This document shows positions 1 to 64,000 of a stretch of 64,000 nt of DNA, one piece after another. Each line of letters opens with the position of its first letter. The stretch's first letter is position 1. Under the pieces are notes generated by a model. That model was not told where the DNA came from and did no database searches. It saw only the letters and a list, made by a program, of their open reading frames with translations. A program made the translations under genes and the position numbers. This stretch comes from Nitrosomicrobium frigidum (SeqCode). GTDB taxonomy: Archaea; Thermoproteota; Nitrososphaeria; Nitrososphaerales; Nitrososphaeraceae. The stretch is from positions 1 to 64,000 of the forward strand of contig JAHEZK010000004.1 of the NCBI GenBank assembly GCA_023251115.1. The letters are read 5' to 3'.

Positions 1-150
1 TACAACAAAATGGCTACTTTATACAAAAGATGGAAGGATGTCCTTAGATAATAAAAAACAAGTTCCTTAGTTCTTTATTTTTTTCTTTTTACTCTTTATC
101 AATCCAAATTTTTTATAATAAATATCAACAGTTGTCGTAGAGGCGATGAC

Positions 151-1167
151 CTAGCAATTACTTAATTGCACTCCATTTTCATTTTTATCATACAGAAAAC
201 ATGACACTTTATGATTTTGTTCTTTTGTCTCCAATATTGGCTCTTTTTTACATATTTCCATACTATATGGACACCTATTGAAAAATCTGCAACCACTTTC
301 TGCGGGAGCTGAATCAAAATTTTTGATTCTAATTACCTTTTGTTTATCAATGTTATCAAATCTGGGTTCAGATATAGCATCCAACAAAGCTTGGGTGTAT
401 GGATGAAGGGGATTTGACAATACTCTGTCTATTTGTCCACTTTCAACAATCTTACCAGCGTACATGACAGAGATCTCATCTCCAATATATCGTGATGTTG
501 CAAGATCATGTGTGATGTAGAATACTGTTATTTTTCGATTAATACTTAGTTGCCTTACTATCTGTAGTATCTGTGCTCTTATCGAAACATCAAGCATAGA
601 AACGGGTTCATCTGCTATAATGAGTTTAGGTTCAATGACAAGAGCTCTCGCAATAGCAACTCTCTGTCTTTCTCCACCAGATAACATATGTGGATATTTT
701 TCAGCAAATTCTCCGGCTGGTTTAAGATTTACGTCATTCAACACAGTAAGGATTTTTTTAATTCGTTCCTCCTTTGAGTAATACTTATAGAAAATGTCAA
801 TCGGTTCTTTGATGATGTCAAACACTTTCATAAGTGGATTGAGAGAACTATACGGGTCTTGATGAATCATTTGAGCTTGTTTGCGAAAGCTCAAGAGCTC
901 CTTTCCTGTTTTTCTGGTAATATTACTGCCATTGAAGATAATTGAACCTGTGTCTGGATCGATAGCACGTAGGATTATTCTAGCCAATGTCGTCTTACCA
1001 GAGCCTGATTCGCCGACTAAAACGGAAACTCGCCCTTCCGGAATGTGTAGGCTCACCCCATCTAGTGCCTTTTTGTAAATTCTCTTTCCAGGATTAAATA
1101 GGGAAGAAATAGTTGATTTCACTGGAAAATATTTTCTTACATCATGAATTTCTAAAATATTCTTCAA
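151..1167 (-). CDS. Oligopeptide/dipeptide ABC transporter ATP-binding protein
   Basis: Cytoplasmic ATPase that would energise uptake of peptides or similar nickel/oligopeptide-class substrates. The 338-residue protein has a Walker A GESGSGKTT at about residues 52-60, the ABC signature LSGGERQRVAIARAL, Walker B LIIADEPVSMLD and an H-loop TFYITHD-like segment. The C-terminal CRFFNRCPYSMEIC stretch is the Cys-rich tail typical of the DppF/OppF subfamily, so this is the second (F-type) ATPase of such a system. The start is TTG; no in-frame ATG lies nearby. Permeases and binding protein are not in the window and may lie to the left. The cyclic amidohydrolase upstream on the same strand could act on an imported cyclic amide, which is only inference. 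Confidence 0.9.
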   Translation of the reverse strand: MKNILEIHDVRKYFPVKSTISSLFNPGKRIYKKALDGVSLHIPEGRVSVLVGESGSGKTTLARIILRAIDPDTGSIIFNGSNITRKTGKELLSFRKQAQMIHQDPYSSLNPLMKVFDIIKEPIDIFYKYYSKEERIKKILTVLNDVNLKPAGEFAEKYPHMLSGGERQRVAIARALVIEPKLIIADEPVSMLDVSIRAQILQIVRQLSINRKITVFYITHDLATSRYIGDEISVMYAGKIVESGQIDRVLSNPLHPYTQALLDAISEPRFDNIDKQKVIRIKNFDSAPAESGCRFFNRCPYSMEICKKEPILETKEQNHKVSCFLYDKNENGVQLSNC

Positions 1168-1250
1168 AAACTGTGAATATAGATAACAAAATGTAATTTA
1201 AACGATTTGTAGATATAAACATAAGGTTGCGGCTAGCTAATTTTTTACAA

Positions 1251-2675
1251 TTACTTACTGTTTGTTTGAATAAAGTTACCATGACCAATACATGACTGAT
1301 CCACCTTTCCGTTCTCCATTACTATCATTCCTCTGACAATAGTCATAATCGGCCAACCTTTCAGCTTCCACCCATCGTAAATAGAATAATCCGAATGAGA
1401 ATTTAATGACTCTGGTGTAACGATTTGTTCTTTATTCATATCTACAATGGTTAAGTCTGCATCAGAACCCTCAGTAATGGTACCTTTTTTTGGGAATAAT
1501 CCAAATATTCTTGATGCGTTTGCGCTACATATTTCAGATATTCTAACGAGACTCACTCTTTTTTTGTTTACTCCCTCACTTAGCAATACAGGTAGCATTG
1601 TGGCAAGACCTGGAAATCCTGACAGTGCATTCCAAAAATTCCCATTTGCTGTTTTTGTTTTTAAATCATTAGCAACATGATCCGTTCCAATGGTATTAAT
1701 AATGCCAGAATTTATAGCATCCCATAATTTTGCGTGATTTTCTTTTGGTCTTAGTGGAGGAACTACTTTGCCCTTGATATTATCATAATCAATGCCATGC
1801 GTTAAGTAATGAGGACACGTTTCGGCCCAGATATTTGAGTTTGGATGTAATCTCCTATATTTGTCTATTTCGTACAGGGCTTCTGACGAACCTATGTGTA
1901 CAAAATACAAATTTGGCTTGTTATGATTCAATGAAATTTTCATTATTTTTCTAATTGCAATGACTTCTGATGATTCTGGCCTTAAGGATGACCACAACTT
2001 GAGGAGATTTGAACTAACATGCTCGTTTAATTTGCGCATTTTTTGTATGTTCTTTGAACAGATCGCATGATCCTCTGCATGTACTAAAATTATCGAGTTC
2101 AATGTTGAAGCATTCTTAATAATTTCAGTCAGTAATTTGTCGGTCATGTTTACTTCCATCTCTTTTAGGGAAATAGAACCTGGCTCCTGTTCGGTTAGGA
2201 TTTTGTTAAGACTGGATCCTAAATTCATATAAATTTTGAATGAATTGATTCCTATACTTTTGAGATATTCCATGTCTTTAACTTGTTCAAGTTTCAGAAT
2301 AGAAGCATGTACCCCATAGTCGGTAATGTGAGTGTTCGCGCTAACTTCAAGTTGATTGGTAATTTTTCTATAAGAGCCGTCTAACCTCATCATGCGCATT
2401 ATAGTCGTTACTCCACCCGTAACAGCGGAAGCCGATTCGGTAGATGCCGCTTCACCTATTGGAGTATAGACTCCATAATGAACATGAGGATCGATTACAC
2501 CCGGTAGAATATACTTGTCTTGCGCATCTATTATTCTGTCAGCACTGACTTGTCCTATAGTTTTCTTTAACGATTTTATCTTTCCATTTTCGATAAGGAC
2601 ATTGGTATTGACTATACCATTAAAGGGAATAACTGCGTTTACATTTTTGATAAGAACATCGCAAGTATTATTCAA
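1251..2675 (-). CDS. Dihydropyrimidinase/hydantoinase/allantoinase-type cyclic amidohydrolase
   Basis: Binuclear-metal amidohydrolase expected to open a cyclic amide ring (hydantoin, dihydropyrimidine, allantoin or dihydroorotate). The metal-site residues are all visible: H64 and H66 in DPHVHYG, the carboxylated-lysine candidate K147 in FKIYM, H199 in LVHAEDH, H260 in YFVHIGS and D332 in GTDHV. At 474 residues it matches the length of D-hydantoinases and is longer than typical class I dihydroorotases. The start is TTG, because the nearby upstream ATG is out of frame. It lies just upstream of a peptide-type ABC ATPase on the same strand. The exact substrate cannot be read from the sequence; a pyrC role is possible but less likely. 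Confidence 0.85.
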   Translation of the reverse strand: MNNTCDVLIKNVNAVIPFNGIVNTNVLIENGKIKSLKKTIGQVSADRIIDAQDKYILPGVIDPHVHYGVYTPIGEAASTESASAVTGGVTTIMRMMRLDGSYRKITNQLEVSANTHITDYGVHASILKLEQVKDMEYLKSIGINSFKIYMNLGSSLNKILTEQEPGSISLKEMEVNMTDKLLTEIIKNASTLNSIILVHAEDHAICSKNIQKMRKLNEHVSSNLLKLWSSLRPESSEVIAIRKIMKISLNHNKPNLYFVHIGSSEALYEIDKYRRLHPNSNIWAETCPHYLTHGIDYDNIKGKVVPPLRPKENHAKLWDAINSGIINTIGTDHVANDLKTKTANGNFWNALSGFPGLATMLPVLLSEGVNKKRVSLVRISEICSANASRIFGLFPKKGTITEGSDADLTIVDMNKEQIVTPESLNSHSDYSIYDGWKLKGWPIMTIVRGMIVMENGKVDQSCIGHGNFIQTNSK

Positions 2676-2733
2676 AACATTATCAATATGGCAATTAATA
2701 TTAATTTAATTCTTTTTAAGTCACAGCATGAAC

Positions 2734-3783
2734 TTAAAGATCATCTAGTACAGTCCAATCCTTAAAGTGATTACGAATAGGTTCAATTATTTTATTCAAA
2801 TAAATTGAAACTGAGTCTTTCAAGTCTTTAGGGTGAATCTTTTTCTGATTGTAATCAGATTCAAGTTTCGTAAAATCATCATACACAATGTTTCCACCAT
2901 ATTTGCTTTGCCTTTCAATCTGAAACTGAGAAAAGTTGTGTAAGATAACATACTTTATTATCTCTAATATAGGATTATCTTCTGAGATGCCAATCGGGCA
3001 ATAAGCTCTTGCTATCTTATTTTTGATTGTATTTTCATCGTCGTGTATCAATATACCACTTAATGGAGTCGTTTTGCTCATCTTACTGGAAATTCGATAG
3101 TCATTTTCGTCACCGACATTTGATGCAAGCTTCGTTGGTTCATTAAGCCCGGGAAGTAAATGGTGATGGACAGAAACAGGTACTTTCCAGCCCAACTTGG
3201 GGAAAATTTCTCTTACCAGCATGTGGATTTTTCGTTGGTCCATCCCTGCATGAACAATGTCTAAATCTAACGCTTTAATATCCGCAGACTGCATTGAAGG
3301 ATACATTAACTGTGAAAAATCCAGTTTTTCCTTTTCTGATCTACCCATAATGGTTAATGCCCTTAAAGTTCTTGATAATGTCATATGTTTGCTAAAAATC
3401 ATAAAATTTTTCCAATAATCATCATAAGTATCGTAAAGCGAGGATCCTAAAATGATATTTACTCCTGGACAAAAAAATTTAAAAGCTTCTCCATAATATT
3501 TCGAGACCTCAATTATTTTTTGCCAATCATTGTCTAACTTGTTATTTATGTATGTGTGCCAATCTGCAAGAAATACATTAGAATTGACGCCAGCCTTAAT
3601 GAAATCATTTATCTTGTAGCCAGTCAGAATTAGGCTACCTAGGTGAAGTTTTCCCGAAATTTCTAAACCGATATAATGACGAGGTTTTGAATTAGTTTCG
3701 AAAAGCTGTCTTAATTGTGCAACTTCGACAACCTCTTCGGTAGGCTCTCTTAAAACAAGTCCAATCCTGCTTTCGACATCCAT
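2734..3783 (-). CDS. tyrS: Tyrosyl-tRNA synthetase
   Basis: Class I aminoacyl-tRNA synthetase that charges tRNA-Tyr. The 349-residue protein has the compact archaeal/eukaryotic TyrRS architecture: the HIGH-box equivalent LHLGSL after YIGLEISGK, and a KMSKS-type loop as KMSKTTP about two thirds along. The phrase AGMDQRKIHMLVRE matches the tyrosine-binding helix region of this family. It starts at ATG and is complete. It ends 58 bp before the start of the amidohydrolase on the same strand and is divergent from the small ORF at 3901. Length and motifs favour TyrRS over the related TrpRS. Confidence 0.93.
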   Translation of the reverse strand: MDVESRIGLVLREPTEEVVEVAQLRQLFETNSKPRHYIGLEISGKLHLGSLILTGYKINDFIKAGVNSNVFLADWHTYINNKLDNDWQKIIEVSKYYGEAFKFFCPGVNIILGSSLYDTYDDYWKNFMIFSKHMTLSRTLRALTIMGRSEKEKLDFSQLMYPSMQSADIKALDLDIVHAGMDQRKIHMLVREIFPKLGWKVPVSVHHHLLPGLNEPTKLASNVGDENDYRISSKMSKTTPLSGILIHDDENTIKNKIARAYCPIGISEDNPILEIIKYVILHNFSQFQIERQSKYGGNIVYDDFTKLESDYNQKKIHPKDLKDSVSIYLNKIIEPIRNHFKDWTVLDDL

Positions 3784-3900
3784 GAACTAGGTAAACGTGT
3801 AGATGGCAATTATTATTTTTACCTCATCACCTGAACAATCAAACAAATATGGTATCAAAATATCTCAAAATTAATATGTCATATAGATCCATAAACTAAG

Positions 3901-4056
3901 ATGAACATTAAAGATCTTTTTGGCGGTGAGATTGTGGGCACTGGTTCAGATTTTATAGTAGTTCTCAAGGGTAAAAACAGACTTTTATTGCAATTTAGCT
4001 CTCATAAAATTATTAAACTGAAAAATGAGGCGACACCATATGGATCATCAGTATAA
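3901..4056 (+). CDS. Small hypothetical protein, 51 residues
   Basis: I do not recognise this protein. A complete ATG-to-TAA frame encodes 51 residues beginning MNIKDLFGGEIVGTGSDF. The composition alternates hydrophobic and polar residues in a way that suggests a small beta-rich domain, with no cysteines and no membrane segment. It sits alone between the divergent tyrS and the topoisomerase VI genes, 77 bp upstream of top6B on the same strand, so it may be co-transcribed with it. AT-rich sequence just upstream could hold a promoter. Support is only coding-like composition and an uncrowded position. Confidence 0.45.
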   Translation: MNIKDLFGGEIVGTGSDFIVVLKGKNRLLLQFSSHKIIKLKNEATPYGSSV

Positions 4057-4133
4057 GAATGCTTGTTGATTTCCACAACAGTTAAACTCATCCTGATAAA
4101 AAGTTAAATTTAGTAACATACAAACTTGGTCAG

Positions 4134-6056
4134 TTGACATCAAAAGTTACAACAGAAGTCTTAGAGAAGGGAACAAAGCAACCAAAAACTATAATGCAAA
4201 TCAATCAAAAACAAAAATCAAAAATCCATTATAACAAAAAAGCAGAGTCAGAATTTTTTGTCGATAATTCAGCTCTAGCCGGTTTTACTGGGGAACGCAT
4301 CCTCTACATGTCAGTGAGAGAATTGATAGAGAACTCACTGGATTCATGCGAAATAAATCACATTTTGCCAGTTGTTCATTTGAAACTAAAGATTCTTGAT
4401 TCTCTTAATGATCTCTGGACTATATCGTGTAAAGATAATGGGATTGGAATTCCTTCAGAAAAAGTACCTGTTGCAGTTTGTTCATTCTTAACTTCTGGAA
4501 AATATGTCGAAAAACAACAACGAGGTCTTTTTGGTGTCGGTTTGAAAATGATTGCAGCTTTTTCAACTAAGGATACAGATCATCCATTGAAGGTTTGGTC
4601 TAAATCAGAAGATGAATCAGAATGCTATTTCGACCTCAGAACTGATATTGGGACAAATAAGCCAATCACACTTTTAAAGAAGAATGTCAAGAATGATGAA
4701 TCACAAATTGAGGGTGAATCTGGTTTTAAAGTTGAAGCTATACTACGTGCAAAATTATCTCCCGTGACAAAAAACAAAATCTATGACTACATTAGTCAAA
4801 CAAGTATAGTAAATCCCTATGCGATCCTAATATTTGAAACGGATGAGGGAAAGGTAACGTTCAAGAGAAGGACAGAAATTATGCCAAATCCATCAAGGGA
4901 AGTATTACCTCACCCGTCTGATATGGACCTTAAAACTTTAAAGAAGGCTATTTTAAATTTCATGAATCAAAAGACCACTCTGCAAGGAATACTTGCCAGC
5001 TCATTTCAAAAAATGTCAACCGATAAGGCTAAAGATATTATTAATAGAGCAGGATTACCAGTCAAACCAGCGGACCAATATGATGAACATGAGCTGATAA
5101 AGGTTGTAAATATTTGTAAACATACAAAATTTCAGTCTCCTAATACAGACCACTTAAGTCCCATAGGGGAGAAAATACTTACTGTTGGAATGACTTCGGA
5201 ATACTCAATTATCCAAAATAAAGAAGCGACAAATTCTGGAAGCCAGACTCATTTAACCACCAAGATACTAAAACCATCACTCACCGCCTATTCTTCAAGA
5301 ATTTGCGTTGTGAACAATCGACCTACGGTTGTAGAATGCGGAATTGCGTATGGAGGTGATACTCCATCTTTCAAACTGTACAGATTTGCTAATAAAATCC
5401 CACTACTTTATGATGAAGGATCTGATGTAGCACGAGAAGTTATTTCCGAGGTTGGAATAAATAAAATGGGAATTTCAAAAAAGGAGGTAAAGGAGCAATT
5501 TTCAAATGTAGAAACAAGATCAGACAGGACAGTAGAATATCTGCCAATACATATTTTCTTCCACATATGTTCAACAAAGATACCTTACAAAACTGCTGGA
5601 AAAGAGAGCATAGCTTCAGAGGGCGATCTGAAAAAATACATGAAATCATGTCTATCGGATCTTTATAGAAAAGTAAGCGCTCAAATTAGAAGAGAATTAA
5701 AGATAAAGGAAGATGAGAATAAACTAAGGCTGTACAAACATTATATTCCATTCATAGTAAGCGCAATATCAGAGTCGATAAAAATTGATTCGAAAAAATT
5801 ATCCAAGGCATTTCAAGACTTGGCAGAAAAATATGTAAGCGGAGAATTGTCAAACATTACTAAACAGATCTTTCAAGATTCAAAGGATAACGGAAAAGTA
5901 AATGATGTAGCTAATAAAAAGAATATTCTTAATAATGGTAAAGGAAATGAAATTATACTTAGTAAATTTGATACCCGAACCAACGTTTCGAAACTCGGAA
6001 GCAATGTAAAGCATGCTAAAATTAACGCCCCTCGTAAATCACAAAAAAAAGGATAA
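4134..6056 (+). CDS. top6B: DNA topoisomerase VI subunit B
   Basis: ATPase subunit of the type IIB topoisomerase, which relaxes and decatenates chromosomal DNA. GHKL ATP-site motifs are clear: N-box ELIENSLDS around residue 67, DNGIGI at 101-106 and GLFGVGLKMI at 131-140. The 640-residue length exceeds the usual 530-560, with a Lys/Asn-rich C-terminal extension of roughly 60 residues that looks disordered. The first codon is TTG at 4134; the Lys-rich N-terminal 30 residues before the conserved domain leave room for a later start. It lies 6 bp upstream of the subunit A gene, in the standard B-A operon order. Confidence 0.95.
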   Translation: MTSKVTTEVLEKGTKQPKTIMQINQKQKSKIHYNKKAESEFFVDNSALAGFTGERILYMSVRELIENSLDSCEINHILPVVHLKLKILDSLNDLWTISCKDNGIGIPSEKVPVAVCSFLTSGKYVEKQQRGLFGVGLKMIAAFSTKDTDHPLKVWSKSEDESECYFDLRTDIGTNKPITLLKKNVKNDESQIEGESGFKVEAILRAKLSPVTKNKIYDYISQTSIVNPYAILIFETDEGKVTFKRRTEIMPNPSREVLPHPSDMDLKTLKKAILNFMNQKTTLQGILASSFQKMSTDKAKDIINRAGLPVKPADQYDEHELIKVVNICKHTKFQSPNTDHLSPIGEKILTVGMTSEYSIIQNKEATNSGSQTHLTTKILKPSLTAYSSRICVVNNRPTVVECGIAYGGDTPSFKLYRFANKIPLLYDEGSDVAREVISEVGINKMGISKKEVKEQFSNVETRSDRTVEYLPIHIFFHICSTKIPYKTAGKESIASEGDLKKYMKSCLSDLYRKVSAQIRRELKIKEDENKLRLYKHYIPFIVSAISESIKIDSKKLSKAFQDLAEKYVSGELSNITKQIFQDSKDNGKVNDVANKKNILNNGKGNEIILSKFDTRTNVSKLGSNVKHAKINAPRKSQKKG

Positions 6057-6062
6057 TTCAAA

Positions 6063-7169
6063 ATGGCACTAAAAGATAAACGACATCAAGAAATAACCAA
6101 TAAAATCAGGAAAATAATGAAGAATGTTGGAGATGATGTACTTGTTGAGGGTGTAATGCCGAGTCTTGAAATTCCAAAAGTTGGATACGATAACACTGTC
6201 TGGTCAGATGAAAAGAGAATGCTTACCATAGGTGACAAGACAGTTCAAATTGGTCCAAATAGCTCAAAGAAGATACCAACCTTCGCTCAATATCTGGTCA
6301 TGGCCAATGCTATAAGAAGGCTGTTGGATGAGGAGATGGAAAGTACTATAAGGGGTATGTATTACGCCACCTTAAGTACTGTTGGCGATGAAAAAAATCA
6401 GCAAAAGTTCTGGAGCGGCCAGGATGATTCTGATGATGCAATAAAAGCCATCGAACTATTGACAAATGTTCCACGAGAGGAATTTTCTGTTACTTCTAAA
6501 CCTAAAGGAATGATTTCAGGACCAATCACTCTTAGTGTCGGTGGTGATTTAATTGACTGTAATCTTGGTAGCAGAGCAACATCTCAGTTAATACCAACTA
6601 ACATTCGAGATCTTGAAATTGTGAAGGTAAAAGGTGATTTTGTTATGGTAGTAGAGAAGGATACTGTACTCAATAATATAAGAAAATCTGGCTTTATTCA
6701 AAAATATAATGCGATACTACTGACAGGATCAGGAGAACCAGATCGCGCTACTAGGATGATGGTTAAAATGCTGAACGAAAAATGGAAGAAACCCGTTGTT
6801 ATTTTTGCCGATGCCGATCCCTGGGGACTAGGAATTGCTTTGCGTTATAAAATCGGAAGTGAATCATTGAGTTATGATAGTGACAGATTGGTAACACCAA
6901 ACTCAAAGGTGCTAGGAATGATGTTTTCGGATATTTATGAATACAACATACCAAAGGTTGCCAGACTTGCTGCCACTCCAGAGGATTTAAACAGGGCAAA
7001 TGATATGAAGAAAAAACCATGGCTTCAGGATAAGCGATGGAAGAAGGAATTAGATCTATTTCTCAAGAATAAAGAAAAATGTGAATTAGACGCATTTTTC
7101 AAATATGGATTCAAGTATTTGGCTGACACTTATTTACCAAATAAATTGAGAGAGGCAGGAGTCATCTAA
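6063..7169 (+). CDS. top6A: DNA topoisomerase VI subunit A (Spo11 family)
   Basis: DNA-cleaving subunit that partners with the preceding subunit B. The catalytic tyrosine is expected to be Y101 in RGMYY, in the winged-helix 5Y-CAP domain. The Toprim metal site follows, with an acidic residue in TGSGEPD and the DADPWGLGIA signature. The 368-residue length is normal for archaeal Top6A. It starts at ATG six bases after the subunit B stop, so the two are almost certainly co-transcribed. The sequence is ordinary and complete. Confidence 0.95.
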   Translation: MALKDKRHQEITNKIRKIMKNVGDDVLVEGVMPSLEIPKVGYDNTVWSDEKRMLTIGDKTVQIGPNSSKKIPTFAQYLVMANAIRRLLDEEMESTIRGMYYATLSTVGDEKNQQKFWSGQDDSDDAIKAIELLTNVPREEFSVTSKPKGMISGPITLSVGGDLIDCNLGSRATSQLIPTNIRDLEIVKVKGDFVMVVEKDTVLNNIRKSGFIQKYNAILLTGSGEPDRATRMMVKMLNEKWKKPVVIFADADPWGLGIALRYKIGSESLSYDSDRLVTPNSKVLGMMFSDIYEYNIPKVARLAATPEDLNRANDMKKKPWLQDKRWKKELDLFLKNKEKCELDAFFKYGFKYLADTYLPNKLREAGVI

Positions 7170-7217
7170 CCTGCAGCGTCACTTGCCATATACTATCAAT
7201 AGTGGGCAAAAATAATA

Positions 7218-8726
7218 TCAAGCTAGCGTATCATTGGGTCTTACACCCTCTAAACTGTATTCTGTTGTACTCAAATAAAGACCAGTTTGATTCTTACTAT
7301 TTTTGGATTGGATTATGCTAAGATATGCTACATAAAGAAATCCAATTGTTTGCAACGCTATCAGAGGAACAAATATCGGGTTCCCAGTTAGTATAGATAT
7401 GGCTATTGTAATGCACCCGTAGATACTAAAGAAGATCTCTAATAACGTAGTTTTCGTAAATGGAAGAACGTATTTATTGTTACGCCAATCTTGATTTTTT
7501 TCCATTATTCCAAATTTTGGAGTTCTCAAGAATTCATTTCTTTTTCCAAGTAAGGCATCAAATATTGCCACAGAATTGTTAATAGAGATTCCACTTGCAT
7601 AGAATATCATAAACAAATATTGAATAGCTTTTGTCTTCCAATTCTCGCGCCAGATTTTTCGAATCATTACCAAGTATGTGAGAGGTCCTAATAAGAGGTA
7701 TGCAAGGATGCCTATCGCTGGAGCCCAGGCGGTGTCATAGATCTGATAATTCATGAGCAGCAAAATCGGAAATATGAGGAATTGTATTAGAAACAATGGG
7801 TTAATTATATGCTTAGTGAGTTGAATGAAAATCTGAATCTTAGTATCGATCGGCAGTTTTCTATGCGATAATAGTATTAGCAAGAGTTTCTTTGCTACCT
7901 GAATGGAACCTTTGGCCCATCTAAATTGTTGACGCTTCGCGGCATTCATTTGAACAGGCAATTCAGCGTTTACAACTAGATCCTCATCGAAGATACACTT
8001 CCAACCTTTCATTTGTGCACGGAAACTCAAGTCTAAATCTTCAACTAGGGTACCAGTATGCCAACCGCCAGCATCATTTATGCATGATGTCCTCCAAATT
8101 CCAGCTGTTCCATTGAAATTCATGAAGAGGTGTGTAAGACTCTTTGCTTTTTGCTCAATGAAGAAATGCAAATCCAATGACACAGCTTGAGCTTTTGTCA
8201 GCGCTGAATACTTTTCATTAATATGGCCCCATCTTCCCTGAACGAGACCAATCTTGGAATCATCAAAATAACTGAGGGCTTTTCTTAAAAAATCACTAAG
8301 AGGAATAAAGTCAGCATCAAATATTGCAATGAATTCGCCCTTGGCCAATTTCAATCCTTCTTTTAGAGCTCCAGCTTTGTATCCGGATCTATTAGCCCTG
8401 TGGAAAACTGCAATGTTGATTCCAAGTTTCTTGTGCTTGTCAACCAAAGTTTCAATAATTGATGTGGTTTCATCGTCTGAATCATCAAGGACCTGAATTT
8501 CCATTCGCCCCTTTGGAAAGTCCATATTACATATTGCGTTGATTAGACGTGCGGCGACGTATTTTTCATTGTAAATTGGTAGCTGGATAGTTACTAGCGG
8601 ACAAGTTTCAGCACTATAGTCGATTTTCTTTCTCATTTTATGATTTATCGAGTTCCTTGTTGACCTGTAACTCAAATAATTAAAATTCAAAGTGTATATA
8701 GTCATTATCCAGGCGATTGCCATCAA
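7218..8726 (-). CDS. Membrane glycosyltransferase, family 2 (cellulose/mannan synthase-like)
   Basis: Processive-type GT-A glycosyltransferase likely to build or extend a cell-surface polysaccharide from a nucleotide sugar at the membrane. Visible elements are PIYNE near the start of the catalytic domain, a DDSDD substrate-binding motif, the DXD-like FDADF, an acceptor-site TLVEDLDLSFR and the processivity motif QQFRW followed by AKGSIQ. One N-terminal and about four C-terminal membrane segments flank the 300-residue catalytic domain. Starts at TTG 8726 or ATG 8723 are possible. The frame remains open for 18 codons further upstream with coding-like hydrophobic residues but no start codon. It is convergent with top6A. 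The polymer is unknown. Confidence 0.88.
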   Translation of the reverse strand: MMAIAWIMTIYTLNFNYLSYRSTRNSINHKMRKKIDYSAETCPLVTIQLPIYNEKYVAARLINAICNMDFPKGRMEIQVLDDSDDETTSIIETLVDKHKKLGINIAVFHRANRSGYKAGALKEGLKLAKGEFIAIFDADFIPLSDFLRKALSYFDDSKIGLVQGRWGHINEKYSALTKAQAVSLDLHFFIEQKAKSLTHLFMNFNGTAGIWRTSCINDAGGWHTGTLVEDLDLSFRAQMKGWKCIFDEDLVVNAELPVQMNAAKRQQFRWAKGSIQVAKKLLLILLSHRKLPIDTKIQIFIQLTKHIINPLFLIQFLIFPILLLMNYQIYDTAWAPAIGILAYLLLGPLTYLVMIRKIWRENWKTKAIQYLFMIFYASGISINNSVAIFDALLGKRNEFLRTPKFGIMEKNQDWRNNKYVLPFTKTTLLEIFFSIYGCITIAISILTGNPIFVPLIALQTIGFLYVAYLSIIQSKNSKNQTGLYLSTTEYSLEGVRPNDTLA

Positions 8727-8845
8727 AACACTATATAATATTCCACTAAACTCTCCGCTAAACTCTGATATTATCTTCTATCACTACCTATTGTGAAAAT
8801 ATACGAGTAAATATTTATAGGTTCACTGGAAATTAAGTGCCTGTA

Positions 8846-9871
<1,026 letters not shown>

Positions 9872-10278
9872 TCAGCTTATTTGGACATGTGCTAAAAGTA
9901 TTTCGATCAAATTGCTACTGACATCTATACTAGTCAAATTACTGATTGAGTTGAAGTGGGCATTATTGTCACTCACGCATGTAAAGATTTTTTAATTTTA
10001 GGAGAAACTTGGAAAGCAGTATTCCATCTTAACTTGTTAATCGTCAAGCCAGTCTAGAGTGCACTAATTGGGTTTTTACTCTTGTATAATGATAATCCAA
10101 ATATATCTAGCTCTTAATTTGTATGAATAATTTGAAAATTCATTAGTGCAAGCATTTCGCAAAATTGCATATTATAATTTATTCAAGATGAGTTATCAAA
10201 TGTGTAATCTTGTGTACTGAATTTAAGTATCAATAGAAATATTCATGTTTTTCCACAATATAAAAACTTGATATTGAA

Positions 10279-10404
10279 ATGGTTTCTATGTTCTTATTCA
10301 CAGAAACAAAATTTGTTTGCTGGCAATGTCCAGCGTATCACCTGACCGATATTAACGAACTCTATTATATCTTGCAAAAATCAAATTATGATAAGTTTAA
10401 TTAA
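10279..10404 (+). CDS. Possible 41-residue peptide with a CxxC motif
   Basis: A complete ATG-to-TAA frame encodes 41 residues with a CWQC pair at residues 14-17 and several aromatic residues. An AT-rich ATATAAAAAC box ends about 12 bases before the ATG. I do not recognise the sequence. The frame could be chance in AT-rich DNA. The CxxC pair and the promoter-like box are the only reasons to list it. Confidence 0.22.
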   Translation: MVSMFLFTETKFVCWQCPAYHLTDINELYYILQKSNYDKFN

Positions 10405-10410
10405 AAGCAC

Positions 10411-10419
10411 TTAAATTAT
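10411..10419 (+). promoter_or_regulatory. Putative TATA box of tRNA-Ala
   Basis: TTAAATTAT lies 25-33 bases upstream of the first tRNA base, the usual archaeal TATA distance. It was assigned by position and composition only. Confidence 0.4.
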
Positions 10420-10443
10420 CAAGTAAAAAAATACTGTGTCACA

Positions 10444-10546
10444 GGGCCGATAGTTTAGCCTGGTAGAATACCTGCCTTGCATGTAAAGGATGCTGCATTT
10501 ACAGAGGAAACGTAGGTGGCCGTGGGTTCAAATCCCACTCGGTCCA
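10444..10546 (+). tRNA. tRNA-Ala (anticodon TGC) with anticodon-loop intron
   Basis: A complete cloverleaf can be drawn. The acceptor GGGCCGA (10444-10450) pairs with TCGGTCC (10539-10545) and contains the G3:U70 wobble pair that identifies alanine tRNA; A10546 is the discriminator. The anticodon arm is CCTGC (10471-10475) with GTAGG (10512-10516), and the loop holds TGC at 10478-10480. The T arm is GTGGG-TTCAAAT-CCCAC. About 29 bases (10482-10510) interrupt the loop after position 37, the canonical archaeal intron site. The intron contains TGTAAA and TTTACA, which pair as the helix next to the bulge-helix-bulge needed for splicing endonuclease. CCA is not encoded. Confidence 0.93.
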
Positions 10547-10573
10547 TCCTTATTTAGATGTTGTTTAGACGGA

Positions 10574-10579
10574 TTTTTT
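10574..10579 (+). terminator. Poly-T termination tract after tRNA-Ala
   Basis: A run of six T residues follows GGA 28 bases after the tRNA. Oligo-T on the non-template strand is enough for archaeal termination. The assignment rests on position. Confidence 0.45.
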
Positions 10580-10713
10580 AAGCAAATTCTTGATTTTTTA
10601 AATTTTTGTTATAGAAAAAATTCACACATACAAATTTAGCAACAAGATCCTCATTCTTTTTTACTAATTGTTGTAACGCACTTCTAATATATCATAAATT
10701 AAGAATCAAAGTA

Positions 10714-11007
10714 ATGAAACAAGTTAGTATGGCTGTCATTTTGATATCCGCACTTACACTAATATTGGTATCAACTGCAATATTCAGTGGGATTCAACAA
10801 GTTAGGGCAGAGAAAGACAAACAAGAGGATAACACCCAAGTTAATACCGAAAGAAAGCAAACTAACAATTGTGAAAATAATTCACAAAATCAAGGGAGTA
10901 CAGTCGAATGTAATAATATCGTTGTTTACGGTGTTGTTTGTATGCCTGGAGCAATATGCAGCATAGAAAGCCTCGATATTCCATTTGAACTAGTGACCCC
11001 ATTCTGA
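10714..11007 (+). CDS. Small secreted Cys-containing hypothetical protein
   Basis: I do not recognise the function. The 97-residue protein opens with a clear signal peptide or membrane anchor (KQVSMAVILISALTLILVST), with a cleavage-like site around VRA at 31-33. A hydrophilic Asn/Gln/Lys-rich linker follows. The compact C-terminus holds five cysteines: NNCENN, VECNN and VVCMPGAICS, the last with two. The cysteines may form disulfides outside the cell. It starts at ATG and stands alone between the tRNA and the HNH-like gene. It looks like one of the small secreted lineage-specific proteins of ammonia-oxidising archaea, but that is an impression. Confidence 0.6.
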   Translation: MKQVSMAVILISALTLILVSTAIFSGIQQVRAEKDKQEDNTQVNTERKQTNNCENNSQNQGSTVECNNIVVYGVVCMPGAICSIESLDIPFELVTPF

Positions 11008-11145
11008 AGCGTGAATATCCATCCTAGTAGTGGGTGCACAACTTCTTTATTTTTACGATCATTTAACTCTCTTTAAATAGATAGCCAGATTTCGGATAGC
11101 AAAAGTTATTTTTACCCTTCTTGTATTCTTTTCGTAGATAAAATA

Positions 11146-11448
11146 TTGTCTTTTTTTGGTGGCGGAGGTACTGAAACTTTTGACAGAAAGAAATACGAAA
11201 GTCTCACTCTCAGTTTACGACAAACTGTACTTGAACGGTCGCATCATAGGTGTCAAAAATGTTCTGTTAAGTTTAAAGGAAGTAATGGTCCCTTTTTTGA
11301 GCACATAAATGGTTCATTGAAAGATAATAGACCCTCGAACCTAAGATCCCTGTGCGAAAAATGCTTTGAACATGTAAAGAAGAAAGAGAGCCGAAAGGGC
11401 CGACTGGGTAGCATGCGCAACAATTTAGGCCAAGTGTTTGGTAAATAG
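11146..11448 (+). CDS. Small HNH-like zinc-finger protein (degenerate)
   Basis: The 100-residue protein resembles a minimal HNH domain. Zinc-type ligands are C36/C39 (CQKC) and C70/C73 (LCEKC). H53 in FFEHINGS and N65 in PSNLRSLC occupy the usual HNH positions. The final metal-binding histidine that normally follows the last CxxC is replaced: CF instead of CH, with a histidine two residues later. This makes nuclease activity doubtful, and a DNA-binding or inactive relative is possible. The start is TTG 11146. It heads a short run of three small genes, two of them with zinc-finger-like motifs. No mobile-element context is visible. Confidence 0.6.
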   Translation: MSFFGGGGTETFDRKKYESLTLSLRQTVLERSHHRCQKCSVKFKGSNGPFFEHINGSLKDNRPSNLRSLCEKCFEHVKKKESRKGRLGSMRNNLGQVFGK

Positions 11449-11516
11449 ATAACGATATTTAACTGGATTCCAAAAACAAACTTCTGTGTTCTTCACAGCA
11501 AAAGTTTTCTATCTTC

Positions 11517-11738
11517 ATGACACCCATGTTTGAATTTCCCTCTACATGGGGCCAACTCTCTCCACGAAAAGATATTCCGCAATATGCGCAGGTCTTTTCC
11601 AATCATGAATTATTACTTCTCGGTTCATATAAACTTCTCAATTTGAAAATGGCCGATATTTTTAAAGACATGTTCTACAAAAATAAAAGTCGTTTGATTA
11701 TTGGTAAAGATATATTTGAAAGCAGGGACACTATTTAA
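11517..11738 (+). CDS. Small hypothetical protein, 73 residues
   Basis: I do not recognise it. It is a complete ATG-started frame with mixed charged and hydrophobic residues, no membrane segment, no cysteines and no motif. It lies 68 bp after the HNH-like gene and ends 4 bp before the zinc-finger protein gene, which uses a different frame. The three are plausibly co-transcribed. No frameshift join with the downstream gene is evident. Confidence 0.45.
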   Translation: MTPMFEFPSTWGQLSPRKDIPQYAQVFSNHELLLLGSYKLLNLKMADIFKDMFYKNKSRLIIGKDIFESRDTI

Positions 11739-11742
11739 CTAG

Positions 11743-12147
11743 TTGAAAAATCATGAGCGTAAGGACAAGGAAATTGTTCCAGTGATAGATGAAGAAAATA
11801 TTGTTCCTTATGAAAAATGGATAGTTTCTTTTTCTAATTCCAGAAAAGGCACTGTAAGAACATCTTTTCGAGAATTTTTCGCGCAGGGTTTCTATGAGGC
11901 TTATGATATAGTTATGACATATGCTGAAAAACAAAATGTGGATATAAGATGGTTTAAAGAGAAGAGAAATTGCGGAGCCAGTTTTTCCAACCATGTTTTT
12001 ATAAAATTAGAATCTTGTTGCACTTATTGTAATAAACGGTTTAATCACCAAGAACCTATTCCGTGCAATCATTACAAATGTCAATCCACATTCTGTTCGC
12101 GAGACTGTTGTAACGATCACATATGGTTACTGCATAATAGTAAGTAA
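11743..12147 (+). CDS. MYND-like zinc-finger protein
   Basis: The 134-residue protein ends in a dense Cys/His module: C93-x2-C96, C108-x4-C113, C118-x3-C122, H126-x4-H131. This spacing resembles a MYND-type double zinc finger, a protein-protein interaction fold that is rare outside eukaryotes. The N-terminal 75 residues are unrecognised and contain a helical, aromatic-rich segment. The start is TTG 11743; no usable ATG exists before the conserved part. It directly follows the 73-residue ORF and is convergent with the methyltransferase. It may alternatively be an unrelated treble-clef zinc ribbon. Function is unknown. Confidence 0.6.
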   Translation: MKNHERKDKEIVPVIDEENIVPYEKWIVSFSNSRKGTVRTSFREFFAQGFYEAYDIVMTYAEKQNVDIRWFKEKRNCGASFSNHVFIKLESCCTYCNKRFNHQEPIPCNHYKCQSTFCSRDCCNDHIWLLHNSK

Positions 12148-12165
12148 TATCCAGACGTGTACAGC

Positions 12166-12774
12166 TTAAATTGACTTGTAATGGGGCTTTTCCAAGATTA
12201 GGGTAATAATCTTTATCCTTAGTTGGTCTGCCATAAATTGTTCTAAAAAGTGGGATCGATAGTGAAGAGGACATTCATTAAAAACCTCTCTTAGTGTAAA
12301 ACCAAAAGTTACGAAAATGGAAGCTAGCCAAGTTTTCCAAGTTCTAAATTCATCATTGGAGACAGGTTCCAGCAAATCATTAGTAACTTCTGTTACAAGA
12401 GTAAGAGTGCCCTTTTCTTTTAATTTTTTATAGATTTTTTGATACAATAAGGTCCATTGAGACTCCATTTCCCTGTCAATGTACTTAGGTGATGGCAGAA
12501 CAAAAATAAACTGGTCCGCAAAATTATCTGGTAACAACGGAATGACTTTTTCAATAGATTCATTAATTAAGAAAATATTTTTACCTGTCATTCTATCACT
12601 AGCCTTCTGAATCTGAGCTGCATCAATCTCGATACCTACATAGCATGTATTTGGACTATTTTCATAATTGATTAGTCCCTCTAATAATTGACCATCACCA
12701 ATTCCTAGCTCAATTACTACTTTATCAAATGTGGATAGCGAAATTGTTGAAACGATACTATTTTGGGGACACAA
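12166..12774 (-). CDS. SAM-dependent methyltransferase, TrmB-like
   Basis: Rossmann-fold methyltransferase of 202 residues. Motif I is VIELGIGDGQLLEG, and the acidic end of strand 2 is YVGIEID. The later PSPKYIDREMESQW region takes the place of the PDPWPK signature of tRNA (m7G46) methyltransferases. Overall order and length fit the TrmB group, but the signature is divergent, so the tRNA substrate is unproven. The start is TTG. The gene begins 14 bp after the DUF59-PqqD gene and is probably in the same operon, followed by no further minus-strand gene. Confidence 0.6.
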   Translation of the reverse strand: MCPQNSIVSTISLSTFDKVVIELGIGDGQLLEGLINYENSPNTCYVGIEIDAAQIQKASDRMTGKNIFLINESIEKVIPLLPDNFADQFIFVLPSPKYIDREMESQWTLLYQKIYKKLKEKGTLTLVTEVTNDLLEPVSNDEFRTWKTWLASIFVTFGFTLREVFNECPLHYRSHFLEQFMADQLRIKIITLILEKPHYKSI

Positions 12775-12788
12775 TATTCGTTTCTTAG

Positions 12789-13388
12789 TTACTGGGGTCT
12801 TAATAATTCTGATTCAAGGAGCTGCTGAACGAGTTGAACTACTTCTTGTTCCACTTGTTGTCTTTGCAATCCCAGTTTGGCTGAGAAATGATCCGCTAGC
12901 TGAGTAATTGTTTTTGATCCATCGCAACTGTTCCAAAAATCAACTATTGCCTGATTTACCATAAATCTCTGTTCTTTTTCATTTTCCAGAATCAAGGAGC
13001 CATCTTCCTGAGTAATCAACCTGCCCTTCACCAAGGGTTGGTATTTTTCATAATCAACTTGAAACCTCAACTTTGGTTTTCCAAATCCTAGTTTTTCTCT
13101 TACAGATGGTTCCATTCTTTCAATATTCCATGGAGGATCCCAAACTATAGAGACATTTATGTTCCCTACACCATCAATTTTACCTATATATCTCTTGACA
13201 TCACTAACTAAGGTGTCATGAAGTGGGCAACCTCTTGTCGTCATTGTCATTTCTATATCGACATCATTTGAGTCGTTTATGTTCACACCATAGATAAGAC
13301 CCAAATCGACAATGTTAACTGGAATCTCTGGATCCATACATTTCTTTAGTATGGAATACACCTGCTCTTGACTAATACTCTTCGGCAT
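12789..13388 (-). CDS. DUF59/MIP18-type Fe-S assembly protein fused to a PqqD-like domain
   Basis: Residues 1-105 form a DUF59 (PaaD/SufT/MIP18) domain with MDPEIPVNIVDLGLIYG and the conserved cysteine C54 in TTRGCPLHDTL. Such proteins help mature or insert Fe-S clusters. Residues about 130-199 resemble the PqqD/RiPP-recognition winged-helix fold (MVNQAIVDFWNSCDGSKTI then a helical end). This pairing is unusual for DUF59 proteins, which are normally about 100 residues. It starts at ATG, 45 bp downstream of mtnA on the same strand. It could be an Fe-S targeting factor using the PqqD part to bind a client; this is inference. Confidence 0.75.
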   Translation of the reverse strand: MPKSISQEQVYSILKKCMDPEIPVNIVDLGLIYGVNINDSNDVDIEMTMTTRGCPLHDTLVSDVKRYIGKIDGVGNINVSIVWDPPWNIERMEPSVREKLGFGKPKLRFQVDYEKYQPLVKGRLITQEDGSLILENEKEQRFMVNQAIVDFWNSCDGSKTITQLADHFSAKLGLQRQQVEQEVVQLVQQLLESELLRPQ

Positions 13389-13433
13389 CCAACATTAAAA
13401 ATACCATAACGGATTAAATACTTTATCCATATT

Positions 13434-14510
13434 TTAGATAGCTTTGCCTATGCTTTCTTTATATGGGGGTTTCAAAATGCCCTTTTCAGTAATAATTCCT
13501 GTTATCAATTCTGGAGGTGTTACGTCAAATGCGGGGTTAAAAATCTTAATACCCTTTGGTGCCAGCAGCTTGTTACCCATCTTCATCAATTCATTCTTAT
13601 TTCTTTCTTCAATCACTACATCACCCACGTTACTCCTCAAATCAAAGGTAGAACTTGGTGCGGCAACGTAAAATGGAATATTGTGCCTCTTTGCAAGAGC
13701 AGCTACCTGATAAGTACCAATCTTATTGTACACATGACCACTTTTCAATATCCTATCTGCCCCAACGATTACTCGATTTATTAGCCCACTAGACATAAGA
13801 TGACCTACAGCAGTATCAGGAATTAAACTAAAATCTATTCCATAATGATCTAACTCAAAGGCAGTTAATCGAGAGCCTTGCATCACTGGTCTTGTCTCAG
13901 TTGCTATAACACGAATCTTCTTGCCCATGTCGTTTGCGGCTCTCAGAACGCCCAAAGCTGTACCGTATGTGACCGTTGCAAGAGAACCTGCATTACAATG
14001 TGTAAGTATTACTTCATCCTTACGTATCATTTTTGCTCCATTCTTTCCTAATTTTTTATTTGTAATAATATCGTCTGTTGCCATATTTTGAGAATACAAA
14101 ATAATAGATTTTTTTATATCATTCACATCATTCTTTGAAGTTGCCTCCTTCATTACCTGGTCAAGAGCCCAAACCAAGTTTACTGCAGTAGGTCTTGTTG
14201 ATCTAAGTCTTTGATAGGCGATTTTAAGGTCCTTCAGCAGAGCATTCGGAGTTTTTGCTTTACTCGAAATTGCTGCTAATGCCATCCCAAATGCCGCTGC
14301 AACACCAATAGCAGGCGCTCCCCTAATGACTAATCGTTCTATAGCTCTGGCAACATCCTCGTATTTCTTGTATTTTACATATATCAGTCTGCCTGGCAAT
14401 TTTGTTTGATCAATCATAATAACTTGATTATTTTCCCATTTGACCGTCAAAAGATCCTTGGTTCCTACAATTAACTTGCCATCATTTTTCAGTTTTTTGC
14501 TATGATGCAT
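13434..14510 (-). CDS. mtnA: S-methyl-5-thioribose-1-phosphate isomerase (eIF2B-like)
   Basis: Aldose-ketose isomerase of the methionine salvage pathway. RGAPAIGVAAA near residue 64, the catalytic cysteine C172 in LTHCNAGSLAT and the catalytic aspartate D252 in VGADRI are the MtnA signatures and separate it from eIF2B regulatory subunits. At 358 residues it is full length. It starts at ATG. Related archaeal ribose-1,5-bisphosphate isomerases share these residues, but their N-terminus is shorter and the TKLP region seen here fits MtnA. It leads a minus-strand run with the DUF59-PqqD and methyltransferase genes. Confidence 0.88.
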   Translation of the reverse strand: MHHSKKLKNDGKLIVGTKDLLTVKWENNQVIMIDQTKLPGRLIYVKYKKYEDVARAIERLVIRGAPAIGVAAAFGMALAAISSKAKTPNALLKDLKIAYQRLRSTRPTAVNLVWALDQVMKEATSKNDVNDIKKSIILYSQNMATDDIITNKKLGKNGAKMIRKDEVILTHCNAGSLATVTYGTALGVLRAANDMGKKIRVIATETRPVMQGSRLTAFELDHYGIDFSLIPDTAVGHLMSSGLINRVIVGADRILKSGHVYNKIGTYQVAALAKRHNIPFYVAAPSSTFDLRSNVGDVVIEERNKNELMKMGNKLLAPKGIKIFNPAFDVTPPELITGIITEKGILKPPYKESIGKAI

Positions 14511-14995
14511 TATTGACTTTATGGCAAGTGATGTCTATAATAATTTACCTTGTTAGATCCATTGTCACCAGAACAACACGGGTGATCTATTATCTTATTA
14601 AATTGATATTGACAAATTCTTTTCTTTTAATGACCATGGGTAACCAATATTACCTCCTACAATGCCCAATCTTTCCTTCCCGTAATAGAGAACCATAAAT
14701 AATAGGTACTAATAGTTAGCAGATATGTCGTTTATCAGATATCGTATGATGAGATTAAGAAAGTTTACCAAAAATAAATTTTATGTGCTCGTCAAATATC
14801 TGCTATTTGTCTACATAAGTTTCAAGATGAAGATTGGCTGGTACTAACAGGCAAGGGCAATCGAGTAATGTCATAAAGTGCCTTTAAAATTCAATAGTAA
14901 CATCTTTAACATTTCGTCTACTAAATTAAAGTAATTAGGCACAATGATTTTGCAGGAAACTCTATAATCAGTCAAATCAAATAATTAATGCAGAA
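14511..14995. other. Noncoding region between mtnA and the AAA ATPase
   Basis: About 485 bases between divergent genes. It must hold promoters for both. Short frames occur (61 residues at 14513 and 40 residues at 14725), but their composition is not convincing. No repeats or stable hairpins were seen. Confidence 0.5.
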
Positions 14996-15739
14996 ATGTC
15001 TGTTGAAAAAGAAATGACTGCCGGTAGAAATGACATTGGCAATTATTCAACCAAACCTAATCTGCAAAATGACCTTTTTGATAATATAATCGGTTATGAA
15101 GATATAAAAAAACTATTCTTCTTGTCCTTTGAGTCACAAAGACCAATACATATTCTACTTGTTGGCCCGCCGGCATCAGCAAAAACGTTATTTATGTTAG
15201 GGTGTATGAAACTCGAACGTTCTTATTTTACGCTAGGTACTCATAGCACTAGATCTGGTATGGTCGACTACTTGTTTGAGAAGCGACCCAGGTTCTTGAT
15301 TGTTGATGAGATAGAACACATGTCTATTAGAGATCAGACTGTTCTACTCAGTCTTATGGAAACTGGAATCATAGCTGAAACAAAATTTATGAAAACTAGA
15401 AATACTCAATTGAAGACATGGGTTTTTGCCACTGCAAATGGGACCAACCACTTGCTTACTCCGTTGCTGTCTAGGTTTATGGTACTGCACTTTAAACAAT
15501 ACAAGTTTGAGAATTTTTTGGATGTTTCGATTCACATGCTCGGGAGAGATGGCATTGCAAAGGACATTGCAAATCAAATAGCCGACCAAGTTTGGCACAA
15601 GATGAAATCAAAGGACATTAGGGATTGTATAAAGATTGCACACCTTGCTAAAACCAAGGACGATGTAAATTTCATTGTAGAAACTCTTCTAAGGTATGGT
15701 AAGATATCCAATAGTACTGACGATAAGAAACAATCGTAG
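14996..15739 (+). CDS. Stand-alone AAA+ ATPase, MoxR/RuvB-like
   Basis: The 247-residue protein is essentially one AAA+ module: Walker A GPPASAKT at 57-64, Walker B FLIVDEIEH, sensor 1 FATANG and an arginine-finger-like LLSRF. A short helical lid domain follows. This resembles the ATPase core of MCM/MoxR/RuvB-like proteins without extra DNA-binding or VWA domains. It starts at ATG and has no operon partner, so the substrate cannot be inferred. A loader or remodelling role is plausible only by family. Confidence 0.75.
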   Translation: MSVEKEMTAGRNDIGNYSTKPNLQNDLFDNIIGYEDIKKLFFLSFESQRPIHILLVGPPASAKTLFMLGCMKLERSYFTLGTHSTRSGMVDYLFEKRPRFLIVDEIEHMSIRDQTVLLSLMETGIIAETKFMKTRNTQLKTWVFATANGTNHLLTPLLSRFMVLHFKQYKFENFLDVSIHMLGRDGIAKDIANQIADQVWHKMKSKDIRDCIKIAHLAKTKDDVNFIVETLLRYGKISNSTDDKKQS

Positions 15740-15868
15740 TACTTGATTTTTGATTACTATTACACCTTAGTAGTCCATTTGTTACACTTTCGCAGTAATC
15801 GCGGATTTTAGCAGAATTGTACTCGCTTGCATGTTATATGTATGTAAATCATTGGATTGAATAAAGAT

Positions 15869-16477
15869 CTAAAAATCAAAACCGCCGCCATCAAAACCGC
15901 CGCTATCGCTTCCTACATCTTGAGAATCTGCACCGGAACTTTCAGAACTACTATCGCTAGCCCCATTTGTGCTATCTGCATTTCCACTATTGTCTGCATT
16001 TGCGCCATCTTGAGCTAAAGAACTTTCCATAGGATTTAACGCTAGTCCCATTAAAGACATCATGGAAGTGAAAAACAGAATATCCATTATCCCTGCAAAT
16101 AACATCATCGGCACCCATGATCTATTGGAAACCATAAACGAGTCAAGCTGTGATTTGTCTCCATTATTGTAATACTGCTGCATTTCTTGAACCTTCTCCT
16201 GTAATTCCTTTTTCTTGTTGCCAAGAAGACTCATGCCGGTTTCTGTTATTTTCAATTCATTTTTTTTCCTACCAAAGAAACCTCTCTTCTCATTCATCAT
16301 TACTAATCTTTGAAAAACAAGATCATTGACTATCATTTCAACTTCAGATTTATTTAACTTGGAAACGCGAGAAATCTTGTCGACATTCTTCATTCCTCTT
16401 GCAATCGCATCCAGAACTATGAAATGATTAGGACTTTCTCGAATATTAACTTCGCTTGACATATCGAATTTATTCAC
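15869..16477 (-). CDS. Membrane-anchored winged-helix protein with Ser/Asp/Gly-rich tail
   Basis: Residues about 15-80 look like a winged helix-turn-helix (ISRVSKLNKSEVEMIVNDLV as recognition region, then LKITETGMSLL as wing). A charged coiled segment follows (85-105). One or two membrane segments come next (SWVPMMLFAGIMDILFFTSM, 120-145). The tail of about 50 residues is low-complexity Ser/Asp/Asn/Gly and ends GGFDGGGFDF. The likely arrangement is a cytoplasmic DNA-binding head with the tail outside. The start is GTG 16477 or ATG 16462. It is a monocistronic gene. It may be a one-component membrane regulator, but the signal is unknown. Confidence 0.7.
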   Translation of the reverse strand: MNKFDMSSEVNIRESPNHFIVLDAIARGMKNVDKISRVSKLNKSEVEMIVNDLVFQRLVMMNEKRGFFGRKKNELKITETGMSLLGNKKKELQEKVQEMQQYYNNGDKSQLDSFMVSNRSWVPMMLFAGIMDILFFTSMMSLMGLALNPMESSLAQDGANADNSGNADSTNGASDSSSESSGADSQDVGSDSGGFDGGGFDF

Positions 16478-16631
16478 CTGAGTTTACTTAAATGATTCGT
16501 TTTTGACAAAATGTAGTTAGAATCTCAAGTACATACAGACTTAGAACTTTGTGGATTCACCTTTGTTGTATTGAGTATTTATTCAACAAACTAAAAAGTT
16601 TAAAATTATTAATCACAAGAAATTACCACAA

Positions 16632-17018
16632 TTGGCTGGAGCCGACAGTTTTGGAGTCGAAAATGGGATGGGCGTTAGAGCTGTAGAATGGATGAATTCA
16701 TATTCAGTAGAGAAAAAAAAGGAATTTGAAGCAAAACTTGAAGGTTACCGGATCTCATCAAAAAACTTTGGTGATTTTGAAATAATCTCATGGAGCGGCA
16801 ATTGGTCTGACGCACGAAAAATAATAGTTAAGGCAAGCACCAAATTAAGTATAAAGGTCTTAGAATCGGGTTACCATCAAAAAGATACTCTCTTGTTTTC
16901 CCTTTTTGGCTTAGGGAAGGAATTTGCTAAGGTATACAAAAAGGGTAACTATATTGGAACGATTGTGTTGGGGATGCGTTCGGGAAAATGGTATGTAAAA
17001 TCAGAAAAACTTGGATGA
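16632..17018 (+). CDS. Hypothetical protein, 128 residues
   Basis: I do not recognise the family. It is a soluble protein with a charged helical N-terminal half (VEKKKEFEAKLEG) and a beta-rich C-terminal half containing YKKGNYIGTIVLGMRSGKWY. There are no cysteines, signal peptide or membrane segment. The start is TTG 16632. It lies divergent from the membrane HTH gene and could be regulated by it, which is untested inference. Confidence 0.6.
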   Translation: MAGADSFGVENGMGVRAVEWMNSYSVEKKKEFEAKLEGYRISSKNFGDFEIISWSGNWSDARKIIVKASTKLSIKVLESGYHQKDTLLFSLFGLGKEFAKVYKKGNYIGTIVLGMRSGKWYVKSEKLG

Positions 17019-17099
17019 CATCATTTTAACTGATTTTAGGAAAATCAGAATAGGAATGTTGAGAAAGTATTTGCCTCTTAATATTAATAGTCAGTAACG

Positions 17100-18386
17100 T
17101 CATTTCCTAAATAGAAAGTCGCAAAAACTTTTTCCGGCAACTCTCACACACTCGTCATAAAGTTGTTCCGGGGAATTGCCATTTCCATTTTGGGGCGGCG
17201 GCAATCTGTTAGGGAAATCATTAAGTGATGAATCAATCTTGTCTGGGCTGGGTCTTTCTCCCAACACTAGGTCCAATTCTCTGATAGTATTGTCTCTTAG
17301 GATAGTTAGATGAATCTTATCTCCCACCTGTTTTTGGCTTTCAAGATAAGCTAATATATCATCAATTTTGGTTACGTCTCTATTATCGATTTTTAATATA
17401 ATGTCGCCTCCTGTATCAAAATCTCTTCCGTTAAGTGTCTTTGTAGTTGTTCCTGCACGTAAATCTGCTTTCTCGGCCGGACTCCCTTTTGTGATACTTG
17501 TTATTAGAAATCCTTTAGTCTGAGTCAACCCAATTTGCTTGGCCAAATCAGGGGTAAGACTAAGCCCTATTATTCCAATGTATGGATGACGGTATGAACC
17601 AGTTTGGATGAGCGATTGTACAACTTTGCTTATGGTATTAGAAGGAATTGCAAATCCTACTCCAGAATAGACACCAGTGTTCGAAAATATAGCTGTGTTA
17701 ATTCCGATCACACTGCCTTGTGTATCAATGAGGGGACCACCAGAATTTCCAGGATTGATGGCTGCATCCGTTTGTATGATATTTGGAATAGAGAACGATG
17801 ATGTTGTTCCTAAATTCTCCCCATTCTCATTTGATGGTAATAGCCTCCCCAAACCACTCACTATTCCCACAGTCATTGAACCAGAGAGCCCAAATGGGTT
17901 CCCAATTGCAACAACTGTCTCTCCAATTCTCAGATTGGTTGAATTAGCAAGAGGCAGTGGCGTTAATTTGTCCGAGGTGATATTTTTTACCTTAATAACG
18001 GCCAAATCTGCAAATTGGTCAAAGCCAACCAGCTCCGCAGAATAAACATTACCATCTAAGAAACTAACCTGTAGTTCATCATTATTATTAGAACCTGGCA
18101 CTACTACATGATAGTTTGTAATAACGTGACCGTCCTTATCATATACAAATCCAGATCCAAGACGAGATCCTAATTCATTAGAATTATCTTGTTCAGTTAC
18201 CTGCACTACGGATTTTTCAACTTTAGTAAATAGATCAGGTAGAGACATAGAATCAGTATTGTTTGAGTTTTCAATCGGAGGTATTTGCGCTGACGCATGG
18301 TCGCTAGAAGTATTAGAAATACGGTTACCCATAAGTGCAATAAAGAGCAACAATGAAAATAAAACTAATAATTTCTTTGCATTCAT
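17100..18386 (-). CDS. HtrA/DegP-family serine protease with one PDZ domain
   Basis: Exported trypsin-like protease for extracytoplasmic protein quality control. An N-terminal hydrophobic signal (LLVLFSLLLFIALMG) leads into a Ser/Asn-rich linker. The catalytic triad is visible as His in NYHVV, Asp in FADLAVIKV and Ser in GNSGGPL. A single PDZ domain follows (PYIGIIGLSLT to ILRDNTIREL). The C-terminal 50 residues are Pro/Asn-rich with a final CVRVAGKSFCDFLF that adds two cysteines. The 428-residue length suits a one-PDZ HtrA. It starts at ATG and is convergent with the 128-residue gene. Confidence 0.93.
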   Translation of the reverse strand: MNAKKLLVLFSLLLFIALMGNRISNTSSDHASAQIPPIENSNNTDSMSLPDLFTKVEKSVVQVTEQDNSNELGSRLGSGFVYDKDGHVITNYHVVVPGSNNNDELQVSFLDGNVYSAELVGFDQFADLAVIKVKNITSDKLTPLPLANSTNLRIGETVVAIGNPFGLSGSMTVGIVSGLGRLLPSNENGENLGTTSSFSIPNIIQTDAAINPGNSGGPLIDTQGSVIGINTAIFSNTGVYSGVGFAIPSNTISKVVQSLIQTGSYRHPYIGIIGLSLTPDLAKQIGLTQTKGFLITSITKGSPAEKADLRAGTTTKTLNGRDFDTGGDIILKIDNRDVTKIDDILAYLESQKQVGDKIHLTILRDNTIRELDLVLGERPSPDKIDSSLNDFPNRLPPPQNGNGNSPEQLYDECVRVAGKSFCDFLFRK

Positions 18387-18656
18387 TTTCTGAATATTAT
18401 CTTAGTATCAACAATCCTATATTTGAATTATAGTTATTTCCGAATGTAGCAGAACTAGATCTTTCAATCAATATCTCACAATTTTTTTCCCCTTATTCAG
18501 AAGCCCATGGCAATTATATTCAAACTTTACAATGACCTGGCGGTCGCTACGTATAGCAATTTTATCTAATCATTAATCTAATTTCTTTAGTACTAATCGA
18601 TGTATTACTCGGGACAAACGATACAATGAAATTCAGGTACCATTTCTATCAATGAT

Positions 18657-18995
18657 ATGACAAAGGATGAATCCCCGATAACATTTTTGAAATACAAGAA
18701 CCTGAACGACATGTTGAAAGTGATACTGTTTTCCTCACAATCTGCCTTAGGCTTGACTCCAATGCTTTATCACATAAAATACAAGGAAAAAGAAATTCTC
18801 TTTATTGAAACTGGTGCCCTTGGAGGCGCGTCAGTTCATTACATTGTTGAAAAAGATCAGCCAAGCAAGAAATTTATTGAATTGAGGCAACTAACAGGGG
18901 AATACAATTTCGTTGAAAAAATAGGAAATGATACACATTCAATTTACATTCCAATATTAGAACTGGACAGCACGTCCATTGAATTTCCAATTTAA
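18657..18995 (+). CDS. Hypothetical protein, 112 residues
   Basis: I do not recognise it. It is a soluble protein with predicted alternating beta strands (LYHIKYKEKEILFIETG, then VEKIGNDTHSIYIPILEL) and no cysteines or membrane segment. It starts at ATG, in isolation, divergent from htrA across 270 bp. Composition and codon use look like genuine coding sequence. Confidence 0.6.
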   Translation: MTKDESPITFLKYKNLNDMLKVILFSSQSALGLTPMLYHIKYKEKEILFIETGALGGASVHYIVEKDQPSKKFIELRQLTGEYNFVEKIGNDTHSIYIPILELDSTSIEFPI

Positions 18996-19400
18996 AGGCG
19001 CACGAATACATATACTATCGCATCAGAATTTTTCTATTAGGAAACCGGATGCAGTCATCCTTATCTTTCATTTTATTTTCAATGATTCAGAGTATAATGT
19101 TTAGAAATATTCTCTAGCTGCATGAGTTCTTTATTACTATTTTAAGTAACGTGCCTGTCATGATTAAGAATTTCTATAACTCTCCTGTACGAAAACGATG
19201 CAGATATTCTTTTTTCGATGGTTTTTAGAGATCAATAATACACTATTTTAATCATCGGATCTGCAGGACATATCAATTCGTTGTATGATTTTCATGATAG
19301 TGTCGTTAAGTTTTTGATTTTTTATCACCCACTAGAGGTATACTGTGTAATGTTTTGCTAAATCGCATGTTTTAAAAATACCCAATTAGATAATTAGTAT
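18996..19400. other. Noncoding region
   Basis: About 405 AT-rich bases between two small plus-strand genes. I see no coding frame, repeat or RNA-like structure. The right end probably contains the promoter of the 109-residue gene. Confidence 0.5.
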
Positions 19401-19730
19401 ATGACAGACGAAAGGTTATCTCAATTTTTGAGGGAAGGGAAAAATTGGGAGAGAAAAGCAACCAGTATACCGGGGGTATTTTTGATCAAACTCCCAGAAT
19501 ACAAAAGTAGGCCACCTTACATAGCAATGGAAATTAATCCCGTTGATTCAACGGGGGCAGCAACAAAAAAACGAGGAATATTAATCAAATCTAGTTCTGA
19601 ACTAGAACAGATAAGTAATATTCTCACAAATGCCAAAATTGTTCAACTCGCCACAAGTTTAGATGAAGTGAATCCCGAAAAAAAATCAAGAGCACACCAA
19701 TCAAGTGAAACAGACGTATTTGAAATTTGA
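19401..19730 (+). CDS. Hypothetical protein, 109 residues
   Basis: I do not recognise the function. The protein is soluble and acidic-basic mixed. Its core reads PGVFLIKLPEYKSRPPYIAM, then VDSTGAATKKRGILIKSSSE, and the tail is charged. There is no catalytic motif. It starts at ATG. It precedes the Hef-type helicase gene on the same strand by 117 bp, so a DNA-repair link is possible but unsupported. Confidence 0.65.
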   Translation: MTDERLSQFLREGKNWERKATSIPGVFLIKLPEYKSRPPYIAMEINPVDSTGAATKKRGILIKSSSELEQISNILTNAKIVQLATSLDEVNPEKKSRAHQSSETDVFEI

Positions 19731-19847
19731 ATGAAAAGAAATAGATACCAAAAAAAATCGTGCCATATCAAAACCAATTCAATTTGTTAAACTCTTGTTA
19801 CAAAATAGTTGCTTAAGGATAATCCAAATGTCGATAAGCGACCTTGA

Positions 19848-22019
19848 ATGAACATGAGTTACTTTAATCATCCTCTTCTTAGGAAAAATTTCCTGCGTTT
19901 TAGGGAGTATCAAGAAATTATTTCCAATTCGGCTTTGAATAAGAACACTTTGGTTATCCTCCCCACAGCATTAGGAAAGACAATCATATCTTTGCTTGTA
20001 TCCGTCAATATACTGTATAATTATAAAGAGAAGAGAATCCTAATATTGGCACCGACTAGACCACTTGTGAACCAGCACTGGGACTCATTTATATCCAATA
20101 TAAAATTACTTGACGAGCAAACTGTCGTTGTTACTGGAAAAATATCACCGCATGCGAGAACAATTGTATGGAATAATAAGACAATAAGACTTTTTTTCTC
20201 TACTCCAGAGGTAGTAAAAAACGACATTATTAATAAAAGACTTTCACTTGTAGATTTTTTTTTGGTAGTATTTGACGAAGCACATCGTGCTGTGAAGAAT
20301 TACGCCTACACTTTCATATCAGATCAATACACCAAACATTGTTTGAATCCACTAATCCTTGGATTAACAGCTAGTCCGGGATCAGAAAAAAACAAAATTC
20401 AAGAAATATGTGATAATTTGTTTATTGAAAATATTGAATTTAAAACTGAGGAAGATAAAGATGTAAAAAGGTACATCAATCCAATTGATCTAAAGTGGCA
20501 ATGGTTCGATCTCCCTTCAGAGTATCAGTATGTTAAATCAATTCTGAAGACAATGTTGGACGAGAAGCTCAATTGGTTAAATAGCAGAAATATTTTAAGA
20601 AAAAATTCAAAATGGATTTTCAAGAGGGACCTGATCTCGTTAGGCGAACAACTTAAGTCCAAATTGAATATTACTTTAGAAGAAGACCGACGATCGATCT
20701 ACTATGCATTGATGCAACAATCCATTGCATTATCATTGATGTATTGTATTGAATTAGTAGAGAGTCAAGGATTTCACTCACTTGGAACGTTTTTGGCTAG
20801 AACAAGACCAGAAGAAAGTAAGAGCCACAAGATTATGCTAGGGGATAATAGAATTAAAGAAATAAAACGATTGATGGAAAATTTACATATGGATCATCCC
20901 AAAGTTCAATACCTTCTCAAAATCCTAAAAGAAAGACATGATCCACAGTCGATTCTAAATAAGCGAGGCAATTCATCGCACAGTGCACCAGAAGTAATTT
21001 CTAGAGTCCTTGTCTTTACTCAATATCGAGACACTGCACAACACATTGTTGAAATGCTAATTAAAGATAACATTAGGGCGTCAAAATTTGTGGGTCAATC
21101 CAAAAGACAAGGAGATCCTGGAATGAAACAAGAAGAACAAAACTCTATCCTAAAAAATTTTAGGGAAGGAGAATTTAGTGTCCTAGTGGCAACCTCTATT
21201 GCAGAAGAGGGCCTTGATATTCCGGAGGTAGATCTAGTAGTTTTTTATGAACCAATACCAAGCGAAATTAGGCATATTCAAAGAAGGGGAAGAACTGGAA
21301 GAAAAAATATCGGTTCGGTTTTAATTCTTGCAACAAAGGATACAATCGATCAACTATATCTAGACATCACTAGAAAAAAAATTGATAGGATGAAATCTAT
21401 ATTCTCCTCTCCCAGTATTGATCTCAAACTCAAAACCCTTGAGAGAACCAACTTAGAACTTGATCCTATGACCAAAGAGGAAATTGATTATCTGGACTCT
21501 TTTCTCAACTCTGAAAAGAGAACCAAGATAAAATCACTACCTGGCCAGAACAAAATTTCACATGAGAAGATTAAAGCCTTCACAAATGATAACTCATTGG
21601 TACAGTTTAGAAAAACCGTTGAACGGACGGCTAGAAAGATATATTCATTAGTATCTTGTAGTGGAAACAGTGGAATGGACTTAGACCTAATTTATAAAAT
21701 ATTGGGACAAGAAGATGAACTTGTAAATGCAGGATTACAGATGCTTAAAAAATTAAGAAGGATAAAAATAATTGGTAAAAAGATAATTCTATCCGAAAAT
21801 GTAAGAAAAGTTCAAGGACAGACATATGACATTGAAATTGAAAAGGTAATGATGGGTAAAGCAATAGTACTGATAAATGGTAAATGGCATGCTAGCTTAC
21901 ACCATTATGATTATCGTGGACCAAAAGAGTTGATAAAAAAAGGAAAGGAATTCAAAGCTGTCGGAGAGTTATATCATGATAATGATAACCTGAATATGCG
22001 CGTAGATCAAATTTTGTAG
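19848..22019 (+). CDS. Hef/FANCM-type SF2 helicase without XPF nuclease domain
   Basis: DNA helicase related to archaeal Hef, which remodels stalled forks. Helicase domain 1 has motif I LPTALGKT (38-45, with Ala where Hef usually has Gly), LAPTRPLVNQH, DEAH in VVFDEAHRAV and TAS in LGLTASPG. Domain 2 ends with the motif VI QRRGRTGR. After residue 550 there is no ERKxxxD nuclease motif. The last 140 residues instead form a helical then beta-rich domain ending in GKAIVLINGKWHASLHHYDY. At 723 residues it is similar in length to full Hef, so the nuclease is replaced rather than simply deleted. ATG start. Confidence 0.85.
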   Translation: MNMSYFNHPLLRKNFLRFREYQEIISNSALNKNTLVILPTALGKTIISLLVSVNILYNYKEKRILILAPTRPLVNQHWDSFISNIKLLDEQTVVVTGKISPHARTIVWNNKTIRLFFSTPEVVKNDIINKRLSLVDFFLVVFDEAHRAVKNYAYTFISDQYTKHCLNPLILGLTASPGSEKNKIQEICDNLFIENIEFKTEEDKDVKRYINPIDLKWQWFDLPSEYQYVKSILKTMLDEKLNWLNSRNILRKNSKWIFKRDLISLGEQLKSKLNITLEEDRRSIYYALMQQSIALSLMYCIELVESQGFHSLGTFLARTRPEESKSHKIMLGDNRIKEIKRLMENLHMDHPKVQYLLKILKERHDPQSILNKRGNSSHSAPEVISRVLVFTQYRDTAQHIVEMLIKDNIRASKFVGQSKRQGDPGMKQEEQNSILKNFREGEFSVLVATSIAEEGLDIPEVDLVVFYEPIPSEIRHIQRRGRTGRKNIGSVLILATKDTIDQLYLDITRKKIDRMKSIFSSPSIDLKLKTLERTNLELDPMTKEEIDYLDSFLNSEKRTKIKSLPGQNKISHEKIKAFTNDNSLVQFRKTVERTARKIYSLVSCSGNSGMDLDLIYKILGQEDELVNAGLQMLKKLRRIKIIGKKIILSENVRKVQGQTYDIEIEKVMMGKAIVLINGKWHASLHHYDYRGPKELIKKGKEFKAVGELYHDNDNLNMRVDQIL

Positions 22020-22064
22020 GTGAAGCAATGCAGTTCTGTTGGTTGTCATTAAAGCTCAAACAAG

Positions 22065-23138
22065 TTAATCAATGGATAATTCCGGTTTATGTTGATTTAT
22101 CATCCTGGAAAGACCGTTCATATAATTTTTGGCGAAGGTAGTTATAGGTTGAGAAGAATACCATATACATCCGAGTACCTGACAATCGTGACATGTTTTA
22201 GCTATCTCCCATTGAGGTGCACTCCAAACATCTTCTATGCTATGTTCAAGCAGATTATACATGTTCTCGGCACTGTTAAACTTCCAGCACGGGACCATCA
22301 CGGTCCCGTCGGCATTGACAAATGTACTCTTCCATACTCCGCATTCGTCGAAATTAGTACGACCATTTTCTAGAATCTGTTCAAAATATTCATGGGGGAT
22401 CATTATTTGAGGAGAAGAATGCTTTTTCCCATAATTCAAAACACTTTCACATACTTTATCCATAGTTTTTCTATCTGGCAATAACGAGTACGGCACATCA
22501 GCTCTGTCTTCTACGAAGGTTAGAGAAACTGCGTTTGAACCGAGAGCTTTTGCTTTGTCAAAATAAGTTTGATCGATAAATTCATCTGTATTAAATTTTG
22601 TAATTACGCTATTGAAATAATGTGAAATGTTACTTTCATTAAGGAGTCCAATATTTTCCATAACCTTTTGATATACTCTGCTAGACACACCGCGCACTTT
22701 ACAATAAGGCTCTTCATAAACCGAGTCGATGCTACATGTAATGAACTGAATATATTGTTTTAGTTTTTCAAGGTCTACGGTGTGTAAAAGTGAACAATTT
22801 GTTATCAAGGAAGTAGGCATGTTGATACTATGAAGATAACTAACGAGCTCAATAAAATCAGGTCGACTAGTTGGTTCTCCTCCTTCGATAATTGACCAAA
22901 CACAATATTTCGAAACTTTGTCAAAGATAGATTTCCATTGTTCCGTAGTTAGATCCCTTTCGTTAACTAATTTTAATTGTCCCTCCTTATTTGAATCACC
23001 GAACGGACACATTGGACAGTAAAAATTACAGTAATGGGTCAAACTGAAAACAGCCACTAGTGGTCGTCGTTTACCAACAACTCTATTTAATGACCATTTG
23101 CCTAGTAACTTTAAAGTTCGAATCTTATCTACTTCCAA
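22065..23138 (-). CDS. Radical SAM protein with SPASM-like C-terminus
   Basis: Radical SAM enzyme of 357 residues. The [4Fe-4S] cluster motif is CNFYCPMC (C-x3-C-x2-C). An EGGEPT-type GGE motif binds SAM. The C-terminal part carries CGVWKS, VPCW and a CHDCQVLGC cluster, typical of SPASM-type auxiliary Fe-S sites. Such proteins often modify peptides or carry out difficult C-H chemistry. The start is TTG. It is convergent with hef and lies next to a pentapeptide-repeat gene on the same strand. Substrate and product are unknown. Confidence 0.82.
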   Translation of the reverse strand: MEVDKIRTLKLLGKWSLNRVVGKRRPLVAVFSLTHYCNFYCPMCPFGDSNKEGQLKLVNERDLTTEQWKSIFDKVSKYCVWSIIEGGEPTSRPDFIELVSYLHSINMPTSLITNCSLLHTVDLEKLKQYIQFITCSIDSVYEEPYCKVRGVSSRVYQKVMENIGLLNESNISHYFNSVITKFNTDEFIDQTYFDKAKALGSNAVSLTFVEDRADVPYSLLPDRKTMDKVCESVLNYGKKHSSPQIMIPHEYFEQILENGRTNFDECGVWKSTFVNADGTVMVPCWKFNSAENMYNLLEHSIEDVWSAPQWEIAKTCHDCQVLGCIWYSSQPITTFAKNYMNGLSRMINQHKPELSID

Positions 23139-23225
23139 CCAATCTATCTAGACGTCTCATTCGTATTAATCTATTGGAGTATTGGTGTGTAATGATTATT
23201 TTTTTAACTAAGTTTCAAAAATTTC

Positions 23226-23696
23226 TTATTCTATCTTGGCAAATTTCAAATAAACAGACTCATTATGAAATGAATCCATTTTCGCATTTTGTAATTTGGC
23301 TTCAACAAAGATTGTTTGCTCGAGTTTGGCACCACTAAAGTCACAACTTCTTAAATCTGCCCACATAAAGTTTGTTCTAGTTAGGTCTGCAGTTACTAAT
23401 TTACTATTTTTCAAATTGCAATACAGGAAAATTCCATCCGCCAGGTTCGCGTTTTCAAAGTTGGAGTCCATAACTTCTGCCTGAGCAAAATTGGCCTTAC
23501 GTAAATTGCACCCTGACAAGTTTATTTCGTTGCATTTGACGCCGTTTAGGAAGGCATTTGAAAGATCCTTTCCTGAAAAATCCATACCACTTATATCTAT
23601 TTTCACAAGAATATTGGACATTCTCCACTCATTGAATTCTTTTATTTTTGATTCCTGTAGGAGGTCCAACCAGTCTGATTTTTCAGTCATTTTCAT
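23226..23696 (-). CDS. Pentapeptide-repeat protein
   Basis: The 156-residue protein consists of A(D/N)Lxx-type repeats from about residue 40 (LSNAFLNGVKC, LRKANFAQAEV, LADGIFLYCNL, LTRTNFMWADL, AKLEQ) and should fold as a right-handed quadrilateral beta helix. The N-terminal 35 residues (KSDWLDLLQESKIKEFNEWR) are helical. It starts at ATG. It is 87 bp upstream of the radical SAM gene on the same strand. The class includes gyrase mimics and scaffold proteins, and no specific role can be assigned. Confidence 0.85.
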   Translation of the reverse strand: MKMTEKSDWLDLLQESKIKEFNEWRMSNILVKIDISGMDFSGKDLSNAFLNGVKCNEINLSGCNLRKANFAQAEVMDSNFENANLADGIFLYCNLKNSKLVTADLTRTNFMWADLRSCDFSGAKLEQTIFVEAKLQNAKMDSFHNESVYLKFAKIE

Positions 23697-23773
23697 GACG
23701 TTATTTTTCTTGTTATATCAATTTTCGCCTAATGAAACTTATTATATATGATAATCATATCAAAATTCAATAT

Positions 23774-24217
23774 ATGACGGAAAGTAAAATAAATAATTCA
23801 CCACCACGAATAATGATTGTGGACGATGAATCTGATATCCTTTCGGTCATAAAAAGAGGATTGGAATCAAAAAATGATTTCAGGGTTGAAACCTTTTCTA
23901 AAGGTGATGACGCTATAAATAACTTTCAGAATCATCCTCCGAAATATTATGATCTAGTAATTACCGACATTCGGATGCCTAAAATAAATGGATTTGAGTT
24001 GTATAGGCGTATAAAAGAAAATGATCCTACTATGAAGATTGCATTTATCACTGCTTTTGAGATTAACAAAGAAGAATTCAGCAAAGTAATCCCATCTGTT
24101 GATGTTACTCATTTCATTAGTAAGCCTGTCAGCATATCTAAATTGAGAGAAAAAATAAAATCCATACTTGAAGACGATGGTGCCAGTGCTGATGCTGATA
24201 CTTCTGATGATAATTAA
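23774..24217 (+). CDS. Single-domain response regulator (CheY-like receiver)
   Basis: Receiver domain protein. The acidic pocket is in IVDDES, the phospho-acceptor Asp in VITDIRMP, the switch Thr in AFITAF and Lys in FISKPV. A short acidic tail follows (DGASADADTSDDN), with no output domain. A frame start exists at 23732, but the ATG at 23774 (MTESKIN) better fits the receiver boundary and leaves the AT-rich TATATGATAAT upstream as promoter. No histidine kinase is adjacent. It is divergent from the pentapeptide-repeat gene. Confidence 0.9.
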   Translation: MTESKINNSPPRIMIVDDESDILSVIKRGLESKNDFRVETFSKGDDAINNFQNHPPKYYDLVITDIRMPKINGFELYRRIKENDPTMKIAFITAFEINKEEFSKVIPSVDVTHFISKPVSISKLREKIKSILEDDGASADADTSDDN

Positions 24218-24270
24218 TCTATTTTAATAAATTCAAGCAGTCAAAGTCTGGTTTTTGTAATTACATGCTT

Positions 24271-24738
24271 CTATTCGGCATCAGAGCCAGCGATTGGGAG
24301 TAATTTTCCTTCAGGAAAATTAAATTTATTTTGATCCTGTTCTTCCGGAGTAACCTTTTCGAATTCAAGAGTAATTTCAATCGGTCCATTAAATTTAGTG
24401 CTGATTTCATTTGCCAGAATCGCTATTTCATTTTTGTCACAAAATTCCTTAGAGCCTTGAAGAAAGACACGACTCTGTCTAAATAGTGCATTGCCTCCAT
24501 ATTTTTCTTTTAGAAAATCTAGCAATCTTTGAACATTATCTTGAGGTATATCGTTGTAATAGAAACAAATACCATTTATTAATTCCTTGTCAAATGGAGT
24601 TCCATACCTGAACCAAAAAACTCCAAAATGTTCATACTCTCCTTGCAGACATTTAATTTCCCAATGATTAGCCTTTTCGACAGGATATGTCGAATTTAAT
24701 ACGTCATTGACTCCTAAACGCCAATATCTAACACGCAT
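24271..24738 (-). CDS. Conserved-looking hypothetical protein, 155 residues
   Basis: I do not recognise the function. It is a soluble protein beginning MRVRYWRLGVNDVLNSTYP, with alternating aromatic-rich strands in the first half and a helical region near residues 85-125. There are no conserved catalytic motifs that I can name; cysteines are isolated. It starts at ATG and is convergent with the response regulator. Coding composition is good. Confidence 0.65.
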   Translation of the reverse strand: MRVRYWRLGVNDVLNSTYPVEKANHWEIKCLQGEYEHFGVFWFRYGTPFDKELINGICFYYNDIPQDNVQRLLDFLKEKYGGNALFRQSRVFLQGSKEFCDKNEIAILANEISTKFNGPIEITLEFEKVTPEEQDQNKFNFPEGKLLPIAGSDAE

Positions 24739-24906
24739 CTAAAAATATATCGGATTATCATTATAATAATGTGACGAAATAGAGTTGGATAACGAGTTTG
24801 AGTGCATTTGCTAAACAGAATGATTCGAATTAGCGTAGTTATTTGAAAAACATGTTATATAGAACAGATAAAAATAATATAAGGTTGGATACCTTAATTT
24901 AGGAAA

Positions 24907-25863
24907 TTGAAATCAACAGGCTCAAAAAAAACACACAAAGATATCTTGGGTGATTCAGTGCGCGATTATGAAATTGAATCAAAATCCATCTCTTTACTAG
25001 TTGATGGTATGGCAAACTCTGGCGGTTTTGAATCCAAAAATCTTTGGGACGGAATCAATATAATACGAACGATGACAGAGGATACGAAGTGTACTAAATT
25101 CCTGTCATTTGTGGGATCGATAATCTCAACTGGCGCAAGGGGAATCATCAAGGATATGCTAAAGCGTAAGATGTTTGATTGCGTAATTACAACCTGTGGT
25201 GCTCTCGATCATGACATAGCACGATCTAGCACCAAGTACTATTCCGGAGATTTTCGTATGGACGATACTTTGCTATATAAAAGAAATATTCACAGATTGG
25301 GAAATGTATTGGTCCCCCAAAATAATTATGGTCCAGTTATTGAAAAAAAGGTACAGGAATGTCTAAACGATCTGTATAAAAAAGGCAAAAAGAATGTCCC
25401 GACTTTTGAAATAACGAGGAATATAGGTAGTGCTCTTAATGAGTCTTCGTTCCTGTATTGGGCATACAAGAATGATATTCCGGTCGTAGTTCCAGGTATT
25501 GTTGATGGGGCTGTTGGAAGTCAAATATGGTTCTTTTATCAGAAACATAGAGATTTTAATTTAAACTTGCTATTGGATGAAACTAGACTTTCTGATTTGA
25601 TCTACGATGCAGGTAAGACCGGTGCTTTTATTATTGGTGGAGGAATATCGAAACATCATACATTGTGGTGGAACCAATTTCGAGGCGGGCTGGATTACGC
25701 AGTGTCTATAACAACAGCTTCTGAATGGGATGGAAGTTTGAGCGGAGCTTTAGTTGCAGAAGCAATATCGTGGGGTAAGGTGAAAGGTAAAGCGAAACAA
25801 ACTACTATACACGGCGAGGCAACCACCCTACTACCATTCATTTACGCAGCATTGTTGAAATAG
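24907..25863 (+). CDS. dys: Deoxyhypusine synthase
   Basis: Transfers the aminobutyl group of spermidine to a lysine of aIF5A, the first step of hypusine formation. The 318-residue protein shows NAD-binding and active-site landmarks: LVDGMANSGGFESKNLW, CGALDHD, a GGGISKHH segment, and K291 in EAISWGKV at the position of the catalytic lysine of the human enzyme. The start is TTG 24907. It is monocistronic and convergent with the giant aglB gene. No aIF5A gene is in the window. Confidence 0.93.
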   Translation: MKSTGSKKTHKDILGDSVRDYEIESKSISLLVDGMANSGGFESKNLWDGINIIRTMTEDTKCTKFLSFVGSIISTGARGIIKDMLKRKMFDCVITTCGALDHDIARSSTKYYSGDFRMDDTLLYKRNIHRLGNVLVPQNNYGPVIEKKVQECLNDLYKKGKKNVPTFEITRNIGSALNESSFLYWAYKNDIPVVVPGIVDGAVGSQIWFFYQKHRDFNLNLLLDETRLSDLIYDAGKTGAFIIGGGISKHHTLWWNQFRGGLDYAVSITTASEWDGSLSGALVAEAISWGKVKGKAKQTTIHGEATTLLPFIYAALLK

Positions 25864-25892
25864 ATTTTATCTAATTACTAACGCCCTAGAAC

Positions 25893-28673
25893 TCAACTTT
25901 TTGTCGTATTTTTGTTTACAATTTTTATCGAATTTATTTTGGCTAAATTTGGATCTTGTGGTTGATCATTCTGGATTGTTGGTAATGCTGCAATTTTATC
26001 AACTGCATCCATCCCGTCTATGACCTTACCAAATGCGGTATACTGATTGTCCAAAAACCTTGAATCATTCAAGACAATAAAGAACTGTGAACCCGCACTA
26101 TCCGGATCTGAAGACCTGGCCATTGAAACAATTCCCCTGTTATGAGGAATATTACTAAATTCTGCCTTAATTTTGTAACCAGGATCACCTGTTCCCCAAG
26201 CAGCCGTGCTAGTGTTATTTTTTGTATTCGGATCTCCACCTTGAATTACAAATCCTTTGACAATTCTATGGAACACAGTACCATTATAGAATCCCGATTC
26301 TGCAAGCTTCTCAAAATTTGATACTGTCATAGGCGCTACATCCGGAAAGAATTCCATAGTGATTGGGCCCTGAACTGTATCCAAAATAGCTAGTTTTGAT
26401 TCATTAGTTGATTTCATAGAAGTATTAGTCATGGGGGTGTTTATTGAAAATTTCTCTTCGTTCCCTACAACTTCGTTATATGGATCCGATGTCGGCGTAG
26501 GATTATAATTGTGGTTCACTTCGTAGACCAATACAGCGAAAAATAGACCAGGTTTCTCGGTTCTAAAACTATCTGATGAGTATGCCAATCGAAGTGGTTG
26601 TTGGGCCGTGGCGTTTTCTGGATATTTGATGTCTTTTGAATAGATGGCAGTAGCCCCCGGCTCGTATTGACCAGTAGGCGCTCCATTCAAAATGTACGAC
26701 ACAGGAGTAAAAGGTATTAATTGTCCAAGTAAAGTGCGATCCCAGAAAAAGGGTTTTGGGGTAAAACCATCTTGTTCAAGATATGTGTTTTCATCAAAAC
26801 CGCCAATTCTTATGAACCACTGTTTTTTGCTTTCATCTCCGCCGTTACCTAAAACATATAGCTCAGTACCGTTGTTACCGGTAAATCTCTGTCCTACAAT
26901 GTATACTACAATGTAATCGGACTGTAGATCTTTGGTAATTTTAAGACCATTTTCAGTTTGATCCATAAACATTTTTGCAATAGTTGCGATTCTTGTTTGG
27001 TTTATTGTAGCATTATCAGCCAAACTAGTCCTATTTCCCAGTGTTGTTATCCAGTAACCATAATCCCACCACGATGCAACTACCGAATTGGAAGGTGTAT
27101 TGGTCGAAATCCAGTCTAATGTATCTATCCAATCGTTGGTTTTGACTCTAAATCCAGTTCCACCATTTGCAATAGAAGGAGGAATATCTGCTGAACTCAA
27201 CCAATTTGAATTTGGTGGATAAAATATTGTAAATAATTTATCGTTAATAACTACACCACCGTTATCAATAACGGGAATCGAAACCAAAATAATAACAATA
27301 CCTGAGTAAATAATTTTTAATGATCTACTCATTTGAGAGGTTTTATGACCTTCTACTCTTCTTCTCTTTTTATGTGTCGGTTCTGAGGCTTTGTAATTTA
27401 TTATGCTCCTTGTAACTTCATAAAGGCCCAAACTTGCCAAGAGTATTATTCCTATTGATGAGAATACCAGCAATCTTGCAAATGTTGCACTCACATACAC
27501 TCCCGTAATCCCAATTATTAGTGAAAAAATTGACATGTCGTTTCTGTGTTTAAATGCCATAAGTGCCCCAAAACCTGCAAACATTATTAGAACTGAATAA
27601 TCAGTCAAATACTCTACCAAAGTTGGAGTGAAGTGTTCTGCGACGGATTCTACTAGGGGATTCTGAGAAGATAGAAATGGGTTAACAGCATTTAGATATC
27701 TGAAAGAGGATACATAAAAGCTTCCTGATACTACTATACCTACTGCAATGGCAATAAAACATGCAAGCAAAATCCAGTTGTTTCTAGCAAAAGTACTAGA
27801 AGAGCTAAACTTCCTGACTATTGACGATGCAATAAGGAATATTGTACCGCCGATAAGGGCGATTCCTGGAAGTCCAAACACAAATGAAAGACCGGGTCTC
27901 GGAGAAAGTCCTGCTGCTATAGTTGCTGCGACTGTAAACAAGACTGCTACGATTAAGGGAGTTCTTAAATCGTTTCTCAAAAAGGTTACTGCGAAAAAGA
28001 ATAATGAAATTGGGATGCTAAAATATTGAATGCCCCCCCAAGATGCATTGGCAAGTCCAAGCAATAATCCGCCTGCTATTGCTTTTACAATAGCAATGCC
28101 GGGTTTATGCTTCATGGCCGAGATAAGTAAGTACAGGGCCAACAGGGCAAGGAATAATCCGAGAGGTTCAGATTTGAACCAACCCAAGTTACCACGTTGA
28201 ATAATAGCTGGAGTAAATGCAATTAGTAATGCTGAAAATAGCCCTGCTGTGGTTCCACTAAGGGTCCTTACCAATGCAAAGACAACAATAGTGGTCAATG
28301 ATCCTAACACAACCGGTAAAATTATCGTAAAATCTAAAACAGAACTATTTCCTCCAAAGATCTTGTATAGGTATGCAGCAGTTACATGCAATCCAACTTG
28401 CGAAGTCGTTGGTATGTTTCGACCCTCAGGATACCATGACATGGTGTCATGCCACTTTAGATACGCGTCAAGGCCGTTATCTATGATGTACTTTGTTGCT
28501 CTATAATCAAAATATGGATCAAATTCATTCAGATAATAACCATACTTAATGGGATAGGAACGCATAATGAAAGCCGTTGTGAATGCGATAACTAGTACTG
28601 TGATAACTAATAAATGACGTGCACTAAAATTGTAATTTCCAAAGTGGAACAAAACTCTATCGCTCGATAGCAT
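25893..28673 (-). CDS. aglB: AglB/STT3 oligosaccharyltransferase fused to a cyclophilin-type PPIase
   Basis: One uninterrupted 926-residue frame with two functions. Residues 1-about 480 hold many membrane segments. The catalytic acidic motif FDPYFDY is at 51-57 and the substrate-sequon motif WWDYGYW at 535-541, as in the N-glycosylation enzyme AglB. After a Thr/Asn/Pro-rich linker (about 735-758), residues 760-926 form a cyclophilin domain with TVFHRIVKGFVIQGGD and AGSQFFIVLND. AglB's C-terminal domain faces outside, so the isomerase would act on the exported, newly glycosylated chain. It starts at ATG. It is not part of an operon. I am sure of both domains; a functional coupling is inference. 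Confidence 0.92.
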   Translation of the reverse strand: MLSSDRVLFHFGNYNFSARHLLVITVLVIAFTTAFIMRSYPIKYGYYLNEFDPYFDYRATKYIIDNGLDAYLKWHDTMSWYPEGRNIPTTSQVGLHVTAAYLYKIFGGNSSVLDFTIILPVVLGSLTTIVVFALVRTLSGTTAGLFSALLIAFTPAIIQRGNLGWFKSEPLGLFLALLALYLLISAMKHKPGIAIVKAIAGGLLLGLANASWGGIQYFSIPISLFFFAVTFLRNDLRTPLIVAVLFTVAATIAAGLSPRPGLSFVFGLPGIALIGGTIFLIASSIVRKFSSSSTFARNNWILLACFIAIAVGIVVSGSFYVSSFRYLNAVNPFLSSQNPLVESVAEHFTPTLVEYLTDYSVLIMFAGFGALMAFKHRNDMSIFSLIIGITGVYVSATFARLLVFSSIGIILLASLGLYEVTRSIINYKASEPTHKKRRRVEGHKTSQMSRSLKIIYSGIVIILVSIPVIDNGGVVINDKLFTIFYPPNSNWLSSADIPPSIANGGTGFRVKTNDWIDTLDWISTNTPSNSVVASWWDYGYWITTLGNRTSLADNATINQTRIATIAKMFMDQTENGLKITKDLQSDYIVVYIVGQRFTGNNGTELYVLGNGGDESKKQWFIRIGGFDENTYLEQDGFTPKPFFWDRTLLGQLIPFTPVSYILNGAPTGQYEPGATAIYSKDIKYPENATAQQPLRLAYSSDSFRTEKPGLFFAVLVYEVNHNYNPTPTSDPYNEVVGNEEKFSINTPMTNTSMKSTNESKLAILDTVQGPITMEFFPDVAPMTVSNFEKLAESGFYNGTVFHRIVKGFVIQGGDPNTKNNTSTAAWGTGDPGYKIKAEFSNIPHNRGIVSMARSSDPDSAGSQFFIVLNDSRFLDNQYTAFGKVIDGMDAVDKIAALPTIQNDQPQDPNLAKINSIKIVNKNTTKS

Positions 28674-28831
28674 GACAAAGGATGTTGATTTTACCTATTT
28701 TTTAACGTACTGGAGAGAGTTTGTGCAATGTAATTTGAAAAAAAATTCCAAGAAATTTGTCAAAAGTATTTGGATTTAGTTCTCTAACAAAAGAAAGGGG
28801 GAATTAAGAGCAAATAGTGACTCTTAATGAA

Positions 28832-28894
28832 TTACTTCTTTGACTTTGATTTGGATCCTTTCTTAGCAGACTTGGATTTCTTTTTAGCTGCCAT
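28832..28894 (-). CDS. 20-residue Lys/Ser-rich micropeptide
   Basis: A tiny ATG-to-TAA frame encodes MAAKKKSKSAKKGSKSKSKK, with 11 lysines out of 20 residues. It lies alone in a 282-bp gap between aglB and the MBL hydrolase. The composition resembles isolated histone-tail or Alba-like basic peptides, and a nucleic-acid-binding or DNA-packing role would be plausible. The peptide is too short for family assignment. Its highly biased composition and isolated position in good promoter-like AT-rich sequence support it as real. Confidence 0.5.
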   Translation of the reverse strand: MAAKKKSKSAKKGSKSKSKK

Positions 28895-28955
28895 TTTCAA
28901 TGATAATAGAAAAACAGATCGTATATAAGTTTTAATTTTTGGAAAATAATTTTGG

Positions 28956-29609
28956 TTACTCTGACTCTAAAATCTTTGTTTTACATACTGTGACCAGTTT
29001 GGAGAATCGTATTGCATCTTCTTTATTACCTACAATTGTACCATAATGCATTGGAACTACAATTTTTGGTTTAATTAACTCATTGATTGCCTTTGATGCC
29101 TCCTCTGCTGTCATTACATAAGTTCCTGAAACAGGTATTAATACGATTGTTGCGTTTACCTCTTTCATTTCTGGAATTATATCTGAATCTCCGATATGGT
29201 ATAATCGATCAGCCCCAAACTCTACAATAAATCCAAGTTTTTTTTCATTCTTTGGATGAAAATCCTTGTTAACGTTATACGCTGGAACGGTTTCAATTTT
29301 CAAATCATCAACTTTCACGCTATTGTGAGGATCAATGCCAATCGATTCTTTAATTTTCAGAGATTTTAGTTGCGGCAGACATTCTTGGGCTGAAACAATT
29401 ACTGTTCTTTCATTGATGATATTATTCAAATCCTCAATTGATAAATGATCAAAGTGGTTATGGGTTACAAGTACAATATCTGCATCAGAGATACCGTCAT
29501 ATTTTTTGCTTAATTTGTAAGGATCAATATACATTTTTTTATTTCCATAAATAATCTTGAAACCAGCATGACCTGTCCACGTGATACCGATGTCATTATA
29601 CTCAAACAT
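28956..29609 (-). CDS. Metallo-beta-lactamase-fold hydrolase (UlaG-like)
   Basis: Zn-dependent hydrolase of 217 residues. The HxHxDH signature is THNHFDHLS near residue 50; further ligands are in HIGDSD and VVPMHYGT. This matches the short UlaG/YtkL-like MBL proteins of unknown substrate common in archaea. It starts at ATG and lies 31 bp downstream of the PIN-domain gene on the same strand, likely co-transcribed. Confidence 0.85.
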   Translation of the reverse strand: MFEYNDIGITWTGHAGFKIIYGNKKMYIDPYKLSKKYDGISDADIVLVTHNHFDHLSIEDLNNIINERTVIVSAQECLPQLKSLKIKESIGIDPHNSVKVDDLKIETVPAYNVNKDFHPKNEKKLGFIVEFGADRLYHIGDSDIIPEMKEVNATIVLIPVSGTYVMTAEEASKAINELIKPKIVVPMHYGTIVGNKEDAIRFSKLVTVCKTKILESE

Positions 29610-29640
29610 GTGTAGTAAGAATTAGATTAACGATTTAAAG

Positions 29641-30036
29641 CTACCCTTCAAAATACCGATTTGCTATTATCATTTTATTTTTGGACAGTGTAATGGTTGT
29701 TACGTCAGCAGTCCTTAGTCTATTCAATAACATACCATCTAGTGTAGCCACTGCAAATTTTCTGTTTCTAGTTACGTAATTTAGAATATCGTTATCTACA
29801 TTTTTTGATTTCCCGATATCCATGATTTCAAATTTTAGTTTAGATATGCGAATTGCGGTATTTGCTATCATTGATTTTTTGGGTCCTGATTTTCTTTCGA
29901 CAGAATTAAGCTCGTCCAGAACAAATGAAGGAACTTTAAATCTTAATTTTCCGATTTCACTTTCAACTTTGTCTAGGCATTTAATGGGATTCGAAACCAA
30001 CGCAATGAGAAAACTGGTATCACAAATTACATCCAT
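29641..30036 (-). CDS. PIN-domain ribonuclease (Fcf1/Utp24-like)
   Basis: The 131-residue PIN domain has acidic residues at the expected spots: D5 in ICDTSF, E42 in VLDELN, D81 in NVDNDIL and D99 in VATLDGML. Length and the TNVDND-like region resemble archaeal Fcf1/Nob1-type PIN proteins acting on rRNA more than VapC toxins. No antitoxin gene precedes it, which supports a housekeeping role. It starts at ATG and is followed by the MBL hydrolase. Confidence 0.8.
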   Translation of the reverse strand: MDVICDTSFLIALVSNPIKCLDKVESEIGKLRFKVPSFVLDELNSVERKSGPKKSMIANTAIRISKLKFEIMDIGKSKNVDNDILNYVTRNRKFAVATLDGMLLNRLRTADVTTITLSKNKMIIANRYFEG

Positions 30037-30214
30037 TTATAGATCCTCTACAGACCATATTATGAAAGTTTAGACTTAATTACTTTCAAGTATCGCCAAT
30101 GATTTTGGCGTGGGATATCAACCTATTCGTAGAAGGAGATTCCTAAATTCTAATTAAAATTTCATCTTTAACAAAAAGTACATTACTAAGAATCAAAGAT
30201 CACTTATAGTGTAA

Positions 30215-30649
30215 TTGAAGTCGATAGAAACTCATATTATAGTGGATTGTACTCCAGAAAAAATTTGGGACATACTTACTAATTTTGAAGAATACGAATT
30301 ATGGAACCCGTTCATGACAAAAGTTGAGGGCGATGCCAAATTAGGGGCCAAGATTAAAGTCCAAATTCGCACAATGAGGGGAAAACAGAGAATATACCAT
30401 CCTATCATTACTAGATTCGAGATAAATAAGGAACTTCGATGGAAGGGAAAATCTTTCCTGCCTGGTATTTTTGACGGGGAACGCATATTTCTTATTGATA
30501 AATCCGCTGACAACAAAGTTGCATTCTTTCACAAAGAATTATTCAGTGGTTTAGGAGTGAAACTAATTGGAAATAAGCTAGCTGAGAATCTTAGTGAAGG
30601 TTTCGAGAAGATGAACCTAGCGCTAAAGAAGCGAGCTGAGAATTCCTAA
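30215..30649 (+). CDS. SRPBCC/START-like polyketide cyclase family protein
   Basis: The 144-residue protein matches the SRPBCC fold: VDCTPEKIWDILTNFEEYELWNPF at the start, then strands ending in a long C-terminal helix. These proteins bind hydrophobic ligands in a deep pocket; a specific ligand cannot be assigned. The start is TTG 30215. It stands divergent from the PIN gene. Confidence 0.82.
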   Translation: MKSIETHIIVDCTPEKIWDILTNFEEYELWNPFMTKVEGDAKLGAKIKVQIRTMRGKQRIYHPIITRFEINKELRWKGKSFLPGIFDGERIFLIDKSADNKVAFFHKELFSGLGVKLIGNKLAENLSEGFEKMNLALKKRAENS

Positions 30650-30684
30650 AAGGGTTAACAGTTTGAGTGTGATAAATTTACGAG

Positions 30685-31260
30685 TTAAATGGGTATGTCC
30701 AGTCGACTGCACTCTGCAACCAATGTTCGTAAGTCTTTTTCTAGAGTATCCCTAAGTTTATTGTTATAGATTATTGCTGCGGGATGTATTGTGAGAAAAA
30801 AAAGTCTCCCATCTCTCTCAACAAATTTGCCACGATTTCCGAGTATTGATGCTCCTCCAAGCATTGAATGATAGGCTGTTCTGCCTAATATGCAAATTAT
30901 TTTTGGAGATACAATTGAAATTTCTCTTTCAAGATAGTTATTGCAAAGACGTCGTTCATCATCTTTTGGAACTCTATTGTTGGGAGGTCTACACTTTACA
31001 ATATTAGTTACGTATGTTCTTGCTCTGACTATTCCTACATTGTCCAAGCACTCATCGAGGATTTTTCCGGCAATCCCAACGAATGGTCTACCTTTCTCAT
31101 CTTCATTTCTTCCAGGAGCCTCGCCGATAAACATAATAGTCGCTTTAGAATTACCCTCGCCAGGAACTGCGTTAGTTCTATTCGTACACAAGTTGCACAG
31201 CTTGCACTTTATGACCTCATCTCTTATTCTATCAATTGTGTCGTTTGACCTACTCATCAA
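30685..31260 (-). CDS. udg: Type 4 uracil-DNA glycosylase (Fe-S)
   Basis: Removes uracil from DNA for base-excision repair. The 191-residue protein has the family-4 signature: a CKLC pair and two later cysteines (KCRPPNNR and RLCNNY) for the [4Fe-4S] cluster, GEAPGRNED for the active-site motif A, and TIHPAAIIYN for motif B. ATG at 31257 is a better start than the preceding TTG. It is convergent with the SRPBCC gene. Confidence 0.92.
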   Translation of the reverse strand: MMSRSNDTIDRIRDEVIKCKLCNLCTNRTNAVPGEGNSKATIMFIGEAPGRNEDEKGRPFVGIAGKILDECLDNVGIVRARTYVTNIVKCRPPNNRVPKDDERRLCNNYLEREISIVSPKIICILGRTAYHSMLGGASILGNRGKFVERDGRLFFLTIHPAAIIYNNKLRDTLEKDLRTLVAECSRLDIPI

Positions 31261-31509
31261 TTAGTCGTACTAGTTTTTAATTTCAATCTACCATATATTA
31301 TCTTACTACATTTCATGAAATATCTTTCTCGAATTTTTTTGCATGTTGCATTGCTGTCTTGAATAAATTAAGATGAGAGGCACCACTAACAGCATTGAAA
31401 AATAGTTAATCAGTGTTAAAATGGAAAAGTAAATTCAATTTCATTAGTCGCTTTGACAAATAGTTTTAACTAATGATTATTATTAGTATATCTAGTTATA
31501 CACAATACG

Positions 31510-31740
31510 ATGAGCTCGAACGTAGATCAGTTGGAGGAGCAATCAGATCTGGAACAAGGTATCAAAATAGCTAGAGAAAGGGTTATGGAGATTCCCACTA
31601 AGAGAGTCCATGAAGATGACAAGTTTGCGACAGATGTCAATATGGAATCGAAAGACATGATACTCAAAAAAATTAATATTGAAATAGATTTATTTCAAAG
31701 AACAAAGGTATTTAGTAACGACCATTCGATGTGGATTTAA
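31510..31740 (+). CDS. Small hypothetical protein, 76 residues
   Basis: I do not recognise it. It is a soluble, charged, helical protein beginning MSSNVDQLEEQSDLEQGIKI, with no motif. It starts at ATG, after a TATA-like TTATTAGTATATC. It is 182 bp upstream of the XPB helicase gene. Coding composition is fair. Confidence 0.5.
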   Translation: MSSNVDQLEEQSDLEQGIKIARERVMEIPTKRVHEDDKFATDVNMESKDMILKKINIEIDLFQRTKVFSNDHSMWI

Positions 31741-31922
31741 ATAACTGATTAGATAACTCAACAATTACGAGACTCACTTATTTTTCTTGCAACCAGTTGG
31801 TTATTTTATAATATATGCAGTATCTTAAATCAGAGGAGTAAACGCACTAATTCATGGAAATATAATATCCAGTCGCTCCTTGGACATGATTTAAAAATGG
31901 TTGCCCTCTAGTAGAATATTAA

Positions 31923-33284
31923 TTGAGTTCTCAGCTTGTTACACTCGAATATCGGAAGGGTGTCATAACATTAACAGGACTTGATACTTTGCCTTATTGT
32001 ACCGCTGACCCAATTACAAATACTCTGTACTCATATGGTCTTAACTACAAAAAAATCATCGAATATCTTGATGACAAGAACATAAGATATGATGACAGAG
32101 TACTGGATTTGTTACCTCTAAAAGATTTATCAAGAATCAATGTAAAGCTGCGCGATTATCAACAAGAAGCTGTTGAAAGCTGGTGTAAAGTGAAAACAGG
32201 ATCAATAGTACTTCCTACCGGAGCTGGAAAAACCATGGTTGCATTGAAAATTATGGAAATTGTAAATTCGCCAACTCTGATAGTGGTTCCTACTCTTGAT
32301 CTCATCAAACAATGGACTAAAATACTCTCAAGAAATTTCGATATTGAGATAGGACAAATTGGTGGAGGAATTGAAAATATTCAACCAATTACTGTTTCCA
32401 CTTATGATTCTGCCTATATTAAGGCACCATCAATCGGTAACAAGTTCTGGTTTTTGATATTTGATGAGGTACATCACTTACCTGCACCATCATATAGACT
32501 GATTGCAGAGATGATGGTAGCACCAATCAGATTGGGTCTTACTGCTACCATACAACGGGAAGACCGTCTGGATGAAGATTTTCCCTATCTAATTGGAAAG
32601 TCTAGATTTCAAATTACAGCTAAGGAACTAGCTAAACACAATTATCTTGCAAACTATACTATTGAGAGAAAACAAACATTCTTGTCAAAAGAGGAAAATC
32701 TGGAATATAAAGAAAATATGATAATTTACCATACTTGTTTGAAAAAAATTGGATTAAGAATGAATTCTCATGGCGCCTTTAAGCGGCTAATCATGATCTC
32801 GTCAAAGAATAATTTTGCCAGACGCGCTCTTGTAGCTAGGAATAAAGCAATGGACATTGCCCTAAACAGCAGATCTAAATTGACCGAAATTGGTAAAATA
32901 TTATCTGAAAACAAAAATATCAAGACAATTATCTTTACACAACACAACAAACTCGTTTACGAAATATCCAACAATTTTCTCATCCCCTTTATTACGTACA
33001 AGTCTTCCAAAGAGGAAAGGGAAGATGTAATTACAGGTTTCAAAAACGGTAGGTATAAAGCAATTGTTACTTCAAAAGTGTTAGATGAAGGAATCGATGT
33101 TCCTGATGCTCAGCTAGGAATTTTAGTCAGTGGAAGCGGTAGTAGCAGGGAATTTATCCAAAGATTGGGAAGGTTACTAAGACCAAAGAATGACAATAAA
33201 CAAGCAAGGTTGATAGAAATCGTGTCAAGCGGCACTTCAGAAATTCAAACAAGTGAAAGAAGACATAGGAAGATAGAGATATGA
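31923..33284 (+). CDS. xpb: XPB-type SF2 DNA helicase
   Basis: Archaeal XPB/Rad25 homologue. A 70-residue N-terminal damage-recognition-like region precedes motif I LPTGAGKT (97-104), DEVH at 181-184 and the XPB-specific RED motif at 212-214 (TATIQRED). Domain 2 ends with QRLGRLLRP. At 453 residues it matches archaeal XPB. The start is TTG. The nuclease partner Bax1, often adjacent in other archaea, is not in the window. It converges with a second XPB-like helicase 74 bp away. Confidence 0.9.
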   Translation: MSSQLVTLEYRKGVITLTGLDTLPYCTADPITNTLYSYGLNYKKIIEYLDDKNIRYDDRVLDLLPLKDLSRINVKLRDYQQEAVESWCKVKTGSIVLPTGAGKTMVALKIMEIVNSPTLIVVPTLDLIKQWTKILSRNFDIEIGQIGGGIENIQPITVSTYDSAYIKAPSIGNKFWFLIFDEVHHLPAPSYRLIAEMMVAPIRLGLTATIQREDRLDEDFPYLIGKSRFQITAKELAKHNYLANYTIERKQTFLSKEENLEYKENMIIYHTCLKKIGLRMNSHGAFKRLIMISSKNNFARRALVARNKAMDIALNSRSKLTEIGKILSENKNIKTIIFTQHNKLVYEISNNFLIPFITYKSSKEEREDVITGFKNGRYKAIVTSKVLDEGIDVPDAQLGILVSGSGSSREFIQRLGRLLRPKNDNKQARLIEIVSSGTSEIQTSERRHRKIEI

Positions 33285-33358
33285 ATTTTCAATACTTTAT
33301 TTCATACAGAAAAAAACTGTCACCTGTCGTGGGATTCAACACAGTTTGTAGTCTGGCG

Positions 33359-34669
33359 TCAACTTCCAAATGATGTTAATGTTAGTTGATTATCCCTGTC
33401 TGAAAGTTCCACAGTGGACTTTACCATGCGCAGAGTACTGCTATCCTTCGAATCTCTTATATAAATTACATATATCAATGCAGAGTTCTTTCTATTTGTT
33501 TTTCTTATCACTCTGCCTATTCTTTGCGCAACTTGATTAAAATTTGAACTGTTCGATATTATTATTGCTATCCTCACCTCAGGGATGTCATATCCTATTT
33601 CAAGCGTGTGCACAGATAACAGAGGATAGTATTCTTTTCCCCATGCGTCCAAAATTTTCTTTCTTTGATTAGAAGGTATTTTATTATGGATGGATCTGGA
33701 TGATATTCCATTTGATTGAAGCACCTCTTCTAATTTCTTTATTGATTCAATCGTCTCGCTGAATATCATGATGGGTTCAAAAGGATGCTTCTGCACGATC
33801 CTTACTGCAAATAGTAACTTGTTCTGCGCAGAGCTGAGCAATTCTTTTCTTTTTCTAACATTTTCAAACCACAATTTTGCCAATTTTGCATTGTACCCCC
33901 CTTTAAATAAAAAAACCGAAATTCTTTTTGGATCAAATACTCCTAGCTTTCGTGATAGAAATGATATTTTTCTAGATGTTTCAACATATATATTTTTTTC
34001 AGATTCAGTAAAGTTTACAGGCACGGATACAACTTGTGGTTTGGCTAATCTTCCATCCGTCACCGCGTCTTTTATCATATATTTCTTTACAGGTGGCAAT
34101 ATTCTAATTATTGTATTATAGCGAGTATCATTCTCATTTATGGTAGCAGTTAGTCCTAATACTGCTTTTGTAGGATCTTCATTTATTATATCAAATATCT
34201 TCTTAAATTCCTTAGCTGTTTCACTGAGTAAGTGAATTTCATCTAAAATTATCATATTGGAGTTTCTAATTAATTCTAAATGGTTAATCACGCTCTGATA
34301 GGTACTTATTGTTATTTCCTTTATTTCTTTTTGTTCACCGAAAAAAGTTCCAACGGATTCGCTCGGCAATCCGTATCTAATCAAGCGATTTACGTTCTGT
34401 TCAATAAGAACAATTCGCGGGACTATAAATAAAATTCTAAATTCATTGTTTACTTTCCTGTCCGCAGTATGTTTTGAAGACGACATTGGTTCATTATTGT
34501 GTTTTATTTCTGCTAGTCGTCGAGCGCATTCAAATGCGATTTCAGTTTTTCCAGTTCCGGTGCTATAAATTATTGAGCCCTTAAACCTATTTTCGAGCCA
34601 AGCGTCGACCGCATCTTGCTGATCAGCCTTAAGTTCGAAAGGAAAACTTAGTTTTAGAATCGCAGCCAA
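33359..34669 (-). CDS. XPB-like SF2 helicase lacking the RED motif
   Basis: The 436-residue protein has motif I YSTGTGKTE, LILDEIH at motif II, GLTATINEND at motif III and QRIGRVIRK at motif VI. It aligns with XPB in length and order. The RED residues after TATI are replaced by END, and the N-terminal damage-recognition region is shorter. The start is TTG. It is oriented tail-to-tail with the true XPB gene. It is probably a paralogue with a different DNA substrate; that is inference. Confidence 0.82.
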   Translation of the reverse strand: MAAILKLSFPFELKADQQDAVDAWLENRFKGSIIYSTGTGKTEIAFECARRLAEIKHNNEPMSSSKHTADRKVNNEFRILFIVPRIVLIEQNVNRLIRYGLPSESVGTFFGEQKEIKEITISTYQSVINHLELIRNSNMIILDEIHLLSETAKEFKKIFDIINEDPTKAVLGLTATINENDTRYNTIIRILPPVKKYMIKDAVTDGRLAKPQVVSVPVNFTESEKNIYVETSRKISFLSRKLGVFDPKRISVFLFKGGYNAKLAKLWFENVRKRKELLSSAQNKLLFAVRIVQKHPFEPIMIFSETIESIKKLEEVLQSNGISSRSIHNKIPSNQRKKILDAWGKEYYPLLSVHTLEIGYDIPEVRIAIIISNSSNFNQVAQRIGRVIRKTNRKNSALIYVIYIRDSKDSSTLRMVKSTVELSDRDNQLTLTSFGS

Positions 34670-34938
34670 TATTCTAAATTTAGCGCTTATCTACTAAATT
34701 CTTTACTGCAAGACACTGTCAGGAGACAGAATTCAAGTTAACAACTTAAGATTTTATGTGTGAGTTTTGTCAAGAATAATCAGTATACCACTTGATTTGA
34801 CGACTTTATCTGAGATGCATGGTCCATTTATTAGACATCGATTTGGGATGACTACGGCAAGATTAGGAAATGCACCTTAAAATCTTTAATCTACATTTGC
34901 AATATGAAAATAAATATATCTAACCAGATAATCAAATC

Positions 34939-35202
34939 GTGGTTATTCGCAAACCTGTTCTGCTAATTGATGATACAGAAAGTTCTCGATTGGCTATTGA
35001 GATTTTACAAAGTAAAAATATACAATTTGTTGAGTATCATATAAGTAAATTCGAACAGGATTGTTGCGTAGACCTACCAACGACTCAAGCTCCGGCATTA
35101 TTTGCCCCAGAAGGAATATTTCGGAATTTGGAAGGAATCAAAGAATATCTCAATGTCGAAAAAAATAGGACAAATGAAGCTAGTGAGAGCGCGTATTGGT
35201 AG
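34939..35202 (+). CDS. Glutaredoxin/thioredoxin-fold small protein without CxxC
   Basis: The 87-residue protein has the beta-alpha-beta layout of glutaredoxin: VLLIDDTESSRLAIEIL, then FVEYHISK, a cis-Pro-like region TTQAPALFAPEG and a final helix EGIKEYL. The CxxC expected after the first strand is replaced by TESS. Only CC in DCCVD remains. A redox-inactive or differently catalysing member is likely. The start is GTG. Confidence 0.6.
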   Translation: MVIRKPVLLIDDTESSRLAIEILQSKNIQFVEYHISKFEQDCCVDLPTTQAPALFAPEGIFRNLEGIKEYLNVEKNRTNEASESAYW

Positions 35203-35539
35203 TATCAGCTGAATAATTAAATCTAACATAGTCAAATTTCACTAATTTCTTCTTACTAGAGAGTATGAATCACATACTCAAATTCTAAATTTGTCAACAT
35301 AGGTATCCGCATATCAACAGGTAGCCAATTTTAGTTGGAATAATATCCAAATGGACCGACATTCCGATTAAATTTCCAATAGTGGATTTACAACTGTAAT
35401 CTCATTCTCTTGCCTGTAATCTCATCTCTATTATGTTATTGAATTATGAAATATCGCCCGAACTAAATTGTAAGATTGGAATGCTCAGTCAACAAAAATT
35501 AAATAGCAAGTAATTATATCAAATTTTAATCAGATCATC
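35203..35539. other. Noncoding region with a 12-base direct repeat
   Basis: About 337 AT-rich bases upstream of the secreted metallophosphatase. CTGTAATCTCAT occurs at 35394-35405 and again at 35414-35425, one every 20 bases. I see no coding frame. The repeat may bind a regulator or be chance. Confidence 0.5.
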
Positions 35540-37651
35540 GTGATTAATTTACTAAAGTTATCTTCATGTAATGCATGGAGCGGAAATCAATTGGCATTTC
35601 GTATGTCTGTGGTTACATTTTTGGTTCTTATTTTTACCAATATGCTTGTTCAATCCAACAATATCTACGGTCAATCCGACCCATTTAATGCGGCTAATTC
35701 ATGTTCAAAGCTCTCCGTCAGTGGTATCACTGCCAGTGGAGCTGATGCTGTAAATCCCCCATCGCATGCCATCGATCAGAATATCAATACTCGCTGGTCT
35801 AACTTAGGTCCAGGTTCATGGATACAACTTGACTTGGGTAAAGAGAACGTCATTTGCAGTACAGGAATTAATTGGCATAGGGGAAATGAGCGAATAAATT
35901 CATTTGTAATAGGAATATCTAAAGATGGTAAAACTTTTACCGATGTATTTTCTGGCAAGAGTGATGGCACCTCATTAACTGAACAAAATTACAATACGCA
36001 ATCAAAGACAGGCAGATTCGTTAGAGTTACTGTTACAGCGAACACCCAAAGTAACTGGATTAGTATAAGCGAATTAAAGGTATATGGCTACAAGCCTATT
36101 TCCGAATCCTGTGTTAATAGTCCAATTTCACAGGTAAGTGCGGCAAGTAGCCAGGTTGGATTTCCACCCTCAAACTTGATTGATAATAATCTCAACACTA
36201 TTTGGTCTAATTACGGTATAGGGTCATCGATACAAATCGATTTTGGTTCTAGCCAGCGCATTTGCAACTTGGATATTGCTTGGTACAAAGGAAATGAACG
36301 TCAAAATAACTTTGTGATATCTACTTCTCAAGATGGAAAATCATTCAAAAACGTGTTATCTGCTGCAAGTAGTGGAAAGTCATTATCGTATGAAAAATAT
36401 GTATTTTCGGATAACCTAGCAAGATACATAAAGATTACTATAAATGGTAACACACAAAATAATTATGCCAGTATTGCTGAGATTAGAGCACAAGTACCAG
36501 CCTCGAGTCAAACGCAAGTTGAATGCGTTGACGGTAATATTCAAAATGCTAAAGCTTCTAGTAGCCAGACAGGTTTTCCTGGTACTAATGTTCTTGATGA
36601 TAATCTAAATACCAGATGGTCCAATAACGGTGTCGGTTCATGGGTACAAGTTGATTTAGGGACTAGTAACAAAATTTGTGATATCAACATTGCCTGGTAT
36701 AAGGGAAATGAGAGACAGAATAATTTTGTTATATCTACTTCCACTGATGGGATAAAGTTCTCAAACGTATTTAGCTCCAAGAGTAGCGGCTCTACACTGG
36801 GTCTGGAAAAATATGATATTGCTGACACTAATGCTAGATTCATAAGAATAACCGTCAATGGAAATAGTCAAAACAGCTATGCTAGCATAACCGAAATATC
36901 CGTAAAGATATTCCCAATTTCAGGATCATCCAGTTACTATATAGGGGCAACAGGGGACTGGGGTTCTGCCCGCAATAATAACTGGGAAAAAACGGTAGAT
37001 CTTATGACAAATAGCAAAATAAACTTGGCACTTGGACTAGGGGATTATTCGTACGGAAGTGTATCAGATTTTGAACCAGTTGTTGATACTTTAAAGGCAG
37101 CAGGCATTCCCTTTAAGGGAGCACTGGGAAATCATGACAGTAGTTCGTACGCTAGTTTATTCGGACAACCTTCTATGCTATTTGCGTTTGATGCAGGACA
37201 AGCTAGAATCATTTTGCTAAACACCGAGGATTCTGATTCCGCTAACAGCCAATTCTTGGAGAACGAATTAAAGAACACGAAACAACCGTGGAAGATTGTT
37301 GCAATGCATAAACCTCTATATACAAGTCCATCAACTCACCCAGAAGAAAAAGTACTGGCAACTATACTACAACCTCTCATCGATAAATATGGTGTCCAAT
37401 TGGTACTCTATGGACATAATCACAATTATGAACGCATAAAATTACCGGACAAACCAACTCTGTATATTCAAGCTGGAACAGCTGGAGAATCACATTATGA
37501 CATAAAAGGAAGTAGAAGCGGAGGGGGAGTTGAATTCCAGGATGATAGTGATTATGGATTTGTCAAATTAAATATCAACAGTAATACACTTTCAGGGCAG
37601 TTTATTTCTCATGACGGGAAGGTATTAGATAGTTTTAGCCTGGCAAAGTAA
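35540..37651 (+). CDS. Secreted metallophosphatase with three discoidin (F5/8 type C) domains
   Basis: The 703-residue exported protein has a signal peptide (VVTFLVLIFTNMLVQS). ATG 35603 gives a cleaner signal than the GTG at 35540. Three discoidin/CBM32-like domains follow (about 40-185, 190-320, 325-460), each carrying RWSN/IWSN and WHRGNER/WYKGNER-type motifs; the last two are near-duplicates. The C-terminal 240 residues are a calcineurin-like phosphoesterase with GDYSYGS, GNHDS, MHKPLYTS and GHNHNYER. A role in scavenging extracellular phosphate while bound to surface glycans is inference. Confidence 0.88.
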   Translation: MINLLKLSSCNAWSGNQLAFRMSVVTFLVLIFTNMLVQSNNIYGQSDPFNAANSCSKLSVSGITASGADAVNPPSHAIDQNINTRWSNLGPGSWIQLDLGKENVICSTGINWHRGNERINSFVIGISKDGKTFTDVFSGKSDGTSLTEQNYNTQSKTGRFVRVTVTANTQSNWISISELKVYGYKPISESCVNSPISQVSAASSQVGFPPSNLIDNNLNTIWSNYGIGSSIQIDFGSSQRICNLDIAWYKGNERQNNFVISTSQDGKSFKNVLSAASSGKSLSYEKYVFSDNLARYIKITINGNTQNNYASIAEIRAQVPASSQTQVECVDGNIQNAKASSSQTGFPGTNVLDDNLNTRWSNNGVGSWVQVDLGTSNKICDINIAWYKGNERQNNFVISTSTDGIKFSNVFSSKSSGSTLGLEKYDIADTNARFIRITVNGNSQNSYASITEISVKIFPISGSSSYYIGATGDWGSARNNNWEKTVDLMTNSKINLALGLGDYSYGSVSDFEPVVDTLKAAGIPFKGALGNHDSSSYASLFGQPSMLFAFDAGQARIILLNTEDSDSANSQFLENELKNTKQPWKIVAMHKPLYTSPSTHPEEKVLATILQPLIDKYGVQLVLYGHNHNYERIKLPDKPTLYIQAGTAGESHYDIKGSRSGGGVEFQDDSDYGFVKLNINSNTLSGQFISHDGKVLDSFSLAK

Positions 37652-37819
37652 TTACATGAGTCGATCCATAATCCAGCTAAAGTACCCAATTGAAACTAAC
37701 GCCAATTAGTAACGAATTTACAGATTTTTCAATTTGACATCGTGAAGCAGGATCTTACGCTGTAAAAGCTTAAAAAAACTTAATATATTGTTACGTAACT
37801 CTCTCGACCTACAGTTAAA

Positions 37820-38470
37820 ATGCTGATAATCTTTGATGTAGAAGGCGTTCTTCTCAATGCAGAGTATCTGCCCGTTCTTGCGCAAAAACTTGGTCCTGTC
37901 AAAGAAAAAGAAATTTGGGATATTACAAAGCAAGGAATTAGGGGAGAAATAGACTGGGAAGAAGGACTCAAAAAACGAGTCAACGCTTTAAGAGGAATTC
38001 CATTTGAAGATGCCAAGTACATTGCAGATAGTCTGGAAATAATGCCCGGTGCAAGAAAGCTCTGCTATGCACTAAAAAAGGCCGGCTGGAAAATGATAGC
38101 AATCTCAGGGGGCTTTACTATAATCACAGATAAACTCAAAGAGGAATTGTTTCTGGATAGAATTTTTTCAAATGAGTTGATTTTTAGAGACGGAAAGCTA
38201 GATGGCGTTAAAATTAACATAAGTTCAGATAAATCACTGGGAGTAAAATCGACAATAAAAGAATGGGGAATAAAAAAGGAGGATATTGTCGTAGTGGTAG
38301 ATGGAGCAAATGATCTAAAACTATTTGACATTGCTGGCTATACAGTGGGTTTCTGTCCAGTTGACATCGTTAAACAGAGAGCGGACACTACAATCGAATT
38401 AAGAGATTTGTCAATTCTGTTGAGTCTTTTGGAAAAGAAATTTGGTAAGACAATAGAGACACAGTTATGA
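37820..38470 (+). CDS. HAD-family phosphatase (SerB-like)
   Basis: The 216-residue HAD phosphatase has motif I FDVEGVLLNAE, ISGG as motif II, a Lys in SDKSLGVK and VVDGANDLKLF as motif IV. The second motif-I aspartate, which acts as acid/base in phosphoserine phosphatases, is glutamate here (DxE). Overall layout still fits the SerB subgroup. It starts at ATG and precedes cofE on the same strand by 21 bp. Confidence 0.8.
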   Translation: MLIIFDVEGVLLNAEYLPVLAQKLGPVKEKEIWDITKQGIRGEIDWEEGLKKRVNALRGIPFEDAKYIADSLEIMPGARKLCYALKKAGWKMIAISGGFTIITDKLKEELFLDRIFSNELIFRDGKLDGVKINISSDKSLGVKSTIKEWGIKKEDIVVVVDGANDLKLFDIAGYTVGFCPVDIVKQRADTTIELRDLSILLSLLEKKFGKTIETQL

Positions 38471-38491
38471 AATCCTTTATTCATAAATCGA

Positions 38492-39262
38492 TTGTTCATT
38501 ATGCATGAATTAAGTAATGTAGAGATCATCCCAATTCTGATTAACGATGATATACGGGAAGGGGGTGATATCGGTAATCTTATATTAAAGTCTATTAAGG
38601 AAAAACAAGAGTCTTTAAAAGAGAACGATGTGATTGTTATAACACATAAGATAATATCAAAATCAGAAGGAAGAACAATTGATTTAACAAAGATAATTCC
38701 TTCTGAAGAATCAAAAAAAATTTCTTCTCGCACTGGAAAAGATCCCAAGCTCATAGAACTCATCATTTCGCAATCCAATGAAATAATCAAAATACAGCGA
38801 GAAATCATTATCACTGAAACAAAACATGGGTTTGTTTGCGCTAATTCAGGAATTGATACCAGTAATGTGGGAAAGTCCAATCATGTGGTACTGTTACCTG
38901 TCGACCCAGATAAATCGGCTAGAGAGATTAGAAATTACATAAAGTCCAGAACAAAGACGAATGTAGCCGTAATTATTTCCGATACTTTTGGCAGGCCCTT
39001 TAGGAAAGGCCAGGTTAACGTAGCGATTGGAGTAGCAGGCATTGATCCGATCAAGAGTTACATAGGAGAATCTGATATGTATGGGAATATTCTCAGGGTT
39101 ACTGAAATAGCAATTGCTGATGAAATAGCGTCAGCCGCTGAACTTGTCATGGGAAAATCTTTACGTGTACCTGTAACAATAGTCCGGGGTTACGATTTTT
39201 CATCCTATGATGCTTCCATATCGAAAGTTACTAGAGCTAAAAAAGATGATTTATTCAGATAA
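38492..39262 (+). CDS. cofE: F420-0:gamma-glutamyl ligase
   Basis: Adds glutamates to coenzyme F420-0 using GTP. The 256-residue protein shows VITHKIISKSEGR, ETKHGFVCANSGID, LLPVDPDKSA and ISDTFGRPFRKGQ, which are CofE signature regions. ATG at 38501 is a likely start; TTG 38492 adds three residues. It follows the HAD phosphatase gene. F420 is widespread in Nitrososphaeria, so presence is expected. Confidence 0.93.
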   Translation: MFIMHELSNVEIIPILINDDIREGGDIGNLILKSIKEKQESLKENDVIVITHKIISKSEGRTIDLTKIIPSEESKKISSRTGKDPKLIELIISQSNEIIKIQREIIITETKHGFVCANSGIDTSNVGKSNHVVLLPVDPDKSAREIRNYIKSRTKTNVAVIISDTFGRPFRKGQVNVAIGVAGIDPIKSYIGESDMYGNILRVTEIAIADEIASAAELVMGKSLRVPVTIVRGYDFSSYDASISKVTRAKKDDLFR

Positions 39263-39376
39263 TCTCAATCCTTATCTTTGTGAAAATATATTAACACGGT
39301 TCATTTGAAATCAAATTTACAATATGAAATTTAAATAACTTATAAACATTTAATATAAACAGCACCTTGATTAATA

Positions 39377-39646
39377 GTGTTAAGAATGAATATGACGGTC
39401 GACAATGGTAATGAGGAATCTTTTGACAAAGTTATTGATGTTAGAGGGTTGTATTGTCCAGAACCTGTTTTTAGGACTAAAATAGAAATTGAAAAATTAG
39501 GTATTGGAAGCAAACTCAAAATCATAGCTGATGACCCTGAATCAGAAGAAGATATAACAAGATGGGCAGAAAAAACTGGCCATAATTTGTTATCTGTGCA
39601 AAAGAAAGATAATGAACTTGAGTTTGTAATAAAGAAGACAAAGTGA
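39377..39646 (+). CDS. TusA/SirA-like sulfur-carrier protein
   Basis: The 89-residue protein has the family motif LYCPEPV with the active cysteine of sulfur carriers, then the typical IADDPESEEDI helix segment. GTG 39377 and ATGs at 39386 and 39392 are possible starts. It ends 5 bp before a cysteine-synthase-like gene and is probably co-transcribed with it, so it may deliver sulfur for cysteine formation. That role is inference. Confidence 0.88.
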   Translation: MLRMNMTVDNGNEESFDKVIDVRGLYCPEPVFRTKIEIEKLGIGSKLKIIADDPESEEDITRWAEKTGHNLLSVQKKDNELEFVIKKTK

Positions 39647-39651
39647 ACTAG

Positions 39652-40644
39652 ATGACATCCATAATTGGACCCGAAATATTACAACGTATAGGGAATACTC
39701 CACTATACGAGCTCTCATCATACTCCAGTGAAAATATTAAATTTTATGCCAAGTTAGAATGGTATAATCCATTTGGTTCTGTTAAAGACAGGGCCGCCTA
39801 TTGGATGATTAAGGACGCTGAAAAGAAAGGCTCCCTTGTAAAAGACAAGAGCATCATTATTGAACCTACTTCTGGAAATACGGGAATAGCCTTAGCTGGT
39901 ATAGCTTCTTCAATGGGTTATAAAGTCGAAATCGTTATTCCTGAGAAAGTTAGTGCAGAAACTAAAAAAATCCTTAGAAACCTAGGAGCAAAACTCCATG
40001 AAACTTCAGACGATCTATGTCCACGTGTGGGAGCGGGGACCGATCAAAGCATTGCTCTTGCTACTGCCATTGCAAAACCTAGATCCGATATCTATTTTAT
40101 GCCAAATCAATATGAAAATGAATCCAATTTTCTTGCCCATTATGAGAGTACTGGTCCTGAAATTTGGGAACAATCGAATGGCCAGGTAACACATTTCTTC
40201 ACCGGCTGTGGGACAGGAGGCACGATTACAGGAACAGGAACTTTTCTCAAGGAGAAGAATGAAAGTCTGAAGGTAATTGCTATTCAAGCACAACAGAATC
40301 ATTTACTTCAAGGATTGAGAAACTTTGAGGAATCATCCATGCCCAACCTTTTCAAACGCAGAGAGAGTATAGTTGATGATTGGATGACTGCTACAAATCA
40401 GGATTCGTTTAATGCTGTAAAGGAATTACTTGAAAAGGAGGGTTTGTTCGTAGGTCCATCTTCAGGTTCTGTAATGTCATGTATGCTAAAATATTCAAAG
40501 AAAATAGATAAAGGCGTCATAGTAGGTATTTTTGCTGATGATGGTAGGAAATTCAAGAGTCTATACAAAGAACAAAATGTAGTTGCAGAAAATGATTATG
40601 TTTCTGCATTGGAGAAACTACCTGAATTGTATATTAAATATTAA
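39652..40644 (+). CDS. PLP-dependent cysteine synthase family protein
   Basis: The 330-residue beta-family PLP enzyme forms Schiff base with K45 in NPFGSVKDRAA. The PTSGNTGIAL loop binds the substrate carboxylate and CGTGGTITG binds the PLP phosphate. Family members are O-acetylserine or O-phosphoserine sulfhydrylases or cystathionine beta-synthases, and the substrate cannot be decided. It starts at ATG and follows the TusA-like gene by 5 bp, suggesting a protein-bound sulfur donor. Confidence 0.9.
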   Translation: MTSIIGPEILQRIGNTPLYELSSYSSENIKFYAKLEWYNPFGSVKDRAAYWMIKDAEKKGSLVKDKSIIIEPTSGNTGIALAGIASSMGYKVEIVIPEKVSAETKKILRNLGAKLHETSDDLCPRVGAGTDQSIALATAIAKPRSDIYFMPNQYENESNFLAHYESTGPEIWEQSNGQVTHFFTGCGTGGTITGTGTFLKEKNESLKVIAIQAQQNHLLQGLRNFEESSMPNLFKRRESIVDDWMTATNQDSFNAVKELLEKEGLFVGPSSGSVMSCMLKYSKKIDKGVIVGIFADDGRKFKSLYKEQNVVAENDYVSALEKLPELYIKY

Positions 40645-40645
40645 T

Positions 40646-41620
40646 TCATTTGTGAGATTTATTTTCACTCAACCATTTTTCTACATCAAGTGCCGCCATA
40701 CATCCAAATCCAGCAGCCGTGACTGCTTGTCGGTAACGATAATCATGAACGTCGCCAGCCGCGAAAACTCCTTCTACACTAGTCCTTGTATTTTCTTTAA
40801 GCACGACATAACCTTTGTCATCCAACTCTAACTGATCTTTGAAAATCGAAGTATTAGGCTCATGACCTATTGCTACAAATAATCCTCCTACTGATAGATT
40901 TTGGGTCTTGCCTGTTGTCAAGTTATTTACATCGATGCTTTCTATTTTCTTATTTCCCGTGATTCTAGTTACAACGTGATTCCATACGAATTGAATTTTT
41001 GAGTTTTCAAAGGCCTTTTCCTGTAGAATCTTGCTCGCTCGAAGAAAATCTTTTCTATGTATGATCTTGACCGATTTACCAAATTTAGTAAGGAAAGTCG
41101 CCTCTTCAATTGCAGTATCGCCCCCTCCTATAACTGCAATCTCTTCTCCTTTGAAAAATGGCCCGTCACATGTGGCACAATAAGAAACACCCCTTCCACT
41201 AAATTCTTGTTCTCCATCGATGCCTAGCTTCCTCGGTGACGCTCCGGTACAAAGTAATATCGCTCTTCCTTCATAAGTTTCAGAATGAGTTGATATTAGG
41301 AATGGACGTTTTTTGAAATCCACCTTCAGTACTTCGTCATCGATTATTGTGGTTGCAAATCGTTCAGCTTGCTGTCTCATGTTCATCATGAGCTCTGGCC
41401 CAAAAATTCCATTAGGAAAACCTGGATAGTTTTCAACTTCACTAGTTGTCATTAGCTGACCACCAGGGAGAGATCCAGAAATTATTAGTGTTTTGAGTTT
41501 TGCACGTGAGGCGTAAATACCTGCAGTAAATCCTGCTGGTCCCGAACCAATAATTATCACATCATAAAAATTCTTTGCATATGTCGGCTCCTCGGAGCCA
41601 TAGTTTGCATTTTTTGACAT
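40646..41620 (-). CDS. trxB: Thioredoxin reductase
   Basis: FAD/NADPH disulfide reductase of 324 residues. FAD dinucleotide motif IIGSGPAG is near the N-terminus, the redox pair is C148/C151 in YCATC, the NADPH-type motif is IGGGDTA, and VEGVFAAGDV closes the protein. This layout is bacterial-type TrxB. It starts at ATG and is convergent with the cysteine-synthase gene, leaving no gap at the 3' ends. Confidence 0.95.
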   Translation of the reverse strand: MSKNANYGSEEPTYAKNFYDVIIIGSGPAGFTAGIYASRAKLKTLIISGSLPGGQLMTTSEVENYPGFPNGIFGPELMMNMRQQAERFATTIIDDEVLKVDFKKRPFLISTHSETYEGRAILLCTGASPRKLGIDGEQEFSGRGVSYCATCDGPFFKGEEIAVIGGGDTAIEEATFLTKFGKSVKIIHRKDFLRASKILQEKAFENSKIQFVWNHVVTRITGNKKIESIDVNNLTTGKTQNLSVGGLFVAIGHEPNTSIFKDQLELDDKGYVVLKENTRTSVEGVFAAGDVHDYRYRQAVTAAGFGCMAALDVEKWLSENKSHK

Positions 41621-41805
41621 GTATGATTAACTGGAGGAAGGAAGATTATACCATTTAATAATTTGTTCGGAAATAAAGTAGACACTATAAAGCTTGGTCT
41701 GATCGTAAATAACTAGACTGATTTCCATGCTAAATTATTCCCCAGCTTTTTCCAATATTTCTGTATGTTCTTCACACAGTACTGGATTTAGTACCTGTGA
41801 ATAAA

Positions 41806-42483
41806 TTAACTCCTCCTGCCAATGGGAATTGAACAATCTGCAAGGATAATTTGAACAGAAGGGGTTACCATTCGTAAGAAAAAAAAAACAGCTTGAATAG
41901 CATAGCCTGTCACTACCTGTGGCATCCTGGAGTCACCATAACTTACATATCTATTGATAAATTCATTATCAATTTCTTTACTATTTTTAGAGAGCAAATC
42001 TTTCATCATCTGTTTGAAATAATATGCCTTTGGTTTAGCGGGGCCTTCAACAATACTTGGTATAGATATTATCGTAGGTGAGCCACAAATTATCGGCCTT
42101 GCATGAAATCTCCTGTCCTTTTCGTCGAAAGTGCATACCAGTTTGTCTTCAAAGATGATATGTGCATGCTCTAAATGAATCTCATTCTTATCGATAATGT
42201 TGGTGTAAATTCTTTGAAGGTAAAAACCATCTATGAATATAATGGTTTTATCAACCTCACTTGATGAATTTTGGAGTTCAGCTTGTTGAACAACATCTTT
42301 CGGCAATTGAGTAACAAATTTTCCTCCAAGATCAGCTGGGATACTGCTCTTACTAAAATAATCTCCGGACGATCTCAGGTCAATTTTGATAAAAGGAAAT
42401 ATCTTTTGTAATTGGTTTGAAATTTCAGTTGTTTGAGAAGTTGAGAAACAAGAAGAGTAAAGATGTACATATGATAGCTTCAT
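41806..42483 (-). CDS. Hypothetical protein next to thi4, 225 residues
   Basis: I do not recognise the family. The protein has a central conserved-looking block: HLEHAHIIFEDKLVC, then HARPIICGSPTIISI and VEGPAKPKAYYF. Scattered His/Cys residues may bind a metal, but no HExxH is present. A hydrophobic stretch near the C-terminus (TGYAIQAVFFFLRM) could be buried or membrane-associated. It starts at ATG. It lies 22 bp downstream of thi4 on the same strand, so a link to thiamine metabolism is possible. Confidence 0.65.
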   Translation of the reverse strand: MKLSYVHLYSSCFSTSQTTEISNQLQKIFPFIKIDLRSSGDYFSKSSIPADLGGKFVTQLPKDVVQQAELQNSSSEVDKTIIFIDGFYLQRIYTNIIDKNEIHLEHAHIIFEDKLVCTFDEKDRRFHARPIICGSPTIISIPSIVEGPAKPKAYYFKQMMKDLLSKNSKEIDNEFINRYVSYGDSRMPQVVTGYAIQAVFFFLRMVTPSVQIILADCSIPIGRRS

Positions 42484-42505
42484 ATGTATATCACTATTTG
42501 TATCG

Positions 42506-43312
42506 TTAGCTAACTTTGATATCTGGATTTGGTACTTTCTTGAGTTTGCTTATTGCTACTTGTGCAGCCTTCCTGCCTGATAATAACATTGATCCAAACG
42601 TAGGACCCATTCTCGGCAACCCATGGGTTTCAGTTGCTGACATTCCAGCCGCGATTAGTCCCGGGTAAACTTCGCCAGTGTATTCCACCACAGCATCTTC
42701 TCCTGTTACAGACATCGGTTCCATCCCTTTCCACTTTACATATCCTCTATCCATTAGTCTCTTTACAGCAACTGAATCGTGTCCTGAAGCATCTATTACT
42801 ATTTTTGATTCAAGAGCAACAGGATCTACACACGTTATATTTCTTGGTAGTGCAGAAACAGGCATCCAATTTACGACCACTCCTCCAACTCTTTCATTTT
42901 TCAGAACTAGGTCATCAAATTTGGTTAGTTGCAGGAATCTAACTCCTGAATCACAGGCGGCAGCAATTAGTTTTGAACATGCATGTGGTCCCCAAGTAGC
43001 AAACAATGATTCCGATATTTTTCTATATGGAACTCCAAGTTCGTCCCAAATTTTATTAGCTGGATATCTGACCGTCACAGGATTCATCATGTATCCACCT
43101 ACCCAGTATCCTCCACCGATATAGTTATTCTGTTCTATGATAAGGGTATGAACTCCATTATTACATAATTCTCTTCCAGCCATAAGCCCTGCTGGACCCG
43201 CACCAATGATAATTACATCACAATCACTATACTCAATCAACGTCTCATTGAACATTTGGGCTATTGTCCTCGTAATTTCTTTTTCACTTGCCTCGCCGAA
43301 AATTTTCTCCAT
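42506..43312 (-). CDS. thi4: Thiazole synthase Thi4
   Basis: Makes the thiazole moiety of thiamine from NAD and glycine. The 268-residue protein shows FAD/NAD motif IIGAGPAGLMAG, EQNNYIGGGYW and the Thi4 pattern SGHDSVAVKRL and GPTFGSMLLSG. C161 in NITCVDP aligns with the sulfur-donor cysteine of yeast Thi4 (QCCMDP), rather than the histidine of the sulfide-using methanogen type. This suggests a single-turnover suicide donor. It starts at ATG and is divergent from the ArsR-like regulator. Confidence 0.93.
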   Translation of the reverse strand: MEKIFGEASEKEITRTIAQMFNETLIEYSDCDVIIIGAGPAGLMAGRELCNNGVHTLIIEQNNYIGGGYWVGGYMMNPVTVRYPANKIWDELGVPYRKISESLFATWGPHACSKLIAAACDSGVRFLQLTKFDDLVLKNERVGGVVVNWMPVSALPRNITCVDPVALESKIVIDASGHDSVAVKRLMDRGYVKWKGMEPMSVTGEDAVVEYTGEVYPGLIAAGMSATETHGLPRMGPTFGSMLLSGRKAAQVAISKLKKVPNPDIKVS

Positions 43313-43414
43313 AACTGAATTAACGCTCTATCTTGTATTAATATTATATGTATAGGTCTGTTTTAGCCGTGTGTAGCATTGAAATTTTAATTAAAAGCAT
43401 TTAGTGATATTTTT

Positions 43415-43726
43415 ATGCCGGACCAAACTGCCAGAAGACTTTTGTGGTATTTATTTGCGGGCTCAAAGGGAGGTGAAAATAGAGTCAAAATCATTAACCT
43501 GTTACAGGAAACTCCCCTTAACATAAACCGCATGGCAGAAGTTCTAAATCTTGATTATAAGGCAGTTCAACATCATGTAGACGTGTTAGAAAAAAATAAC
43601 TTGGTTTCTCATATGGGTGAAAAATATGGAATAATGTATTTTGTTTCTAATTATCTGGAATCTAATATTGATACATACAAGGAAATCGTAAGTAAAATCA
43701 GCAAATCAAAAAGCTATAGAATTTGA
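43415..43726 (+). CDS. ArsR-like winged-helix regulator
   Basis: The 103-residue protein is a compact winged helix: RVKIINLLQETPLNINRMAEV as first helices, DYKAVQHHVDVLEKNNLV as recognition helix region, then a wing. No metal-binding cysteines are present. It starts at ATG. Its divergent placement next to thi4 suggests it may control that operon, though this is untested. Confidence 0.85.
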   Translation: MPDQTARRLLWYLFAGSKGGENRVKIINLLQETPLNINRMAEVLNLDYKAVQHHVDVLEKNNLVSHMGEKYGIMYFVSNYLESNIDTYKEIVSKISKSKSYRI

Positions 43727-43772
43727 TAACAATAGCTCGTTTCTAAATCCAAATGAATTGGATATTTTAGTT

Positions 43773-44885
43773 TCATATTGTTCTAGATAAGGGACCGTTT
43801 CTAACCTTTTCAATTATGTTTTCAAGCAAACTGGTTAATTCAGACTTGTGGGAATCGAGATACTCTTGACCCCTGTCATTCAATCTCACCTGATATACTC
43901 TCAAATCACGGTGCTGATCGAAGAACTGTTCAATCATGGTATTTCCATGCTTGGTTGGACTTGTTAATTGGTCAAATGTTTCGATTGTTTGACTCAAGTC
44001 TCCATTCCTGATGGATTCAATTGATTTATCCAATATTTCAATAATATCCTTGATTTCCTGAATAGGGGCAGAATACTCTTTGGACTTCATAAATCCAGAT
44101 CGCTTTACTTCCCCTAGTTTATCCGAGATGTCTCTTGATAGTTCGTAATACTCTTCTTTTCCTGTCAGTGATTTCTTTTGCTTAATTATCACCAATCCCT
44201 TCATGCCTAGTCTCAAAAAAGCGTCTTCAACGTCCTGTTTATCCATTCCAGTTGCCCAAACTATTTTACCGACATAGTCATAGCCCTGCCGTAGGGATTC
44301 TAGCACGACTACTTCAATAATCCTCATAAATCCTTCCTCAGCACGAGCGTTTTCAAAATCCATATCCCGAACAGCTTTTTTTGCATGGGAAATATCTATC
44401 TCAATGGCTCTTTTCAAAGCCTCCATTCCTTCATCTACTTTGCCATCCAAAGTAAGATAACATGCATAGTTGTACCAAACCATCCCATCATTTGGATTTT
44501 TGTCTAACGCTTTTGTGCAACATTCAATAGCTTTGGAATAATTATTCATTTTATAATATGCAAGACCCTTCAGATTCCATGCTTCATGATTATCTGGATC
44601 AATATTCAATGCCATATCATACGAAGAAATGGCGAAAGAATAATCTCCCAAATGGAAGTGAGCGTATCCTTTTTTAATCCATGCCTCAACAAATTTCGGA
44701 TCTAATCTTAAAGCTAGTTCAAAGCTGCGTACTGCATCGCTCAGTTTATCGTTAGACATATGGTTTATTCCTTTCTTGTACAGGTCACGAACCTGGAAGT
44801 CACGATGGTCTGCTGCGTACTTGGTTTCTTCATTATTAGAAGCATTTTCATTCTTGTCCTTGGCTCTAAAGAATCTGCTCATCAC
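43773..44885 (-). CDS. TPR-repeat protein with winged-helix-like C-terminal region
   Basis: About four tetratricopeptide repeats occupy residues 35-170, for example LDPKFVEAWIKKGYAHFHLG and IDPDNHEAWNLKGLAYYKM. A second part (185-370) has winged-helix-like helices and charged coiled segments. TPRs mediate protein contacts; the partner is unknown. GTG 44885 directly precedes ATG 44882, and the ATG is the likely start. It is convergent with the ArsR-like gene. Confidence 0.82.
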   Translation of the reverse strand: MMSRFFRAKDKNENASNNEETKYAADHRDFQVRDLYKKGINHMSNDKLSDAVRSFELALRLDPKFVEAWIKKGYAHFHLGDYSFAISSYDMALNIDPDNHEAWNLKGLAYYKMNNYSKAIECCTKALDKNPNDGMVWYNYACYLTLDGKVDEGMEALKRAIEIDISHAKKAVRDMDFENARAEEGFMRIIEVVVLESLRQGYDYVGKIVWATGMDKQDVEDAFLRLGMKGLVIIKQKKSLTGKEEYYELSRDISDKLGEVKRSGFMKSKEYSAPIQEIKDIIEILDKSIESIRNGDLSQTIETFDQLTSPTKHGNTMIEQFFDQHRDLRVYQVRLNDRGQEYLDSHKSELTSLLENIIEKVRNGPLSRTI

Positions 44886-45062
44886 TATTGATTAATGATG
44901 TCAAAATAAATAGATTTGGACAACTAGCATTTCGCTGATTCAATAAATATTCATCGGCGCATTTATCCCGTTGTATCCGACTCTTAACATCGTACATTAG
45001 ACAGAAGGGTTTTTGAGTTCGTATCAAGTATAACATATTGTTATTATCTTGTCAATACTCCA

Positions 45063-45115
45063 TTAGACAAAACGTTGGACTTGCCAAATATTTGTACGAT
45101 ATCGTATCTGTCTAA
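45063..45115. repeat. Inverted repeat with central palindromes
   Basis: TTAGACA at 45063-45069 is mirrored by TGTCTAA at 45109-45115. The midpoint coincides within one base with the palindrome CAAATATTTG at 45085-45094. A second perfect palindrome TACGATATCGTA follows at 45095-45106. Another TTAGACA copy is at 44997-45003. This may be an operator cluster or a structured element, about 745 bases upstream of amt. Confidence 0.45.
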
Positions 45116-45827
45116 CATAATGGAAATCAAAAACCTTTCAACTATCAAAGCGATTACGAAAATTTAAAGGGGCAGCCACGGGGTCTGTTTAGTCTGTATT
45201 ACCCATCATATCTGAAATCAAAATTAGCGGATTGTCGAAAATAATGCGGCAAATTAACAATATCAAATTTGAGTAGATCCAGCTGTCAATCATGATCCTT
45301 TTTGTGTGTCAATATTTATTTAAACTCCAAGCCAATATTCAAGCTAATGAAAAATTATTGTTACCATATTTTAGTGACTACTTTACTAGTTTATTGTCTG
45401 AAGCAGGGCAAATTAGGGAAGACGCTTAACAGTATGATTCACTTTTTAGTAACGCAGCCGTGCATTTCTATATCAGGTAACTAAATATTATGACAACTTT
45501 TATTCCCTTTCACATAAATTGTCTACATGAACGGTCATCGGACTGAATAATTCACCTGACTTGTTGGAAATAATGATGTTAAATGAAAATATTCCAAAAT
45601 ATAATTCGATATCTCATTTATGGCTAGCTGAAAGTTATAGGACACAGATTGCAAATTTCTCGAATACTTTCTACCAAAGATGATTGGAGTATATTCTGTG
45701 CTCAATATAGCCTCGAATATCTAATATTATTGTTTATGTTATTTGCATAAAATAACAATTTTATGATTAATGATAATAATTATAATTTTATATTACAATC
45801 ATTAGAATTTCATATTATATTGTTATA

Positions 45828-45837
45828 TTTTTTATAC
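45828..45837 (+). promoter_or_regulatory. Putative TATA box of the ammonium transporter gene
   Basis: TTTTTTATAC ends 22 bases before the amt ATG, giving a nearly leaderless transcript as is common in these archaea. It was called on position and composition. Confidence 0.5.
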
Positions 45838-45859
45838 TTCTCTAAAATATTGGTGAATA

Positions 45860-47344
45860 ATGTTTAGGAAGAACCTCACTATCTTTATGTTAGTTGGAAT
45901 TTTGACAACAATCACTGCAACATCAGCTTTCCTAATGAACGCTTCGGCTTACAAGCCTGATGATCCTGCTGCAAAATATCACTGCTTTGCAACTGATGCC
46001 AATGGAAATTATAATTTAACTGCAGAAGGGGATTTGATTCCTTGTAGGATTGACTCAGGTGACAATGCATGGATGCTGACAGCCTCTGCTCTAGTACTCA
46101 TTATGACTCCTGGTGGTTTAGCTATATTTTATGCTGGACTATCAAGACAAAAAAACGCTGTAAATACACTTCACATGGTACTAATGACTACAGGAATTGT
46201 CGCTGTACAATGGGTCTTATGGGGATATAGCTTAGCTTTTGGTCCAGATGCAGGTGGCTATGGTTTTATTGGGACTCTAGATTGGGCAGGACTTGAGAAT
46301 GTTCTTCACGACGTTCCCTCGGTCGCATATGGAGGAATAACTGGAACCACCATTCCGCACCAGACATATATGGTATTCCAGATGATGTTCGCAATCATAA
46401 CTCCTGCACTTATTGTGGCATCTGTCGCTGAAAGAATGAAATACAGCGCATTCATTATTTTCGTAGTACTGTGGGCTACTTTCGTCTATGACTTTACTGC
46501 TCATTGGACATGGTCGATTTCAGGCGCAGATAATTATGGTATGAATCCTGGTTATTGTGGCTTTGGATGGACTGGTTGCTTTGGATCACTTGACTTTGCT
46601 GGCGGGACCGTCATTCATATCACTTCAGGGTTTTCGGGACTTGTTATAGCATTGATGCTGGGCAGAAGAATAGGATATGGCAAAGTACCGATGGAACCAC
46701 ACAACATTTCGCTGGTTGTTTTGGGAGCCGCCTTGCTGTGGTTTGGATGGTTCGGATTCAATGCAGGTTCAGCCGGTGCAGCAGCCACAAACGCTACAAG
46801 CGCCTTTGTTGCAACTCAGGCTGCTACAGCAATGGCCGTAGTGACTTGGGCGCTGTTGTCATGGGCTCACACAGGTAGAGCATCAACAGTTGGAGCCGCT
46901 TCCGGTGCTGTAGCTGGACTAGTAGCAATTACTCCAGCTTCCGGATTTGTTTCGCCAATGTCTGCACTTGTTATTGGAATAATTGCTTCAGTCGCATGTT
47001 ACGCAGCAGTTATGTTCAAAAATAGCAGAAAATGGGACGATGCATTGGATACTTGGGGAGTACATGGAATAGGTGGACTTGCAGGAGCTCTGTGCACAGG
47101 ATTATTTGCTGAAAAGAGATTTACTCCTTGGGGAGACGATGGACTAGTATTCGGCAATCCAGCTCAATTACTTGAAAATGCTGTTGGTGCTTTCGCGGCT
47201 ATGGCATGGGCGGTGGGTATAACTGCAATAATCATCAAAGTGATGGACAAGGTATGGCCAGGAGGCATAAGAGTCACTCCAAAAGAAGAAGAAATTGGCT
47301 TGGACTTGACACAACACGGCGAACGAGCTTACGTAAGCGAATAA
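45860..47344 (+). CDS. amt: Ammonium transporter Amt
   Basis: Membrane channel for ammonium/ammonia uptake. The 494-residue protein begins with a signal-like hydrophobic segment and an extracytoplasmic stretch with two cysteines (KYHCFATDAN and IPCRIDSG). Eleven membrane spans follow with family landmarks: TPGGLAIFYAGLSRQKN, DFTAHWTW, GGTVIHITSGFSGLV (first pore His) and GVHGIGGLAGALCTGLF (second pore His region). The tail ends RAYVSE. It starts at ATG. It is a monocistronic gene with its own promoter and a poly-T terminator; no PII gene is adjacent. Confidence 0.95.
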   Translation: MFRKNLTIFMLVGILTTITATSAFLMNASAYKPDDPAAKYHCFATDANGNYNLTAEGDLIPCRIDSGDNAWMLTASALVLIMTPGGLAIFYAGLSRQKNAVNTLHMVLMTTGIVAVQWVLWGYSLAFGPDAGGYGFIGTLDWAGLENVLHDVPSVAYGGITGTTIPHQTYMVFQMMFAIITPALIVASVAERMKYSAFIIFVVLWATFVYDFTAHWTWSISGADNYGMNPGYCGFGWTGCFGSLDFAGGTVIHITSGFSGLVIALMLGRRIGYGKVPMEPHNISLVVLGAALLWFGWFGFNAGSAGAAATNATSAFVATQAATAMAVVTWALLSWAHTGRASTVGAASGAVAGLVAITPASGFVSPMSALVIGIIASVACYAAVMFKNSRKWDDALDTWGVHGIGGLAGALCTGLFAEKRFTPWGDDGLVFGNPAQLLENAVGAFAAMAWAVGITAIIIKVMDKVWPGGIRVTPKEEEIGLDLTQHGERAYVSE

Positions 47345-47351
47345 CTACCTC

Positions 47352-47375
47352 TTTTTTTCCATTTTTTTTATTTTT
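47352..47375 (+). terminator. Poly-T terminator after amt
   Basis: Three T tracts (7, 8 and 5 bases) begin 8 bases after the amt stop. Consecutive oligo-T stretches are the usual archaeal termination signal, and no hairpin is needed. Confidence 0.6.
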
Positions 47376-47414
47376 CTCTCACTCGATCTAATAATAAAAT
47401 TTTCATTTGTAGGC

Positions 47415-47424
47415 TTAAATATAT
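47415..47424 (+). promoter_or_regulatory. Putative TATA box of the SBDS-exosome operon
   Basis: TTAAATATAT lies 19-28 bases before the SBDS ATG, the right distance for a leaderless start. It would drive the whole operon through prefoldin. Confidence 0.5.
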
Positions 47425-47442
47425 TCAAATAATAGGACTAAC

Positions 47443-48129
47443 ATGGCCGATAAATTTACAATCGTCAGATTTAGTGCGGGAAATGATAAATTTGAAATTT
47501 TGGTTAAGCCCGACCCTGCACTAGAATATAAACTAGGTAAAAAAATGGATATTTCAAATATTATGATTTCAGATGAGATATACTCAGATGCTAATAAAGG
47601 GACTAGATGCTCCTCTGAGAAGTTAATGAAGCATTTCAAGACAACAGATCAATTAGAAATCGCAAAGCAAATCATGGCCAAAGGGGATCTAAATATGAAT
47701 ACTGAGCAACGAAGAAAGATGATTGAAGAGAAGAAGAGACAGATTGTTCAGTATATCAACAAGAATTTTGTAGACCCCAAAAGCCACATGCCGCATCCGG
47801 TCTCTAGGATTAACGCCGTCCTTGATGAGGCACGAGTGGCAATTGATCCGTTCAAAAGATTAGATGATCAACTCAATAATATCATTGAACCTTTAAGAAA
47901 AATAATACCACTAAAATCGGAGATATTAGAACTAACTGTAACCGTACCTGCTCAATTTTCAGGACAATCCTTTAATGTATTCAAAACCATTGGCGAAATA
48001 AAATCAGAGCAGTGGCTTTCTGATGGCTCATTACAAGTTGTTTTAAGTATCAACGCTGGCATGAAGAGCTCATTTCTCGACCGAATTGGAACTGCAACCA
48101 AGGGTTCAGCCCAGGTCATAGAGAAATGA
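47443..48129 (+). CDS. sdo1: Ribosome maturation protein SBDS
   Basis: Homologue of SBDS/Sdo1, which helps release aIF6 and mature the large ribosomal subunit. The 228-residue three-domain layout is recognisable: FYSH N-domain with EILVKPDPALEYKLG, the helical middle with EQRRKMIEEKKRQIVQYI and PHPVSRINAVLDEA, and a ferredoxin-like C-domain. It starts at ATG and leads the known archaeal operon with exosome genes, 109 bp before the rrp4 ATG. Confidence 0.95.
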   Translation: MADKFTIVRFSAGNDKFEILVKPDPALEYKLGKKMDISNIMISDEIYSDANKGTRCSSEKLMKHFKTTDQLEIAKQIMAKGDLNMNTEQRRKMIEEKKRQIVQYINKNFVDPKSHMPHPVSRINAVLDEARVAIDPFKRLDDQLNNIIEPLRKIIPLKSEILELTVTVPAQFSGQSFNVFKTIGEIKSEQWLSDGSLQVVLSINAGMKSSFLDRIGTATKGSAQVIEK

Positions 48130-48225
48130 CAACTCCATTTTCTTTCGTCACACTTAAAATATAAGTCTGTGCTATCTTCCCAAAAAGGGAGAATTATGGA
48201 TAAAGGATTTTTGAATTCTTGTTTT

Positions 48226-48230
48226 GGAGG
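48226..48230 (+). promoter_or_regulatory. Shine-Dalgarno site that decides the rrp4 start
   Basis: GGAGG sits 8 bases before the ATG at 48239. Translation from the upstream TTG at 48224 would place this motif inside the coding region, so ATG 48239 is the better start. Confidence 0.65.
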
Positions 48231-48238
48231 ATTACTCT

Positions 48239-49045
48239 ATGCAGGATGTTAAGAGAAAATACGTTATTCCTGGTGATATTGTAGCTGAAGGAAATTTACG
48301 AGCACTGGTTAATGTATTTAGGAATGGAAATTCAATTGTAGCTACGCGAATTGGGATTACCGAATCAAATAATGAGGGTGCCAAAGTAATCCCGTTGTCG
48401 GGCATTTATTTTCCTAGGGCAAATGATATCGTAATAGGTAAAATACAAGATCATTCTTCGCTCTCATGGTCAGTCGATATTAACTCAAGTTTCGCTGCCC
48501 ATTTGCCTGCACAGGATATATTCGGGAGAGATTTTTCGCCGGCACATGATGACATGGGACGTCAGTTATCAACAGGCGATGTAATTGTTGCTAGAATTGC
48601 GATTTTTGACAGGACGCGAGATCCGATTCTAACGATTCAAGATAAAGACATGGGGAAAATACCAACAGGTGAATTGATAAAAATATCCCCAACTCGTGTG
48701 CCTAGACTTATAGGAAAAAGAGGGGCAATGATTCAAACTATCGAACATGCAAGTTCTACAAGGATAACAATAGGTCAAAATGGAATAATTGTGGTATCTG
48801 GGAAGGATAAGGAGGGTATTACACTTGCGATAAATGCAATTCACATTGTAGAAGCGGAAGCACATACATCAAACCTAACACAGAGAATAAAGCAATTATT
48901 GAATGTACCAGAATCAGAGATTGAAGGGGATGATGATTCTCAGACTAGTAACGAAGCTAATGAAACATTAAGTTCTGATGAAAAATCTATTTCGAACAAT
49001 ATTAATAGTGAAATGGGAGTGGTAAATCCAAATGGTTCAAAGTAG
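48239..49045 (+). CDS. rrp4: Exosome complex RNA-binding protein Rrp4
   Basis: Cap subunit of the archaeal exosome, with an N-terminal domain, an S1 domain ([20 protein letters not shown]) and a KH domain ([15 protein letters not shown] with a GKRG-type loop). It threads RNA into the Rrp41-Rrp42 ring. A low-complexity acidic Ser/Asn tail extends the C-terminus. The good GGAGG fixes ATG 48239 as start. It overlaps rrp41 by 14 bp. Confidence 0.95.
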
Positions 49046-49766
49046 AAGCCTTATAGACGAAAAAGGAAAGAGAAGCGATGGAAGAATAATTGACGAATTA
49101 AGGCAGATAAAGATCAATGTTGGAATCATAAGGAATGCCGATGGTTCTGCGCTTATAGAATTCGGGAAAAACAAGATTATTGCAGCCGTCTACGGTCCTA
49201 GGGAAGTTCACCCAAAGCATATGGCATTATCTGATCGATGCGTTGTGAGATGTAGATATCATATGTCTCCGTTTTCGACAGACACTCGCAAAAGTCCGGC
49301 ACCGTCTAGAAGAGAAACTGAAATATCAAAGGTTATTCGAGAGTCGTTGGAACCGGCTTTAATTCTTGAAGATTATCCTCGAGCTGCTATTGATGTCTTT
49401 ATTGAAGTTTTGCAAGCAGACGGTGGTTCACGATGTGCCGGCATTACGGCCGCTTCTGTAGCATTGGCAGATGCAGGAATAAATATGCGTGATATGGTTT
49501 CAGCTTGCGCTGCAGGAAAGGTCGATGACAAGATAGTGATTGATATTAATGACACAGAAGACAAAGAGGGAGGGGCTGATATGCCGGTAGCATTTATGCC
49601 AAATTTAAAGAAAATCACGCTTCTTCAACTTGATGGAGAATTGACGCCGGATCAATTTAATACTTGTTTAGATGAAGCAATTCGCGGATGTATGAAAGTA
49701 TATGAAATACAACGTTCCTCTTTAATGGAAAAGTACTTTGGCGATGAAAAGGGGTTGAAAGAATAA
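49032..49766 (+). CDS. rrp41: Exosome catalytic subunit Rrp41
   Basis: Phosphorolytic 3'-5' exoribonuclease of the RNase PH family and active subunit of the exosome ring. [11 protein letters not shown] starts the fold, [11 protein letters not shown] and [17 protein letters not shown] carry RNA- and phosphate-binding basic residues, and the acidic [14 protein letters not shown]-type segment holds the catalytic aspartate region. ATG start within the end of rrp4; its stop overlaps the rrp42 start by one base. It is complete at 244 residues. Confidence 0.95.
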
Positions 49767-50590
49767 TGAGCATATCAAGAAAATCTACCATAATTCTAGA
49801 AAATCTACGGAAAAGACAGATGAGAGAATCTATTTCATCTGGCAAGCGGTTGGATGGGCGTAGTTTAGATGAAATAAGGCCACTAGAAGTTGAATTGGAC
49901 GTCATTAAAAAGGCGAGCGGATCAGCATGGGTAAAATTAGGCAAAACGGAAGTTGTAGCAGGTATAAAAGTAGAGACCGGTGAACCTTTTGAGGGACTAG
50001 AAAATAGTGGAGCTATGATAATTACTGCCGAAGTGCTCCCGATAGCATCTCCGCACATTGAACCGGGTCCACCTGACGAAGAGACTATTGAGCTTGCTAG
50101 GGTAGTTGATAGAGGGGTTAGAGAATCCGAAATGTTAGACTTGAGTAAGTTGGTCTTGATTCCAGGAAAAGTTGTTTACACCATTTTCGTGGATTGCAGT
50201 ATTATCAACGTAGATGGTAACCTTTTTGATGCAACGTCTTATGCCGTAGTAGCTGCTTTAGCGAGTTGTAAATTGCCTGTGTTTGAAATTAAAGATGGCA
50301 ATGTCATCGATACAGGAAAAACTCAAGACCCGCCAATTACTACTATGCCAGTTTCTGTCACGACAGTTAAAATTGGTGAAAATTTGCTATTGGATCCAGA
50401 TACTGAGGAAGAGGCGTGTATGGATGCAAGACTAACGATTAACACAAACTCAAATGGTTCAATAGTTGCAATGCAGAAGGGATTAAAAGGGTACTTTTCG
50501 GTAGATGAAGTGAAGAGTATTGCGGAAAGAGCAAGAATCAAGGGCACAGAAGTTAGAGAGAAATTAAAGGGATTGATTGATCTTGGTTAG
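49766..50590 (+). CDS. rrp42: Exosome non-catalytic subunit Rrp42
   Basis: RNase PH-fold partner of Rrp41 that completes the hexameric ring. SGKRLDGRSLDEIRPLEVEL, SAWVKLGKTEVVAGIKVE and GNLFDATSYAVVAALAS are typical; catalytic residues of Rrp41 are absent, as expected. The 274-residue protein starts at ATG and overlaps the L37Ae frame by 14 bases. Confidence 0.95.
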   Translation: MSISRKSTIILENLRKRQMRESISSGKRLDGRSLDEIRPLEVELDVIKKASGSAWVKLGKTEVVAGIKVETGEPFEGLENSGAMIITAEVLPIASPHIEPGPPDEETIELARVVDRGVRESEMLDLSKLVLIPGKVVYTIFVDCSIINVDGNLFDATSYAVVAALASCKLPVFEIKDGNVIDTGKTQDPPITTMPVSVTTVKIGENLLLDPDTEEEACMDARLTINTNSNGSIVAMQKGLKGYFSVDEVKSIAERARIKGTEVREKLKGLIDLG

Positions 50591-50828
50591 TAGAAATAAA
50601 CACAAAATAGCCCGACTTAAAGGGTTGGGTGTAAAATATGGTGCCACACTTAGGAAAAGATATGGAACGATTTACAGAGTCTTGAAGAAAAAGAGACGAT
50701 GCCCTAAATGCGGATCAGTAAAATTTGATAGGAAAGTAATGGGAATTTGGTACTGTCCAAAATGCAATTATAAAGTAGCTGCCGGCACATATGATGTAAA
50801 CTTTGAAAGAGCCAAGAGCAAATATTAG
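50577..50828 (+). CDS. rpl37ae: Ribosomal protein L37Ae
   Basis: Large-subunit zinc-ribbon protein. LGVKYGATLRKRYG and two CxxC pairs (RCPKCGS and YCPKCNYK) with VAAGTYDV identify it. No ATG is present; TTG 50577 or TTG 50583 must be used, both inside the end of rrp42. The 83-residue length is normal. It overlaps pcc1 by 26 bases, showing tight packing of the operon. Confidence 0.93.
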   Translation: MILVSRNKHKIARLKGLGVKYGATLRKRYGTIYRVLKKKRRCPKCGSVKFDRKVMGIWYCPKCNYKVAAGTYDVNFERAKSKY

Positions 50829-51066
50829 AATACAGGTCACAATAGATAACGTTTCACCCGAATTATCTTTTAGGATTGGAAATGCTATAACTTCCGCACT
50901 GCAACCTGAAACCAGATTTTTAACCAGCTGTGAAGAGGTAATAGTTTCTGCAAGGAACGGTTCAATTTTTTTCGATATCAGTGCATCAGATATACAATCA
51001 ATGCGAGCCATTGTTAACACGTTTATTAGATTGTTAAGTCTATCTTATATGTCTCTAAATTTATGA
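50803..51066 (+). CDS. pcc1: KEOPS complex subunit Pcc1
   Basis: Dimerising subunit of the tRNA t6A-modifying KEOPS complex. The 87-residue protein has the small Pcc1 fold: ANIRIQVTIDN, ISFRIGNAITSALQPE-like helix and SASDIQSMRAIVNTFIRLL for the C-terminal helix. The TTG at 50803, inside L37Ae, is the only usable start. Pcc1 next to L37Ae and prefoldin is a conserved archaeal order. Confidence 0.88.
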   Translation: MKEPRANIRIQVTIDNVSPELSFRIGNAITSALQPETRFLTSCEEVIVSARNGSIFFDISASDIQSMRAIVNTFIRLLSLSYMSLNL

Positions 51067-51108
51067 AACGTTATAGATTTATGGTGGTAAAGTTAAAAGT
51101 AATCAGAA

Positions 51109-51498
51109 ATGAGTGAACAGGAATTACCCCCATGGTTACGAGAACAACTTACCAGGTTGCAACAACTACAACAAAATTTGCAAGCAATAATGATGCAGAA
51201 ACAACAACTGGAAGCAGAATCTATAGAGATAGAAAAAGCTACGGAAGAACTCAAGAAATCAGAAGAGAGTGAAGCAGTTTACAAAAGCGCTGGTCCACTA
51301 TTAATTAAAACCAAAAAAGATGATACGCTAAAGGAGCTAGATGAAAAGAAAGATCTCGCCAACACCAGGCTTGTGGTCCTCGGCAAACAAGAAACAAGAG
51401 TAAAAGAGAATCTAAAGGAAGTTGAAAACAAAATAAACGAGATGATTCGTATGGGACAAGGACCAACTGGAAACATGGGTACTAAACCAAATCCTTGA
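51109..51498 (+). CDS. pfdB: Prefoldin beta subunit
   Basis: Chaperone subunit that hands unfolded proteins to the thermosome. The 129-residue protein is mostly two long coiled-coil helices (LTRLQQLQQNLQAIMMQKQ and VKENLKEVENKINEMIRMG) around a short beta hairpin region VYKSAGPLLIKTKKDD, as in the PfdB/Pfd6 class. It starts at ATG and closes the SBDS-exosome operon. Confidence 0.95.
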   Translation: MSEQELPPWLREQLTRLQQLQQNLQAIMMQKQQLEAESIEIEKATEELKKSEESEAVYKSAGPLLIKTKKDDTLKELDEKKDLANTRLVVLGKQETRVKENLKEVENKINEMIRMGQGPTGNMGTKPNP

Positions 51499-51680
51499 TG
51501 GTTTTTATCTCGAGGTAAACAGACGTTTGTTCTAATAAAAGGATTTAGTTTCCAAAGTTTAAAACAGCATCTCGGTATTATTTATTCGAAACTGCACTTA
51601 TTAGAATCGGGAAGCATAATTGTATCTATAATTGGTAAATATATTTGCAGTTAGGATTTGACTAATTATTTTATTAATTC

Positions 51681-52166
51681 CTATTCTTCTTCCTCATCTT
51701 CTTTTGGTGGAATAGGTATTTCCCTAGTAGTTTTTCTCATTTCAATGAATGTTTCTGTTTTCTGGACTCCTTCAATGCGCCCGACTAGTTCTGATATCAA
51801 CTGGTGCATTTCATCTAGAGAGTGAGAATTCATTGTTACTAGTATGTCGAATCTACCTGTAACCTCGGAAACTTCAGTTACGCCTGGAATTCGGAATAAC
51901 TCATTCAATACATTATCTCTTAATTTCGAATCCATGTTTATGCCTGTAAGTGCCTTTACGCTAAATCCTAATGCCTCATCATTCATTAATATAGTGAATT
52001 TTCGAATTATTCCCCTCTTTACTAATCTCTTTATCCTGCTGTAGACTACCGACGCGTTGATATTGATTTTTCTCGAAAGCCTAGGAACCGAAATGGATGC
52101 GTCATTTGATAGCTCCTCCAAAATTTTGAGATCTAAATCGTCTATTTTATACATAGAATCTACCAA
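51681..52166 (-). CDS. Lrp/AsnC family transcriptional regulator
   Basis: The 161-residue protein has an N-terminal HTH (DLKILEELSNDASISVPRLS then SVVYSRIKRLVKRGII) and a C-terminal RAM ligand-binding domain with VTGRFDILVTM. An acidic EDEEEE tail ends it. The start is TTG 52166 or ATG 52154. It lies 75 bp downstream of asd on the same strand and may respond to an amino acid such as lysine or aspartate-family products; this is inference. Confidence 0.92.
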   Translation of the reverse strand: MVDSMYKIDDLDLKILEELSNDASISVPRLSRKININASVVYSRIKRLVKRGIIRKFTILMNDEALGFSVKALTGINMDSKLRDNVLNELFRIPGVTEVSEVTGRFDILVTMNSHSLDEMHQLISELVGRIEGVQKTETFIEMRKTTREIPIPPKEDEEEE

Positions 52167-52241
52167 TTATATCGTAAATTTTGAGGTTAATAAATGTATT
52201 AATTTCAATTTTATTCAATTTTTTTTGTCAATAATATATGT

Positions 52242-53318
52242 TCAAATAATTTTTTTCGATTTAAACATCTCAGCTAGTAGTACAGCGCCCTTTGCAGAGC
52301 CCATTTTTTCATTGTGTGTCAGGAGAACATACTTTACACCATTCTCAAACACAGTATCCTTTCGTAATCTTCCAACAACTGTTGTCATTCCATCGTTAAC
52401 TTCCCTATCAATTCTCGGTTGTGGTCTCGTAGGGTCATCATGGACAATGATATAGTCTTCTGGCGCGGAAGGTAGATCCCTTATTGACACAGATTTGGAA
52501 AAATTAATCATAGCTTCTTTTACCTTGTCAGGTAATGCAGTTTTTTCAAGTTGAGCGAAAACGGTTTCAGTGTGTCCATCCATTACCGGCACACGTGTGC
52601 ACGTACAACTTACCTTTATCGGTGCATTCTTTATCGAATTGCCATCAAACTTTCCTAGGATCTTTTTTGTTTCGACTTGAACTTTTTCCTCTTCCTTTGG
52701 GATGTAAGGAATTACATTGTCCATTATATCCAACGCTATCACGCCCGGAGATCTGCCTGCTCCAGACAGTGCCTGCATTGATGTCATGAAGACACTTTGC
52801 AAGCCCATTTCGTCCAATATCGGTTTGAGGGTGATAGCCATACCAGTTGTAGTACAGTTAGGTAATGGGGCAATAAAGCCATCCCATTTTCTATTCTTCT
52901 TTTGAATATTCAACAAATCACAGTGATCGTCGTTAATTCCTGGTATGAGTATGGGGACATCATCTTCATATCTGAATGCAGCAGCAGTACTTATTACAGG
53001 GACAGCAGAAGCCATTTTTGGTTCAATAATCTGAGCATCCTCTGACTCTAGTGCGGTAAAAATCAAATCTAGTTTTTTTGGATTTATTTCATCAACTCGA
53101 TTAAGAACCATTTCTCGAACTGTGTCAGGAATTTTTTCCTTGCTATGCCATTTGAGGAGCGAAGTATTTGGATCCCTGAGTGCATCAATGTATTTCTTCC
53201 CAGCAGATCTCTCTGAGGATGCAATTTGAACTAGTTCGAACCATGGATGTTTATTGAGAGCAATTACAAATTCTTGACCTACAGCTCCTGTAGCTCCTAT
53301 TACTGCAACTCTTAACAT
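52242..53318 (-). CDS. asd: Aspartate-semialdehyde dehydrogenase
   Basis: Makes aspartate semialdehyde for Lys, Thr, Met and threonine-phosphate-derived aminopropanol of B12. NADP motif IGATGAVGQEF at the N-terminus and catalytic C155 in PLPNCTTTGM are visible. The 358-residue length suits the archaeal/fungal-type enzyme. It starts at ATG, divergent from the cobalamin operon by 94 bp. Confidence 0.94.
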   Translation of the reverse strand: MLRVAVIGATGAVGQEFVIALNKHPWFELVQIASSERSAGKKYIDALRDPNTSLLKWHSKEKIPDTVREMVLNRVDEINPKKLDLIFTALESEDAQIIEPKMASAVPVISTAAAFRYEDDVPILIPGINDDHCDLLNIQKKNRKWDGFIAPLPNCTTTGMAITLKPILDEMGLQSVFMTSMQALSGAGRSPGVIALDIMDNVIPYIPKEEEKVQVETKKILGKFDGNSIKNAPIKVSCTCTRVPVMDGHTETVFAQLEKTALPDKVKEAMINFSKSVSIRDLPSAPEDYIIVHDDPTRPQPRIDREVNDGMTTVVGRLRKDTVFENGVKYVLLTHNEKMGSAKGAVLLAEMFKSKKII

Positions 53319-53412
53319 AATGTGCCGTTAGTCAAAACGCAACTAATATTCGTTTTCAGAAAAAACATATTATTATCCAATCCTGTTATATAGCTCCTTA
53401 TATGGATTTTAA

Positions 53413-54486
53413 ATGATTCAATACTCATGCACTCATGGCGGGATTTACACTGTAAACCCAAGCTTAGTAAGAATTGATTTCAGTTCCAATATCAATCCAT
53501 TAGGGATATCGAGAAAAGTTTTGAATGTGTTGCGAAAAAAGCTTCCAAGAATTTCATCAATATACCCTGATAATGAACATACAGCCTTAAGAAAAAAAAT
53601 TGTCGACTATCTTGATGGCCAAATATCGCCGGAATCCATTAACATTGGAAATGGAGCTACCGAATTAATTTATAATTTCGTCAGAACTTTCGTCCGCAAT
53701 CAAGTTGTCATACAATCACCAACATTTTGCGAGTATGAGACAGCAGCACGGAAGGTTGGGGCCAAAATAAAACATGTCGCCATAAATACTCGGCAACTAG
53801 ACATTGAAAGGGTGTTGGAAAAATCAAAGAACTCTGATGCAATTTTTTTCTGCAATCCAAATAATCCAACAGGGCTTTTTTCCTATGGTATATTTGAAAA
53901 GTTAGTAGAAAAGATAGACAAATCCAAAATGATACTCATTGATGAAAGTTTTATTGAATTCGTTGATGAGGATAAACATCCAAGGAGTTTTATTGAAAAA
54001 GTTAATGAATTTCAAAATATAGTTGTCTTACGTTCATTGACAAAATCATTTGGGCTTGCGGGTTTGAGGCTGGGATATTGTGTCTCGCATCCTAACATTG
54101 CAAGCAGAATTTTGTGTAATAAGATAACCTGGAATGTGAACGGACTAGCGCAGTTAGCAGGCGTTACCGCTCTAGATAATCTTTCTCACCTAAGAGCTGC
54201 GAAAAAAATCATAAAGTCTGAACGAGAACTTATGTATTCTAGAATAAATAATAATCTGAGCTCCTTTTCCGCAAGTAAGTCAGATGTAAATTTCTATTTG
54301 ATAAAGTCGCATCATGTTAGCTCTAAGAAACTTGGAGATTTTTTGCTCGAAAAAAAGGGTATACTCGTTAGGGATTGCAGTAACTTCACGGGCTTGAAAG
54401 ATAAGAACATGTCCATTAGAGTCGCAGTAAAGACACACAGTGAAAATTTAGAACTATTTGATTCGTTGGAGTCGATTGACAAATGA
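53413..54486 (+). CDS. cobD: L-threonine-O-3-phosphate decarboxylase CobD-like aminotransferase
   Basis: PLP enzyme that supplies aminopropanol phosphate for the cobalamin nucleotide loop. HGG, DFSSNINPLG, GNGATELIY, NPNNPTG and the Schiff-base Lys in RSLTKSFGLAGLRLG match CobD and its HisC-like relatives. Position as first gene of the cobalamin operon argues for CobD over histidinol-phosphate aminotransferase. It starts at ATG and overlaps the next gene by 4 bp. Confidence 0.87.
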   Translation: MIQYSCTHGGIYTVNPSLVRIDFSSNINPLGISRKVLNVLRKKLPRISSIYPDNEHTALRKKIVDYLDGQISPESINIGNGATELIYNFVRTFVRNQVVIQSPTFCEYETAARKVGAKIKHVAINTRQLDIERVLEKSKNSDAIFFCNPNNPTGLFSYGIFEKLVEKIDKSKMILIDESFIEFVDEDKHPRSFIEKVNEFQNIVVLRSLTKSFGLAGLRLGYCVSHPNIASRILCNKITWNVNGLAQLAGVTALDNLSHLRAAKKIIKSERELMYSRINNNLSSFSASKSDVNFYLIKSHHVSSKKLGDFLLEKKGILVRDCSNFTGLKDKNMSIRVAVKTHSENLELFDSLESIDK

Positions 54487-55337
54487 CGGCAAAACTCCTA
54501 ATGATACAAGGGACTTCATCAGGGGCTGGAAAGAGTACATTGGTAATAGCCCTTTGCAGAATATTTTCAGACATGGGTTACAAGGTTTGCCCATTTAAGG
54601 CACAAAACATGACTTCCAATTTCTACGTGCTTAAAGAAAAAAAATCAATTAAATTAATGGCAAGAATACAGGCTGTTCAAGCAGTAGCTGCTAGAATCGA
54701 ACCTGATATTAGAATGAATCCAATACTTTTGAGACCGCTTGGTAATGAGGTTAGCGAAATAATTTTGGGAGGGCTGAAAAATTTGCGTTTGAGTGCAGAA
54801 CAATACTACAGTAGATTCGTTCTCCAAAAAGGATTTCCCAAAGTTCTGCAAGATTTAGAAAGTCTTCGGAAGGACAATGATTTAATTGTAATAGAGGGTG
54901 CAGGATCACCTGCTGAAATTAATTTATCACAATATGATATTGCAAACATGGTTCTTGCCGAAAAAACTAATTCAAATGTAATTTTGGTAGCAGATATTGA
55001 ACGTGGAGGATGCTTCGCTTCGATTGTAGGAACAATAAAGCTACTTCCATCTCGGCAAAGGAAGTATGTAAAGGGAGTGATAATTAACAAATTCTTGGGC
55101 CAAAAATCTATATTAACTAAAGGCATCATTTCAGTCGAAAAGATGACCAGAAAAAAAGTCTTGGGAGTAATTACAAAAACAGAGTTCGATATTCCAAATG
55201 AGGATTCATTGGATCAAAAGAGATCAAAGTCATCATATACCAAGAGATACCTTGAAGAGCAAATTGACTCCGTTGCGCATACCGTTAAAAATAACATCGA
55301 CATACAATATCTCCTAAATGTTTTAAAAATGAAATGA
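54483..55337 (+). CDS. cobQ: Cobyric acid synthase CobQ/CbiP, ATPase domain only
   Basis: Amidates cobyrinic acid a,c-diamide at four positions. The 284-residue protein carries the N-terminal ATP-binding half: P-loop GTSSGAGKST, PFKAQNMTSN, LEGAGSPAEINL-type signature and ERGGCFAS. Full CobQ is near 480 residues with a class I glutamine amidotransferase domain; here the protein ends at LLNVLKMK and the next gene begins 3 bp later. The glutaminase half is therefore missing from this locus. Direct use of free ammonia or a separate glutaminase is inference. ATG start overlaps cobD. Confidence 0.85.
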   Translation: MTAKLLMIQGTSSGAGKSTLVIALCRIFSDMGYKVCPFKAQNMTSNFYVLKEKKSIKLMARIQAVQAVAARIEPDIRMNPILLRPLGNEVSEIILGGLKNLRLSAEQYYSRFVLQKGFPKVLQDLESLRKDNDLIVIEGAGSPAEINLSQYDIANMVLAEKTNSNVILVADIERGGCFASIVGTIKLLPSRQRKYVKGVIINKFLGQKSILTKGIISVEKMTRKKVLGVITKTEFDIPNEDSLDQKRSKSSYTKRYLEEQIDSVAHTVKNNIDIQYLLNVLKMK

Positions 55338-55340
55338 CTA

Positions 55341-56312
55341 ATGGATTCTGAATTCATTATATTAACTCTTGCAGCTGGCATTGGCCTCTCATTCCTTTTT
55401 GTAGATCCTCCAAATAAGATTCATCCTGTTTCATGGTTTGGGAAAGTGGTAAGCTATTTTACACCCAAATTAAAAGACAATAACCCCAAACGAGAAAAAC
55501 TAAACGGGATAATTTTTTCATTAACGCTGGCAATTGGTATTTCTTTAGCTTCATATTATTTTTCAAGTATCATTTACAAATTATTTGGAATATTTACATT
55601 GATAATATTTTCGATATTGGTACTAAAGTTTACTATAGCGATATTGACTTTGGAAAGACATGTTCAAGCCATCATTTGTAAACTTGAAGAAAAAAATTTG
55701 GATGGGGCAAGAAAGAATCTTTCACTGATTGTAGGAAGGCAGACTGATACTCTTGATAGAGAACATATATTATCTGCCACGATAGAATCGATAGGTGAAA
55801 ACATGGTTGATGGAATAGGATCAGTATTATTTTATTACTCGTTATTCGGCCCTCCGGGAGCTATTGCTTTTAGGATTATCAATACTCTTGATTCCATGAT
55901 AGGTTATAGAGATAGTTATCACAAACATATGGGCTGGATGGCAGCGAAGCTTGATACTATTTCAAATTATCTGCCAGCTCGAATTTGCGCGTTATTGCTA
56001 ATTATTTCGTCCAAGATGGTTGGAGGTGACTGGAAAAACTCAATGATGATAATGCGGAAGGATCACAAAAATACACCCAGTGTTAATGGTGGATATCCAA
56101 TGTCGGCATTGGCTGGGGCCTTAAAGGTGAGGTTAGAAAAAGTTGGTTATTATGAATTAGGTATAAATATCGAGCCGCTTTCAATTGAAAAATGCAAAAA
56201 TGCTTTAACAATGGTAAAATTATCAGTTTTGTTGTTTTTTATTATGATATCAATGCCAATGGTAGTATTTCTATGCTATATCGGATGGTGGGACTTTTTG
56301 TATGGTTTTTGA
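55341..56312 (+). CDS. cbiB: Cobinamide-phosphate synthase CbiB
   Basis: Membrane enzyme that attaches aminopropanol (phosphate) to cobyric acid. The 323-residue protein has several hydrophobic helices, DPPNKIHPVSWFGKVV near the start, RQTDTLDREH, and SIGENMVDGIGS followed by NTLDSMIGY, all CbiB landmarks. It starts at ATG, three bases after the cobQ stop, and overlaps cobS by 11 bp. Confidence 0.93.
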   Translation: MDSEFIILTLAAGIGLSFLFVDPPNKIHPVSWFGKVVSYFTPKLKDNNPKREKLNGIIFSLTLAIGISLASYYFSSIIYKLFGIFTLIIFSILVLKFTIAILTLERHVQAIICKLEEKNLDGARKNLSLIVGRQTDTLDREHILSATIESIGENMVDGIGSVLFYYSLFGPPGAIAFRIINTLDSMIGYRDSYHKHMGWMAAKLDTISNYLPARICALLLIISSKMVGGDWKNSMMIMRKDHKNTPSVNGGYPMSALAGALKVRLEKVGYYELGINIEPLSIEKCKNALTMVKLSVLLFFIMISMPMVVFLCYIGWWDFLYGF

Positions 56313-57045
56313 GCCATTGATTTCTACTCTCTCTTTCTTGACAATTATTCCCACTTCAAAGTATGGCTTTGATTTACGAGTCATAGCAAGGAATATGTAT
56401 TTTTTTCCGATTTGCGGCGCAGTGATTGGATTGATCATAGGAATTATAGGATTCTATGCGTCAACATTCCTGCCAGAATATATTGCTAGTTTCATTATAT
56501 TGGTAACATTTGTTCTGATTACTGGCATTCATCACATTGATGGATTAGCTGATTTTTCTGATGGAGTTATGGTAAAAGGAGATAGAGATTCTAAGCGAAG
56601 AGCAATGTCTGATCCGGTAGTAGGGTCTGCAGGTGCTAGTGCTCTAATTATTAATTTCATAGGTTTATTTATTGCCATATTAAATTTTGAATCATCCACC
56701 AGATTATTCTATGCTATTATTGTATCGGAGGTAATAGCAAAATATGTTATGGTAATGCAAGCGTCCGTGGGTGAATCTGCATGGACTGGTTTTAGCTCCC
56801 CATTCACAATTGAAATGAAAAAATTATCCAAAATAATCACGTCAATCATTCTCACAGTAGTGTTGGTTTTCCTGTTACAAGGTATTGTAGGTCTACTAAC
56901 TTTGGGAATTGTAATAGTTATCGGTTTCATCATTTACTGTGTTGCTTACAGGAATTTTGGGGGAGTGAGTGGTGATGTCTTTGGCGCTTCCAATGAAATT
57001 TCCCGTTTAGCATCATTAATGATATTATCTACGATAATAATTTGA
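56302..57045 (+). CDS. cobS: Cobalamin-5'-phosphate synthase CobS
   Basis: Membrane enzyme joining adenosyl-GDP-cobinamide and alpha-ribazole (phosphate). The 247-residue protein shows LSFLTIIPTSK at the N-terminus, the metal-binding HHIDGLADFSDGVM motif and GVSGDVFGASNE near the C-terminus, all CobS features. Six or so membrane segments fit the family. It starts at ATG within cbiB and overlaps the cobY start. Confidence 0.94.
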   Translation: MVFEPLISTLSFLTIIPTSKYGFDLRVIARNMYFFPICGAVIGLIIGIIGFYASTFLPEYIASFIILVTFVLITGIHHIDGLADFSDGVMVKGDRDSKRRAMSDPVVGSAGASALIINFIGLFIAILNFESSTRLFYAIIVSEVIAKYVMVMQASVGESAWTGFSSPFTIEMKKLSKIITSIILTVVLVFLLQGIVGLLTLGIVIVIGFIIYCVAYRNFGGVSGDVFGASNEISRLASLMILSTIII

Positions 57046-57695
57046 AAATGACACGAGACATGTTGGCTTTGATCATGTGCGGTGGTAAAGGTGAGAGGAT
57101 AAAAGATTTTTGTTCGGATAAAGCTATGCTGAAGTTTAATAATATGCCATTAATTGAACACGTTCTGATATCACTGAAAACTTCTAAGCAGTTTGACCGA
57201 ATCTACGCTGCCGCAAGTCGCAATAGCAAAGCTACTTTGGAATTCTTGAAAAATCACCCTTTCTATCACAGCGGTACACTTGAAATCATGGAGACAACTG
57301 GTTTGAATTATTCAACGGATCTCACTAATGCATTGGAAAAATTGAAACCTTCAATTGTTTTAGTCTTACCTTCCGATATCCCATTGGTAACTCCTCAATT
57401 GATTAAGAGAATAGTTTCTAAATGGAAAGGAGACAGACAGTGTATTTCAATAGTAATGGACAAGCAATACACTGCAAATCTTGGCTTGGTCCCTAGTTTT
57501 AAAGTAAAACAAGGGAACAAAGAATATTTTCACTCTGGGGTAACAATTTTTGATACATCCACAATAAAAACTGGGGAAAGAATTAAGGAATATTATTCAA
57601 GACTTAACGACGAAAGAATCGCATTTAATATAAATACAAAAGAAGATTTTTTCCTACTTGAGAATTCAATCAAGCGTTTCGATGATTTCCCCTAG
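57042..57695 (+). CDS. cobY: GTP:adenosylcobinamide-phosphate guanylyltransferase CobY
   Basis: Archaeal nucleotidyltransferase that activates cobinamide phosphate with GTP. The 217-residue protein has MCGGKGERIKDFCSDKAM as nucleotide motif, then LVLPSDIPLV for the metal-binding aspartate region. This replaces bacterial CobU. ATG 57048 is likelier than the overlapping TTG 57042. Its 3' end overlaps that of the convergent S27e gene by 30 bp. Confidence 0.9.
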   Translation: MKMTRDMLALIMCGGKGERIKDFCSDKAMLKFNNMPLIEHVLISLKTSKQFDRIYAAASRNSKATLEFLKNHPFYHSGTLEIMETTGLNYSTDLTNALEKLKPSIVLVLPSDIPLVTPQLIKRIVSKWKGDRQCISIVMDKQYTANLGLVPSFKVKQGNKEYFHSGVTIFDTSTIKTGERIKEYYSRLNDERIAFNINTKEDFFLLENSIKRFDDFP

Positions 57696-57863
57696 GATTG
57701 TCGCTCTTCCGCCAGTCTTTTTCGATATTGGGTTCCCACATGATTTGCAATTAATGTCATTGGTTGAGTGGGAAAAAATGACTTGCTTTTCCTGGCAACT
57801 GGTACACTGTACGGACAGAAAGTTACTTTTTGGTTTCGGAATCAAAATATTTTCTCTTTTCAT
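57666..57863 (-). CDS. rps27e: Ribosomal protein S27e
   Basis: Small-subunit zinc-ribbon protein. PKPKSNFLSVQCTSCQEKQ, then CKSCGNPISKKTGGRA match S27e, with two CxxC pairs. It starts at ATG, 14 bp after L44e. Its 3' end runs 30 bp into cobY on the other strand. Confidence 0.93.
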   Translation of the reverse strand: MKRENILIPKPKSNFLSVQCTSCQEKQVIFSHSTNDINCKSCGNPISKKTGGRATILGEIIETLD

Positions 57864-57877
57864 TTCGTATCACCTAA

Positions 57878-58156
57878 TTAAGGTTGAATCTCCAATTTAC
57901 GCATACGCATACCTTCTTTCATAGTTTTACGATGACAATTCTTACAAGTATATCTTAGAGTAATCTTTTTTGTAGTCTTGGCAGTTCTCTTGAGTTCTGG
58001 AAATTTTTGCCCACCGTATCCTTTCTTATCCTCTGCGTGTCTTCTTGCTCCTTCCGCTGTTTTTCTATCCTTGCCCTTCTTGTAAATAGCCACAGACTGA
58101 GTTGTATGCTTCTTGCACTTTGGACAGAATTTGTTCAACTCTTTCTGCATCTTCAT
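57878..58156 (-). CDS. rpl44e: Ribosomal protein L44e
   Basis: Large-subunit E-site protein. KFCPKCKKHTTQSV and YTCKNCHRKTMKEG form the zinc pairs; the basic GARRHAEDKKGYGGQKFPE stretch is the family's ribosome-binding loop. Starts at ATG 58156 or 58150. It is co-transcribed with S27e. Confidence 0.95.
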   Translation of the reverse strand: MKMQKELNKFCPKCKKHTTQSVAIYKKGKDRKTAEGARRHAEDKKGYGGQKFPELKRTAKTTKKITLRYTCKNCHRKTMKEGMRMRKLEIQP

Positions 58157-58320
58157 ATTTTCAAATAGCAGCCTGTGGGTAATTTAAGGGAAACGTACAT
58201 CTACTGGCCGCTCTTAAGAATGCATTAAGGAAATTCCAGGTTTTGACCTAAGAGAATCTTAGCTATGCCTATTAGCTTGAGAAAATCTAATATAGTGATT
58301 ACTTTTATACCACAATAATA

Positions 58321-58452
58321 ATGTTCGAAAGCGTAATTCTACAAATGGTACCGGCAAATATGGAAAGTTTCGGAGTATGGATACCTCTTGCATTCGGATT
58401 GGCTGTTGGTCTAGGTTATGCAATAGCATCAGCAGTTCGAAGGTCAAAGTAG
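58321..58452 (+). CDS. Small single-span membrane protein, 43 residues
   Basis: A complete ATG-to-TAG frame encodes 43 residues. A hydrophobic helix (WIPLAFGLAVGLGYAIASAV) spans 20-39, followed by a positively charged RRSK end, giving an N-out, C-in topology by the positive-inside rule. I do not recognise the family. TATA-like sequences precede it, and it has clean coding features. It could be an accessory subunit of a membrane complex, which is a guess. Confidence 0.65.
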   Translation: MFESVILQMVPANMESFGVWIPLAFGLAVGLGYAIASAVRRSK

Positions 58453-58503
58453 TATCTTACCGACTTTTTTTCTTTTTATTAACACCGAAGTTGATTTATC
58501 ATT

Positions 58504-58917
58504 ATGATTAAAAAAATACTAACTGATATTACTAAAGAAAGGAAAATTAAAGTTGGTGCAGGACAAACTACAAGCTTCCTTTGGGAAGGAGAGAATGTTT
58601 TTTCCACCCCCTCTATGATTGCAGAGATGGAAGAAACGTGTAGGTTGTTGCTAAAAGAAGAATTTTTGCAAGATGAAGACTGGGATTCTGTAGGTACCTT
58701 GGTCAATATCCGGCATTTGAAAGCAACTCCGGTTGGGACAGAAGTTAAATTAAAAGCTAGAGTAATAGATGTGAAAGACAGGCGGGTAACTTTTGAAGTA
58801 GATGCGTTTGATAAGATTGAAAAAATAGGCGAAGGACTGCACGAAAGAACTGTGATTAATGTCCATGAATTTAGGGAAAGATTCAACAAGAAATTAAAAA
58901 AATTGGAAACTTTGTAA
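58504..58917 (+). CDS. Hotdog-fold thioesterase (FlK-like)
   Basis: The 137-residue protein has the FlK-type thioesterase layout: FSTPSMIAEMEETC with Thr and Glu at the catalytic positions and NIRHLKATPVGTEV with the catalytic His. Such enzymes hydrolyse small acyl-CoAs; the substrate is not readable. It starts at ATG and follows the small membrane peptide by 51 bp. Confidence 0.88.
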   Translation: MIKKILTDITKERKIKVGAGQTTSFLWEGENVFSTPSMIAEMEETCRLLLKEEFLQDEDWDSVGTLVNIRHLKATPVGTEVKLKARVIDVKDRRVTFEVDAFDKIEKIGEGLHERTVINVHEFRERFNKKLKKLETL

Positions 58918-59056
58918 TGATAAATTTGTAAAACATTAGATTTGATTAGATATAGATTCATTATCTTCAATTATGAAAAATAATTTTAGTTTTGACATAT
59001 GGACAATGGTGACTGAATAAAAGTTTATATGATATATTTCAAGTCTGTAGAATTGT

Positions 59057-59668
59057 ATGGCTCAGCAGCCTTCTCCGAAAAGTGGAGGTAAAGTATCAAG
59101 ACGTGACTTCATTAAACTCATGGCTGCTGCAGGTACTGTAATGACATTTGCGCCCTTTGTTGACTGGGGAAAGTTTCTGCCAAATCCAACGGGTCAGTCA
59201 AACGAGAGACAAAAGGTAGAACTTCCGGATGGTTCTCAAGCCAATGTCAATTCTTTTCCAATTAATCACTCAGAAGCAGTAATTTATCCTAAATCTAATG
59301 ATCCAGTATTAAATAAAGAATCATTTCGAACGTGGCAGTTTATCAGGTTACCTGAAGAACTCGGCGGAAAAAAGAATGACGTAGCTTCATTCAGAATGTA
59401 TAGCATGGTTTGTCTCCATCTTTGGTGTCTGTGGAAATATTGGCCACAGGACGGAAGAAAAAGGGGTGAATGTCCATGTCATGGAAGTATGTATGATCCT
59501 CTTACTGGTAAAGCATTTGCAGGTCCTGCTTCACTGCAGGCTCCTCCTTCTAACGTATTACCTAAATTAGATCTAGAGATCGCTGCAGATGGTAACATAT
59601 GGATTAAACCTCCAAATTGGAGTGTTAACGGGAACGGGGTAGTGGGGTTTGGGCGTTTCCTTACATAG
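59057..59668 (+). CDS. Rieske iron-sulfur protein of complex III
   Basis: Electron-transfer subunit of the quinol-oxidising complex. A Tat signal SRRDFIKL at 14-21 is followed by a membrane anchor. The [2Fe-2S] ligands are C119 and H121 (CLHLWC) and C139 and H142 (CPCHGS); C124 and C141 can form the stabilising disulfide. The 203-residue length is normal. It starts at ATG and overlaps the cytochrome b frame by 20 bp. Confidence 0.95.
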   Translation: MAQQPSPKSGGKVSRRDFIKLMAAAGTVMTFAPFVDWGKFLPNPTGQSNERQKVELPDGSQANVNSFPINHSEAVIYPKSNDPVLNKESFRTWQFIRLPEELGGKKNDVASFRMYSMVCLHLWCLWKYWPQDGRKRGECPCHGSMYDPLTGKAFAGPASLQAPPSNVLPKLDLEIAADGNIWIKPPNWSVNGNGVVGFGRFLT

Positions 59669-61259
59669 AGAAAATAGCCTGACTCGTTTTTTCAGGTGGA
59701 CATATGCTGGTGTAGATAGAACTCTCTTTATGGGAATGAAATTTACATTTCCAAGCAGATTTGTAAGTCCCCTTGGATTTTTAGGGATGCTGACGTTTGT
59801 ACTTTTTATTATTTTAGGAATTACTGGAGCACTACTCATGCTATTTTATGAGCCCATATTAGACAGAGCATGGAACAGTGTGAAGACAATCAACGATGTC
59901 ATCCCTTACGGGTTTCATTTAAGAAATATTCATTATCATGCATCAAACGCAATGGTCATGGTAGCTCTTCTTCACATGTACTACCAGTATTTCAGTGGTC
60001 GATACAAGATTAGAAACGAAATACTATGGGTCACCGGAATCATATTGGGAGTCCTTACAATTCTGGAGGCTTTTACGGGCTACGACATTATTTTCAGCGA
60101 AAGAGCTGAATTAGCTATTTCCATCGCGGCTTCCCTTACCAATTCAATCCCGATAATGGGACCACAGATGAGAGAAGCATTCTTTGGTTCCGGCTTCCAT
60201 GATTTTGTTTTGAGATTTTATGCTTTTCATGTCTTCTTTCTACCAATAGTTATGTTGGGTCTAATGGTTGTACACTTCCCAAGATTCTTAGTATTTGATG
60301 TTCCGATGGTAATGGCAATAACTGGTGCTGTCATGCTAACAGGGGGAGTATTTCCGGTTGATATGGGACTCAAGTTCGATCCTAATGTTCCACCCGGTAT
60401 CACTGTGCCTGAATGGTATTTGACCGGTCTGTACTCATTCCTACGGAGTGCATATGATAAATTTACAACAGGTGTGGCTTGGCCAGGCTTGTTTATTTTT
60501 GCATTGCTCATAGTACCATTTATCGATCGATACAAGAAATTTTCATGGAAGGATAGACCAATAATAACAGCAATAGGTATTACAAGTCTGGCTCAGATTA
60601 TAGTTACTACTTACTGGGGATTTTACATAGATCCAGATAGGACCAAGTCATTATTGGAAAGACTTGTGATTGATCCCATTTTCCTCTATCTTGTTATGAT
60701 TTTGCTAGTTCCATTATCATTTGGTTTCACCTATATGATGATAAAACTAGCCAAAAATGCGGAAGCAAATGCAAAGATTCAACCCAAAAAACCGACAGGA
60801 AAAAGCTCGATAAACCTGACTGAAACATGGATATATGGTATATTTATTGCTCTCCTGGCATTCCAGGTTTATCTCAATATTGCAGCTTATTACGCAGTAC
60901 TCAACGGAATGAAAAACTACTCGCTCTTTATAGTAGGCATTATGATGCTTGTATTCGCTGGTATGTTCCATGTGTTCCGACACGCAAGATCGTTGCAAAA
61001 AGCCCCTCCACCAAGGCCCACAATGCCACCTATGCCAATGAAAGCGACGCCGCCTTCACTTACAAAAACTGGCGAGGCTCAAACAGGGCAGATTACCGAC
61101 GGCACAAAGATACTTGAAGACGCTGCAGCAAAACAAAAAACTTTGGCTTCCACAAAGACAGGGTCATCCACTTCCCAATCAAGTCAGTCTGTAAACAAAG
61201 CAGACTCAGCCACATTAGACAGTAGCGATCATAAGTTAATTTCAGACGAAAAAAAATAG
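59649..61259 (+). CDS. Cytochrome b (b6-type His spacing) with long C-terminal tail
   Basis: Membrane quinol-oxidising subunit. Haem ligands are H95 and H109 in the first pair and H194 and H209 in the second; the second pair has the 15-residue difference of cytochrome b6 rather than 14 of bc1. PEWY is at 254-257. The 536-residue protein carries both the N-terminal four-helix part and the subunit IV-like part, then a 90-residue Pro/Thr/Ser/Lys-rich tail. The TTG start lies inside the Rieske gene. Confidence 0.94.
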   Translation: MGVSLHRENSLTRFFRWTYAGVDRTLFMGMKFTFPSRFVSPLGFLGMLTFVLFIILGITGALLMLFYEPILDRAWNSVKTINDVIPYGFHLRNIHYHASNAMVMVALLHMYYQYFSGRYKIRNEILWVTGIILGVLTILEAFTGYDIIFSERAELAISIAASLTNSIPIMGPQMREAFFGSGFHDFVLRFYAFHVFFLPIVMLGLMVVHFPRFLVFDVPMVMAITGAVMLTGGVFPVDMGLKFDPNVPPGITVPEWYLTGLYSFLRSAYDKFTTGVAWPGLFIFALLIVPFIDRYKKFSWKDRPIITAIGITSLAQIIVTTYWGFYIDPDRTKSLLERLVIDPIFLYLVMILLVPLSFGFTYMMIKLAKNAEANAKIQPKKPTGKSSINLTETWIYGIFIALLAFQVYLNIAAYYAVLNGMKNYSLFIVGIMMLVFAGMFHVFRHARSLQKAPPPRPTMPPMPMKATPPSLTKTGEAQTGQITDGTKILEDAAAKQKTLASTKTGSSTSQSSQSVNKADSATLDSSDHKLISDEKK

Positions 61260-61376
61260 ATTTTTCCTTAACGGTTTGTACGATTTACCTGTTCATTTTA
61301 AAGTCTGATAAAACACATTGCTGAGGGTGACTAATCTTAATATTATATATATTCGTGAATTTTAACCAGATGATAC

Positions 61377-61838
61377 ATGAATAATAACGCTGCAGGAATC
61401 AGTATCATTGCATTTATTATTGCTGTGGCCGCAAGCATGACTTACTATCAATTTGTTTATACTAAAGAAGCAAATGCAAAACCGCAATTACCTGAAGAGG
61501 TTCTGAATCCTCTAGAGAATGTCAAAGTGTCTATCATGGAAGGTTCATCCCAGCCCTCACAGCAGAAAAACTTTGAGCCCAAAGAAGCAAGGGCTACCTT
61601 GGGAATCAATAATAAGGTGATTTGGACTAACGTTGATACTACCGCCCATAGTGTTACTAGTGACACCCAATATACGGATCAGATAAACGGTCCGTTTAAT
61701 TCAATAGATAGCATTGGCTTAATACTGCCTCAAAAAACTTTTGAATTTACGTTTACTAAAGACGGTGAATATGCTTATCACTGCGAACCTCATCCATGGA
61801 TGACGGGGAAAGTAGTTATCGTCAAGAGTTTCGTCTGA
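61377..61838 (+). CDS. Membrane-anchored blue copper protein (plastocyanin-like)
   Basis: Type 1 copper protein that likely accepts electrons from the Rieske/cytochrome b complex. An N-terminal anchor (ISIIAFIIAVAASMTYY) precedes a cupredoxin domain with copper ligands H91, C136, H139 and M142 (TTAHSV and YHCEPHPWM). The 153-residue length is normal. It starts at ATG and is downstream of cytochrome b in the same order as other ammonia oxidisers. Confidence 0.94.
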   Translation: MNNNAAGISIIAFIIAVAASMTYYQFVYTKEANAKPQLPEEVLNPLENVKVSIMEGSSQPSQQKNFEPKEARATLGINNKVIWTNVDTTAHSVTSDTQYTDQINGPFNSIDSIGLILPQKTFEFTFTKDGEYAYHCEPHPWMTGKVVIVKSFV

Positions 61839-61940
61839 CCTTCTCCTCATTTATTTACATTATTTTTGATTGTTGCTGTTTATGATAGTACAGCACTATA
61901 CAATCTCATTACTCTAAACACGAATCGAAATTGATATTCC

Positions 61941-62300
61941 TCATGGTACTATCTTGAGGAATGCAACATGATTTGCAACTTCTTTATGTTCTTGTATTAT
62001 GGAAGCTCTGAACTTGACATTTGAAGTTACTTGTGGAACGTGATCGGTCGTTACTACAAATTTTATTTCGCTTGCATCTTTTAAATCCTGTCTTAGTACA
62101 GGCATCCTTGCATATGAGTAATTGATTTTTTTGTCATTTAGTTTTATGAACGTAAAAATATCATTGGTATTTTCTATCTGTGAATTTATTACGATGCTAT
62201 CAAATCGGCCTATGAAATTAATTTTTATCACTCCATTGATCTCCTCTTTAGGTCTAACTTCCGTTTTGTCAAAATTTATGAGGATGTCATTTTCTCCCAT
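61941..62300 (-). CDS. Small beta-sandwich protein, arrestin-like
   Basis: The 119-residue protein reads as alternating strands: EVRPKEEINGVIKINFIGRF, DSIVINSQIEN and ASIIQEHKEVANHVAFLKIV. This resembles one half of an arrestin/SpoOM-type fold. No catalytic motif, signal or cysteine is seen. It starts at ATG and is convergent with the cupredoxin gene. The fold call is tentative. Confidence 0.6.
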   Translation of the reverse strand: MGENDILINFDKTEVRPKEEINGVIKINFIGRFDSIVINSQIENTNDIFTFIKLNDKKINYSYARMPVLRQDLKDASEIKFVVTTDHVPQVTSNVKFRASIIQEHKEVANHVAFLKIVP

Positions 62301-62361
62301 AATTTTTATGTTAAATATCGCTCAATTTTAATTATCATAATCACATTTTAATTTGGCTTTA

Positions 62362-62877
62362 TTAATTCAAATCAATAATCGTACCATTCTTTATTGAATG
62401 ACGGTCAACAAATCCTGCACTTAGTTCTATTACGTATAATGAATCTACCTGCGGATAATAGACCGGGCAAGCAAGAAATATCTTACAAGGCTCCAAATTT
62501 TTTTCAATATGGACCACGCTACTATTTGAATCCAGCCAGATGATGTCAATTGCATATTTCATTTCATTCATCCAAAAACCTTGTTTTGACGGTTTATCGA
62601 ACAAAAATAACATTCCCTCATTCTCATTTAGCTTTTCGGATCCTGAAAGACCCTTGATTCTAAGTTCGTCATTAGATGCCATGGCCAATAAGACTTTGAA
62701 TCCATTGATTAAAACTGATTTTTTTTCATAATTTGGAAAAAAGTCCGAATTATTCCCACCTATATTGGTATTATTTTGCGACCCAGTGGCATTTAGTTGA
62801 AAAGATGACACGGATAATATTGCAAGTTGAAAAGCAACAATCAATATTTTGCTTTTGGTATCCAAATTAGGGAACAA
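62362..62877 (-). CDS. DUF192 exported protein
   Basis: The 171-residue protein has a signal peptide (ILIVAFQLAILSVSSFQL) and a DUF192 domain: RIKGLSGSEKLNENEGMLFL, KQGFWMNEMKYAIDIIWLD and YVIELSAGFVDRH. DUF192 proteins are common next to secreted enzymes but have no proven function. The start is TTG. It lies 61 bp upstream of the arrestin-like gene on the same strand. Confidence 0.88.
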   Translation of the reverse strand: MFPNLDTKSKILIVAFQLAILSVSSFQLNATGSQNNTNIGGNNSDFFPNYEKKSVLINGFKVLLAMASNDELRIKGLSGSEKLNENEGMLFLFDKPSKQGFWMNEMKYAIDIIWLDSNSSVVHIEKNLEPCKIFLACPVYYPQVDSLYVIELSAGFVDRHSIKNGTIIDLN

Positions 62878-63051
62878 TGGTTCTCAATTGCATTTTAATT
62901 TTACTTTAGGTAGAATAATGGTTCGCATAAGATAGATCCCTTGTCTGAAATATTCAAACCCTCATCAATTCAATGGTATATGATACCGCAAAAGTTAGCC
63001 AAGAAATCTATATAATAGAAGATTTAGGTTTATACAAAAAGGCCTTAATTT

Positions 63052-63774
63052 ATGTCACACGGTAAACTGCAAGGAGTATTCATTACAGGCATTGATACTG
63101 AAATCGGAAAGACGGAAATAGCTTGTGGCTTAGCTTGGTTACTCCGAAAAAACGAAATAAAGGTAGGAGTCATGAAACCATTTGCAACTTCATCTAAAAT
63201 CTATTCGAAGTATTACAAATCACAGGATACAGCCAAACTAGCCAAAGCTGCAGGTGTCGGGGATCCCGACGAAACATTAAATCCAGTGTTCTTTCCACTG
63301 GCGGCTTCTCCATTAATGGCAGCTGAGATTTCTCACAAGCCAATAAATCTAAAAAAGGTAATTCAAAAATTTATGTTTCTTAAAAAAAAATACGACTTTA
63401 TTGTAGTTGAAGGAATTGGTGGAGTCATGGTTCCTATAACGGATAAAGTATCATTATTGCATGTTGTACGCAAAATGAACCTCCCAGTTATTATTGTGTC
63501 ACGACCTAAACTTGGTTCTATTAATCATACAGTTATGACCATAAATGCCTGTAGAGATTTTAAAGTCCCTATTGTAGGAATAATTTTTAATCAGATGCCA
63601 ATTCGTCCTAATATCGTAGAATCTATGACGCCAATTTATATTGAAAGATTAACCACGACAAAGACACTATCAGTTATTCCTTTTATGGATAAATGTAATT
63701 CTAAGAAAATCGGCTCTTATCTTCGGGATATTGAATTAATAAAGAGCATAACATCCTCGTCAAAAATCAAATAG
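63052..63774 (+). CDS. bioD: Dethiobiotin synthetase
   Basis: ATP-dependent ligase that closes the ureido ring of dethiobiotin. The 240-residue protein has the P-loop ITGIDTEIGKTE, MKPFATSSK with the substrate-binding Lys, and VEGIGGVMVPI. These are BioD signatures. It starts at ATG; no other biotin gene is in the window. Its 3' end faces the partial sua5 gene. Confidence 0.92.
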   Translation: MSHGKLQGVFITGIDTEIGKTEIACGLAWLLRKNEIKVGVMKPFATSSKIYSKYYKSQDTAKLAKAAGVGDPDETLNPVFFPLAASPLMAAEISHKPINLKKVIQKFMFLKKKYDFIVVEGIGGVMVPITDKVSLLHVVRKMNLPVIIVSRPKLGSINHTVMTINACRDFKVPIVGIIFNQMPIRPNIVESMTPIYIERLTTTKTLSVIPFMDKCNSKKIGSYLRDIELIKSITSSSKIK

Positions 63775-63791
63775 GTACGATGATAGCCGAA

Positions 63792-64000
63792 TCACACTTT
63801 TATTGTTTCAGCAGCTGCTTTCTTTAACCTATTCATAATCGCAAAGCCCGTATTATTGTAATGAATTCCTTGGACTACTATGACGTCGATGTGATCGCTA
63901 TCGGCTTTACGAAGATTTGCAAACAGGTTCCTCGCAATCGTATCCAAAGTGTTTCCCATATACTGAACACTATCTGCATTTGGCTTCAGTGACTTGCTGG
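63792..64000 (-). CDS. sua5: Sua5/YrdC threonylcarbamoyl-AMP synthase, C-terminal part (partial)
   Basis: Runs off the right edge; the window holds the last 68 residues and the TGA stop at 63792-63794. The text TLDTIARNLFANLRKADS and GFAIMNRLKKAA is the characteristic C-terminal Sua5 domain. Full Sua5 makes threonylcarbamoyl-adenylate for the t6A modification of tRNA, the pathway that also uses KEOPS Pcc1 found earlier. Only this end is visible, so integrity cannot be judged. Confidence 0.85.
   Translation of the reverse strand, partial: SKSLKPNADSVQYMGNTLDTIARNLFANLRKADSDHIDVIVVQGIHYNNTGFAIMNRLKKAAAETIKV

Follow-up and report, generated by a model that had tools for sequence, protein, structure and literature searches.

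Short cobQ gene and its locus

The window, which is the whole 64,000-nucleotide stretch of Nitrosomicrobium frigidum DNA analysed here, contains a cobQ gene with an ATG start and a TGA stop within a cluster of B12 genes (Table 1). The next gene, cbiB, begins at 55341; as stated in the initial annotation, it follows cobQ after 3 bp, and the rest of the cobalamin operon is intact. The fifth gene of the cluster (57042-57695) has a TTG start and only a distant likeness to CobY, so that its identity as a guanylyltransferase is tentative.

Table 1. Positions of the genes and CobQ features of the locus, numbered on the window
Feature	Position	Strand	Basis
cobD-like threonine-phosphate decarboxylase / HisC-type aminotransferase	53413..54486	+	TIGR01140, 240.6 bits, below cut-off of 290.55; 4 bp overlap with cobQ
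cobQ, glutaminase-less cobyric acid synthase, 284 aa	54483..55337	+	N-terminal half only of PRK00784 and TIGR00313; no GATase_3; AlphaFold pLDDT 88.5
Synthetase (ATP-binding, BioD-like) domain, residues 1-239	54483..55199	+	Pfam CbiA/AAA_26; nearest solved fold, dethiobiotin synthetase 1dbs
P-loop QGTSSGAGKS	54507..54536	+	sequence reading; G10, T11, S13, G16, and K17 invariant in 28 CobQ
Residue 45 (Ser in the window)	54615..54617	+	Leu or Asn in 68/68 full-length CobQ; Ser in 43/47 AOA
Residue 173 (Glu in the window)	54999..55001	+	Asp in 64/68 full-length CobQ; Glu in 39/47 AOA
Junction, site of the ~200-aa glutaminase domain in full-length CobQ; variable low-confidence linker	55200..55241	+	alignment; pLDDT <50 at residues 242-248; linker length differs between genera
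Retained CobQ C-terminal tail, helices 254-271 and 274-280	55242..55322	+	tail HMM; same two helices ending the full-length model
cbiB, adenosylcobinamide-phosphate synthase	55341..56312	+	TIGR00380 over cut-off
cobS, adenosylcobinamide-GDP ribazoletransferase	56302..57045	+	TIGR00317 over cut-off
cobY-like nucleotidyltransferase	57042..57695	+	best match NF045495, 83.7 bits, below cut-off of 250

The encoded protein matched two NCBIfam cobyric acid synthase profiles in their N-terminal halves only, namely PRK00784 (E, 4e-92; 309 bits; cut-off, 273) at positions 2-245 of 480 and TIGR00313 at positions 1-248 of 477. For lack of the second half, the TIGR00313 score falls just under the cut-off (283.5 against 309.9). 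A Pfam scan detected CbiA/AAA_26, which is the nucleotide-binding domain, but no GATase_3, and no glutaminase was found in any frame around the cobQ–cbiB junction; the absence of the glutaminase half, the main claim of the initial annotation, was thereby borne out. The synthetase residues invariant across 28 homologues, including those of the P-loop, are kept.

The source genome is a draft (1.8 Mb in 137 contigs, 91% complete), in which a full-length or any other second CobQ was sought and none found. The sole strong GATase_3 in this genome belongs to CbiA, where it forms the C-terminal half, the protein being interrupted by the ends of contigs C50 and C70; there is no stand-alone GATase_3 besides it; weaker GATase hits comprise PdxT, PurQ, HisH, and one GMP-synthase-like GATase (named by sequence reading). 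Although the draft state would accord with a decayed or artefactual cobQ (an assembly error or pseudogene), cobyric acid being made otherwise or scavenged, this explanation is hardly credible and is refuted by conservation and selection: the same short frame occurs in ~150 relatives, complete single-contig genomes included, the dN/dS of the short cobQ is ~0.1 (~0.06–0.12 within the genus), the operon is intact, and cultures of ammonia-oxidizing archaea (AOA) need no added vitamins (PMC4303638). A frameshift in the assembly or a contig-end artefact is likewise ruled out by these relatives and by the lack of a glutaminase frame at the junction. The short cobQ, already judged unlikely to be dead in the initial annotation, is alive and maintained under strong purifying selection.

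Full-length CobQ is composed of the synthetase domain, the glutaminase domain, and a two-helix tail, in this order. When the window CobQ was aligned to full-length CobQ, the synthetase was matched, the glutaminase was skipped, and the match resumed in the tail, to which the last ~30 residues correspond. With a threshold of E<0.01, a hidden Markov model of the tail, built from full-length enzymes, recognized 35 of the 45 short forms; the highest score among 900 shuffled control sequences was 9.2 bits. In the AlphaFold model of the short CobQ (mean pLDDT, 88.5), residues 254-271 and 274-280 form two helices, and the model of a full-length homologue ends with the same helix pair. Judged from the alignment and the models, the glutaminase domain is excised from the middle of the gene rather than truncated from its end, a simple 3' truncation being ruled out by the retained tail. 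Thus, the earlier description of the protein as ending after the ATP-binding domain holds in that no glutaminase follows, but fails for the last ~30 residues. Some AOA genera (L055, L056, and L057) carry long linkers at the former glutaminase site, with ~71–97 residues, counting the tail, downstream of the EDS motif, compared with 41 in the window.

Distribution and evolutionary origin of the short form

The host of the window is an ammonia oxidizer by archaeal amoA, the marker used here, in line with its initial designation. The short form, whose occurrence in relatives had been marked for checking, is widespread: all CobQ found in the host's own family are short (61 relatives surveyed), and the same holds for families f9 and f2 (genus g13) of this order; the three AOA families with short frames are f1, f2 with genus g13, and f9. 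A survey of 400 genomes of the order agrees with this, the AOA frames being 258–342 aa among the matches listed. Other families of the order have full-length CobQ (494–534 aa). A working CobQ glutaminase was found in none of the 25 amoA-positive genomes checked, of which 22 lack the domain and three have a degenerate one, and an intact one in all 11 amoA-negative CobQ carriers checked by sequence; two further genomes (G045 and G047) carry no CobQ and no amoA. Of the 58 similar loci retrieved from organisms outside the order, nearly all of them bacterial, 57 encode a full-length CobQ with an intact glutaminase. The sole exception is a short CobQ in a Deferribacteraceae MAG (L084:1882-2679), which is located in its own B12 cluster (cobS–cobD–cobQ–cbiB) and apparently represents an independent bacterial loss of the glutaminase. 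No report of a missing CobQ glutaminase domain was found in the open-access literature. As side observations, CobQ is split over two frames in two AOA (G228:C1:1142283-1143117, with an in-frame TAA, and G223:C3:41759-42576), which may reflect sequencing errors or decay, and CobQ is also encoded on records of 1.5–3 kb labelled Listeria phage (OR849169, OR847441, OR849467, and OR847639), which are probably host DNA.

Degenerate CobQ glutaminases, fossil INTERMEDIATES of the domain, were found in deep-branching relatives, namely in amoA-positive family f3 and in genus g41 of family f2. The CobQ of family f3 (G038 and G054; 494–495 aa) keeps the domain and its Cys but has neither His (one position reads E or R instead of H, the other YG instead of HG, i.e., His to Tyr), and that of genus g41 (G079, also amoA-positive; 456 aa) has an eroded domain with Cys replaced by Asp and no His. 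All 68 full-length homologues have the glutaminase Cys and the second His, and 67 of them have the first His as well; Cys94 and His189 constitute the catalytic pair of Staphylococcus aureus GatD, a homologue of the CobQ glutaminase domain (PMC5871853). The two f3 proteins are 57% identical in the glutaminase versus 81% in the synthetase, and intact pairs with 79–83% synthetase identity are 67–74% identical in the glutaminase; by these identities, the dead f3 domain has diverged faster than intact ones.

The AOA CobQ, whether short or with a dead domain, form one clade (bootstrap, 100; SH-aLRT, 98). In the best trees the dead-domain forms fall among the short forms, which implies several excisions after one inactivation, and a single excision is also compatible with the gene tree (AU p, 0.444). 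There was one inactivated lineage, and because genera g41 and g13 of the same family f2 differ, there were probably at least two excisions. As read from these extant forms, the route in the AOA lineage is inactivation of the glutaminase site, erosion of the domain, and then excision of the whole domain, leaving the synthetase core and tail.

Two synthetase positions adjoining invariant motifs, residues 45 (in QNMxL) and 173 (in the context DIDRGG), vary in identity depending on glutaminase state. At residue 45, the 68 full-length CobQ have either Leu (61) or Asn (seven); in AOA this residue is never Leu, and Ser45 is already present in the dead-domain AOA forms as in the domain-less ones. The AOA counts at both positions are explained by shared ancestry, leaving L084 as the only independent data point; by direct reading it has QNMSS and DIS at these positions (the gapped alignment leaves position 45 blank), and these same-position changes suggest an adaptation to glutaminase-free catalysis. 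They also weigh against genome economy or relaxed regulation as the background of the domain loss, with no relation to the cell's ammonia physiology (although ammonia could still be the donor), an explanation that we regard as fairly unlikely. This explanation would agree with CbiA having kept its glutaminase domain and with the single phylogenetic origin of the inactivation: the association of the CobQ change with ammonia oxidation is a single ancestral event, and the correlation with amoA is therefore not independent evidence.

Nitrogen donor of the short CobQ

Ammonia for the short CobQ could be supplied by a separate glutaminase acting in trans. An AOA-specific stand-alone GATase_3 was not found in the 38 genomes searched, which gave only CbiA and ordinary weak hits. 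A survey of class I GATases in five AOA and two non-AOA identified TrpG, CarA, GuaA, PyrG, HisH, PdxT, and PurQ types (assigned by sequence reading) and an extra enzyme of ~181–198 aa common to the five AOA. As for the free-standing class I glutaminase envisaged in the initial annotation, no partner dedicated to CobQ emerged from the GATase_3 and class I surveys, and an orphan class I GATase with Cys and HPE is present in nearly all AOA but not in the window's genome. This orphan, encoded beside a gene for an UPF0182-like membrane protein, is the best candidate for a supplier in trans: the five sequences aligned all retain the HPE motif and the catalytic Cys, and its occurrence extends to the AOA with a dead CobQ domain. 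However, it is of the GuaA type and not GATase_3, is also present in amoA-negative G056 (full-length CobQ), G047, and G060 (no CobQ in the latter two), was not found in G004 (95% complete) as in the window's genome, and has neighbours encoding a PriS-like protein, a 959-aa membrane protein, and a C39-like/TPR protein, with no B12 genes. We consider such a supply in trans unlikely; the case for the UPF0182-linked GATase as a dedicated partner is weakened by its presence with full CobQ or without CobQ and by its non-B12 neighbours. Another candidate, the GMP-synthase-like GATase of 226–254 aa, was rejected, since it also occurs in G049, which is amoA-negative, and was not seen in G121, a small AOA genome that is complete. 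In AOA, the gene of the orphan class I GATase directly follows that of the UPF0182-like membrane protein (~950 aa) and is usually followed by that of a C39-like/TPR protein (L169:4054-4647, L170:3973-4536, L171:3920-4462, L172:3523-4065, and L173:3804-4361).

The glutaminase of CbiA, the amidotransferase acting one step before CobQ, or CbiA as a whole might also serve CobQ, since CbiA acts upstream in the same pathway and, in 24 of the 25 AOA checked, still has its glutaminase Cys and His. This is quite unlikely: cbiA and cobQ are apart in the genomes, ammonia is normally channelled from glutaminase to synthetase inside one enzyme or complex (PMC6085368), and one AOA (G246) combines a short CobQ with a CbiA whose Cys is replaced by Gly, which argues, from this one genome, that the CbiA glutaminase is not an obligatory donor for CobQ. 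The G246 CbiA (L193, G246:C1:1453200-1455300) has AEGGG for AECGG with the codon GGC, possibly a second amidotransferase losing its glutaminase function, in a single genome.

With a separate glutaminase weakened, direct use of ammonium by the short CobQ, one of the options named in the initial annotation, is the best-supported reading. Lacking the glutaminase half, the short CobQ cannot take nitrogen directly from glutamine, and it is likely, from the sequences and from analogy, to be a functional ammonia-dependent cobyric acid synthase using free ammonia directly. Free NH3/NH4+ would reach the synthetase site directly, as in single-domain NAD synthetase, and the enzyme would use ATP and free cytoplasmic ammonia to amidate the four side chains that are still unamidated in adenosylcobyrinic acid a,c-diamide; the high ammonium turnover of ammonia oxidizers may have made the glutaminase dispensable. 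CobQ/CbiA-type enzymes can use ammonia at high concentration in vitro. Counting against the ammonia reading, many AOA inhabit environments with very low ambient ammonia.

In other organisms, CobQ/CbiP adds the four amides from glutamine (PMC7242693), and ammonia is the only donor used by single-domain NAD synthetases (PMC3376133); in the homologous MurT/GatD system, MurT takes ammonia directly at pH 8.5, yet requires the presence of its GatD subunit (PMC6085368), which counts against the ammonia reading. Cultures of Nitrosopumilus maritimus and Nitrososphaera viennensis grow without vitamin supplementation, metE is reported absent, and the anaerobic B12 pathway of AOA genomes is otherwise complete (PMC4303638); cobalamin has been detected in N. 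maritimus cultures (PMC8281238). Because AOA cultures grow without added vitamins, the glutaminase-less CobQ must work, the simplest donor being free ammonia. AOA also retain GuaA, CarA, PyrG, and other class I glutaminases, which, together with the kept CbiA, means that free ammonia is not making the use of glutamine generally dispensable; plentiful ammonium should have cost CbiA its glutaminase too, and that it is mostly kept is odd. We hold it somewhat probable that AOA make cobalamin via a strictly ammonia-dependent CobQ, with a synthetase site that was adjusted by two changes (Leu45 to Ser and Asp173 to Glu) once the glutaminase had died, so that four of the six corrin amides would come straight from the ammonium pool that fuels the cell.

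Comparison with known enzymes and implications

The short CobQ shares with CobQ/CbiP (TIGR00313 and PRK00784) the homology over the whole synthetase, the P-loop and invariant residues, the C-terminal tail, and the operon context, whereas the ~200-residue GATase_3 between synthetase and tail is absent and residues 45 and 173 are changed; amidation of the same four side chains of the a,c-diamide is predicted for it, with which the operon context and the vitamin-free growth of AOA are consistent. Single-domain NAD synthetase (NadE; PMC3376133) similarly is a synthetase half without glutaminase and uses ammonia, as predicted for the short CobQ, but is an unrelated protein, and its single-domain form is proposed to be ancestral, whereas AOA CobQ became glutaminase-free through loss, and dead intermediates survive today. 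In MurT/GatD, synthetase and glutaminase are likewise separate proteins, and no solved structure is closer to the CobQ glutaminase domain than GatD; MurT still needs GatD, whereas no dedicated partner of AOA CobQ emerged from the GATase surveys. Dethiobiotin synthetase BioD (1dbs), the closest solved fold to the model, is also a glutaminase-free ATP-dependent ligase of related fold, differing in its substrate and sharing only 16% identity.

CobQ has been treated as a two-domain glutamine amidotransferase, and the B12 pathways of AOA were scored complete using a full-protein CobQ profile (PMC4303638), whereas an entire, globally abundant AOA clade runs this step without the glutaminase, its living relatives displaying the route through inactivated site, eroded domain, and excision. 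The finding raises a testable question, namely what makes an amidotransferase keep its glutaminase, given that CbiA of the same cell and pathway has kept one. The short CobQ, if ammonia-dependent, would be a naturally occurring minimal form of cobyric acid synthase, of use in structural studies and in cell-free work on B12. As AOA are proposed to be major B12 producers, their B12 output would in that case be tied directly to cytoplasmic ammonium.
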